This document shows positions 1 to 38,171 of a stretch of 38,171 nt of DNA, one piece after another. How positions within the stretch are numbered: the first letter of the stretch is position 1; every line of letters begins with the position of its first letter. The position numbers and the translations under genes were made by a program. Origin of the DNA: a virus; IMG/VR virus record IMGVR_UViG_3300022707_000431, positions 1-38,171 of that record, one strand, 5' to 3'. The notes below the pieces were generated by a model. The model did not search any database. It was not told where the DNA came from and saw only the letters and a program-made list of their open reading frames with translations.

Positions 1-42
1 AACCGTCACGATTTCATTCATAGCGTAAGGAGTATACAATAC

Positions 43-57
43 TGACAATTTTTGTCA
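43..57. promoter_or_regulatory. 15-bp palindrome, copy 1 (candidate operator)
   Basis: Perfect inverted repeat TGACAATTTTTGTCA (TGACA arms around a 5-bp A/T centre, with an extra A-T pair). It lies 14 nt before the ATG of the first gene and directly upstream of its ribosome-binding site AGGGAG. A possible -10 box TACAAT sits 2 bp upstream at 35-40, so the dyad would cover the transcription start, but no good -35 is visible. The identical sequence recurs at 1047-1061 and, on the other strand, at 29535-29549. An operator for a phage regulator or an RNA hairpin next to the ribosome-binding site are both possible. Confidence 0.6.
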
Positions 58-71
58 AGGGAGATAATATC

Positions 72-389
72 ATGTACTACGTATCAATGACAGATACATT
101 CATGTCCGGTTGGGGAATGTGCGGTACAAGAAAAACAAACAAGCTGATCTTTGAATGTGAAAGCATGGACGAAGCTATCATTGTAGCTGATAATGCTGAG
201 TCACGAACAGATCAGAAGCATGTCAATATATGCAGCAACAGACCATATTACAATAAAAAGAGATATTATACCCAGGTTAAGACCAAAGATATTTATCCGT
301 CCTGGTACAAGAAGGGATACTTTGAACCTCGCGTAAAAAGCACATCTAAATGGAATCATTTCAACCTTTATCCAAATGCCAGGGGTTAA
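72..389 (+). CDS. conserved phage protein of unknown function (MYYVSMTD type)
   Basis: A 105-residue soluble protein rich in Tyr, Lys and Asn. Its N-terminus MYYVSMTDTFMSGWG and a later PYYNKKRYY segment match a small protein type I recall from many tailed phages, for which no function is known to me. The central stretch (SMDEAIIVADNAESR) looks like a helix. There is no signal peptide, membrane segment or metal motif. The ATG is preceded by AGGGAG at good spacing, and upstream of that by the 15-bp palindrome, so it is probably the first gene of a transcription unit. It is followed 24 nt later by the next gene. Confidence 0.8.
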   Translation: MYYVSMTDTFMSGWGMCGTRKTNKLIFECESMDEAIIVADNAESRTDQKHVNICSNRPYYNKKRYYTQVKTKDIYPSWYKKGYFEPRVKSTSKWNHFNLYPNARG

Positions 390-413
390 CAATACACAGA
401 AAGGAGTAAATGC

Positions 414-665
414 GTGGAAATAAACGAAAGAGTTAAAGTCAGTATCACATATTTTGATCGGTACGCGATGGGAGCAGCAGAATCATTGAATGGAAAAACT
501 GGTAAGATAATTGATCGAAAGGTCGAAAGCGTAAATGGTATGGGTTCCAGGGGTCCGGCTTACCTTGTAGAATTCGATACAAATTATAAAAAATGGTGGA
601 CAAACCATAGGCCGAATGGATTGTTTTGGTTTCCACCTTCTGAATTAATTAAGGAGAAAAACTAA
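414..665 (+). CDS. small beta-rich (KOW/SH3-like) phage protein
   Basis: An 83-residue protein starting at GTG. AAGGAG lies 7 nt upstream, and the nearby ATG at 410 gives only a short out-of-frame peptide. The pattern NGKTGKIIDRKV, then PAYLVEFD, then WW and WFPPSELI resembles the small SH3/KOW-like folds often found in phage early regions, where such proteins bind nucleic acid or partner proteins. That assignment is inference from pattern only. The gene ends with TAA overlapping the next ATG (TAATG), so translation of the next gene is probably coupled. Confidence 0.75.
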   Translation: MEINERVKVSITYFDRYAMGAAESLNGKTGKIIDRKVESVNGMGSRGPAYLVEFDTNYKKWWTNHRPNGLFWFPPSELIKEKN

Positions 666-1045
666 TGGCTTATAACGGAAAAGCACTCAAAAAGTTTTAC
701 AAAGTAATCAAGAAACTGCCAGAAGATCAATATTTTGAAACAGTAAGAAATACGCTGTCATTTACAGCACCGACCCAGGATGATGTTAAGAAAATAAGAT
801 CGTACTTTAAAGGTACGATTTGGAAGAAATCTTACAATCAATATGGTGAATGGTGGGAGTATAAAACATCTATTAAAGGTATAGATATAAGGATTTATGG
901 AGTGAGTGAGTCACCAAAGACATGCGTAGCAATCAAAGAAAAAAGAATGGTCAAAGAAAGACGACCAACTGAGTATGAAACAGTTGAAGTTGAGAGAGAA
1001 GTTATTGTAGGTTGGGATTGTGGCGGAAAGAAAAAGAAAAATTAA
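665..1045 (+). CDS. hypothetical basic phage protein
   Basis: A 126-residue lysine-rich protein with a run of Lys at the C-terminus (GGKKKKN). Residues 60-90 contain aromatic-rich segments (WWEYKTSIKGIDIRIYG) that look like beta strands. Residues 90-115 are strongly charged (KEKRMVKERRPTEYETVEVERE). I do not recognise a family. AAGGAG upstream supports the ATG. It shares one base with the previous stop and is followed at once by the second copy of the 15-bp palindrome, so a new regulated segment probably begins after it. Confidence 0.7.
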   Translation: MAYNGKALKKFYKVIKKLPEDQYFETVRNTLSFTAPTQDDVKKIRSYFKGTIWKKSYNQYGEWWEYKTSIKGIDIRIYGVSESPKTCVAIKEKRMVKERRPTEYETVEVEREVIVGWDCGGKKKKN

Positions 1046-1046
1046 C

Positions 1047-1061
1047 TGACAATTTTTGTCA
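1047..1061. promoter_or_regulatory. 15-bp palindrome, copy 2 (candidate operator)
   Basis: Identical in all 15 bases to copy 1, and at exactly the same distance (14 nt) from the next start codon, with the ribosome-binding site AGAAAGG between. It begins 2 bp after the previous stop codon. Conservation of both sequence and position argues for a shared regulator or shared RNA-level control, not chance. Confidence 0.6.
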
Positions 1062-1075
1062 TAGAAAGGATTAAC

Positions 1076-1273
1076 ATGGCCTATAAAACATTCTGTGATG
1101 TTTGTGATCGATTAATTGATGGAGAAAGTTGTGAAAAACTTGTAAGTAAAATAGAAATAAAATCAGTCCCCATTGCGGTAGCAGTTTACAAATTTGATGA
1201 GAGTAGATCAGATATCTGCACCCAGTGTAAAATTGAAGTTATGAGGGACATCATAAATACTAACAATAACTAA
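1076..1273 (+). CDS. zinc-ribbon-like small protein (CxxC...CxxC)
   Basis: A 65-residue protein with an N-terminal CDVC knuckle (residues 8-11) and a C-terminal CTQC knuckle (about 49-52), separated by a beta-like stretch. This is the layout of a four-cysteine zinc ribbon. It resembles the genes at 5873 and 32950 in spacing and in the opening C-D-x-C pair. Such small zinc proteins are common in phage early regions and usually bind nucleic acid or host proteins, but no specific role can be given. The start is set by AGAAAGG 7 nt upstream. Confidence 0.75.
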   Translation: MAYKTFCDVCDRLIDGESCEKLVSKIEIKSVPIAVAVYKFDESRSDICTQCKIEVMRDIINTNNN

Positions 1274-1290
1274 TGACAGAAAGGATTATC

Positions 1291-1401
1291 ATGACCACAG
1301 ACCCATATTTCACAGAATTCTACGAACTGACAGAAGAAGACGTACCAGAATTATTGGAAATACTTAAACAGATGGAACTGGAAAAAGAAAGGTTGCGATG
1401 A
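1291..1401 (+). CDS. 36-aa acidic helical peptide
   Basis: ATG after AGAAAGGATTATC, the same leader (AGAAAGGATTA) used by the gene at 1076. The product is 36 residues, rich in Glu and Leu, and probably one amphipathic helix (ELTEEDVPELLEILKQMEL). An in-frame ATG at 1273 is less likely because the ribosome-binding site lies between the two. It overlaps the next gene as ATGA. Unknown function; coding is inferred from the binding site and the overlap architecture. Confidence 0.55.
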   Translation: MTTDPYFTEFYELTEEDVPELLEILKQMELEKERLR

Positions 1402-1466
1402 CAATAGTTGAGATAATAACCATAACCCTAATATTCATAACAGTTTATCTAATATTTTGTTTGTGA
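1398..1466 (+). CDS. 22-aa single-span membrane micropeptide
   Basis: Starts inside the stop of the previous gene (ATGA). The 22 residues are nearly all Ile, Thr, Leu, Val and Phe after an initial acidic residue, forming one membrane span with almost no flanks. The length is minimal, so confidence rests on the overlap and on the very hydrophobic composition. Such peptides can modulate host membrane proteins or act as small holin-like factors; that is only a possibility here. Confidence 0.4.
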   Translation: MTIVEIITITLIFITVYLIFCL

Positions 1467-1478
1467 AAGGATTTATTC

Positions 1479-1703
1479 ATGAGAAAAGAATTTGAGTTAA
1501 CCGATGAACAGTTTCAAAAGATACTAGATGCTGGCAAGCCAGTCCGTGCAATGTATATGAGTGGTGGAAGATTAATGGGGAGTACGCCACAAGAAAACGC
1601 CAACCGTGCCTGGAAATATCTTGGTGACGAACTTGGATTTGATCATATGAGTGTTCGTCCTGGGGTAACAGATCGTAAATTTACAGCAGAAATAACCACA
1701 TGA
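1479..1703 (+). CDS. hypothetical small phage protein
   Basis: A 74-residue soluble protein (MRKEFELTDEQFQKIL...). It has a predicted N-terminal helix, a central GGRLMGSTPQENANRAW segment and a C-terminal region with FDHMSVRPG. The pattern resembles small phage proteins with a helix followed by a short alpha/beta domain, but I cannot name the family. AAAGG lies 8 nt before the ATG. The stop overlaps the next start (ATGA). Confidence 0.7.
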   Translation: MRKEFELTDEQFQKILDAGKPVRAMYMSGGRLMGSTPQENANRAWKYLGDELGFDHMSVRPGVTDRKFTAEITT

Positions 1704-1858
1704 AACTAAACCCTGCTGAACGATACTAGCCCCCAATGGATACCGTAGTAGCTGAACATTACAGTAAATTCAAGGATCCGAATCCATACAAATTTCAGAA
1801 AGTGAAAGAATCCAATGCAAAACATAGATCACTACCCAGAAATAAAGCACATAATTGA
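1700..1858 (+). pseudogene. small ORF interrupted by an in-frame TAG
   Basis: ATG overlaps the previous stop (ATGA), as is normal for this region. The frame reads nine codons, meets TAG at 1727-1729, then stays open for 42 more codons to TGA, with protein-like composition (MDTVVAEHYSKFKDPNPYKF). An internal ATG at 1736 could restart but has no visible ribosome-binding site. It overlaps the next gene by 44 nt. It may be a nonsense-mutated gene, a read-through product, or a chance open frame. Confidence 0.35.
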
Positions 1859-2033
1859 TCATCACGTGAACCAGATCCGCATACAGGATGTGGAAGAACT
1901 GAACGATGGATGGTATGAATGGGTAGCAACCATTGAATACAGACGTGCCCTACGCTATCTGGATAAGATCCTGGGGGAAGATACAGTGGTTCGGGCGTAT
2001 GCTGAACAGTTAATTACGGAGAAACTATTATGA
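1815..2033 (+). CDS. hypothetical acidic phage protein
   Basis: A 72-residue acidic protein, mostly helical by eye (YPEIKHIIDHHVNQIRIQDVEELNDGW, then YRRALRYLDKILGEDTVVRAYAEQL). There are no Cys motifs or membrane spans. The ribosome-binding site is modest (GAAAG, 7 nt upstream). Its TGA overlaps the ATG of the following gene. Unknown function. Confidence 0.65.
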   Translation: MQNIDHYPEIKHIIDHHVNQIRIQDVEELNDGWYEWVATIEYRRALRYLDKILGEDTVVRAYAEQLITEKLL

Positions 2034-2302
2034 ATCAGAATGACGGGGGACAAGCTTTTCCAAGACAATTAAAACAAGTTAGTGAGCCAGATTGTTATGA
2101 TTATGAAGACTTGTTTGCGCAAAATGGGATGTCACTCAGGGATTATTATGCTGGTGAAGCGTTGAAAGGTATCCTGGCACATGCTTATGAGCATGAATTT
2201 GAAGGGGAAGAAGCTGGAATGGGTGCTAGCTACCATGTATTTGATGCTTGGGGATACGCAGATGCCATGCTAAAAGAAAGGGATAAAAATGAACAATCAT
2301 AA
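2030..2302 (+). CDS. conserved phage protein (GGxAFP / SLRDYYA type)
   Basis: A 90-residue protein carrying two hallmarks of a very widespread small phage protein of unknown function: an N-terminal GGQAFP and a central GMSLRDYYAGEALKG segment. The remainder is helical and acidic. It starts in the stop codon of the previous gene with AAACTATT before it, so expression probably depends on coupling. The family is normally encoded in early or replication regions, which fits. No biochemical role is known to me. Confidence 0.8.
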   Translation: MNQNDGGQAFPRQLKQVSEPDCYDYEDLFAQNGMSLRDYYAGEALKGILAHAYEHEFEGEEAGMGASYHVFDAWGYADAMLKERDKNEQS

Positions 2303-2477
2303 CGAAGAACCAAAGATCAGACAAAACCACAACGAAATCAAGCTCATGATTTCAACGATAGCCAACAATTTCAGCATAGAATTGAGCAAATTGGCCATCA
2401 AATGCTTCAGGGATGGGGTCAAGGCTGGAATCATAGCCAAAGAGCAAGATGACCAGAAGAAGATCATTAAACCATGA
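2289..2477 (+). CDS. hypothetical small helical protein
   Basis: A 62-residue Asn/Lys/Glu-rich protein with one amphipathic helix (about residues 18-48). It starts after AAAGGGATAAAA and overlaps the previous gene by 14 nt. Unknown function. Its TGA overlaps the next ATG (ATGA). Confidence 0.6.
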   Translation: MNNHNEEPKIRQNHNEIKLMISTIANNFSIELSKLAIKCFRDGVKAGIIAKEQDDQKKIIKP

Positions 2478-2632
2478 AAACGTCCCAGAAATGGTTTTGG
2501 CTGACCATTGCGATACTTAGTACCTGTTACGTAATAACTCAAGTCCTAGGGCTGTTTCTGGGACTCTGGGACTGGATTAAAAGGCACAGATGGGATGTAT
2601 GGGCACATCGTAAGAAGAATAAATTTAAATAA
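2474..2632 (+). CDS. 52-aa single-span membrane protein
   Basis: MKTSQKWFWLTIAIL begins a 52-residue protein with one transmembrane segment (about residues 7-32), followed by a Trp- and Arg/Lys-rich tail (WIKRHRWDVWAHRKKNKFK). By the positive-inside rule the tail would be cytoplasmic. It is coupled to the preceding gene by ATGA and ends 5 nt before the promoter at 2638. Unknown function. Confidence 0.6.
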   Translation: MKTSQKWFWLTIAILSTCYVITQVLGLFLGLWDWIKRHRWDVWAHRKKNKFK

Positions 2633-2637
2633 TATTG

Positions 2638-2666
2638 TTGACACAAACAAACAAACATAGTATGAT
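2638..2666 (+). promoter_or_regulatory. sigma70-type promoter
   Basis: Perfect -35 TTGACA (2638-2643), a 17-nt spacer made largely of CAAA tetranucleotides, and -10 TATGAT (2661-2666). It reads into the gene at 2687 after about 14 nt of leader. Together with the promoters at 29644 and 34715 it suggests that these units use the host housekeeping RNA polymerase. Confidence 0.85.
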
Positions 2667-2686
2667 TAAACAGAAAGGGGGAGCAA

Positions 2687-3106
2687 ATGGGATGTGACAT
2701 TCACGCACACATGGAAATAAAAGTTAAGGGTAAGTGGCTTCACTATGACCAGCCAAGAATAGATAGAAATTACCATTTATTTGCATTAATGGCTGGTGTC
2801 AGAAATCACCCTTCGTATGGAATTGATCCGATTCTTATTCCAAAGGGATTACCGAGTGATATTTCAGAAACCACACTATTTTGTTCAGATGATTTCGGGG
2901 AAGATGGACACTCTCATTCGTGGCTAGATGGGGAAGATTTATTAAAAACTTTAGAGTTTGCAAAAAAAACACATGAACACTCATTTGAATTTCATAATGA
3001 CTGGGGATATTTATTTGGCAATGGATATGAAACCATTAAAAAATATCCAGAATGCTACCCAAAAGGATTGGAAGATTTTAGATTAGTATTTTGGTTTGAT
3101 AATTAA
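2687..3106 (+). CDS. GCDIH-motif conserved protein
   Basis: A 139-residue protein beginning MGCDIHAHMEIKVKGKW, the signature of a conserved family found in many phages and bacteria (Met-Gly-Cys-Asp-Ile-His, then E and W). Further His/Asp residues follow (FALMAGVRN, DDFGEDGHSHSW, FHNDWGYLFGNG). The clustered Cys, His and Asp suggest metal binding or hydrolysis, but I know of no demonstrated activity. It is the first gene after the strong promoter. AAAGGGGGAG 6 nt upstream sets the start. The length matches the family. Confidence 0.8.
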   Translation: MGCDIHAHMEIKVKGKWLHYDQPRIDRNYHLFALMAGVRNHPSYGIDPILIPKGLPSDISETTLFCSDDFGEDGHSHSWLDGEDLLKTLEFAKKTHEHSFEFHNDWGYLFGNGYETIKKYPECYPKGLEDFRLVFWFDN

Positions 3107-3118
3107 AGGAGAACAACC

Positions 3119-3313
3119 ATGAGTATGATCACAAGATTACACGATAGCGATAAGACTAAAGTCAGTGACATCAGGTTTGAATTGTATGGTGTAGAAACTT
3201 TAGAACAAGTTGAATCTGTATGCCAGAAATTGGGTGCATTCATTCAAGATAAGCAGCTCAGAGTTATGAATGATCCTGCGAATGAAGTGGTTGAAATGGG
3301 AGGGATTAAATGA
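3119..3313 (+). CDS. hypothetical small protein
   Basis: A 64-residue soluble protein with a helix in the middle (VETLEQVESVCQKLGAFIQDK). AAAGGAG lies 6 nt before the ATG, so the start is well supported. Unknown function. Its TGA overlaps the start of the next small gene. Confidence 0.65.
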   Translation: MSMITRLHDSDKTKVSDIRFELYGVETLEQVESVCQKLGAFIQDKQLRVMNDPANEVVEMGGIK

Positions 3314-3462
3314 GCAGACTAAAATTCAACTATCTTCTGGCTGCACCTGGAATAATCATCGAAATAATGCCTGCACATGACAAGAATATTGAGGATTCAC
3401 AGTGTGCTTTGCTGATGACAATAGTGTTACTATTGATTAATAATCTTAAGGGGAGGGATTGA
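3310..3462 (+). CDS. 50-aa membrane peptide
   Basis: Starts as ATGA in the previous stop. The 50 residues have a hydrophobic N-terminal segment (YLLAAPGIIIEIM), a short charged middle (HDKNIED), and a second hydrophobic stretch (ALLMTIVLLLI), followed by a basic end. This suggests a two-span hairpin or a re-entrant peptide. Unknown function. The next gene shares its last base (TGATG). Confidence 0.5.
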   Translation: MSRLKFNYLLAAPGIIIEIMPAHDKNIEDSQCALLMTIVLLLINNLKGRD

Positions 3463-3725
3463 TGATAAAAAAACCAACGTGTACTCAGATTTGGGAAGAA
3501 GAACTAGATGAAATTAAATGTGAGATAGTGGGTACGTGGAGATGGGGAACAATAGGCCGTTACATTTTCCACAGAAAAGAAGATAATACGTACTGGTCTG
3601 TTCGATATCAAGTAGGCAATGATGGGGAAACCAATGGATTAAGGGAGGGCATAGCTGAGATTGACCAAGTTGTTAAGGAAGAAAAAACAATTACTATCTA
3701 TGCAAAATTAGATGAATCCAATTAA
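3462..3725 (+). CDS. hypothetical beta-rich protein
   Basis: An 87-residue protein (MIKKPTCTQIWEEEL...). It begins at ATG 3462, chosen over the preceding in-frame TTG because GGGGAGG sits 5 nt upstream. Alternating strands such as GTWRWGTIGRYIFHRK and YWSVRYQVG suggest a small beta sheet. The C-terminus is acidic. No family is recognised. Confidence 0.65.
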   Translation: MIKKPTCTQIWEEELDEIKCEIVGTWRWGTIGRYIFHRKEDNTYWSVRYQVGNDGETNGLREGIAEIDQVVKEEKTITIYAKLDESN

Positions 3726-3743
3726 GAAATGGGGGAATCGCTA

Positions 3744-4256
3744 ATGGGAGCCTACACTAAATATGGTACATGCCCAATTTGTAATGGTAAGACTATGAAG
3801 CATGATGCAGACTTTATGTGGACTTGCATGGAACCTGGTTGCCCTTGGAGTGAGGATTATAAAGAGGGTGACGATAACCATGAGGATGAAACGATGTGCG
3901 AAGATGGCTATCTTGTGGTGCCAGAAGATTTCCCATATTTTGTTAGGAAAATTCCAGAAGATATAAGAGTTAAAATGTCTGTTCATCAGATCAGATATTT
4001 TTTTGAATTAGATAAATCATTAAAGAAAGAAATCACTGAACTCAAAGAGACTGTGTGTGAGTTGGCTACAAAAGGTATACGAAAACATGGCCATAATGAT
4101 ACATGCGAAAAATCATTATTAGAACAGGAACCAGATGATTATGAACCAGGATGTACTTGTGGACATGATGATTTTGATGAAGCATTGTCAAATCCCACAG
4201 TCATACGGGTCGTGGAGGAATCCAACGTATTGGAAAGGGAATCTAACAATGAATAA
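3744..4256 (+). CDS. zinc-ribbon protein, duplicated N-terminal domain
   Basis: A 170-residue protein. The first 33 residues hold a zinc ribbon: CPIC (about 10-13), then MKHDADFMW, then CMEPGC. This block is nearly identical in DNA and protein to the gene at 6914, which starts at the equivalent MGVYTKYG, so I place the start at 3744. GGGGGA upstream agrees, whereas ATG 3729 lacks a binding site. After an acidic linker there is a helical region (RYFFELDKSLKKEITELKETVCELA) and a C-terminal Cys/His-rich part (HGHNDTCEKS, PGCTCGHDD) that may bind a second zinc. Nucleic-acid or protein binding is likely; the role is unknown. Confidence 0.7.
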   Translation: MGAYTKYGTCPICNGKTMKHDADFMWTCMEPGCPWSEDYKEGDDNHEDETMCEDGYLVVPEDFPYFVRKIPEDIRVKMSVHQIRYFFELDKSLKKEITELKETVCELATKGIRKHGHNDTCEKSLLEQEPDDYEPGCTCGHDDFDEALSNPTVIRVVEESNVLERESNNE

Positions 4257-4533
4257 AATAGAAAAAATATTTGAGAAGCATTTCGATGAATTTTTAAAAT
4301 TTGAAAGAGTTAAAAATAAAAAGTCAAATTGTCCTGATCTTCATGGAATGATATTGCTAGAGAAATTGTTTCCAAGTGAAAAGGCATATGACATGATTTG
4401 TAGTGGAGAGCATGACAGGGTTTGGTTAAAAATTTGTGAAGACCAGCTAGATGATCTTACAGATGAAAATGTGATTGAATTATCAAGATGTGGAATAAGT
4501 TATGATGAAGAATTTGACTCATTAACTATGTAA
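4249..4533 (+). CDS. hypothetical acidic helical protein
   Basis: A 94-residue protein starting MNKIEKIFEKHFDEFLKFERVK. The ATG at 4249 follows AAAGGGA at good spacing and overlaps the previous stop by 8 nt. A longer open frame upstream is only the shadow of the preceding gene. The opening resembles the product at 7071 (MNKNNDLEQLDKILKKHTSEY), which likewise follows a related zinc-ribbon gene, so the zinc-ribbon/helical-partner pair may be duplicated together. Unknown function. Confidence 0.65.
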   Translation: MNKIEKIFEKHFDEFLKFERVKNKKSNCPDLHGMILLEKLFPSEKAYDMICSGEHDRVWLKICEDQLDDLTDENVIELSRCGISYDEEFDSLTM

Positions 4534-4557
4534 AAATTTAAGAAAGGAGGTCTCCCA

Positions 4558-4764
4558 ATGGTGGGAACCAAAGATGTAGATAAACGTAATACTGTCCCGT
4601 GTAATATTACACTGGAAAAGGATCTTGTTAAACGTGTGGATGATCTGGCTTATGAACGTAAGGTTGCCAGGAATGTCATTGTAACTGATGCGCTTGAATT
4701 GTATTTGAAGGATAACAAGGGATTGATTGAGAGAATTATAGACATTCCAAAGGAGACCAAATGA
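4558..4764 (+). CDS. ribbon-helix-helix DNA-binding regulator
   Basis: A 68-residue protein with the CopG/Arc pattern: a short beta strand (TVPCNITLE, about 12-20), helix 1 (KDLVKRVDDLAYERK), a turn, then helix 2 (ARNVIVTDALELYLKDN). Such proteins dimerise, insert the paired strands into the major groove and usually repress their own operon. It has the strongest ribosome-binding site in the window (AAAGGAGGT) and overlaps the recT start by 4 nt. It is a natural candidate to bind one of the repeated palindromes here, though that link is inference. Confidence 0.75.
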   Translation: MVGTKDVDKRNTVPCNITLEKDLVKRVDDLAYERKVARNVIVTDALELYLKDNKGLIERIIDIPKETK

Positions 4765-5876
4765 GTAATCAGCTAGTAATAAGGGATATTTTCATACCAG
4801 CAGATCAATACGATTGTTTTGTAACCCAAGTCAAACAACTCGTTGATTCTGGATTCCTTCCGCAATCAATAAAGACACCACAGCAAGCTATCGCAATCGC
4901 TATGGCTGGTCGTGATCTTGGAGTCCCTATGATGCAAGCATTCGCTACCATCAATGTTGTACAAGGGAAGATTACAGTTAGTCCCCAGCTTATGCTGGCC
5001 AAAGCACGTCAGACTGGGGAGTTGGAAGATATGGCAATGAATTACGAAGAAGATGGCACTTGCAAGTGTGTTATCAAACGTAAGGGACAAGCACCACATA
5101 TAACACAATTCGGCCCCACAGAAGCACAGGCTATGGGTCTACTGCAAAAAGATAACTACAAGAAGCAAGCCAAGACTATGTTTCAATGGCGCGCGCTGGC
5201 TGCTAATCTGAGAGTCACGTTCCCAGATGCTATCATGGGATTGTATACTCACGAAGAAATGGGTGCCAATGATCCAGGGGAACTTGTTGTTGTGCCAGTG
5301 GAAGAACCAACGGTTAATATAACTGGAAGTCTAGAAACTACACAACCCAGAGCAGACAGAATTGGGGATCCAGAACCAGATCCCTGGGATAAGCCAAAAT
5401 TAGATAAAACAGAATCGGGAACAATGGTTCTTAATCTTGGTAAAGATACCCCAGAAAAAACTACGCCACTATTTTCCAAAGACTTCAAGTTCTATAAAGC
5501 TGTGGATGAACTGATCAAGCGTGTTGGGGATGAAACGTATAGAAAATATTTGGAAAACATGGGTTATAAATCCCGTGAAGATATACAGGAATCTAATAAG
5601 AAAAGGGGCTTCCTTGCCACTATGGAGCACGAAGCCAAAGTCTACGACACAGCATTCACACAGACTGGTCGTGATCGTTGCGCTGAAATCGGGGGGAAAC
5701 CATTCAACCTGTTGGTCAAAGATTTCTGTATTCGTCACAAGCTGAACAGTTCACCCAGCGAAAAGTTTTCAGAAAGGATTAAATACTATAAACACAGACA
5801 GTTATTCAAGAATGATATGATGAATGTGGAATTGCTGGAAGATTTGATACTGAAAGCAAGGGAGGAATCAGAATGA
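4761..5876 (+). CDS. recT: RecT-family single-strand annealing protein
   Basis: A 371-residue protein. Residues 1-170 carry the RecT fold pattern: QAIAIAMAGRDLGVPMMQAFATINVVQGKITVSPQLMLAKARQTG, followed by the region ending in TMFQWRALAANLRVTFPDAIMGLYTHEEMG. RecT proteins coat single-stranded DNA and anneal it to a complementary strand in phage recombination, working with a 5'-3' exonuclease. That partner is encoded one gene downstream. Residues 175-230 are a Pro/Glu-rich linker, and the C-terminal 140 residues are helical, making this longer than the roughly 270-residue Rac RecT. The start overlaps the ribbon-helix-helix gene (ATGA). Confidence 0.9.
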   Translation: MSNQLVIRDIFIPADQYDCFVTQVKQLVDSGFLPQSIKTPQQAIAIAMAGRDLGVPMMQAFATINVVQGKITVSPQLMLAKARQTGELEDMAMNYEEDGTCKCVIKRKGQAPHITQFGPTEAQAMGLLQKDNYKKQAKTMFQWRALAANLRVTFPDAIMGLYTHEEMGANDPGELVVVPVEEPTVNITGSLETTQPRADRIGDPEPDPWDKPKLDKTESGTMVLNLGKDTPEKTTPLFSKDFKFYKAVDELIKRVGDETYRKYLENMGYKSREDIQESNKKRGFLATMEHEAKVYDTAFTQTGRDRCAEIGGKPFNLLVKDFCIRHKLNSSPSEKFSERIKYYKHRQLFKNDMMNVELLEDLILKAREESE

Positions 5877-6121
5877 AAAAATACGCATGTGATATTTGCA
5901 AGGCTGAGGTTGATAGTGAGTACAAATTGAATCGTCTCGTTGATAATGTTCAGGTGGATGGAATCAATGATCTCTGCGACGATTGTATTAAAGAAATAAA
6001 AGAAGTCTATTCCAAGGTTGAGAAAATTGTTCATAAAGTAAAAGTGTCGTGGATAAAAAGCTTTATATCTAAGTTTATCAAAAGTAAGAATAGAAAGGAA
6101 TCAAATGTCAAAGCTAATTAG
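5873..6121 (+). CDS. zinc-ribbon small basic protein
   Basis: An 82-residue protein with CDIC (residues 6-9) and CDDC (about 35-38), forming a four-Cys zinc site like the gene at 1076, then a lysine-rich amphipathic helix tail (KVEKIVHKVKVSWIKSFISKFIKSK) suited to nucleic acid or membrane contact. It lies between recT and the exonuclease and overlaps both (ATGA at the front, 17 nt at the back), so it is co-translated with the recombination pair and may assist it. That role is inference. Confidence 0.75.
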   Translation: MKKYACDICKAEVDSEYKLNRLVDNVQVDGINDLCDDCIKEIKEVYSKVEKIVHKVKVSWIKSFISKFIKSKNRKESNVKAN

Positions 6122-6917
6122 TGCAGATGCTGGCGTAAGATGGTATCACAAAAATGGAAATCCATGTTATGAGATCCCCAAGAAGAGTGGGGATGGTATG
6201 AAACGTCCCACGATTGTTGATGCACGCAAGATGGATCTGTACCCCAGTGTAACCAGTATCTTAAAGTTTATCCCTAAGCCAGAGTTGCAGGCATGGATCA
6301 AGGAACAGGTTCTCAAGGCTTGTTGGGAGAATCCACGTTTGATACCAGCAGGGGATCCTACAAAGCACCAGTTACTGGAAACCTTGGAAGAATACGCCAA
6401 GCGTGTACTACCGATAGCTGACGAACCCAGAAACAAAGCTGCTGAACACGGGACTGCTGTACATGATGCTATTCATGCGTGGTTTTTAAAAGACGACATT
6501 GCAGCTAAATACGAACAATACATAAGGACATTTGAAAAGTGGCTGGTCAGTGAAGCAAAGCTATTTAATAATTGCAAGACTGAAGTATCAATCCCCACAA
6601 CTCATGGCTACGGGGGTAGATTTGATCTACAATTTTTCGACAAGGATGGAACAACTTTATTCTGTGACTACAAAGTCCAGTCAAAGGCTGATGACAAGAA
6701 GTTTAATTTCTACCCAGACTGGGGTCTGCAGTTGACAGCTTACAAACGTGCCATGATCGGGACCAGTCCAGCACGTCTGATATCTGTAGCTATGAGTGCT
6801 ACCAATCCAGACAGACTGGAAACATTTGAATGGACTGATCAGGAACCTAAGTTATGGGACCAGTTTCAGCGAACATTCGGCACGTTTAGATTTTTTAAGA
6901 AGTGGGGGGATGAATGA
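6105..6917 (+). CDS. PD-(D/E)XK exonuclease (Cas4/RecB-like)
   Basis: A 270-residue nuclease. Motifs in order: GTAVHDAIHAW (116-126), the usual helical G-x-x-H motif; GRFD (171-174); DYK (188-190) giving the catalytic Asp and Lys; and QLTAYKRA (209-216), the final Q-x-x-x-Y motif of the Cas4/RecB/lambda-exonuclease-like group. Encoded just after a RecT protein, it is most likely the 5'-3' exonuclease that makes single strands for annealing. No Fe-S cysteine cluster of the Cas4 type is seen. AGAAAGG precedes the ATG. The C-terminus is complete. Confidence 0.85.
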   Translation: MSKLISADAGVRWYHKNGNPCYEIPKKSGDGMKRPTIVDARKMDLYPSVTSILKFIPKPELQAWIKEQVLKACWENPRLIPAGDPTKHQLLETLEEYAKRVLPIADEPRNKAAEHGTAVHDAIHAWFLKDDIAAKYEQYIRTFEKWLVSEAKLFNNCKTEVSIPTTHGYGGRFDLQFFDKDGTTLFCDYKVQSKADDKKFNFYPDWGLQLTAYKRAMIGTSPARLISVAMSATNPDRLETFEWTDQEPKLWDQFQRTFGTFRFFKKWGDE

Positions 6918-7084
6918 TGGGAGTCTACACTAAATACGGACGATGCCCAAATTGTGATGGTGTGACACATAAGCATGATGCAGACCATATCTGGTGGTGT
7001 AACGAATGCGATTGGAATGAAGAGTGGGAAGATGATGAAGATAATTACGAGGATGAAATGGAGGAAGCTTATGAACAAAAATAA
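6914..7084 (+). CDS. zinc-ribbon protein, paralogue of the 3744 gene
   Basis: A 56-residue protein starting at ATG 6914, in the stop of the exonuclease gene (ATGATG; the second ATG is equivalent to the start of the 3744 gene). It has CPNC (about 12-15) and CNEC (about 33-36), with HKHDADHIWW between, then an acidic tail. Its first 33 codons match the 3744 gene closely even at the DNA level, indicating a fairly recent duplication. It lacks the C-terminal domain of that paralogue. Confidence 0.7.
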   Translation: MMGVYTKYGRCPNCDGVTHKHDADHIWWCNECDWNEEWEDDEDNYEDEMEEAYEQK

Positions 7085-7220
7085 CGATCTTGAGCAGTTG
7101 GATAAAATACTGAAGAAGCATACATCTGAATATTATATGCCAAATGAAGTACTGAAATTGATAGACCCAACAACTCAAGAGTTTTGGGATGACATTCTTA
7201 AATGGAAACGGGGGGACTAA
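7071..7220 (+). CDS. hypothetical 49-aa helical protein
   Basis: Starts at ATG 7071 after GAGGAAGCTT, overlapping the previous gene by 14 nt. The product (MNKNNDLEQLDKILKKHTSEYYMPNEVLKLIDP...) is helical and charged. It follows a zinc ribbon just as the 4249 gene follows the paralogous one. Unknown function. It ends TAATG into the next gene. Confidence 0.6.
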   Translation: MNKNNDLEQLDKILKKHTSEYYMPNEVLKLIDPTTQEFWDDILKWKRGD

Positions 7221-7372
7221 TGAAGAATAAAGAAGCTGTGGCTGTGGTGCAAACAATTTGGGAATGTCCTAGTTGCACGCTGATGAATTCTGAAGATGAT
7301 GACAAGACTGGGTACAAGAAACAGTGTTTCAATTGCAAACAATTCTACATGCTGATTAAGGAGAAGAAATGA
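7220..7372 (+). CDS. 50-aa zinc-ribbon protein
   Basis: The start shares one base with the preceding stop; GGGGGAC is just upstream. CPSC (about residues 18-21) and CFNC (about 37-40) form a compact four-Cys zinc ribbon, with a short acidic loop and a basic C-terminus. The overlap on both sides (ATGA at the end) places it in the same translational chain as the recombination genes. Role unknown. Confidence 0.65.
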   Translation: MKNKEAVAVVQTIWECPSCTLMNSEDDDKTGYKKQCFNCKQFYMLIKEKK

Positions 7373-7566
7373 CTACCAAAGGCGAAAGGATTATGATGAA
7401 AATAAAGAAGATACTGCATGAAAATTCTGTGGAAGAGTTTGCTTTTGCTTTCATATCAGTTAAAAAGAATTACTGTTGCATGAGTGGGTTTAAATTTATA
7501 TTAACTGTTACGGATGATAATCATGACCCCAAGCCCAACAGCCAGAAGCATACGAAAACTTCGTGA
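7369..7566 (+). CDS. hypothetical 65-aa protein
   Basis: Starts as ATGA in the previous stop. An alternative start is ATG 7393 or 7396 after AAAGG. The sequence includes EEFAFAFISVKKNYCCMSGFKFILTV, a beta-like segment. It overlaps the next gene by about 44 nt, more than is usual here, so the 3' part is less certain. No family is recognised. Confidence 0.5.
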   Translation: MTTKGERIMMKIKKILHENSVEEFAFAFISVKKNYCCMSGFKFILTVTDDNHDPKPNSQKHTKTS

Positions 7567-8041
7567 TCACGGGTACTTCATAGATACGTGCGAAAGGTGG
7601 ATTCGATTCCCAGATAAGAATAAGGCTCCCTGTACAGTATGCAAGCGTCCCCATATGATCCAGATCCGCAGGGATTATTGTGGATTCGCTGATCTGATAG
7701 CTTTTAAACCTGGAACCCTGGGATGTATGGCAATTCAAGCTACTGATCTGACATCAGTATCAAAGCATGTGCATAAGGTACAGGGGATGGATTCATTGAC
7801 AGCATGGTTGAATGCTGGGAATACTTTCTATATTTTTGGATGGGGGAAGAAGGGTCCTGCTGGAAAGCGTAAGACGTACCAGTTACGTGTGGTGGATAAG
7901 GATGGTAACGCTATAGACCCAGATAGCTTTTTACCCGTTCAAGAAACATCACAATCACAGCTCCCCCAACAATCTTCTCCCACCAAGCCCGACGTTTCCC
8001 AGTCTGGACCAGACGATCAACTTTCCCTTTCATTCCAATAG
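7523..8041 (+). CDS. PDDEXK/VRR-NUC-like nuclease fold protein
   Basis: A 172-residue protein. I favour ATG 7523 (MTPSPTARSIRKLRDHGYFID) over 7514 because related phage proteins begin with this SPTxRSxxxLR motif. Residues 50-75 (RRDYCGFADLIAF...LGCMAIQAT) match the D...(E/Q) core of small resolvase-like nucleases common in phages. Here Gln replaces Glu and no catalytic Lys follows (IQATD), so activity is uncertain. A CTVC pair at 37-40 adds a possible zinc knuckle. The last 40 residues are a Ser/Gln/Pro-rich tail encoded opposite the 7911 gene. It is the last gene of the left arm. Confidence 0.7.
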   Translation: MTPSPTARSIRKLRDHGYFIDTCERWIRFPDKNKAPCTVCKRPHMIQIRRDYCGFADLIAFKPGTLGCMAIQATDLTSVSKHVHKVQGMDSLTAWLNAGNTFYIFGWGKKGPAGKRKTYQLRVVDKDGNAIDPDSFLPVQETSQSQLPQQSSPTKPDVSQSGPDDQLSLSFQ

Positions 8042-8180
8042 CATCACCATTCCCATACAGAAGTTTATCATGCTTCTGTAATCCAGATTTAATATATTTA
8101 ACATCCGATGCTATTTCTGTCTGGCATACCATCAGATCGTCCAATTTCTCAAAAAATCTCGTTTCATTTTTTGGTGTCAT
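7911..8180 (-). CDS. XhlA-like small membrane protein
   Basis: An 89-residue protein: charged coiled-coil-like N-terminal half (EKLDDLMVCQTEIASDVKYIKSGLQKHDKLLYGNGDAIGMKGKVDRLVQTGKRR), then one membrane span (about WEKIVGGAVIVMFLERV) and a short end. The layout, with an H-x-x-LYGNG turn, matches hemolysin XhlA-type phage proteins, which sit beside holins and lysis enzymes. It is the final gene of the late operon and starts 1 nt after the lipoprotein stop. It overlaps the plus-strand nuclease-like gene tail to tail by 131 nt. Confidence 0.65.
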   Translation of the reverse strand: MTPKNETRFFEKLDDLMVCQTEIASDVKYIKSGLQKHDKLLYGNGDAIGMKGKVDRLVQTGKRRAWWEKIVGGAVIVMFLERVKSYLGL

Positions 8181-8181
8181 G

Positions 8182-8730
8182 TTAGTTTACCGTTTTTAGA
8201 ATTAACTTTACTTCGTCCCTTATTCCTGCAGCTTCCTGACGACCTCCCAATGCTGCAGTTATTTCATCCAGGTTAAGCTGACCCTCTGCTTTAGCCCTTG
8301 CTTTAACCATATTGACACTTTCAATAATCCCCCTAACAAGTCTTACACTCTTGCGATTCCTACGCCACCACTCAATGCCACCAACAACTATTGTGCCAAG
8401 CCATCCCCATCCTGGAATGTTAGATGCTAACCCTGCAACCCCACTGAAAATAGATAAGAACCAACCACGATCCTCAGCTTCTTCCTTGAGTTCTTCAGCA
8501 TTTTCAGCCACAGCTTCAGGTGTGTATGGGATATCTTTTTCAGGCTTACCAACAGTTCTTTGAACAGATACGTGAACGGTAAGGTTGTCTTTCGCAAGCT
8601 GAGAATTTGGATTCTTTTCATAAATTTCGTTACCAATCTTTACCCCTTGGTCCACCTGTTGTTTTAATGTTTCAGTTATTTCTACACACCCTGCAAATAT
8701 TAAGACAGCCACCAACAAAATGTATTTCAC
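8182..8730 (-). CDS. phage lipoprotein with internal hydrophobic segment
   Basis: A 182-residue protein starting at GTG after GGGAGGATTATT. Residues 1-14 are a lipoprotein signal and LIFAGC gives the lipobox with acylated Cys15. A helical periplasmic region follows, with an acidic stretch (AVAENAEELKEEAEDR), then a Gly/Trp-rich hydrophobic segment (about 90-115, IFSGVAGLASNIPGWGWLGTIVVGG) followed by WWRRNRK. Position at the end of the late operon next to the XhlA-like gene suggests lysis or envelope work, for example an unusual spanin or holin-associated protein. No known spanin family is matched, so this is inference. Confidence 0.65.
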   Translation of the reverse strand: MKYILLVAVLIFAGCVEITETLKQQVDQGVKIGNEIYEKNPNSQLAKDNLTVHVSVQRTVGKPEKDIPYTPEAVAENAEELKEEAEDRGWFLSIFSGVAGLASNIPGWGWLGTIVVGGIEWWRRNRKSVRLVRGIIESVNMVKARAKAEGQLNLDEITAALGGRQEAAGIRDEVKLILKTVN

Positions 8731-8748
8731 AATAATCCTCCCGTTAAA

Positions 8749-10515
8749 TTAAACCTCAAGTATTTCATTGGTAATCATATCAATTAGATTTGCGCTGGTA
8801 ACTTGTTGGCCACAGGAAGTAACAGTTATCACGTTCCCAGGGTCTGGGCTGATTGTATCCCCAGCGAATTTCTGCAACATTCCGTTATTTGTTATGGTGT
8901 CATCTACCGTGAGATCATTTCCACCAGTACAGAATCTTGAACTAGCATTGATCACCATGTCCTGACCAGTTGCATTAAGATTCAGATCACCATTTGATAA
9001 CTGGACGGTTCCTGTATTGGCAATCGTCAAAGTGCCATTCGGTAATCTTGCAGCACCACCATTCATGTCAATAGTCTGGACACCTGAGCCATCCATTGTG
9101 ATGGTCCCTGTCCCTGTGACAGTAGCATCAGTCGATTTCAAATTTCCGGCAACAGTTATCGCCCCATTTGCATTATCAACACCAGTTATCGTGAAATCAC
9201 CATCTACGTCCAGTGTTCCCGTGATTGAGATGTCACCATTTACATCAGTACAATTGTATATAACATTATTAAACTTAATGGAACCAGCATCAATAGTTCC
9301 TATCCCTGTCTCATTTTTATTAAATATTACTGTGCCTGTCCCTGCATCAATTATTCCAGATGTATTAGTTATGAAATTACCAACATTATTAATTTTTATT
9401 TCTAAATTGTCAAAAAGGGTGACCGTACTGCTTGAAGCAAATTCAATTGGTGGAATAATTCCTGATCCTCCTGCTTCATCAACTTTGATTTTCTGTGGAG
9501 TTGTACCGATCATCCTGACGACTCCACTACTTATCAATACAGAAGCACTTGAAATCAAATCCCCTTTCAAATCCACAGTTCCAGCAAAGTTGTTCCCACT
9601 AACAATTGTGAGATCTCCATCACATTTCAATGTACCTGTTATTGTGATGTTTCCATTAGTGTCTCTGGTTGAAAATTCAACATCGTTAAAGTTTGTAGTC
9701 TCATCATTTACGGTGAATGTTGTGCTTGTGTTATTGTCGAAGATAACTTTAGCTGTTCCAACCACAACTGTTCCTGCTGTATATTTCCAATTCGTTGCAG
9801 TTGCGTTTGCAAAGACTCTTACAATATCAAATAGGTTTATGGTTCCTACTGCGTCAATTTCTATGCGTGGGAATCTTCCATCACCACCAGCCTTGTCAAC
9901 AAATACATCCTGAGATGTGGCTGTTGTGAGTTTTACTAAAGTGGTATGTGCGCCTGTTGTATCAGGGCATACCAGATCACCCTTGAGATCAACTGTTCCG
10001 TTTAACATTCCTCCTGAAGAAGTTATTGTTAACTTCCCTGCAATAAACATTGTGCCTGTGATTAAGACATTTCTGTTTGATGGCTGATCTATTTCAACAT
10101 CATTGAAAATCATGGTGCCGGAATCAATTGTTCTGTCGCGGGTTGTCAGCTTGACTAGTGAACCTTCAGCGTTGACTGTTCCACCATTGAATTCCCAAAC
10201 CGTAGCAATTGAATCGCGATTTAATAACCACGTACCATTTCCCATATCAAGCGTTCCAGCATCAATCAATACAGATGCAAGACCACTGATCGTTAAGTTA
10301 TTGTCATTGACATCCAGCGTTGCTGTGAACCCTGTTCTGAGTTCAAGCTGGTCTATCGTGGGATTCAGGGAAGCATCCATAGTCATTGACACTGAATTGG
10401 AATCACAGATAACCCTGTCAGAAGAACCAGGAACAGTACCATCAGAAGCACCTGATGTCAGGCCCCAGTTAGATGCTGTATTCCATGTTGAGCCGGATGC
10501 AAATAAATCAGTCAT
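8749..10515 (-). CDS. repetitive beta-rich tail protein (tailspike/fibre candidate)
   Basis: A 588-residue protein of Gly, Thr, Asn, Asp and Val-rich strands. Its N-terminus (STWNTASNWG) is typical of secreted or tail beta-solenoids. From about residue 135 it contains three repeats of roughly 140 residues: a block F-N-(D/N)-V...ITGT...(D/G)LTI...GTVDLKGDL at 135-181, 275-320 and 414-460, and between them (D/E)AGG...LFD at 207-230 and 346-369. This suggests a parallel beta-helix or stacked repeat shaft. It is encoded after the ejection proteins, the place of the tailspike in P22-like phages. No enzymatic motif is obvious, so receptor binding is inferred from position. Confidence 0.65.
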   Translation of the reverse strand: MTDLFASGSTWNTASNWGLTSGASDGTVPGSSDRVICDSNSVSMTMDASLNPTIDQLELRTGFTATLDVNDNNLTISGLASVLIDAGTLDMGNGTWLLNRDSIATVWEFNGGTVNAEGSLVKLTTRDRTIDSGTMIFNDVEIDQPSNRNVLITGTMFIAGKLTITSSGGMLNGTVDLKGDLVCPDTTGAHTTLVKLTTATSQDVFVDKAGGDGRFPRIEIDAVGTINLFDIVRVFANATATNWKYTAGTVVVGTAKVIFDNNTSTTFTVNDETTNFNDVEFSTRDTNGNITITGTLKCDGDLTIVSGNNFAGTVDLKGDLISSASVLISSGVVRMIGTTPQKIKVDEAGGSGIIPPIEFASSSTVTLFDNLEIKINNVGNFITNTSGIIDAGTGTVIFNKNETGIGTIDAGSIKFNNVIYNCTDVNGDISITGTLDVDGDFTITGVDNANGAITVAGNLKSTDATVTGTGTITMDGSGVQTIDMNGGAARLPNGTLTIANTGTVQLSNGDLNLNATGQDMVINASSRFCTGGNDLTVDDTITNNGMLQKFAGDTISPDPGNVITVTSCGQQVTSANLIDMITNEILEV

Positions 10516-10817
10516 TATAAAGTTTCTCCTGCTTCTATAGCAGCAACCACACGCTTATGTTCTTTTAAACAAATTGTTTTAGTTTTGCAATGCTTTTCAT
10601 ACTTGTGATATTTCTTGTGCTTTACAGCATCACCAGTGACTGTTACTTCATACGGCTCTGGTTCAGCACCAATGCCACTGAAGAAGCTGAATACAAATAG
10701 ATTCTTTCCATTCACATTGATAGTTTTTTTCCCAATCACACGATCAGATGACTGTATGATTTCATGCCATTCAGCAAATGTGGCTTTTGATCCATTCAGT
10801 TTTTTGAATTGTGGCAT
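10515..10817 (-). CDS. hypothetical virion-operon protein
   Basis: A 100-residue basic protein: an N-terminal helix (ATFAEWHEIIQSS), a beta-like middle (KTINVNGKNLFVFSFFSG) and a His/Lys/Cys-rich segment (HKKYHKYEKHCKTKTICLKEHKRV) that could bind metal. It overlaps both neighbours by a single base, so it is translationally coupled between the largest ejection protein and the tail protein. No family is recognised. Confidence 0.65.
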   Translation of the reverse strand: MPQFKKLNGSKATFAEWHEIIQSSDRVIGKKTINVNGKNLFVFSFFSGIGAEPEPYEVTVTGDAVKHKKYHKYEKHCKTKTICLKEHKRVVAAIEAGETL

Positions 10818-13800
10818 TACTCTTCCTCAGCAAACGGTCTGGTTAATAATTCAAGCGTCCTGGGGAGTCTCTTTCTTTCCCCCCTGACAGTAGCTGATAT
10901 TGTTCTTGAAAGGATCTGAGCACCTGTGGGCGTAATCGTTTCCCCTATCTGTTCAAATACATTTCTTTCTGTTGGGATGTCAAGCTCACCACGTCTGATG
11001 AATAGCCTGTTGAATACATCCCCAATGAAACCCAGTAAAGCAATTTGTGAGTAATTGTCAAGGATCATTGCAGGGATCCCCATTTCGGATCTGTCCCTGT
11101 TAAACATCCAAGCCCTGAGTTCACCAATCCCAAAGCCCATTGCTTGCCCAAGACCCAGTGTTCTGATGAATGGGATCATGGTCCCTCTCTTCCCACCACT
11201 TAAGATAGCCTGTGCTGCTGGCTTGAAGACAGACTGAAAGTATATATTCCCCATCTGGAGAACTGTTCTGCTCAATGATGTCCATGCTCTTCCTGCTGGC
11301 GTACCCGCAAACTGTGGAAGATTCTCAGCAGATGGCCTGCCAACAAGTCTGTCGGAAAACTTCTTGAGTGCCAACGAAAACTCATCTTCAGTGAGTGCGC
11401 CACGCTTCAATGCTTCTTTCAGGTTTGGAACATATTTCTGCATCTCTGCAAACATGGCTTGCCTTGTTTTTATTCCACGTATTTCTTTGCCACCAGATTT
11501 CAGGAACTCAAATGATCTTGGGATGAATCTTTTTCCTGTGCTCACAGCTAATACACGAAGCCCGTTATCAAGAAGTTTCGTGCCACCAAGTGTGAGTTCA
11601 GCTTCAAGTACCTTTTGTGTAGAAGCTAAAATCTTTCCAGATTTAGACATCTGACTACTTGAAAACACATCAAGGATCTCTCTTGAATACCCCCTCATGA
11701 TAGCAGCGACCTCACTGGCTTCAGCCAATGCAAGCTTGGGACTACGCAATGATTTGGCAAGTCCAACGATTGTGTTTCTTACACCACCAACCCCTATAAT
11801 CGCACCCAAAGATCCCAACTGTGCAGGAGCAGATCCACCAAGCGCAAGAATACCACCAACTGTGTTTGTGATACTAACCAGATTATTGATAATTGGATCT
11901 ACATTGTTCCTGCCAAGCACAACTTTCTTGTAGAACTCCCTGACATATTTCTCATCCCCAAGCTCTGGTCGTATTCCTCTTGCTAATGCTTCAAACACTT
12001 CATCGTTGACGCCGAATTGTTTGGCAACCTCAATCCTTCTGGCAGCTCTTGGAATGTATATGTTCTCAAAGATGTTGATGATGTCCCGTTCCATGATTCC
12101 TGCTTGAGTCAGTATATCTACCAACTTAGGATCAGTAAGTTTCCTTGAGAAATCAAAGCTGCCAAAGGTGCTCACGATCCTTTCGTCCTGGAAGATGTTT
12201 CCGAACTCCTGTCGCAATCCCTTTGTATCAGATACAGAATAAAACTGGTCCAGATCCTTGAGTATTCTTTCTGCTTGCTGAGGATCTGTGGCGAACCTTG
12301 TTTCAACCATTATTTTTTTGGCATTCTCTCTGAGCTTGGGGTTGAGTAGCCTGCCTTCATCAATGTACTGTGGAATGTAGTTTCTCACATTACCAACAGG
12401 GATGTTTCCTTTAACAGCAACTTGCATGACACCATCAGTGAATCCTTCAAGCAGCTCATTGGCTGCTACAACTTTGTCACTTATAGGCTGTGCCTGTCCG
12501 CGCCTGACGAATATAAGATTGTCACGTTCCTTTCTATTCAATCCCTTCATTATCGACCTGAACTGTTGTGTCCACCTGTCTTGTAACTGACGTGCTCTAT
12601 CAATAGCAATTGATGATCTTTGCGCTATAGCTTGTCCATTGAATCCCATACGCTCAACACGTCTGGTCTGGTGTGTAATGAAATCAAGGAACTTGTTCTT
12701 GAGTGATCTGGAATACGGGACGTTGGGTGTAAAGTTTTCCTTAAATGGAACATGGTTGCTGAACACATCAAGTATATCTGGTTGCTGCATGGCTTCCTCA
12801 ACAGTCAATCCCATCTTGTTATACTCTTCAAGTCTGCCAAACATCTTGTCTGAACGTATGTTCTTTTCTCTGGCCACATCTCTGTAGATAGTCTCGATTG
12901 TTCCAGGTATTGCTTTGGGCTGCTCCCCAGGTTTGAATACTTTACGTGCTCCCTCAGCCCTCCTGAATGCAAGCTCTGATTCAGTTGGCCTGCTTATTGG
13001 AATCTTTGTCTTTTCTCCTTTGGGCCTTGCTCTTAGAAATTGCTCCAGCACTCGCTGTTGTTCTGCTGCAATTGATTCAGCGATCTTCATTTGCTCTCTT
13101 ACGATTTGATTCTTAGTTATCAGCTTTGGCGTAGCTGCATCAAGTCTTTTCTCTATGACTCTCTGAGCATCAAGAGCACGCCTTTCAGCAACCTGAACAG
13201 AAGTCCTGACTCTCTTTCTTGGGATTAATAATTCTATTATCTTTCCAGGTTTTGTTTCTTCGAGAACAATTATTTCAAAGGGAGTGCTTGGCTTTCGTGC
13301 CAATTCTCTGGGAGTGAATACTGTTCGTCCTTCTGGAACTCTGACTGGGATTGGACGTACATTGCTGGGGATACCAGGGACATCTCTGATAGGAACAGGC
13401 AGTCTTTCTGCAGCGAATCCTCCTGGTGGAACCTCGATGACCCCTAGCGCACGTGGTGCTTCAATCCTTGCAACTGGTGCTCTGAATGGTAACGCTAAAG
13501 TCTCAGCAGCCTGTACTACTTCTTGAGCAGCAACACTCTTAGTCGTAAACCTTTGCAACAAAGACTTCCCGAATGCCGGTGCTCTCCTTGCAGTTCCAAT
13601 CAATCCACCAACAATTGGGATAGCAGACACAGCAGATATGGGACGCTCAATTAATCTTTGTGGATCTCTTGAAATTCTGAATAACTCTGGCAGCCCAGTG
13701 AGTTCAGCACCCAATTGACCAACAGCACCAACACGCTCTCCAATGGTTGGTGTTTCTACTCCAGATATTGTTGGCTGCTGTCTTAGTACACCTCTTTCAG

Positions 13801-14203
13801 GTATCACTCCAGATGCTATTAATTCTTCGACACTAGTTCTGGCTTGTTCTGCTCTTTCCTCTTCTGGAGTGAGTTTAAGTTCTGCATCAATAAGTCGTGG
13901 TCTACCCAGCCTTTCTATGGGACCACCTTCACCAAATATAAATCTGCCAGCAATGGTTCCAATCTCTTCAACTTCTTCTTGTGCTCCAGTAAGAAATCTT
14001 TGTAGCGCAGGAACCTGTTCTCTTGTTTGCTGTCTCTCTATCAGTTGCTGTTGAGCTACAAGTTGTTCAATAGGTACAGGTTGTTGACCAGTTCCAGCCT
14101 GTTGAATCTCTCTGAATAGATCCCTGGCTTGGTCTCTAGAAATTCCACCTTGAGACTGGATGTCTCTGAATAACTGTTTGGCTTGTTCTCTTGTGATCGG
14201 CAT
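10817..14203 (-). CDS. large internal virion (ejection) protein
   Basis: A 1128-residue protein, the largest in the window. It opens with two tandem copies of an 18-residue motif, I-(T/S)-R-(E/D)-Q-A-(K/R)-x-LFR-(D/E)-IQ (residues 3-36). Most of the rest is helical and Arg/Glu-rich, with Gly/Ala-rich hydrophobic segments (AVSAIPIVGGLIGTA; a long one near VGGILALGGSAPAQLG; and QIALLGFIGDVF). This is the composition of podovirus internal proteins that are ejected to make a channel across the envelope (such as T7 gp16 or P22 gp16/gp20). Its place, third in a row of such genes, supports this. No lysozyme or transglycosylase motif was seen. Confidence 0.65.
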   Translation of the reverse strand: MPITREQAKQLFRDIQSQGGISRDQARDLFREIQQAGTGQQPVPIEQLVAQQQLIERQQTREQVPALQRFLTGAQEEVEEIGTIAGRFIFGEGGPIERLGRPRLIDAELKLTPEEERAEQARTSVEELIASGVIPERGVLRQQPTISGVETPTIGERVGAVGQLGAELTGLPELFRISRDPQRLIERPISAVSAIPIVGGLIGTARRAPAFGKSLLQRFTTKSVAAQEVVQAAETLALPFRAPVARIEAPRALGVIEVPPGGFAAERLPVPIRDVPGIPSNVRPIPVRVPEGRTVFTPRELARKPSTPFEIIVLEETKPGKIIELLIPRKRVRTSVQVAERRALDAQRVIEKRLDAATPKLITKNQIVREQMKIAESIAAEQQRVLEQFLRARPKGEKTKIPISRPTESELAFRRAEGARKVFKPGEQPKAIPGTIETIYRDVAREKNIRSDKMFGRLEEYNKMGLTVEEAMQQPDILDVFSNHVPFKENFTPNVPYSRSLKNKFLDFITHQTRRVERMGFNGQAIAQRSSIAIDRARQLQDRWTQQFRSIMKGLNRKERDNLIFVRRGQAQPISDKVVAANELLEGFTDGVMQVAVKGNIPVGNVRNYIPQYIDEGRLLNPKLRENAKKIMVETRFATDPQQAERILKDLDQFYSVSDTKGLRQEFGNIFQDERIVSTFGSFDFSRKLTDPKLVDILTQAGIMERDIINIFENIYIPRAARRIEVAKQFGVNDEVFEALARGIRPELGDEKYVREFYKKVVLGRNNVDPIINNLVSITNTVGGILALGGSAPAQLGSLGAIIGVGGVRNTIVGLAKSLRSPKLALAEASEVAAIMRGYSREILDVFSSSQMSKSGKILASTQKVLEAELTLGGTKLLDNGLRVLAVSTGKRFIPRSFEFLKSGGKEIRGIKTRQAMFAEMQKYVPNLKEALKRGALTEDEFSLALKKFSDRLVGRPSAENLPQFAGTPAGRAWTSLSRTVLQMGNIYFQSVFKPAAQAILSGGKRGTMIPFIRTLGLGQAMGFGIGELRAWMFNRDRSEMGIPAMILDNYSQIALLGFIGDVFNRLFIRRGELDIPTERNVFEQIGETITPTGAQILSRTISATVRGERKRLPRTLELLTRPFAEEE

Positions 14204-14212
14204 ATCTCATGA

Positions 14213-15130
14213 TCAATCTGTAAGTTGACCAGCAGATTCTAATGCTTTCAGAAACTGATCTTCGCTAAGACTACCACCAGCAGCAGCCGGATCTGAAAAA
14301 GGAACTGCAGTCGGAGTACCGGAAGGTTGTTGTGATGGTTTAAATTCAGGAGCAATCCCTCTGGATACCTGATTATTGTATGTCTGAATCTCTTGCAGGA
14401 GCTTCTGCCCCTCAGCCTGCAGTCTCTTCCTCTCTGGAGTTCCACCTTTTAAGAAAACTTCCTTAAAAAATCCCTTGACCAACCCTTCAAAATACAACCT
14501 GATCTGCTCCACTTTCTCAGGTGGAACCTCATCCCCAACTTGTTTGAATATTTCAAACTGATTCCTGAATTTAAGAATAATCTGCTGATTGGTATCTTTC
14601 TTTGCACCAGTTACTTTGGGTTCATTCCTGATTATAAGACTTGCTGCTGCACCTGGAGATAATGTATTGGGTTCCTTCGGCTTTTGTCTCAGCTTAATCA
14701 GAGATTCAAGCGATTTAAGTCGAGCCTCTTTTATCTGCTTGTCTATATCAGATTCGCCAAACTTTTTACCAAAAACATCTATGAACTTTCTGGCTACCTT
14801 TGTGCCAGCAATTTTTACCAGTGGAGTCCCAATTCCAAACTCTTCTTTCAGTCCTTGCTCAGAAAGTTTCTGTTGGGTCTTGAGGTTGAGTGCAGACCTT
14901 TGACCCAATAGTTTTACTTGATCTCTAAACTGCCTTTCCTCCCTAGCCAATCCTCTTTCTTCTCTGCGTTCCTCCCTACGCTGACCAAACAGATCCTGAA
15001 TCTGCAGCAGACCTAACTGCTGCTCTTGCTGTTTAGTCTGAGCCTTGCGCTGTTCCCGTCTTTGAGCACCACTTTCTAATTGACCACCAAGAGACTTAAT
15101 AAACGCTGGAAGTCCTGATTTATGTGCCAT
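14213..15130 (-). CDS. internal virion (ejection) protein, coiled-coil rich
   Basis: A 305-residue protein with a strongly charged Gln/Arg/Glu-rich helical region at about 20-75 (QRREQRKAQTKQQEQQLG, QRREERREERGLAREERQ). A middle helical part and a Pro/Ser/Ala-rich end follow. It lies between two other ejection-like genes and is 2 nt downstream of one. Function is inferred from composition and place: an internal protein of the short-tail virion. Confidence 0.55.
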   Translation of the reverse strand: MAHKSGLPAFIKSLGGQLESGAQRREQRKAQTKQQEQQLGLLQIQDLFGQRREERREERGLAREERQFRDQVKLLGQRSALNLKTQQKLSEQGLKEEFGIGTPLVKIAGTKVARKFIDVFGKKFGESDIDKQIKEARLKSLESLIKLRQKPKEPNTLSPGAAASLIIRNEPKVTGAKKDTNQQIILKFRNQFEIFKQVGDEVPPEKVEQIRLYFEGLVKGFFKEVFLKGGTPERKRLQAEGQKLLQEIQTYNNQVSRGIAPEFKPSQQPSGTPTAVPFSDPAAAGGSLSEDQFLKALESAGQLTD

Positions 15131-15132
15131 TG

Positions 15133-16851
15133 TTAAAAACCTCCAGTTACTTCACTAACGATACGACCAGGTTGATTTTGCTGTTGCTGAAGTTGTCTGA
15201 GGAACCTGGCAAACGGATCTTCCTGCTGCTGTCCAGGGAACAACCCTTCAAGACCACGACCCAGCAATTTACCACTTACGTCCCCAATTGCTTCACCCAA
15301 AGGATTTACTTGAGATTGAAATCCACCACTTGGGTTGACTGTAAACTGCTGGAATATTTTCCCAAAATCCTGGGTTCCACCCAACAACGACTGCAAAGCT
15401 CTTTCCACATCCTCCCGTTCTCGCTGACGACCTGTTGCTGCCAATCCCGTGAACTCCTGACGCAATCCACGTTCCTGTCCCAATGTACCAAATAGATTGC
15501 GAATGGCAGATTGTCTCTGCTGCTCAGCCAGTTGCTGTGGGAATTGTCCAAGCTGCTGCCCTAGTGCTGCCCTTTGCAATCCAAACTGTGCCTCTTGTGG
15601 GATCAGGTTTGTTCCTATACGCTCAGCACCCTGAGCCTGTAACTGTTGCAATATGCCACCAGAAGGATCAAGACCACGGGATACACCACGTTCTTCTATG
15701 GCTTTCTGTACATCCCCTATTCTCTGCTGTAATACTGCACCAAAGTCTGGAAGCTGTGGTAGCTGTGCCGTAGGCCCCACTGTGGGAGCCTGTAAGCGTC
15801 CCAGGGCAGATTCTCTTATGGCACCAAGGGTACTTGGTCTTTGTGGCTGTGGTGGCGTGACAGTACCAGGACGTGGTGGGGTTATATTGGGTTGTGTTAT
15901 TGGCTGCTGTGTGCCACCCCCAAGCACTGGCTCTAATGCTCCTGCTATTGCACCAGGAGTCGGACCAAATATCTGTGGTGGCTGTGCTGCAATCCCAGCA
16001 GGAGGTTGTGCAGTAGGGATCGGCTGTCCCACCCCTGGTATTCCAGATGCAAAAGTCGTAGCGGGCTGTGCCAATACTTGCGTAGCAGCAGCCTTTTGTT
16101 CTATATGTAATGGTGTGTGAGATCCTGGCTGAGACAGAACTTCTCTGGCAGCAGCCTGTTGTGCTGGTTGTCCCCCGCCACCAAATTCCACACCCTGTTG
16201 CGTTGCAAATTCCTGTGTCAACAGTCGTTTCTGGAAAGTACTCAATGGATCAGCAAATTGCACACGCTCAAGCACGTTCTTTCTTTCTGCCTCTGATATA
16301 TCTTCAAGCCCAAAGGCTCCTTGACCAGCACCAATTGGGATCCCCTGTGCCTGTTGAAACTGTTGTAATACTGCGCTTTTCTCTGTTGGACTCAAGTTTG
16401 CTATGAACCCAAGACGTTCTTCCACAGCACGCTTATCCAGGGTCGGGACAGTTTCTATGTCTATTGGTTGTCTTCCTGGTTCTTCTCGCTGTTGTCTCAA
16501 CAGATTAGTAATCTCTGGACGGAACGGTTGCTGTTGAGTCTGTGGTTGACCAAACTGCTGCTGTGGGAACCCAAGCTCTTGACCAAGCTGACCCTGTACA
16601 AACTGTTCCTCTGGAGTCAATGGTTGCCGTCCAGCCAAACCAAATATTTCATCTTGAAGCACATCGAATCTTGGAATAACTGTCTCAAACAATAACTTTT
16701 TAATAGCTGGGGGAAAAGCAGGATCACGGATCAGATCATCCAATCCACGTAATGGATTATCCTCGCCACCACCGATTAATGATGATAATATACCTCCACC
16801 AGCACCAACTCCCGTTCCTATTAGTGATAAGGTTAATGGATCTAGTACCAT
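15133..16851 (-). CDS. Gln/Pro-rich internal virion (ejection) protein
   Basis: A 572-residue protein. Residues 2-28 are a glycine-rich hydrophobic segment (PLTLSLIGTGVGAGGGILSSLIGGG) that could enter a membrane. The rest is extraordinarily Gln, Pro and Gly rich, with many QQ runs, a low-complexity centre at about 240-360, and helical C-terminal parts. Ejection proteins of P22-like phages (gp7, gp20, gp16) share small-residue hydrophobic patches and Gln-rich helices. First of the three-gene ejection block. The exact correspondence is not assignable. Confidence 0.55.
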   Translation of the reverse strand: MVLDPLTLSLIGTGVGAGGGILSSLIGGGEDNPLRGLDDLIRDPAFPPAIKKLLFETVIPRFDVLQDEIFGLAGRQPLTPEEQFVQGQLGQELGFPQQQFGQPQTQQQPFRPEITNLLRQQREEPGRQPIDIETVPTLDKRAVEERLGFIANLSPTEKSAVLQQFQQAQGIPIGAGQGAFGLEDISEAERKNVLERVQFADPLSTFQKRLLTQEFATQQGVEFGGGGQPAQQAAAREVLSQPGSHTPLHIEQKAAATQVLAQPATTFASGIPGVGQPIPTAQPPAGIAAQPPQIFGPTPGAIAGALEPVLGGGTQQPITQPNITPPRPGTVTPPQPQRPSTLGAIRESALGRLQAPTVGPTAQLPQLPDFGAVLQQRIGDVQKAIEERGVSRGLDPSGGILQQLQAQGAERIGTNLIPQEAQFGLQRAALGQQLGQFPQQLAEQQRQSAIRNLFGTLGQERGLRQEFTGLAATGRQREREDVERALQSLLGGTQDFGKIFQQFTVNPSGGFQSQVNPLGEAIGDVSGKLLGRGLEGLFPGQQQEDPFARFLRQLQQQQNQPGRIVSEVTGGF

Positions 16852-16868
16852 AATCGTTACTCCCTAAA

Positions 16869-17258
16869 TCAATTTTTAAACTCAAAACCGTATATGCTAA
16901 AATTTAGCGCATTTGCAGTGCCTGTTCTTACCCCAATATTCCCTGCTGGATTTTGCATTAATATTCTTAAATCTGAGCCAAAAGTTGTGTCATCTTTGTT
17001 TGCTGCAAGACTTATATCCCATGCCAAAGCAGTAGTTTCATCAAATGTAGTTCCATCGTCATCGTGAAATAACCTGAATGTTACCGCACCAGCAGTAAGA
17101 TTAGTTACAATGATGGTAGTTATAATTGTCCTTATGCCAGTGGCTGGACTATAAATAGATGCAGCGGTTGTATTTGCTGGTCTAAGTTGTCCTAACTGTT
17201 TAAAATCTCCCTGATTTAAAAGGAGAATTTGTAGTGGATTCGGTACTTCAGGAGGCAT
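16869..17258 (-). CDS. virion-associated beta-sandwich protein
   Basis: A 129-residue protein of mostly beta strands (RTIITTIIVTNLTAGAVTFRLFHDDDGTTFDETTALAWDISL..., ending NFSIYGFEFKN). Small proteins of this kind, with a DDDGTTFD turn, are widespread next to phage tail fibre genes and are probably minor structural or fibre-accessory proteins. It is 2 nt from the next gene. No enzyme motif. Confidence 0.65.
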   Translation of the reverse strand: MPPEVPNPLQILLLNQGDFKQLGQLRPANTTAASIYSPATGIRTIITTIIVTNLTAGAVTFRLFHDDDGTTFDETTALAWDISLAANKDDTTFGSDLRILMQNPAGNIGVRTGTANALNFSIYGFEFKN

Positions 17259-17260
17259 AA

Positions 17261-17503
17261 TTAATCCTCTGGAAATTCTGTATTAGCTTTAGTCGCTGCT
17301 TCTGATCCTGCTGATTGTTCAGCAACAATTTTCTTCTGGCCACTATAAATCTGTCGCAAGATACCCTTAACAATGAACTGTGCAAACTGAACCTTAGTTA
17401 AGCTCTCAGCCTTGGCTTTGAACTTATCCTTATACGCACCATGTACGGCATCCAGAATATCCTGACTCATTGCATCCGGTATATCTATGGTAATTTGAGC
17501 CAT
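17261..17503 (-). CDS. small virion-operon protein
   Basis: An 80-residue protein beginning with a beta strand and IPDA turn (MAQITIDIPDAMSQDILDAVHGAY), then helices (KVQFAQFIVKGILRQIY), and an Ala/Glu-rich tail. Similar small proteins occur in the tail regions of many phages; a role is not known to me. The ribosome-binding site is GGAGGG upstream. Confidence 0.65.
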   Translation of the reverse strand: MAQITIDIPDAMSQDILDAVHGAYKDKFKAKAESLTKVQFAQFIVKGILRQIYSGQKKIVAEQSAGSEAATKANTEFPED

Positions 17504-17512
17504 CTACCCCTC

Positions 17513-18226
17513 CTATGCTAAATAAGCTGGTAAAAAGTAAGTTGTTCCAGCAATTCTAATTTCAACCCAATCGTCAGCAGCTACGGCTGATGGGTCTTTG
17601 GAACTGTTAGCCATCGTCTGATCAAATCTAAATATACCACCAGTTAATATTCTGAATAACGTTGCTGCTGAACCATCTTTGAGAATCATAATATCTCCAG
17701 TCTGCCCAACAGATTCGACGATCTCAAGTCCTTCCGTGGCAGTCCCGACAATCTGAATCCCCACCTGTGCAAGATCACTAGTGGTCGCAAATGACCAGTG
17801 ACCATTGGCCTGCAGTCTTGCTTTTTCACCATCCCCATCAGCAAGCGTATGAAACGTGATTGGGAAGTCAGTACCACTACCCGCTGCATTTGAAAATATC
17901 CTTAACGTACCACTGTTTCTGTCAATACAAGCAATTCCAGATGCAGTATCATTAATTGCGATTGCAGTATTAGCACCACCAGAATCGATATGCAGGGTTG
18001 TTGTTGGAGTGATAGTTCCTATTCCAACCCTGTTATTCGCTGAATCCACAAAGAATGTGTTTGTATCTACAGTGAAATCACCAGTCAATACCAACCCTGA
18101 TGCCATGTTTTCGCCATCAATGTTTCCATTAAACTCGTCAAGAATGTCTGTAAAATTCTTTTGCACTTCTCCGCCATCAGCATTCTCGCCATTGGCTAGT
18201 ACATTGGTTAAGTTAACTGTAGCCAT
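17513..18226 (-). CDS. tail fibre protein
   Basis: A 237-residue protein with the repetitive pattern of phage fibres: a short helical start (QKNFTDILDEFNGNIDGENM), then LTGDFTVDTNTFFVDSANNRVGIGTITPTTTLHIDSGG. The motif N-R-V-G-I-G-T-x-x-P-x-x-x-L-H-(I/V) is characteristic of fibre and adhesin stalks. The rest is beta-rich. No C-terminal self-cleaving chaperone domain is present, and the protein ends soon after the repeat region. It follows the gp10-like gene, as a needle or fibre gene does in P22-like phages. Confidence 0.75.
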   Translation of the reverse strand: MATVNLTNVLANGENADGGEVQKNFTDILDEFNGNIDGENMASGLVLTGDFTVDTNTFFVDSANNRVGIGTITPTTTLHIDSGGANTAIAINDTASGIACIDRNSGTLRIFSNAAGSGTDFPITFHTLADGDGEKARLQANGHWSFATTSDLAQVGIQIVGTATEGLEIVESVGQTGDIMILKDGSAATLFRILTGGIFRFDQTMANSSKDPSAVAADDWVEIRIAGTTYFLPAYLA

Positions 18227-18235
18227 AACATTCTC

Positions 18236-19750
18236 CTATACAAAAACAGGCACTGGATTATAAGTTAAATTCAATCCCCGTATTGTTGAATCTAAAGCAT
18301 TCAAAGATGAACGAACTCTTACCTTTACAAACCTTCCTTCAGCATTAGCACGAAATGGAAACTTCAATTCCCTCGTGACAAATCCACTCCATTTAGTTCC
18401 ATCCCCCCACTTAAAACCACCCCAGACACCACCAGCAAATTTACCATCAATGCTAATACTCCCAGAATTCTGAGGTTGTGATGTTATGTAAGAAATATTT
18501 AAAACCTGATTATTATTAGCTTCAACATCCAGATATCCAAGATTCCAAATCTTCTGTCCCTCATCCCCATAGAATTTTGTCTCAATGTCGTAACCAAAAT
18601 TGACGCCAGCACGTGTCTTCCCATCATCAAGTCTGTTCGCAAAACCATCAAGTGTTTCCCCAAAGTATGTTTCTCCTACATCGTCACCAGCATTCCAGTT
18701 GGTTGCACAGTTTATCGGCTGATTGTCCCAGAATACCCATGCGCTTGTGTTCCCCGTGGGATCATTGAGTGCTCTCAGTTTCACATCAAGAACTACTTGT
18801 CGCTTGTTAGATGTGTCAGTTTGAGTGTTGCTTTGAAAACTCATAACATACCACTTGTTCCTGTGTGAGAATCCGAATACATCTTCCAACCCAGCAGGAC
18901 GAATATCATTTATATCTGCCTCGATTGGGAATGATTCCAATACAGGTGGCTCTCCAGCAGTAGAATATACTCCGCTTTCTGCCAAGAAATACCATCTCCC
19001 ATCCACTTCAGCTATGGAATATGGTGCTACGCAGCCAATCTTACCAGACAACTTTATCTTTGAAAACGAAGATAATGAGTTACCCTGAAACAGCCACACA
19101 CTATGTTTCTTCCAGACAATCAATCCAGGCCCAGCAGATGCAAATCCAGTTATCTGGTCCCCATCATCTCTTCCAAACTCTTCACTGTTTGCTGCTGGAT
19201 AGGTCTCAATCTCAAATATATCACTGAAATTTACACGTGACGGGTTGGTTGCATTCCCTGCCAGAAATATCCTCTCTTTATGAGTAGTAATATATTTTGA
19301 TGTAGGGGGAGAACCACCAAGATCAGTGGCAGATCCACCAATGGCATATCTTTTAACAGCATTGGCACCATTCGTGAAAATCAATACATCTCGATACGTT
19401 ACCCACGTGGGTCGTGTACTATCCAGTGCAGCCCCAGATACAGTAATAGCTGTAGTTACGCCTGTAGAATCTGTGAACTTGACCAACCCTGGAACATCAG
19501 TCTTGGCAACCATTTCTTTACTGGTGCCAGCCACATCCCCTACTCCCTGATAGTGACGAAAGATACCAAGCATGGCTACAGTCCCTGCTATTTCTGATGA
19601 ATTGAATCTACTGTACCCGTTCATTTTCTTGATATTCCTAAGATCATCCAGAACCACATTGAATGCTTTTATCAACGTATTATCAGACACCTCAAATGGA
19701 CTGATTCTGTTGTTGTATCCAAAAAATGCTCTAGTTGAAATGTTAGCCAT
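18236..19750 (-). CDS. P22 gp10-like DNA stabilisation / tail hub protein
   Basis: A 504-residue beta-rich protein. The opening (FGYNNRISPFEVSDNTLIKAFNVVLDD...) and repeated blade-like segments (VTYRDVLIFTNGANAVKRYAIG; ITTHKERIFLAGNATNPSRVNFSD; GLIVWKKHSVWLFQG; EVDGRWYFLAESGVYS; HRNKWYVMSFQ) match the packaged-DNA stabilisation / tail tubular B-type proteins, which form the lower tail of short-tailed phages. It starts in the overlap with the gp4-like adaptor (stop and start share a base), the same order as gp4-gp10 in P22. Confidence 0.8.
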   Translation of the reverse strand: MANISTRAFFGYNNRISPFEVSDNTLIKAFNVVLDDLRNIKKMNGYSRFNSSEIAGTVAMLGIFRHYQGVGDVAGTSKEMVAKTDVPGLVKFTDSTGVTTAITVSGAALDSTRPTWVTYRDVLIFTNGANAVKRYAIGGSATDLGGSPPTSKYITTHKERIFLAGNATNPSRVNFSDIFEIETYPAANSEEFGRDDGDQITGFASAGPGLIVWKKHSVWLFQGNSLSSFSKIKLSGKIGCVAPYSIAEVDGRWYFLAESGVYSTAGEPPVLESFPIEADINDIRPAGLEDVFGFSHRNKWYVMSFQSNTQTDTSNKRQVVLDVKLRALNDPTGNTSAWVFWDNQPINCATNWNAGDDVGETYFGETLDGFANRLDDGKTRAGVNFGYDIETKFYGDEGQKIWNLGYLDVEANNNQVLNISYITSQPQNSGSISIDGKFAGGVWGGFKWGDGTKWSGFVTRELKFPFRANAEGRFVKVRVRSSLNALDSTIRGLNLTYNPVPVFV

Positions 19751-20892
19751 TATCTTAGTGTGCTTACATCCCCAAATATACGATGAACTGGAGCAATAAA
19801 ACCACCCCTGTATCTTTCAAACTGGTCAGCCCTGAAGCTTGTAACTTGGTTATCTTCAGTCATGTTTACTATTCCAGCTTCGTATGTAGTGAAATAACCG
19901 GCAGCAATGTCTGGTCGATTAAATAAAGCCACCCTGTGTGTGGCACCAGCAACAATTATGTGATCATATTTATCAGGGATATCAGGAACATCAATATCCT
20001 GTCCCAGCACAGCAGGAACCTTGAAATGCTTGTGCTCAATCTCATATCTGGCATCTGGTATCGGATGCAAGAAGATATTTTTGAACTTCCCTTTCATCGT
20101 GTATGCAGCACTTGCGTTGGTTGATCCCTCATAATTTCTTTCCAACGTAAGACTCGTCGCAGACTCTATTGAAGCTACAACATAAGTCTTGTCATCCGTT
20201 CCAACACGAAATGTTCGTTTAATGTGATCATCAACACCATTGAGGTTTCCTTTATCAGTCTCCCAATTTGAACCTGTGCCCGTGACAGTGGCACTCCCAT
20301 TCGTAACTGAAACAGTCCCATCACTATGGGTAAGAATCTCTTCCCCGTGAATAAAGTAATGTCGCGGGACCCCTGTAGCTGTAGGGTTTGGAAGAAAACT
20401 ATCAAACTCCATACTGTGATTTTCGAATAATGGGATTCCACGCGACCTCTCCTTAACTGAAGTCATATGATCAAAATCAATTGGCAACGTATACCGATTA
20501 CGAAAGATACTATAATTCTGCACCGTAGCCGTATCATCCTGATATGCTCGATCCAGCGTAATACTCGTACCACTCACAAACGTAGCCACTTGATAAACTA
20601 TGTTGGTTCCATCTACACGAAACTGACGACCAACCATGTCAGCAGTCCAAGCAGTAGCAGTTCCGGTAACAGTTTTCGAGTCTTGGGTGACTGCGACGGT
20701 TCCTGTTGTGTGAGTTCCAACAGTAATAAAATCATTTGTAGTCTCCAAGAATCGAAATTGTTGACGTGTAGATATATCCAGTATCACATTATTGATGGCA
20801 CGTTTCACAAAATCCCTGAATTCACCACCAGCATTGGACGGAGTTCTGCCAAAAGGAGTCTCGATTTGTTTTTCAAGTTCTAAGAAATTCAC
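19750..20892 (-). CDS. head-tail adaptor (gp4-like) with duplicated beta domain
   Basis: A 380-residue protein. The N-terminal 60 residues (FRDFVKRAINNVILDISTRQQFRFL) and the C-terminus (IIVAGATHRVALFNRPDIAAGYFTTYEAGI) match the helical core of podovirus head-tail adaptors, which bind the portal ring and close the packaged head. Two similar beta domains are inserted, at about 64-130 and 192-265, each reading GTV-x-VT-x-x-S-x-TVTGT...W...R-x-FRV...Y-x-VA...TS-(I/L)-TL-(D/E)-R-x-Y. They would project outward. Adaptors without insertions are about 170-200 residues. Confidence 0.75.
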   Translation of the reverse strand: MNFLELEKQIETPFGRTPSNAGGEFRDFVKRAINNVILDISTRQQFRFLETTNDFITVGTHTTGTVAVTQDSKTVTGTATAWTADMVGRQFRVDGTNIVYQVATFVSGTSITLDRAYQDDTATVQNYSIFRNRYTLPIDFDHMTSVKERSRGIPLFENHSMEFDSFLPNPTATGVPRHYFIHGEEILTHSDGTVSVTNGSATVTGTGSNWETDKGNLNGVDDHIKRTFRVGTDDKTYVVASIESATSLTLERNYEGSTNASAAYTMKGKFKNIFLHPIPDARYEIEHKHFKVPAVLGQDIDVPDIPDKYDHIIVAGATHRVALFNRPDIAAGYFTTYEAGIVNMTEDNQVTSFRADQFERYRGGFIAPVHRIFGDVSTLR

Positions 20893-21542
20893 TTTTTACT
20901 CTTTCTGGGACGTCCTGGTTTCTTAACAACTACATTAGATTCACTAGCAATAGCTTCTTCAATCGGTGCATCATTACCATCGCCACTTTCTTTAGGATCT
21001 TCTTTATTCTTTACCTCAGCCTCAGCCTTAATTCTTTCAGCAGTTTCTTTATCATAAATTATTCTTTTTCCCGTCTCTGCCTCAAGCCTTGCAATCTCTT
21101 CAGCCTTCCTCTTATCAAGTTCAGCCTGCTGTTCTGCAATCACTTGATCTTTTACAAAAGTGCAAGCGACTTTGTGCCTGAACATTTCTACGTCATCAGT
21201 GGCTTCAAATCCACAACGACACTGCAGGCTAACGCCAGATGCTGGATTCACACCATTGACAATTACGCCAGCATTTGCTGCATTCTGCAGGGCCTGCTTC
21301 TTCCGTTCCTCAACAGTCATCGAAGAAAATCCCTTGCCCATTCTGGCTTCCTTTGCTTCCTGGGGAGTCCTAGTCACTCCTGTAAATACTTTTTCATACT
21401 GATCCGTTTGAGGATTCAGAACAGTTTTATACTCCATGATGATCCTAGTCTTTGGATCAACCCATACGTGTATTTTGCTTGGATCAGGTTTGAAATCTTG
21501 ACGGTTTACTCTGTTCCCACTTGAATACGTTGCGACAGGCAT
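20889..21542 (-). CDS. virion-operon protein with zinc-finger-like and AT-hook-like motifs
   Basis: A 217-residue protein. N-terminal half is beta-like (HVWVDPKTRIIMEYKTVL). At about 108-130 there is CRCGFEATDDVEMFRHKVAC, a possible Cys3-His zinc site. A long charged coiled coil follows (AEQQAELDKRKAEEIARLEAETGK), and the last residues, KKPGRPRKSKK, contain the AT-hook core G-R-P flanked by Lys/Arg. In the head-tail gene block this suggests a capsid-interior or DNA-contacting protein, but no family is recognised. Confidence 0.6.
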   Translation of the reverse strand: MPVATYSSGNRVNRQDFKPDPSKIHVWVDPKTRIIMEYKTVLNPQTDQYEKVFTGVTRTPQEAKEARMGKGFSSMTVEERKKQALQNAANAGVIVNGVNPASGVSLQCRCGFEATDDVEMFRHKVACTFVKDQVIAEQQAELDKRKAEEIARLEAETGKRIIYDKETAERIKAEAEVKNKEDPKESGDGNDAPIEEAIASESNVVVKKPGRPRKSKK

Positions 21543-21563
21543 AACCCCTCCTAATAAAATTGT

Positions 21564-21854
21564 TTATTTGAAACTAACGACAAGATCCGTTGCTGCTGCA
21601 GTTGTTATATGAATACCAGTCTCATAACTTCCAATGATTTGGTAATTATGACCCTGAGACATTCCAGCAGATGAAATAAGGGCTTTGATCGGACCAGTAT
21701 TATCTAAGCTGTCACGAACCGTAATGTTACCGAAAGTGCCACCACAGATAACAATATTTACCATAAGTCCAGGATTGGGTTTTACTAACGTATCAGTCGC
21801 AGTAAATATCCTGGTAGATTTAAGCTGTGCATGCCTCGCTCTTGTTGGTGGCAT
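21564..21854 (-). CDS. small beta-rich virion protein
   Basis: A 96-residue protein of beta strands (RIFTATDTLVKPNPGLMVNIVICGG...TDLVVSFK) starting after a strong AAGGAG. It overlaps the upstream glycosyltransferase gene by 35 nt, but the strong binding site supports it as real. Size and fold pattern are those of a small decoration or fibre-like protein. No firm family. Confidence 0.65.
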   Translation of the reverse strand: MPPTRARHAQLKSTRIFTATDTLVKPNPGLMVNIVICGGTFGNITVRDSLDNTGPIKALISSAGMSQGHNYQIIGSYETGIHITTAAATDLVVSFK

Positions 21855-22743
21855 AATTATTCTCCTTCAAAAGAAACGGTTTATCTATCCATCCCATTTT
21901 ATGGGCGTACTTTAACATCTCGTCACATCTATGATCGTATGTGTGGTTATTTATTACGTGAGATTTTCCCATCTCTTCTATCACTTTTCGGTCCCCATCA
22001 TTCTGCAAATAATATTTTATTTTATCTATTGCATCATCAACATCATTATACGAAACAAGATCGATGTGATCAGCGAACACATCTTCAAAGCAGTTGCCCT
22101 TAATGTTGTTCGTAGCCAATAACGATCCTGAACACACAGCTTCGAAACATCGCATGTTGATGTCATCTTCAACGCTTATGTTCAAAACAATTCTTGATTC
22201 TGCATATTTCTGGTAGCATTCTCCCAAGTATCTTTGTCCATAGAAAAAATTTGGAAATTCTTTAAATATAGCATCAAGAAAGTCTACACGCTTATCCATG
22301 ATGTCCCACCCTGGGTTCACGTGTCCAACAAAACACACATCATATTTCTTTTGAACATCCTCACCCTTGCCATACACTTCAGGATCACATGCCAGTGGTA
22401 GCCATGATGCTGAGATCCCTTCATTCTCGAATATCTGTACAGCATTATGCTGAGCGCAGAAAACGTGGTCTATCTTTGCTTTCTTCACCCTTTCCAAACG
22501 CCAGTCCCAATCTATGTGCATGTCAATAGCCCAATACACAGATGGATGAAACTTATCTTCGGGCCAATCTACTTTCTTTCCATCGTCAACCAGAAGGTAC
22601 AGATCATATTCATCCTTCATATCCTTCCATTCACGGGTTGAGCAGTGCATTAACTCAATATTCCCACGCTTAGACAAAGACTTGTGAATGTACATCCCAG
22701 TGGTGTCTGCTCTCTGTCTGTCGTATACGTTGAGTATCTTCAT
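21820..22743 (-). CDS. CgeB-type glycosyltransferase (GT-B)
   Basis: A 307-residue protein starting MKILNVYDRQRADTTG. ATG 22743 follows CAGGAG by 6 nt and overlaps the previous stop (ATGA), so it is preferred to the ATG 18 nt upstream. The order of elements is that of CgeB/DUF3880-like glycosyltransferases: VYWAIDMHIDW, VFCAQHNAVQIFENEGISASWLPLACDPEVY (end of the N-domain), CFVGH, then the nucleotide-sugar C-domain with NISVEDDINMRCFEAVCSGSLLATN (the E-x-x-x-x-G region). It would transfer a sugar from an activated donor; acceptor unknown. Last of three tandem glycosyltransferases inside the virion operon. Confidence 0.8.
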   Translation of the reverse strand: MKILNVYDRQRADTTGMYIHKSLSKRGNIELMHCSTREWKDMKDEYDLYLLVDDGKKVDWPEDKFHPSVYWAIDMHIDWDWRLERVKKAKIDHVFCAQHNAVQIFENEGISASWLPLACDPEVYGKGEDVQKKYDVCFVGHVNPGWDIMDKRVDFLDAIFKEFPNFFYGQRYLGECYQKYAESRIVLNISVEDDINMRCFEAVCSGSLLATNNIKGNCFEDVFADHIDLVSYNDVDDAIDKIKYYLQNDGDRKVIEEMGKSHVINNHTYDHRCDEMLKYAHKMGWIDKPFLLKENNYATNKSEACTA

Positions 22744-23429
22744 GCTACGCTCCTGAGCCAATGTTTGAATCCATGTTTCTTAATCAATCCAATATTATGG
22801 TTTTCCTGGTATTCACGTGAGTTGTAATGGCTTCCCAGTTCACGCCCGTAACTGACACACCCATGATGGAACACGAATGAATCCCTACAGACTACCAGCG
22901 AGTACCCAGCATCCCTCACACGAATACAATAATCAATGTCGTCGCCACCCGTAAGGCTGCTGTCAAGTCCCCCAAGTTTTTCAAATACAGATCGTTTCGT
23001 CAACATGCAGAATCCAGACAGAACCTTTACAGGGAATCTTTTTTGAAGACCATAATTCAGAATGTTCTGGTATGCCAAAACGTAGTTACTGCATGGACCA
23101 GATGCACCCACGTCTTTGACTTTGCAAGCATCAACCAATTTCCCCAGCCAATGTTCATCGTTGTCCAGAAAAAGCACATCATCATTAACCATAAGAATGT
23201 ATTCCTGGTCACACATCTTGGCACCATAGTTTATTGATCCCATCCATCCCAGGTTTCCATCCATGTTGTAAACAGTTACATTCCTATGGTTTGGAAATTC
23301 ACTACCCAGGGGGGTCCCGTTATTAATCACATGAATCTTGTACAACATGTTCGTATTCCTGATGAACGTAGACAGCATCCCGTGGATCATCTGTGGATTA
23401 TTGTATGTTGGGACAATCACGTCAATCAT
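22740..23429 (-). CDS. GT2-family glycosyltransferase
   Basis: A 229-residue GT-A enzyme. It opens MIDVIVPTYNNPQMI, the standard GT2 start, has the GNLGWMGSINYGAK nucleotide-binding segment, a VNDD metal-binding motif (the DxD site), and a GGDDIDYCIRVRDAGY motif carrying the catalytic acid, as in rhamnosyltransferase-like GT2 proteins. It is shorter than many bacterial members and has no membrane span, so it is cytoplasmic. It overlaps both flanking glycosyltransferase genes, indicating that the three are expressed together with capsid genes. Confidence 0.85.
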   Translation of the reverse strand: MIDVIVPTYNNPQMIHGMLSTFIRNTNMLYKIHVINNGTPLGSEFPNHRNVTVYNMDGNLGWMGSINYGAKMCDQEYILMVNDDVLFLDNDEHWLGKLVDACKVKDVGASGPCSNYVLAYQNILNYGLQKRFPVKVLSGFCMLTKRSVFEKLGGLDSSLTGGDDIDYCIRVRDAGYSLVVCRDSFVFHHGCVSYGRELGSHYNSREYQENHNIGLIKKHGFKHWLRSVA

Positions 23430-24198
23430 TGCAGAACTCCCCTATCATCTTCTCGTTGGGCTGTATCTTCTTCCCGTACGATACTGTTATTTGTCCAGTC
23501 TCTTTATATTCGTCGTATTGTTCTTCACCGATGACAAGATTTGGTCCTATATGTTTCACAACTGTACTACAATCCATGTATGGCTGAAACCCGTTTGCTT
23601 TACACTTGTATGTAAAATATATATCTTCACCCAGTGGGATGTGTGACATAAACCAGGGCTTCGGGATCTTTTTAAGAATACCCACCCTTGTCAAACACAC
23701 CCCGAATCCTACGGCATCAACTTTTTTCAATTCCCCCTTCTTGTATTCCGTTATCGTCTCAAAAGTAATTTTGTTGTCTTTTGTTTCATTAGCTTTCCAC
23801 ATCACTGGTGTAAATGGCGCAACCCTCATGAACGCCAAAGCAGCTACTATGTCAACATTATGTCTTATCAATCTTTCAAATACATTCGTGTGAAACATCA
23901 TGTCATCATCTATCCACAAGATGTAATCCATCCCAGCATCCAAAGCGTATTCCGCTATTACTTCACGTGCATATCCAATCGTAAGCCTTCCCATGCTTCC
24001 ATGAAAAAACTTATAATTGGTATTAAGTTCACTCGTTGTTGAATAACTGACTAACTCAATGACACTATCCACAGTCCAATGATGAATGGATCCACCAGTG
24101 GGCATTGCTATCAATATCTTTACTTTGTCTTTATACAGCGTGCGGTCCATATTCGAGATACTTTGGACCACGCTTGGTTCAGAACCCATTTCAGCCAT
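23422..24198 (-). CDS. GT-A glycosyltransferase
   Basis: A 258-residue protein with KVKILIAMPTGG, GRLTIGYAREVIAEYALDAGMDYILWIDDDMMFH (the DDD metal site at its centre) and GFGVCLTRVGILKKIPKPWF...GEDIYFTYKCKANGF (catalytic region with the acidic E-D pair). This is the pattern of a GT2-like family often found in phages and viruses. The start is uncertain: ATGs at 24198, 24189 and 24150 all lack a good binding site, so coupling to the upstream gene is likely. Confidence 0.8.
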   Translation of the reverse strand: MAEMGSEPSVVQSISNMDRTLYKDKVKILIAMPTGGSIHHWTVDSVIELVSYSTTSELNTNYKFFHGSMGRLTIGYAREVIAEYALDAGMDYILWIDDDMMFHTNVFERLIRHNVDIVAALAFMRVAPFTPVMWKANETKDNKITFETITEYKKGELKKVDAVGFGVCLTRVGILKKIPKPWFMSHIPLGEDIYFTYKCKANGFQPYMDCSTVVKHIGPNLVIGEEQYDEYKETGQITVSYGKKIQPNEKMIGEFCND

Positions 24199-24413
24199 TG
24201 TGTTCTTGTCTCATAATTCCCGTAAAGATATGGGATCATCCCAATCTTAACTTTGACCCATTCCCACACAGTACCGTCACTGGCCCTGGAAAACTTGTGA
24301 CCACAAAGCATTTTCCTGTGCATATGCTCCCTTGAGAACAGATGCCCAAACTCACAGCGGTACAGGGTGGAGTCCCATTTCTGAGACTCCACCCCTTTAA
24401 CTTTGTTATCCAC
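24120..24413 (-). CDS. Cys/His and Trp-rich small protein
   Basis: A 97-residue protein starting at GTG (AGGG 6 nt upstream; an earlier TTG is too close to the site). It carries C-x-x-x-H...H-x-H...C-x-x-H (LYRCEFGHLFSREHMHRKMLCGHKF), a plausible zinc site, followed by Trp-rich basic helices (VWEWVKVKIGMIP; WLKWVLNQAW). It overlaps the next gene by up to 78 nt, which lowers confidence, but otherwise about 200 nt in this packed operon would be empty. Confidence 0.5.
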   Translation of the reverse strand: MDNKVKGVESQKWDSTLYRCEFGHLFSREHMHRKMLCGHKFSRASDGTVWEWVKVKIGMIPYLYGNYETRTQWLKWVLNQAWSKVSRIWTARCIKTK

Positions 24414-24840
24414 CAAGTGCCCTTACAAATACGGGCCACAGAGTGTTCTGATTTGCGTTCAATCCTTCTGAAAGAACAATAAGTGGACCCAGGTTGTTAG
24501 ACTGACCAGCAGCATTCGCATAATCCTGACCAGTCACAGGACCAATAACCTGACCATAGGCCAAGTTTTCATTGGTAGAAGTAGACACAAATGCACCAGC
24601 TACGAATCCATATGTCTGGATTTCCCCATAAGCATCATGCTCTGTGTCTGCTGCCAAAACTCCTGCAAACGCAGGAAGATTGGATGTTTGTGGTTGCGCC
24701 AAGCTACGCCCATCTGCACTCGCAGTCGTGCGCACGTGCCAAGACATCATATGGCCAGCACTTTTGGTTACACCACTTACATTGTGACCCTGAACAAAAA
24801 CCTGTTCAGGATCATTTCTATTAATTTGCTGAATACGCAT
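24406..24840 (-). CDS. capsid decoration-like protein
   Basis: A 144-residue protein with beta-rich Gly/Ala/Thr sequence (GVLAADTEHDAYGEIQTYGFVAGAFVSTSTNENLAYGQVIGPV) typical of small capsid-surface proteins encoded next to the coat. GGAGG before the ATG suggests strong expression. It stands two genes downstream of the major capsid gene. Decoration is inferred from position and composition. Confidence 0.6.
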   Translation of the reverse strand: MRIQQINRNDPEQVFVQGHNVSGVTKSAGHMMSWHVRTTASADGRSLAQPQTSNLPAFAGVLAADTEHDAYGEIQTYGFVAGAFVSTSTNENLAYGQVIGPVTGQDYANAAGQSNNLGPLIVLSEGLNANQNTLWPVFVRALGG

Positions 24841-24855
24841 CTTTCATTCCTCCAT

Positions 24856-25116
24856 CTAATGTCCAATAGCTTGCCATACACCTGACAAACCGATATTAAC
24901 CTGACCAGTCGCAACAACAATATTGTTAGAACTTAATGAAGTATTAAATCCTGTAACTTTGCCGTTGCCACCATTTTCAAACGCATAAAACCAATCCACA
25001 GAACTAAGTCCTGTGTCAATGGTCCCCCCATTGTCACCAGCGTCTTGTGTCCATGTTCCCACAGACATTCGCTTGTTTCCAACAGGGAACGTGTCAACCA
25101 ATGTTGAACTAAACAT
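24856..25116 (-). CDS. small capsid-associated protein
   Basis: An 86-residue protein. The start is placed at ATG 25116 because GGAG lies 6-9 nt before it; a longer frame upstream only overlaps the coat gene end. It contains VGTWTQDAGDNGGTIDTGLSSVDWFYAFENG and a beta-rich C-terminal half. Small proteins of this sort directly after the coat gene are usually head decoration or fibre proteins; no family name is claimed. Confidence 0.65.
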   Translation of the reverse strand: MFSSTLVDTFPVGNKRMSVGTWTQDAGDNGGTIDTGLSSVDWFYAFENGGNGKVTGFNTSLSSNNIVVATGQVNIGLSGVWQAIGH

Positions 25117-25126
25117 AATTAACTCC

Positions 25127-26116
25127 TTACGTAATGCCAGGGATCTTGGCGTTCTTACGTGGCTCATCAACGACCAACTGACCAGTCATGTGAACCAGCG
25201 CAACTTCTGCCAACTGCCCGTTTACTGTGGCTCTCTCAAAAGGAGTGGCTTGTGCTTCGGCACCCTTCATCGCACACCAGTAGGTATGATTTGAGTTAAG
25301 AATAAACATCTCTCCCGTTGCCACATCCCGATCAAAAATGAACGGGATTCCCTGGAAATCAAGGAACCTAAACCGTGCATCTGCACGATCCGTTGTGAAA
25401 CGTTTCGCATCATCCACCAAATCCATATACTGTCTCCAGATCAGCGCAGTGCTGACGATCAAATCGGGAGAATCGGTTCCAATGGTTGCAGCCACGACTT
25501 GATCAGTCATCTCATCAAGTGTATCTGCATCAAAAGCACCATGAGCAGCAGCTTCCTGTGCAGCCCACCATGTATCAGTTGCGCGATTGATCAACGCATA
25601 AGTTCCAGTGGAATCCACAGCCGACTGTAATCCTACAATTGATCCATCAACTGAACCATCTGAAAATATATCCGTTGAAAGCAAGTCACGAACTGATCTC
25701 TGCGTATTCGCAACACGTTCCCCAACGATCTCGATAAGTCGAGCATCAGATGCCTGATTCTTCTGAATCTCAAGGCTTGCAACTGAAACCGATCCTGCAA
25801 TCTGTCTCCACTCAAGTTGCCAGATGGTTTCGTTTTCTTGAGGCTCCAACGAAATAGTCTGGTATTGAGTAGCCAACCGACGAGTCGTAGTATTAAGCTT
25901 AAAGCTCACATGTCCACGAATCGTGTCACCACCAGCCTTTGATTTCTTTCCCACACGATGACGAGGAAGATTAGGCTTCTGGCCCTTATTCGTCCCCATC
26001 AACCACCACAGAGTCGGAAATTCATCTGTGATCTGATCGACAAAATTATCTGTTACATAGCGATCTAAAGTCGCCGATGCAACAGATTGAAAATTTTTAG
26101 TAATAGACGTACCCAT
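25127..26116 (-). CDS. major capsid protein (HK97 fold)
   Basis: A 329-residue protein. Context is decisive: it follows the portal and scaffold genes, precedes small capsid genes and has a strong ribosome-binding site (TTGGAGGA). The sequence shows the pattern of HK97-like coats without a delta domain: an N-terminal arm, an E-loop-like region (HRVGKKSKAGGDTIRGHVSFKLNTTTRR), a long spine helix (IQKNQASDARLIEIVGERVANTQRSVRDLL), a central domain with PDLIVSTALIWRQYMDLV, and a C-terminal beta region (RFLDFQGIPFIFDRDVATGEMFILN). It assembles on the scaffold at the portal. Confidence 0.85.
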   Translation of the reverse strand: MGTSITKNFQSVASATLDRYVTDNFVDQITDEFPTLWWLMGTNKGQKPNLPRHRVGKKSKAGGDTIRGHVSFKLNTTTRRLATQYQTISLEPQENETIWQLEWRQIAGSVSVASLEIQKNQASDARLIEIVGERVANTQRSVRDLLSTDIFSDGSVDGSIVGLQSAVDSTGTYALINRATDTWWAAQEAAAHGAFDADTLDEMTDQVVAATIGTDSPDLIVSTALIWRQYMDLVDDAKRFTTDRADARFRFLDFQGIPFIFDRDVATGEMFILNSNHTYWCAMKGAEAQATPFERATVNGQLAEVALVHMTGQLVVDEPRKNAKIPGIT

Positions 26117-26137
26117 TGTTAATCCTCCAACTACAGT

Positions 26138-26968
26138 TTATTTTCTCTGAACATCCAACGCTATTTCTTCCCACGACTTTCCCTTGTCACTAACATCCCC
26201 AGTGCTCCTTGAGTTGTAACCTGGCTTCTGGATTACACGTCCCGCTTTTCTTGTAATGTCATCCAGTTGTTTTTTCGCACCAAGTTTTTCCCCCCGATCA
26301 AAGCAAACATATTTGAAAGCAACTTCTGCACTAATGTCAGGATTTCTTTCCATAAACTCGTCCATCTTTGTCTTGACATCAGGGTCATCAACTGGATAAC
26401 CAGCCTTGGCAAGACTGTCAAGTTGATTAGCATTCTGCTGATCTCGCTCCCGTGTGAGCTTTTCCACCTCTCGCTCACGCGCGAGCTTTTGCAGATATTC
26501 TGCATATGGCTGAAGTTTGCTATCCATATACGCATCAAGAATCTTCTTTGAATCAGGATCAATACCCTCCAACTCTGGAGAATTTTCGGGTTGCTGTGAC
26601 TTTACTCCGTAAGCCTTTTCAAGCTCACGTCTGACAGAAGGAATCTGTAGTGCTGCCTGAAGCTGTGCGTTGTTATTTTTAATCTTGTCCAAATCTTCAC
26701 GCATCTGCTTTGCTTCACTACTATATCCCATCGTCTTCTCAGTGAACGCACGCTGCCAATGTTTATCCCGTTCCGCCAAATCTTCAGGCAAACTGGAGAC
26801 ATCAACACCGTATGTATCCAACTTTACTTCTGGCTCAGACTGCCCATCCTCTGGTTTTTCAGGTTCCGATTGGCCATCTTCAAGGGAGGCTTGCACCCTA
26901 TCCTCGACAGACCCTTCGGGCTGCCCTACTTGATCATCGTTGGGTTCCGTGCTTTTATCTTCTGGCAT
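26138..26968 (-). CDS. scaffolding protein
   Basis: A 276-residue protein with a very acidic Glu/Asp/Ser/Pro-rich N-terminus (about 1-55, with the repeat EDGQSEPE-x twice). Long charged helices follow (YSSEAKQMREDLDKIKNNNAQLQAAL; YLQKLAREREVEKLTRERDQQ), and a Lys/Arg-rich C-terminus. This acidic-helical-basic layout and the position just before the coat gene are the hallmarks of phage scaffolds, which template the procapsid and then leave. The basic C-terminus would bind the coat. Confidence 0.75.
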   Translation of the reverse strand: MPEDKSTEPNDDQVGQPEGSVEDRVQASLEDGQSEPEKPEDGQSEPEVKLDTYGVDVSSLPEDLAERDKHWQRAFTEKTMGYSSEAKQMREDLDKIKNNNAQLQAALQIPSVRRELEKAYGVKSQQPENSPELEGIDPDSKKILDAYMDSKLQPYAEYLQKLAREREVEKLTRERDQQNANQLDSLAKAGYPVDDPDVKTKMDEFMERNPDISAEVAFKYVCFDRGEKLGAKKQLDDITRKAGRVIQKPGYNSRSTGDVSDKGKSWEEIALDVQRK

Positions 26969-26980
26969 AAAACCTCCTAA

Positions 26981-27367
26981 CTAAGATTTAAATTTTACTT
27001 CGGGATTTACAACACGAGTCATCTTCCCGTTCAATTTTTTATATTCCGTTGTATATTTCGCTTTGGGTTTGTGTTCATATTCCATAGAATGATCCTTCAT
27101 TTCTTTGCACTCGCTGGGTTCAACCTGTCTCATCCCTCTATCAGAATAATATTTTGATCTGGATTTTGGGGACCAGAATCTAACAGTTTCCCCATCCTTT
27201 AAATTTTTATGATAATATCCCTGGAACGCATGAATCGAAGGTGCCGTAATTTGTAACTTGGCAACCCTGGCACATCCTCCGCAAACTTCCAAGTGTCGTT
27301 CTTTAATCTTTTTGTATTTTTCCCATTCAAGATTGCACCTCTCACACTCATAGAGATATATTGGCAT
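26981..27367 (-). CDS. FmdB-like zinc-ribbon protein
   Basis: A 128-residue protein starting MPIYLYECERCNLEWEKY. The P-x-Y-x-Y-x-C-x-x-C start and a second CGGC at about 29-32 match the FmdB-type regulatory zinc ribbon. The rest is basic and helical with SPKSRSKYYSDRG, a feature of phage proteins found between portal and scaffold genes. It overlaps the portal stop (TGATG). Role in the head operon unknown; DNA or protein contact via zinc is inferred. Confidence 0.7.
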   Translation of the reverse strand: MPIYLYECERCNLEWEKYKKIKERHLEVCGGCARVAKLQITAPSIHAFQGYYHKNLKDGETVRFWSPKSRSKYYSDRGMRQVEPSECKEMKDHSMEYEHKPKAKYTTEYKKLNGKMTRVVNPEVKFKS

Positions 27368-29349
27368 CAGACACCTCCAAGATTAACGGGCTGTTCTTCA
27401 GTCTGTAAACCTCCTGGTGCAAATTGTCCATTTCCACCACCACCCAATCCAAGATCCGGTACACCTGGGATCTGTTGTAATCTTGGAGCCTCTGGTGGTA
27501 GTTGCGGTTGAAGCTGCAGCATCTGACCATGTTCCTGTATGTGCGTATCAAACTTCTGCAGAAGGAAATCTTCAGCACCATTGGCAGCCATCGAATCTCT
27601 CGCACCCTGATGAATAGCAATGTGCTGTTGATGATCATCATTCACAGACACTTGAGGTTCTCCCCCAGTCGCAATTATCAAGTTCTCAGTTTCAGGATCA
27701 ACACCTGGACGCTGACCCTGCTCCTGTCCGACCTGTAGAACAATCTTATCCATGTTGTTTTTCCTGAATGCTTTCCCAAGGTCCTTGACCAACTCAATAT
27801 CATTCGCAATATTTGGAAATAACTGTTTTATCACACTTACAAACTGCAAAGCTTGCTGCTTTTCAGAATCAAGATCACGAGGCTGTGAAGAATAAGGTTC
27901 AAGTTTCAAGTCATACTCACCTCGAATATCATCTTTGTTGTATTCTTTAAATTCAAACAATCCAGGATCATTCCCGACTATCGGGACTATGCGCTTGATA
28001 TCGTACTCCTGTCTCATAAGTTGTAAGTCCTTTCGTGAAATATCAAGAAAGAAGTCTTGCACCACGTCGCCCTGCTCACTTTGCACGATTTGCGAACTCT
28101 GGTTTATGATAGTTGCAGCAGTAGCAGTTTTTGCGCCCCGTGGTACCTGACCTCTTTGAAACTCATTTACACCTGAAACCACATTGATAACCTCACGCAA
28201 CATGCTCATGACACCGAACATATCTCCACTCAATGATGGGGGAGTAAAAGCTGTTACATTTCCATTTCTGAAATGAATTATCTGATCAATAAGTGGCTGC
28301 TTGGCTTTCTGAATCTCTTCATCAGTGACCTGACCCGTAACGATAATGCGTGGCAAGGCACGTTCAGCATGCTCAACAGCAATCGAAAGAAAAAGATCGA
28401 CAGCTTTCTGTGCACTAATGTAATTATCCACATCAGCACTGGGATACAGTTCGTCTGGAGTGTAATCAAAAGAAAGAGTGACGAATGGAAATCCTTCCAT
28501 CTCCCAGGGCCAGTCCATCTGCTTCAAGAATTTATCATGACCTTCAGCCATTACCAAAACCATCTTGGACTTCCTATCCCATATTTCCCAGATAGTGATG
28601 ATCTCACGATTATCCTGGCTGATCTCTGAATCAACTAAATCATCAGTCTTACTCCTTCCCTTTCTAATAAATTTGTTGGGTTTCAGATTACCCGTATTCT
28701 CATAAAATTCATCATCCTTTACGTCCTGCAGGAATCTATCTACCTTGTGCACAACATACTCAGCATTTGATAGATCAAGATTCGTAGCCCTGGGATCAAT
28801 GTAGAAGTCAAATGGTGAAACCCTCAGATTCCAGATATCATTTGGAGTGATGTTTGTATTCTCAACACGATCATCTTCTTTCGACTTTGTATCTAACCTG
28901 AATTCAGAATCAATTCCAATCTTCATCACACCCATAGTTGTCAGAAGGGCATCCGTAATACATCGCTTCATCTGAATTTTAAGTTTTATCTGTTCAAAGG
29001 TATAATTGAGTACAACTTCTACGAGACCAGCTGAATTGATATCATCTTTCCTGCGTGGCGTAGCCAACACTTTTGGATTGCGAAAATATAGTGACGGAAC
29101 TTTTCTCTTCGTGTTACTGCGAATGAGATTGAATGCTATCAGGTTACTGTCGGTATTTTCGGTACGATGCCTTCTGCTACCGTCAGACTGATCTTTGGCA
29201 GTATCATGTTGATCGCCGAAATGGTTCCCTTCGTAGTCATACAGATTGATGTTTTCCTGCCATTCATCCTCACGACCACGACGCTTGGTGGTCATTATCT
29301 CGATTCTGTCACGCCACATCTCAACCTTGCCTTGTTTCTTTTCTGGCAT
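27367..29349 (-). CDS. portal protein
   Basis: A 660-residue protein, the size of P22-like portals (about 700). It has an N-terminal helical region, a stretch with PFDFYIDPRATNLDLSNAEYVVHK, a conserved wing/stem region (FPFVTLSFDYTPDELYPSADVDNYISAQKAVDLFLSIAVEHAERALPRIIVTG) and MFGVMSMLREVINVVSGVNEFQRGQVPRGAKTATAATI, characteristic of phage portal proteins. The C-terminal 100 residues are Gln/Pro/Gly rich. It forms the dodecameric DNA entry ring. The start shares a base with the stop of the small gene upstream (TAATG). Confidence 0.85.
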   Translation of the reverse strand: MPEKKQGKVEMWRDRIEIMTTKRRGREDEWQENINLYDYEGNHFGDQHDTAKDQSDGSRRHRTENTDSNLIAFNLIRSNTKRKVPSLYFRNPKVLATPRRKDDINSAGLVEVVLNYTFEQIKLKIQMKRCITDALLTTMGVMKIGIDSEFRLDTKSKEDDRVENTNITPNDIWNLRVSPFDFYIDPRATNLDLSNAEYVVHKVDRFLQDVKDDEFYENTGNLKPNKFIRKGRSKTDDLVDSEISQDNREIITIWEIWDRKSKMVLVMAEGHDKFLKQMDWPWEMEGFPFVTLSFDYTPDELYPSADVDNYISAQKAVDLFLSIAVEHAERALPRIIVTGQVTDEEIQKAKQPLIDQIIHFRNGNVTAFTPPSLSGDMFGVMSMLREVINVVSGVNEFQRGQVPRGAKTATAATIINQSSQIVQSEQGDVVQDFFLDISRKDLQLMRQEYDIKRIVPIVGNDPGLFEFKEYNKDDIRGEYDLKLEPYSSQPRDLDSEKQQALQFVSVIKQLFPNIANDIELVKDLGKAFRKNNMDKIVLQVGQEQGQRPGVDPETENLIIATGGEPQVSVNDDHQQHIAIHQGARDSMAANGAEDFLLQKFDTHIQEHGQMLQLQPQLPPEAPRLQQIPGVPDLGLGGGGNGQFAPGGLQTEEQPVNLGGV

Positions 29350-29525
29350 TATCTGCGTTCTCCACGAACCTGTGCGCCTATGATCCTGCTGGCACGTTCT
29401 TTTGAAAACCCAGTCTCACGCATGACTGCTGCTACTTTTTCTGCGAACGTGGCTGGTTTTTTCTTTTTTTTTTCTTCTTCCTCAGTGCATTCGCTCGCTG
29501 CAGTCTGCTGGAATGATCTGGCATG
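29349..29525 (-). CDS. 58-aa basic protein at the head of the late operon
   Basis: First gene of the late operon: ATG 29525, with AGGAG 5 nt upstream, directly after the third 15-bp palindrome. The protein starts MPRSFQQTAASECTEEEE, has a run of five Lys from an A-rich tract, then PATFAEKVAAVMRETGFSKERASRIIGAQVRGERR, which looks like a helix-turn-helix-sized basic helical domain. It may bind DNA or the portal. It is too short for a typical small terminase, but its place directly before the portal makes it a weak candidate for a packaging helper. Confidence 0.65.
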   Translation of the reverse strand, partial: HARSFQQTAASECTEEEEKKKKKPATFAEKVAAVMRETGFSKERASRIIGAQVRGERR

Positions 29526-29534
29526 TCATCTCCT

Positions 29535-29549
29535 GACAAAAATTGTCAC
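29535..29549. promoter_or_regulatory. 15-bp palindrome, copy 3, before the late operon
   Basis: TGACAAAAATTGTCA on the plus strand, the exact reverse complement of copies 1 and 2. It ends at the ribosome-binding site of the first late gene, 9 nt before the ATG. A possible late promoter on the minus strand reads TTTACA (29571-29576), 17 nt, TATGTG (29548-29553), so the dyad would overlap the -10 and start site. The promoter match is weak; the palindrome is certain. Confidence 0.6.
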
Positions 29550-29561
29550 ATACAATACACT

Positions 29562-29576
29562 TTACGTTGTGTAAAA
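29562..29576. promoter_or_regulatory. second dyad in the divergent control region
   Basis: TTTACGTTGTGTAAA, an inverted repeat with 5-bp arms and 5-bp centre, 12 bp from the copy-3 palindrome. Read on the minus strand, it contains the candidate late -35 TTTACA. It may be an activator or repressor site. Confidence 0.4.
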
Positions 29577-29643
29577 TACATATCATACATATGACTTTTA
29601 TGCAAGAAAATTCTATAAAAATATTTTTATTGGATACTTTACA

Positions 29644-29672
29644 TTGACATACGTGTGTCAGTGTTGTATTAT
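29644..29672 (+). promoter_or_regulatory. sigma70-type promoter with overlapping dyad
   Basis: Perfect -35 TTGACA (29644-29649), 17-nt spacer and -10 TATTAT (29667-29672). The inverted repeat TGACATACGTGTGTCA (29645-29660) covers the -35 and has the same TGACA/TGTCA arms as the three 15-bp palindromes, with a 6-bp centre. It drives the 59-aa gene and the homing endonuclease, and is likely under control of the same or a related regulator. Confidence 0.8.
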
Positions 29673-29706
29673 GTCAAAAACAAAACTATTCATAGGGAGG
29701 AATCTG

Positions 29707-29886
29707 ATGCCAAAGAATAAACCAACACTGGAGGAAGAGGCGTGGAAAAAAATATGGAAGAAATACCAACGATGGCTATATAAAAGTTATCGTAGTCGGC
29801 ATGTCCATATAGATGCTTATATTGCAATCCAACGAATCGTAAACGCAGAGTTGCGGAAGAAGACCAAGAATGATGGGAGGACATGA
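29707..29886 (+). CDS. 59-aa basic helical protein
   Basis: Start at ATG 29707 after GGAGG (about 7 nt), well placed behind the promoter; an upstream TTG-initiated frame would begin inside the promoter. The product (MPKNKPTLEEEAWKKIWKKYQRWLYKSYRSRHVHIDAYIAIQRIVNAELRKK) is rich in Lys, Arg, Trp and Tyr and helical. It directly precedes and probably co-expresses with the endonuclease, with a one-base gap. Unknown function. Confidence 0.7.
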   Translation: MPKNKPTLEEEAWKKIWKKYQRWLYKSYRSRHVHIDAYIAIQRIVNAELRKKTKNDGRT

Positions 29887-30318
29887 ATGAGCACAAAGCA
29901 CGCATATATGGCAGGGCTAATAGATGGTGAAGGATGTATCTCAATCTACAGATTCCCCAGCACCTCCCGTATAAAGAGAAATACGTACAACATGATACTT
30001 AGGATAGGTAATACCAGCAAAGATATGATTGATTGGATAAATAACAATTATGAAGGATCTATTCACAAACAAAAAAGAGATGAAGGATACAAGGACAGTT
30101 TCTTGTGGTCAACTGGAGCTAAAAGTGCAGAAAAAATCTTAAGAAAAACCAAAAGATATATGGTGTCTAAAAAAGGACATGTGAAAATTGCATTGCAATT
30201 TAGAGAAACATTCAGGAATGGGAATTGTCGAAATGGATACAACAAAGAGGATGAAATCATTCGTGAATATTGTTATCAATCAATGAAAATACTAAACCAC
30301 CGTGGCAAAAAATTTTAG
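29887..30318 (+). CDS. LAGLIDADG homing endonuclease
   Basis: A 143-residue protein with the diagnostic motif YMAGLIDGEGCISI at residues 7-20; the acidic residue of G-E-G is the catalytic metal ligand. A single motif means it acts as a homodimer on a near-palindromic site. Further matches are LRIGNTSKDMIDWI and WSTGAKSAEKILRK, usual in this fold. It is free-standing, not inside an intron or intein that I can see, between the late operon control region and the terminase, on the opposite strand to both. GGAGG precedes the ATG. It ends convergent with terminase, overlapping by 4 nt. Confidence 0.9.
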   Translation: MSTKHAYMAGLIDGEGCISIYRFPSTSRIKRNTYNMILRIGNTSKDMIDWINNNYEGSIHKQKRDEGYKDSFLWSTGAKSAEKILRKTKRYMVSKKGHVKIALQFRETFRNGNCRNGYNKEDEIIREYCYQSMKILNHRGKKF

Positions 30319-31940
30319 AAATTCCCAACTTTCAATGGATTTCGATCATCAGGTTGGCGTTTTTTGAGGAACCACTCAAGAGTCATTGGCACTATTTCTT
30401 GGGTTGGCTGTACAATATTCTTTGGAATATCATGCAAAACGAATGCTGCCAGCGCAGCAGCCATCACACAATCATCGTGTGCGCCACCGTCTGCTTCCAT
30501 CCGATAATAATTTTCAGTTATTTTGCTTGGTTTGTAAACAAATGTGGAAAATTCTCCCAGAGTCTTTTGAGAATATACTTTAAAACCCTTACGCAAAAGT
30601 GCTTTCAACCTGTTGACCATGACTTCTTTTGTCTTGCTGCTCGTGAATAATCCAAGTTTTCTGCTGTCAGATTGCAGGCCCTTATCAAGTCTCATTTCTG
30701 TGTAAATGTTGGGATACGATAATTCCCAGAGTTTCAAAAGTACCCCGATACCAGAACTGTTTCTTTCCACGATAGCCAGCGCATTGTAATAAAGCATCCC
30801 AAGAACATTCAACTCTTCTGCAAACAAATCTGGATGAATCAGCCCATGCCATTCTGCAACCTGTTCCCAAACGCTTGCATCGTACACGTGAGCACATGAG
30901 GGATCCCCCTTCTCAGATCCAGCAGCACTGTCAGCACTCATGACATATGCGTGTCCAGGGATTGGCATCTTCCAGATGGACAGATACCCATTTTCGGATT
31001 CCTGTATCTTTTTTACTGATTTATCTATGATCCCGACAATAATTGGGGGTGGTGCTTGATCAGACAACTTACGGATCAATGGCACATCAAACACGCAGTT
31101 AAGCCTTGAGATAAATGCTTCTTCCCACGTGGCTGGGTATTCCTGTTTAAAAAATACCGGATCCGGCATCTCAGATATCTTCCACCTACGCCATCGCAAC
31201 TGGTCATCAGTCACATTATTATTAATCTTCAGTCGCAATTCTTCGTCATCCAGATCAGTCAATACTTTTTTAAATTGTTCAAGATAAACCGATTCAGATA
31301 TTCTGTATTCCTCAGTCAAAAACCACGGGAAAAAGTGTAATTTCCAATTCGACAATCCATCAATGATCTTTCTTAAGAACCTGTAGAACCACGTCCCTAT
31401 GCCCTGTGCTGTGGTTTCTATGATTACACGACCATTGATGGGCACCGCTTCAAGAAGTCCTGTCAAGATTTCTTCAGGTCTTGCCCATGATGCTATTTCT
31501 GAACAATGCAATCTATTAATGGTGTCCCCACGACCAAATGATTTCTGTCCAGCAGTCCCGATGTAGATACTGGAATTCAAGTCTGGGAATGTGATCTCAC
31601 TTTGGGATTCGTATTCGGTTCTAATGGGAACCTTAAGATTGTCCAGATAGAATTTGACACGTCTGAGAAGACGGATCGTAGCGTCACGTTCATGTGAAAT
31701 AACTACACACTTACAATTTTTCGTCACGATCATATCACGCAACATCAGGCCCAACGCAAGACTTGAAATCCCCTGTTGACGTGACTTTAAAATAAGATCA
31801 CGGTTACTGTGTTCATTCCAGTAATTTCGTTGTACAGTGTTGGGATCGAAATTAACTATTTTTTCTTCTTTACTTTCGATCTTAAAAAATGTAGAAATGA
31901 ATTCAAGGGGTTCTAAAACTTTTTTGATATGAGGTTTCAT
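30315..31940 (-). CDS. terL: terminase large subunit
   Basis: A 541-residue packaging motor, starting at ATG 31940 (upstream TTG is unlikely). ATPase domain: KSRQQGISS (52-60) as the R-x-x-Q-x-G-x-S type Walker A, LHCSEIA (144-150) as Walker B with Glu148, and RVIIETTAQG (171-180) as coupling motif. RNase H-like nuclease: SADSAAG (Asp337), AIVERNSSG (Glu392) and GAHDDCVMA (Asp489/490). It cuts concatemeric DNA and pumps it through the portal. The gene is separated from the portal gene by a divergent insert with the homing endonuclease. Its start codon abuts that of the epimerase gene. Confidence 0.93.
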   Translation of the reverse strand: MKPHIKKVLEPLEFISTFFKIESKEEKIVNFDPNTVQRNYWNEHSNRDLILKSRQQGISSLALGLMLRDMIVTKNCKCVVISHERDATIRLLRRVKFYLDNLKVPIRTEYESQSEITFPDLNSSIYIGTAGQKSFGRGDTINRLHCSEIASWARPEEILTGLLEAVPINGRVIIETTAQGIGTWFYRFLRKIIDGLSNWKLHFFPWFLTEEYRISESVYLEQFKKVLTDLDDEELRLKINNNVTDDQLRWRRWKISEMPDPVFFKQEYPATWEEAFISRLNCVFDVPLIRKLSDQAPPPIIVGIIDKSVKKIQESENGYLSIWKMPIPGHAYVMSADSAAGSEKGDPSCAHVYDASVWEQVAEWHGLIHPDLFAEELNVLGMLYYNALAIVERNSSGIGVLLKLWELSYPNIYTEMRLDKGLQSDSRKLGLFTSSKTKEVMVNRLKALLRKGFKVYSQKTLGEFSTFVYKPSKITENYYRMEADGGAHDDCVMAAALAAFVLHDIPKNIVQPTQEIVPMTLEWFLKKRQPDDRNPLKVGNF

Positions 31941-32939
31941 ATGCAAACCAGAATACTCTTAACAGGCGGATGCGGGTTCCTTGGCCACCACGTGGTCAAC
32001 CATCTGCTTGTCAACACAGACTGGAACATCGTCATATTAGACAGACTATCATATGCGTCAAATGGATTCGACAGATTACGTGATATAAAAGTCTTCGATA
32101 ACAAGCGGATCCTGTGCATTGCAACTGACTTTTCACAGCCCATATCTGCTGGTGTAGCAAAAGAAATCGGGGATGTCCACTACATTCTGCACATGGGCGC
32201 AGAAACACACGTGGATAATTCGATCAAAGATCCTGTCCCGTTTATCATTTCAAACGTATTGGGAACCCATTACATCCTGAAACTGGCAGAAAACATGATC
32301 AATCTGAAGCTGATGCTGTATGCGTCTACGGATGAAGTCATGGGACCAGCACCAATGGGGGTAGATTTCAAAGAAACAGACGTACCCAACCCTACGAACC
32401 CCTATGCAGCTACCAAGATGGGTGCTGAAGCCCTTTGTATGGCGTATGCCAATACGTACAAAATACCAGTGGCCATTACACGCACGATGAATTTATTTGG
32501 AGAACGCCAACACGGGGAGAAATACGTGCCCCTGTGCATCAACAAGATTTTGAATAGTGAATGTATTTACATCCATGCGAACCCAGCGAAGACTGTATCT
32601 GGCTCACGGTTCTGGCTACACTGTCGCAACTATGCTGCTGCTGCACTGTTTCTTCTGAAAAGAGGGAGAGCATCAGAGATTTATAATGTCGTTGGAAACA
32701 AAGAAGTATCCAATCTTGATATGGCTGATATGATTGCAAGCATCGTCGGGAAGCCATTATTTTATGAAATGACAAATTTCCATGCCAGTAGGCCGGGGCA
32801 TGATCTTCGTTATAGCTTATGTGGTAAGAAGTTACGTCAAATGGGATGGAAACATCCGGTAACTTTCGAGGATAGCTTATCCAAAACTATTCACTGGTTT
32901 CTAAAACCAAATAACAAAAGATGGTTAGAATGGGAATAA
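31941..32939 (+). CDS. NAD-dependent sugar dehydratase/epimerase (RmlB-like)
   Basis: A 332-residue short-chain dehydrogenase of the extended class. GGCGFLG (9-15) binds NAD; STDEV (129-133) is the typical Ser/Thr-Asp-Glu triad of dTDP-glucose 4,6-dehydratases; YAATK (155-159) gives the catalytic Tyr and Lys. It likely makes a 4-keto-6-deoxy sugar nucleotide or a related intermediate for the phage-encoded glycosyltransferases. Start at ATG 31941 with GAGG 6 nt upstream. Length is close to that of bacterial RmlB (about 350). Confidence 0.85.
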   Translation: MQTRILLTGGCGFLGHHVVNHLLVNTDWNIVILDRLSYASNGFDRLRDIKVFDNKRILCIATDFSQPISAGVAKEIGDVHYILHMGAETHVDNSIKDPVPFIISNVLGTHYILKLAENMINLKLMLYASTDEVMGPAPMGVDFKETDVPNPTNPYAATKMGAEALCMAYANTYKIPVAITRTMNLFGERQHGEKYVPLCINKILNSECIYIHANPAKTVSGSRFWLHCRNYAAAALFLLKRGRASEIYNVVGNKEVSNLDMADMIASIVGKPLFYEMTNFHASRPGHDLRYSLCGKKLRQMGWKHPVTFEDSLSKTIHWFLKPNNKRWLEWE

Positions 32940-32949
32940 AGGGGTGTGT

Positions 32950-33132
32950 ATGAGTACTAATGCTCATGAAGAAGGTGTTCTTCAGCACTGCGATATGTGT
33001 AGGTGCGAGAATGAAATAATAAAAGTCATTGGTGGCGGGGTCAAGTGCTGCGATGGTTGCGTCAAGAAGGTTCTCAGTTCTCCCCAGGATTTCTATGTTC
33101 GAAATGGCATGATCAACCGGAAAGGTTGGTAG
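32950..33132 (+). CDS. 60-aa zinc-ribbon protein
   Basis: Start at ATG 32950 after GGGG at 5 nt spacing; an earlier GTG is too close to the site. It has CDMC (about 15-18) and CDGC (about 36-39), a four-Cys zinc ribbon, with additional Cys at 20 and 35, then a short tail. Sandwiched between two sugar genes. It resembles the other small zinc ribbons in the left arm. Role unknown. Confidence 0.7.
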   Translation: MSTNAHEEGVLQHCDMCRCENEIIKVIGGGVKCCDGCVKKVLSSPQDFYVRNGMINRKGW

Positions 33133-33148
33133 GTCAAAAAACCAATTA

Positions 33149-34546
33149 ATGAGAGTCTTATTCTGGAATCCCTATCCGATGTGGTTCAAGCACTTTGCCT
33201 GTGAGCTTGAGCTTATCATCAAGCATCTAAAAGCTGGGGATGAAGTGTTTGCTGTAGAATGCGTTGGACACCTACCGTTTTGCGAACAGAACCGTTTCCA
33301 CGATACGTCCCTGTGTGTACCCTGTGTGGCACAGCGCAGGAACTGCTACAAACTGGCAGGGGTACAGAATATCATCCCGCTGGATCTGGCTACGTACATG
33401 ATCAAGGATGATTATGAACACTTGATAAAATCAGGACATACATCAGTTTTATCGTATAAAGGTAAAAACATCGGAACTGCCATAGCGTCCACGATCATCA
33501 GTAATACCCACGGATCAGATTCAGACCTTGATGAATATTCAGAATTCATTGGACAGCAGACAATGGTATCACAAGCCATGCAGGATTTCTTTCACATCAA
33601 GTTCCAGAAGCACAAGATCAACCTGTTCTACACATTCAATGGACGGTTCGCAACCATGCGTCCAGCCATCAATGCTGCTGAAAACCTTGGGATCAAGTAT
33701 TTCACGTATGACAACCCATTCGTGAAAGATGACTACAGGCTGGCTGAGAACGCCACAGTTCAGGATGTCAACTTTATGCGTAAAGAAATTGATACAGTCT
33801 GGGAGAATGATAAATCCCCGTATGAGCACAAGGAACTCATGGCTGCTGAGTATTTCAATAAAGCTCGTGGAATGTACAAAGTGGACGATCCCAACAGAAT
33901 GCCATTCAGCTTTGATGTGCAGAAACGCAACATTGCCATATTCATAACCAGCAACTATGAGCTGCATATAGCTGAGAACGCCACACCAAACATCTATGAG
34001 GACCAGTTGGATGCGCTTACGCACTTGGCTGATGCAGGGTTGCACAAAGACATCCACTTCCACGTCAGAATCCATCCTGCACTGGAGACTGATTTCAACT
34101 CATTCACGTACAAATTCATGTCATTTCGCAGAAACAACTTTCACATCATCCCCCCTGGGGCACAAGTCAGTAGCCACAGACTGGTGGAACTGTGTGAGAA
34201 GACCATCGTATTCTATTCCAGCATGGGCATACAAGCCAACTACATGGGAAAGCCCGTAATCGGGCTGGACAACACTGAATGGGACAATCTTGATATAGCT
34301 TATAAACCCCGTGATCACGATCATTTCGTGGAATTGGTCGCTATGGAGAATCTGCCTCCAAAGCCAAAAACTGGTGCTATCAAGTATGGGTACTGGGCAG
34401 TCACTCATGGGCATAAATTCACGAATTGGTACTTTGACAAATTTGAGAGTGTGCCGAATTTCTTCGGGTCCACGGAAATCCATAAGCAGATTCATGAAGA
34501 TGTTGTGAAGAATACGAGAACTGTCAATGAACTTTTTGAGGTGTGA
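33149..34546 (+). CDS. capsule-synthesis-type glycosyltransferase (GT-B)
   Basis: A 465-residue cytoplasmic protein. The start MRVLFWNPYPMWFKHFACELELIIKHLKAGDEVFAVEC is a Rossmann beta-alpha unit. C-x-x-C-x-x-x-x-x-x-C (LCVPCVAQRRNC) may bind metal. The C-terminal half has HFHVRIHPAL and later VSSHRLVELCEKTIVFYSSMGIQANYMGKPVIGLDN, the pattern of capsule polysaccharide synthesis-like glycosyltransferases and CMP-Kdo-type enzymes that use an activated sugar. It follows the RmlB-like gene, so donor synthesis and transfer could be linked. The acceptor (virion, DNA or host envelope) cannot be read from sequence. Confidence 0.7.
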   Translation: MRVLFWNPYPMWFKHFACELELIIKHLKAGDEVFAVECVGHLPFCEQNRFHDTSLCVPCVAQRRNCYKLAGVQNIIPLDLATYMIKDDYEHLIKSGHTSVLSYKGKNIGTAIASTIISNTHGSDSDLDEYSEFIGQQTMVSQAMQDFFHIKFQKHKINLFYTFNGRFATMRPAINAAENLGIKYFTYDNPFVKDDYRLAENATVQDVNFMRKEIDTVWENDKSPYEHKELMAAEYFNKARGMYKVDDPNRMPFSFDVQKRNIAIFITSNYELHIAENATPNIYEDQLDALTHLADAGLHKDIHFHVRIHPALETDFNSFTYKFMSFRRNNFHIIPPGAQVSSHRLVELCEKTIVFYSSMGIQANYMGKPVIGLDNTEWDNLDIAYKPRDHDHFVELVAMENLPPKPKTGAIKYGYWAVTHGHKFTNWYFDKFESVPNFFGSTEIHKQIHEDVVKNTRTVNELFEV

Positions 34547-34548
34547 TT

Positions 34549-34734
34549 ATGGATATGATTCAGGTACAGGAAGAAGCTGTAAATGGAAAGGCTATTGCGC
34601 AATTATTTTGGCTAGCTTATGACACAATTAAATTGGATGATCCAGAACGTGCTGATGCGTGGATGGAGTGTGTTCTGATAGATATAAGTATTTTGATAAA
34701 TAAGAAAATTTTTATTGACAAGGGTGGGGAATAA
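34549..34734 (+). CDS. hypothetical 61-aa acidic protein
   Basis: Start at ATG 34549 with GAGG 7 nt upstream, preferred to the in-frame GTG 34543. The protein (MDMIQVQEEAVNGKAIAQLFWLAYDTIKLDDPERADAWMECVLIDISILINKKIF) is helical and acidic. Its last codons contain the -35 element of the next promoter. Unknown function. Confidence 0.65.
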   Translation: MDMIQVQEEAVNGKAIAQLFWLAYDTIKLDDPERADAWMECVLIDISILINKKIFIDKGGE

Positions 34735-34742
34735 TGTAGGAT
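34715..34742 (+). promoter_or_regulatory. promoter for the structured leader and replication genes
   Basis: Perfect -35 TTGACA (34715-34720), 16-nt spacer, -10 TAGGAT (34737-34742, four of six). Predicted transcription start near 34749, just before the structured RNA. The -35 lies in the end of the preceding gene. Confidence 0.65.
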
Positions 34743-34753
34743 GTTTGAAGTAA

Positions 34754-34869
34754 GGGACAAATACCCAAGCACGAAGGTATTCTACTGACATTCAAATTGC
34801 GGACACTTTATGTCGTAAGGCATAGAGCGGTAACCTACGCTTGGGGAACCGTCCCACGTCCGCTTTTTT
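34754..34869 (+). ncRNA. structured leader RNA with pseudoknot and U6 end (RNA-1)
   Basis: A non-coding 152-nt gap holds nested structure. Helix P1: GCGGAC (34799-34804) with GTCCGC (34858-34863), followed by TTTTTT (34864-34869), an intrinsic-terminator arrangement. Inside is a 9-bp hairpin, CTTTATGTC/GGCATAGAG, with a GTAA loop (GNRA class, 34806-34827). Then an H-type pseudoknot: CGGT (34828-34831) with ACCG (34848-34851), and GGGA (34844-34847) with TCCC (34852-34855). Upstream bases can instead pair CCCAAGC (34764-34770) with GCTTGGG (34839-34845) and GGGAC (34754-34758) with GTCCC (34851-34855). That conflicts with the pseudoknot and encloses only one strand of P1. A strong ribosome-binding site follows. 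Attenuator, riboswitch or stand-alone small RNA are all possible; no known class matches to my eye. Confidence 0.6.
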
Positions 34870-34886
34870 ATTTAGGAGGTTTATTT

Positions 34887-35243
34887 ATGCTTAAATATTG
34901 CTACGAAATTCCAGATATTCAGTTAGCCTATAATGGATGGACATATGTTATGAAGGAATATAAATTCAGAGATAATGAAGAAGCATTGAATACCATGAGA
35001 AGTTTAGATCATATTCTACAAGAATTTGATACATCTTGGTATGGCTTTGGAGATTGGAACTATAGCGGAATACCACACATTAAAGATGACGGATCACAGG
35101 GTAAAAAAATATATTCCATAGATCAAACACAGAACAAAATGAATGGACTCACAATCACATTCGTATTGTCACCATATTTACTTCCTTGGCTGTCCGAATG
35201 GAGCAAAAATAAAAGGGTTAAAAATGGCAAGTCCACAAGTTGA
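34887..35243 (+). CDS. hypothetical protein, first gene after the structured leader
   Basis: A 118-residue protein starting at ATG 34887 after TAGGAGGT (6 nt); the open frame upstream only runs through the leader RNA. The sequence is rich in Tyr, Trp and Asp (YCYEIPDIQLAYNGWTYVMKEYKF; DTSWYGFGDWNYSG), with a basic tail. No family is recognised. It overlaps the O-like initiator gene by 20 nt, so both depend on the same leader. Confidence 0.75.
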   Translation: MLKYCYEIPDIQLAYNGWTYVMKEYKFRDNEEALNTMRSLDHILQEFDTSWYGFGDWNYSGIPHIKDDGSQGKKIYSIDQTQNKMNGLTITFVLSPYLLPWLSEWSKNKRVKNGKSTS

Positions 35244-35955
35244 AGATGGATTCGTTCGTACAGCACGAGAATTACAGTCTGCGCTGTGTAAAACTAGGGT
35301 CCCTGGAGAAGCCAGACAGATGTTCGATGTCATTCTCATGAAAACTTACGGGTATCATAAAAAACAAGATCGTATTAGCACTAGTCAATTTATGCAACTC
35401 ACTGGTATGTCTAGAATTGCAGTTTATAGAGCAAGAAAGAAACTAGTTTCAATGAATATGATAACTGTCTACAATAAAGCAGACAGTTACATCCTATACT
35501 ATTCCATACAAAAGAATTATGAAAAGTGGAAAGTGTCTACAAAAATGCAGATATCTACAAAAAAGTCACAAGGTGTCTACAAAAATGATACACAAGTGTC
35601 TACAAAAATGCAGACACCCTTAGTAGTTAAAGATAATACAAAAGAGAATATACAAAAGAAAGTTATTTCACGGGCAAGCCGTGAGACATGGCTCACCATC
35701 TTTGGTGACTACTGGGAAAAACAACTTGGTGGCAAAATGGCATACGGGATGGCTGCCAAGTTCCTGAAACCCCTGGTGGACGAGCATGGTTCTGAGCGTG
35801 TGATGCTGAAGTTCAAGGCGTATTTTAGCTATGTTCGTGTAACGGGATCCCAGCCATTCGCAAACATATCTATTTTCGCAAGTCGTTTTGAGTTCTGGCA
35901 GGCTGGCTGTCAGTACAATAAAACTAAAAAGGGCTGGGAAGCGGAGGATTACTGA
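35224..35955 (+). CDS. lambda O-like replication initiator
   Basis: A 243-residue protein. Residues 1-85 match the N-terminal replication-origin-binding domain of phage O proteins: EDGFVRTARELQSALCKTRVPGEARQMFDVILMKTYGYHKKQDRISTSQFMQLTGMSRIAVYRARKKLVSMNMI, a winged helix. Such proteins bind iterons and recruit the host helicase loader. The iterons lie inside this gene, as in lambda, and encode the low-complexity middle (VSTKMQISTKKSQGVYKN...). The C-terminal 100 residues (WLTIFGDYWEKQLGGKMAYGMAAKFLKPLVDEHG...) are the partner-binding part. Start at ATG 35224 after AAAAGGG; a longer upstream frame is out of context. Confidence 0.88.
   Translation: MASPQVEDGFVRTARELQSALCKTRVPGEARQMFDVILMKTYGYHKKQDRISTSQFMQLTGMSRIAVYRARKKLVSMNMITVYNKADSYILYYSIQKNYEKWKVSTKMQISTKKSQGVYKNDTQVSTKMQTPLVVKDNTKENIQKKVISRASRETWLTIFGDYWEKQLGGKMAYGMAAKFLKPLVDEHGSERVMLKFKAYFSYVRVTGSQPFANISIFASRFEFWQAGCQYNKTKKGWEAEDY
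35463..35613 (+). repeat. iteron array, candidate replication origin
   Basis: Five direct repeats inside the initiator gene. Four are GTGTCTACAAAAATGCAG-like, starting at 35533, 35551, 35573 and 35596 (spacing 18, 22 and 23 nt; the second is ATATCTACAAAAAAGTCA). A fifth, diverged copy at 35463-35488 is a perfect dyad, AACTGTCT/AGACAGTT around acaataaagc. The last copy also closes as a dyad, GTGTCT...AGACAC. The following 35614-35670 is very AT-rich, a likely unwinding element. The arrangement matches the lambda origin. Confidence 0.8.
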
Positions 35956-36179
35956 TGGTGAAAAAGAAACGCTTGATAAAGGGTAAAGATTTTGATGGAT
36001 GGTCCATTAAGTCTAGTCGTGGATTTAGTAATCATTTTTGGGATACAAAATCAAAAGTTATAAAATATATTATATGGGTTTCGGGATGTAGATATCGGAA
36101 TCATGAAATGGCCCTAAAGAAAATTCTATTTTGTGATGAGTCCAAGATAGTCCGTGTCAAATTTGTGGAGATCCTATGA
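35955..36179 (+). CDS. hypothetical 74-aa basic protein
   Basis: Starts with its A shared with the initiator stop (TGATG). It is very Lys/Arg rich with aromatic residues (GFSNHFWDTKSKVIKYIIWVSGCRYRNH) and may bind nucleic acid. No family is recognised. It overlaps the next gene as ATGA. In the place where lambda has the helicase loader gene P, but far too small to be one. Confidence 0.6.
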   Translation: MVKKKRLIKGKDFDGWSIKSSRGFSNHFWDTKSKVIKYIIWVSGCRYRNHEMALKKILFCDESKIVRVKFVEIL

Positions 36180-36478
36180 AAATAACCCTATTCGGAAAAG
36201 AATACAACTTCAAGATAGATCCAGATCCACAGAAAACGTGTGGATTGTGTCAGGATGGGCTGATAACGTACATAATACGCAGGGATGGCTACCCGTATTC
36301 GTTCCTGGCACGTTGTACGTGCGTGAATGGGGATGGATACGGGACCTGGAAGTATGGAAAGGATGGGACCAGAACGTTCAGAAAGGTTAATTATCCACAG
36401 AAGAACCCACGCACGTTGGATTTACTGGATCACAGCAGATGGCCTGTGATGGAAGTAGAAGATAAAGTTATATTTTAA
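36176..36478 (+). CDS. Cys-motif protein of the replication block
   Basis: A 100-residue protein with CGLCQDGL (about 22-29) and CTC (about 47-49) in a beta-rich context (YIIRRDGYPYSFLARCTCVNGDGYG). This CxxC...CxC knuckle resembles the short zinc-binding segment that phages often encode next to replication loaders. The rest is basic. Role in replication is inferred only from place. It is followed after 10 nt by the next gene. Confidence 0.65.
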   Translation: MKITLFGKEYNFKIDPDPQKTCGLCQDGLITYIIRRDGYPYSFLARCTCVNGDGYGTWKYGKDGTRTFRKVNYPQKNPRTLDLLDHSRWPVMEVEDKVIF

Positions 36479-36488
36479 AGGAGCCAGT

Positions 36489-36743
36489 ATGAGCAATCTA
36501 TCAAGTATCTGCGGGTTGTGGAGTAAGGTATCCAAGAGTGGAAACAAGTTCTATTCTGGCAAAATAAAAGAAAGCATCACGCTGAATGCTGGGGACTGGA
36601 TTAATATGTTCCCAGTTAGTGGAGATAAAAAGACTAAGGGGAGTCCAGAGTTCAATCTGATGGTGGCTGGGGGTACTGTACAGGATAATACTAAACAGGA
36701 GCCTGTGCAGCAGCAGGAACAAAGTGAAAACGTAGCGTTCTAA
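36489..36743 (+). CDS. hypothetical small protein
   Basis: An 84-residue protein: beta-like N-terminal part (GLWSKVSKSGNKFYSGKIKESITLNAGDWINMFPV) and a disordered Gln/Glu tail (EPVQQQEQSENVAF). The shape, an OB-like small beta fold plus an acidic end, resembles small single-strand-binding-like accessory proteins, but similarity is not strong enough to name it. AAAGGAG is 6 nt upstream. It is the last gene before the second structured RNA. Confidence 0.65.
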   Translation: MSNLSSICGLWSKVSKSGNKFYSGKIKESITLNAGDWINMFPVSGDKKTKGSPEFNLMVAGGTVQDNTKQEPVQQQEQSENVAF

Positions 36744-36842
36744 ATAATCTGAGGGCAACGGGGAGCGAGTGGATTAACTGGATGAGGACTGGTTGGTATG
36801 TTGCAATCCTGGCGCCATGATCCGTTGTCTTCTTTGAAATTT

Positions 36843-36935
36843 GAGTGGGAGTGTTGCTATCGGAAGGTAGTGACGGATGCGAGCCTTTCTTCCTGTGCCG
36901 TTAGGCTTTCGACTGATCGACTCCCACTCTTTTTT
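36843..36935 (+). ncRNA. structured RNA with pseudoknot and U6 end (RNA-2)
   Basis: Perfect 10-bp closing helix GAGTGGGAGT (36843-36852) with ACTCCCACTC (36920-36929), then TTTTTT (36930-36935). Inside, GCTATC/GGTAGT with a GGAA loop (GNRA class, 36856-36871), then an H-type pseudoknot: ACGG (36873-36876) with CCGT (36898-36901), and AGCCT (36882-36886) with AGGCT (36903-36907). The 67-nt interior is too long for an ordinary terminator. The same order of parts as RNA-1. No good promoter is evident directly upstream, so it may be the 3' end of the replication transcript or a processed RNA. 36744-36842 upstream shows no clear feature. Confidence 0.6.
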
Positions 36936-36946
36936 GAAAGGTGGTG

Positions 36947-37129
36947 ATGTGTAGTGGAAGAAGACCTTCGACAAAGAATGCTGTAGAGCGGTTCCAATCC
37001 GCCACTCAGCACCCCATGAGAGTCCTGACGTTGGCTCAGGACGAACGCAAACCAGATTTATGGGTTGTACTACAAGAAAGGATGAGAACGTGCGAGAGAT
37101 TAGATTTAGAGCGTGGGATAATTCTTTAA
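36947..37129 (+). CDS. possible 60-aa protein overlapping the YopX-like gene
   Basis: ATG 36947 follows GAAAGG by 6 nt. The frame is open for 60 codons (MCSGRRPSTKNAVERF..., then LTLAQDERKPDLWVVLQERM) and overlaps the next gene by 40 nt. The DNA also folds into hairpins (GCGG/CCGC around TTCCAAT at 36988-37002; GTCCTGA/TCAGGAC at 37022-37042), so it could instead be a continuation of non-coding RNA. Both readings are open. Confidence 0.4.
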   Translation: MCSGRRPSTKNAVERFQSATQHPMRVLTLAQDERKPDLWVVLQERMRTCERLDLERGIIL

Positions 37130-37533
37130 ACCCTCCCCGTATGATGGATTCGGATGAGTGTGGGGAGTGGACTCTTGAGTCTTTGTTTTCATGTTCACTG
37201 GAAGTAATGCAGTACACAGGACTTAAGGATAAGAACGGGGTGGAGATTTATGAGGGGGATGTTGTAGGTGCTAGTCAAAAAGACATGAGCAGGGTTATGA
37301 AGTATAAACCTGAGAAAATCTTGGGGTTGGTCAGGTGGAGCCGTGGTGCGTTAAGGATAAAATTTGATAATCTTCGTGGCGATTGTGGAAAAGAAATAAT
37401 TGCCCACGACATTGACACTGGCACCAGAGGGTATGAATACTTTAATTGGGCGACCTTAACTTACAAAATTTGTAATATTAAAGTCATCGGGAATATTCAT
37501 GAAAACCCAGAACTTATTAAAAAATCAGAATAA
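37090..37533 (+). CDS. YopX-family phage protein
   Basis: A 147-residue protein starting at GTG 37090 (AAGAAAGG at good spacing), giving REIRFRAWDNS at the N-terminus, the usual YopX opening. Other family marks are VMQYTGLKDKNGVEIYEGDVV (about 43-63), WSRGALRIKF and the ending VIGNIHENPEL. The family is very common in phages and prophages as a beta-rich fold of unknown function. Length fits the family. Confidence 0.9.
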   Translation: MREIRFRAWDNSLNPPRMMDSDECGEWTLESLFSCSLEVMQYTGLKDKNGVEIYEGDVVGASQKDMSRVMKYKPEKILGLVRWSRGALRIKFDNLRGDCGKEIIAHDIDTGTRGYEYFNWATLTYKICNIKVIGNIHENPELIKKSE

Positions 37534-37554
37534 TTATTTTTTACAGGGGTCCCC

Positions 37555-37695
37555 ATGAAGAAAAAAGAAACCATACTGTAAACCCTCAGAAGAGAATACC
37601 ACGGGTGGCTCAAGGAGTTCTGGTTCCCACCCAGGGTGTTCGAGCTGACCAAGGATGATCTGAAGTGGATGCTACCTGAGATATCCCAAGAGTGA
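37555..37695 (+). pseudogene. small gene interrupted by an in-frame TAA
   Basis: ATG 37555 follows AGGGG at good spacing, 22 nt after the YopX-like gene. Eight codons (MKKKETIL) lead to TAA at 37579-37581, then the same frame stays open for 37 codons of clearly protein-like sequence (TLRREYHGWLKEFWFPPRV, then FELTKDDLKWMLPEI) to TGA. One base change (CAA or GAA to TAA) would explain it. Either a recent nonsense mutation, a sequencing error, or stop read-through. No restart codon with a binding site is seen. Confidence 0.5.
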
Positions 37696-37747
37696 CTAAG
37701 TGGGTATAGGACTATTTGAAAATTTATTTTTTCATGGAATGCAATCA

Positions 37748-37775
37748 GGTACCCTTAATCATGGGGGGGGGTACC
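37748..37775 (+). repeat. hairpin with a nine-G run
   Basis: GGTACCC (37748-37754) pairs with GGGTACC (37769-37775); the loop contains most of a G9 run (37763-37771). The run is also within a 39-codon open frame from ATG 37734 that has no ribosome-binding site. A G9 run is prone to slippage or sequencing error. Confidence 0.4.
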
Positions 37776-37796
37776 CATGTCGGGTTCGATCTGATA

Positions 37797-37847
37797 GGCT
37801 CTCACAATGCTGAGGATGCTCCAGGACGAACGCAAGTGATCAGAGCC
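37797..37847 (+). other. structured non-coding element sharing a 13-nt motif with 37038-37050
   Basis: GGCTCTCAC (37797-37805) pairs with GTG-atc-AGAGCC (37836-37847), a 9-bp helix with a 3-nt bulge. Inside lies a small hairpin, CTGAG/CT(c)CAG (37810-37824), and AGGACGAACGCAA (37823-37835), which is identical to 37038-37050. In both places it follows a hairpin strand. Confidence 0.4.
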
Positions 37848-38127
37848 ATACTGTGAACCGTAGAAATGATCCAGTGAGCGTACAGGGGAATAATGGTATT
37901 GAGTCAACTGCGTGGTTATCATAGTCCAGCTGGCTACGTTGTTAAACCAAGTCCCTTCCCGCCCAGCCTACCACGTTTATCAGTGAAAAGCAATAGGGAT
38001 AAATCATATTGATACGGTTCTTATTGATATACCATAAGAATGCCATCGTAAACTATTTAATTATTATGCAAATAAACTAAAGATTTATCAGCATCACGTC
38101 GAAGAACATGGTAGAATGATAGTGCAT

Positions 38128-38144
38128 ACAAACAAACAAACAAA
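38128..38144 (+). repeat. CAAA tetranucleotide repeat upstream of the last gene
   Basis: Four tandem AAAC/CAAA units, very like the spacer of the 2638 promoter (2644-2656), and again followed by A-C/G-TATG and a purine-rich ribosome-binding site. At this copy the -35 is not recognisable, so whether it is a promoter is uncertain. Confidence 0.4.
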
Positions 38145-38156
38145 CTATGGAAGGGG

Positions 38157-38171
38157 GTGAGAATACAATGT
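38157..38171 (+). CDS. start of a gene cut by the window end
   Basis: GAAGGGGG is followed by GTG at 38157 and ATG at 38168. ATG is at a long but possible spacing and GTG is very close to the site. Only 4 to 15 bases are visible, so nothing can be said of the product. Confidence 0.3.

Follow-up and report, generated by a model that had tools for sequence, protein, structure and literature searches.

The window analysed here spans all 38,171 bases of IMGVR_UViG_3300022707_000431, a record from an uncultured virus. The minus strand of this phage carries a block of genes encoding terminase, portal, capsid and tail proteins; the products of a second block, on the plus strand, comprise an O-like replication initiator, a RecT-like annealing protein, an exonuclease and a nucleotide-sugar epimerase. 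At 21820-24195 and 31929-34546 lie genes for several glycosyltransferases, for a nucleotide-sugar epimerase and for a 465-aa protein without assignment; these genes possibly serve surface-polysaccharide modification. Within the structural-gene region, positions 26401-26521 gave the strongest predicted RNA fold among the sampled windows, with z scores of -5.5 on the plus strand and -3.3 on the minus strand.

The O-like gene (Phage_rep_O, E = 1.3e-19) occupies 35224..35955 of the plus strand. A repeat search revealed four iterons of the TGTCTACAAAAATG type within this gene (35462..35622, plus strand), which probably represent a lambda-type replication origin about 600 bp 3' of the first of two structured RNA modules, hereafter copy A. 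Directly 3' of copy A lies a 118-aa ORF (34887..35243, plus strand), the first gene after the module, which overlaps the O-like gene. The 118-aa protein matched no family in Pfam, PADLOC or NCBIfam, and its structure model had a pLDDT of 48.5, a confidence too low for use. The second module, copy B, is followed on the plus strand by a small ORF of about 60 aa, with its ATG at 36947 and its end at 37129, overlapping the YopX gene (37060-37533). The product of this ORF matched no defence family in PADLOC or NCBIfam and is unrelated to the 118-aa protein. A tRNA-like element after copy B was considered and dropped, since ARAGORN was negative and the frame is open. The sequence CAGGACGAACGCAA occurs twice in this part of the window, at about 37038-37051, where it codes for QDERK within the small ORF, and at about 37822-37835, where the surrounding 600 nt have no clear genes and it is possibly a decayed duplicate. 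At 37557-37694, a frame reading MKKKETIL, one in-frame TAA and then TLRREYHGWLKEFWFPPRVFELTKDDLKWMLPEISQE represents a broken or recoded small gene.

Upstream of copy A, we found a sigma-70-like promoter on the plus strand, TTGACA-16-TAGGAT (34715..34742), with 10 of 12 matches, and the transcript would start at about 34749. The initial annotation had called this a good promoter; the match itself stands, but promoter-like sites in the region are no more numerous than chance would give (16 found versus 16.9 expected). The resulting leader RNA, of about 121 nt (34749..34869, plus strand), is structured. The U6-terminated helix, the 9-bp GNRA hairpin and the H-type pseudoknot, which the annotation had placed at 34754-34869, are all present in the sequence. 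The closing (terminator) stem, GCGGAC/GUCCGC (34799-34804/34858-34863), encloses the interior and is followed directly by the U6 tract (34864..34869). The interior consists of a 9-bp hairpin with a GUAA (GNRA) loop (34806..34827), for which pair probabilities of 0.92-0.98 were predicted, and of an H-type pseudoknot (34828..34856) formed by stems S1 (CGGU 34828-31 / ACCG 34848-51) and S2 (UGGG 34842-45 / CCCA 34853-56), with a single U separating the 3' strands. The ribosome-binding site was likewise confirmed, as a Shine-Dalgarno sequence AGGAGG (34874..34879) ahead of the ATG at 34887; all of these elements lie on the plus strand. As compared with dinucleotide shuffles, the copy A RNA (34749-34869) had a folding z of -2.7 to -3.2, a score also reached by 18 of 952 other windows from this phage. 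Three further candidates were considered and rejected: a lambda boxA-like sequence, which is located in a hairpin arm and therefore buried in a helix; a c-di-AMP (ydaO) riboswitch, suggested by GGGGAACC, for which Rfam gave no match; and an HDV-like ribozyme topology, whose helix order does not fit.

After copy A had been seen, a second module was sought by a scan for closing stems continuing into T6, and copy B was found 2 kb 3' of copy A (36843..36935, plus strand). Its closing stem comprises 10 bp (GAGUGGGAGU 36843-52 / ACUCCCACUC 36920-29) and is followed directly by U6 (36930-35). The 9-bp hairpin, GUUGCUAUC-GGAA-GGUAGUGAC (36853..36874), has a GNRA loop and the same UC-GNRA-GG closing as that of copy A. 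The H-type pseudoknot (36873..36907) is made of S1 (ACGG 36873-76 / CCGU 36898-901), the first two bases of which overlap the hairpin foot, and S2 (AGCCU 36882-86 / AGGCU 36903-07), again with a single U between the 3' strands. A Shine-Dalgarno sequence, AAAGG (36937-41), and the ATG at 36947 follow (36937..36949), and all of these elements are on the plus strand. The best nested fold of copy B departs from this plan and had a predicted energy of -36.4 kcal/mol, versus -35.5 kcal/mol for the combination of the hairpin, S2 and a small hairpin; the folding programs score no pseudoknot, and all fold comparisons given here cover nested pairs. The 98 nt upstream of copy B form a separate hairpin domain, an intergenic element at 36751-36832 with an 11-bp outer helix (GAGGGCAACGG 36751-61 / CCGUUGUCUUC 36822-32).

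Comparison of these two copies from one genome revealed a common plan, in which a closing stem runs straight into U6, a 9-bp UC-GNRA-GG hairpin sits at the inner stem end, an H-type pseudoknot has a 1-nt U between its 3' strands, and a Shine-Dalgarno sequence and an ATG come after. The presence of two copies, their plan and their positions are direct observations. The stem sequences differ between the copies, the Watson-Crick stems directly before U6 being 6 bp in copy A and 10 bp in copy B, and the U6-to-ATG distance is 17 nt and 11 nt, respectively. When the pairs were aligned, 14 of 23 differed on both sides and 0 on one side only; because the pairs had been picked by complementarity, this figure is a description and not an independent test of covariation. 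Both copies possess sequence features expected of an intrinsic (Rho-independent) terminator, namely a G+C-rich stem and, directly after it, a U tract of at least 5.

As an independent test, the rarity of the plan was assessed with a strict descriptor consisting of stem, hairpin and U6, with the pseudoknot left out. This descriptor, framed after copy A and partly after copy B had been seen, picked out only copies A and B in the window; 4000 shuffled windows contained a single match, and 0.97 Mb of other loci contained none. A slightly looser form gave none in 1.48 Mb, and a looser descriptor had at least two matches in 1.4% of shuffled genomes. When either interior was shuffled, no more than 0.07% of the shuffles had a GNRA hairpin of at least 7 bp at the inner stem end, and 4-11% had an H-type pseudoknot.

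Copy A is further associated with a rival long-range fold (34754..34855, plus strand), which is absent from copy B and has no counterpart upstream of it. The fold is composed of the helices GGGAC 34754-58 / GUCCC 34851-55 (5 bp), CCCAAGC 34764-70 / GCUUGGG 34839-45 (7 bp) and AGGU 34775-78 / ACCU 34833-36, all on the plus strand, and the 7-bp and 5-bp upstream pairings are present and nested, as had been claimed. Among shuffles, 0.7% contained a nested 7+5-bp pairing over 100 nt, as did 8 of 635 windows of the genome, and the duplex between the upstream segment and the core beat 99.8% of shuffled upstream segments. However, the gain in total folding energy (MFE) from the upstream segment was matched by 5.4% of shuffles and is not significant, and as a signal beyond chance the rival fold is only moderately unusual. 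The predicted energies are -36.6 kcal/mol for the rival fold versus -35.1 kcal/mol for the terminator fold, the latter without its pseudoknot; depending on the transcript ends that are assumed, the predicted balance lies anywhere between 94% terminator and 99.9% rival. During transcription, the rival fold is predicted to form first. The initial annotation had presented the two folds as mutually exclusive; they are nearly iso-energetic in copy A, but exclusivity was overstated, as the bases used by the rival helices are in part those of the pseudoknot but never those of the terminator stem (34799-804/34858-863). The rival helices and the terminator stem cross topologically and could coexist as a larger pseudoknot. 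In a transcript that reads on, the freed GUCC is predicted to pair weakly with the Shine-Dalgarno sequence.

The viral, bacterial, phage and plasmid collections scanned yielded no homologue. Searches by blastn with the leader in phages and plasmids, and with copy B in phages, gave no homologue, and tblastn of the neighbouring proteins likewise gave none. Related-locus searches with the 118-aa protein, the O-like protein, terminase and capsid also yielded no module; the relatives recovered for terminase and for the O-like protein had 23-43% identity, and no module was present in the DNA retrieved for these relatives. Exact DNA patterns gave matches in viral and genome collections that look like chance, without the surrounding structure. 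Covariance models built from copy A alone, for the rival fold (R1) and the terminator fold (R2), recognised only copy A in the window and did not recover copy B, and R2 detected nothing across 20 related records. Rfam gave no match for either module and no known aptamer class.

Considered as a whole, the sequence data suggest that copies A and B may belong to a single orphan family of structured intrinsic terminators acting as attenuators, probably responsive to a factor; we assign this reading a probability of about 0.5. According to this hypothesis, the G+C-rich closing stem, running into U6 and enclosing the GNRA hairpin and the pseudoknot, would stop RNA polymerase just before the Shine-Dalgarno sequence. 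Most transcripts would end at U6 and leave short RNAs, of about 120 nt in the case of copy A. Since no consensus promoter was found between U6 and the ATG in either copy, the next genes would depend on read-through; the 118-aa ORF and the O-like initiator after copy A, and the small ORF and YopX after copy B, would be made only from read-through transcripts. Given such dependence, and provided that no antitermination system carries the polymerase past them, both modules would be attenuators, setting the level or the timing of the replication block. The interior goes beyond the needs of a terminator and is kept in both copies while the stems differ, suggesting that it is probably recognised by a common factor, either a protein of phage or host origin or, with lower probability, a small molecule, which would alter read-through. 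In copy A only, pairing of the upstream segment with the pseudoknot strands could add a second, anti-terminating state. The initial annotation had proposed attenuation or a riboswitch; the terminator-like leader is strengthened by copy B, and attenuation is a fair reading, whereas the switch is unsupported.

The main rival to the attenuator reading, which we consider unlikely, is that the modules produce a terminated trans-acting small RNA (a decoy, a regulator or an RNA antitoxin-like partner). The terminator would then supply the 3' end, and the role of read-through into the next gene would be limited to setting stoichiometry, on the pattern of AbiF and type III toxin-antitoxin loci. The interior fold is elaborate, and the succession of a promoter, a pseudoknotted RNA of about 120 nt, a terminator, a Shine-Dalgarno sequence and an ORF is similar to that of the RCd22-abiF and type III loci (PMC12373285, PMC5086642). 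However, no tandem repeats were found at copy A or copy B, and the downstream proteins, besides being unrelated to each other, show no match to ToxN, to AbiF or to any other defence family; a ToxN/CptN/TenpN-like protein was detected neither for the 118-aa ORF (Pfam, PADLOC, NCBIfam) nor for the small ORF after copy B (PADLOC, NCBIfam). It is improbable, in our estimation, that the modules are ordinary early-gene intrinsic terminators passed by processive antitermination, through an N/Q-like protein or a put-like RNA, with an interior structure that is incidental or only compacts the loop. The lambda-type O gene and the iterons of this phage are in keeping with such a scheme, but a stem-adjacent GNRA hairpin together with a pseudoknot would not be expected in both copies, and no N, Q or CI homologue was recognised among the proteins scanned, N-like proteins being easily missed.

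A ligand-driven riboswitch or attenuator, in which the GGGAC/GUCCC and CCCAAGC/GCUUGGG helices of copy A would form an anti-terminator opposed to the pseudoknot-terminator, appears quite improbable. The rival fold and the terminator fold differ by no more than about 1.5 kcal/mol, and the predicted early formation of the former during RNA synthesis and the rarity of its upstream duplex and nested pairing among shuffles are in line with such a switch. These points are set against the lack of an equivalent upstream of copy B, the MFE gain that falls short of significance, the dependence of the balance on the assumed ends and the absence of any base in common with the terminator stem. In addition, Rfam and the homologue searches yielded neither an aptamer of a known class nor one conserved in relatives. 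The proposed sensing is unsupported; nothing in the data points to a sensed ligand.

Most phage riboregulators known so far either keep termination from occurring (nut, put, qut) or work as antisense or antitoxin RNAs. In the phage described here, a terminator module occurs twice in the replication region, each time immediately ahead of a ribosome-binding site and with a matching structure. We suggest, only tentatively, that the modules may belong to a new class of phage regulatory RNA, in which a pseudoknot-and-GNRA module within an intrinsic terminator would form a factor-responsive gate, reused in one genome; the gate is proposed to stand before replication and later early genes. Replication gating by an RNA fold would be testable with the two independent copies and compensatory mutants, and the descriptor gives a means of seeking relatives once closely related phages appear.

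Terminating riboswitches with pseudoknotted aptamers, such as those for fluoride and ZTP, combine a pseudoknot with an intrinsic terminator within a 5' leader. The phage modules differ from these in having no Rfam match, no metabolic target gene and no anti-terminator common to copies A and B. The put RNAs of HK022, two stem-loops of about 70 nt, prevent termination (PMC9378689). They resemble the modules as two structured RNAs in early phage transcripts that act on elongation, whereas the modules are putative terminators with pseudoknots, ending in U6. The features of a put-type pair, namely two stem-loops, no terminator and similarity between the sites, were not observed, and most stem pairs differ between copies A and B. 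The RNAs of type III toxin-antitoxin systems (ToxI, CptI) share with the modules the order of pseudoknotted RNA, terminator and gene (PMC5086642), but the modules have no tandem repeats or ToxN-like endonuclease, and their terminator is not a separate hairpin. The closest layout is that of RCd22-abiF (RF03085) of C. difficile prophages. In sequence and motif the two are unlike, the phage modules having no match to the RF03085 covariance model; the proteins after the modules are not Abi_2, in the phage the structured domain sits within the terminator stem, and there are two modules. In common with the phage modules, RCd22-abiF has its own promoter, a structured RNA of about 100-130 nt and an intrinsic terminator just before the Shine-Dalgarno sequence (PMC12373285). 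Its downstream gene is reached only by read-through, as would be the case for the phage modules, and in this leader-terminator-gene layout control by read-through has been shown experimentally (PMC12373285).
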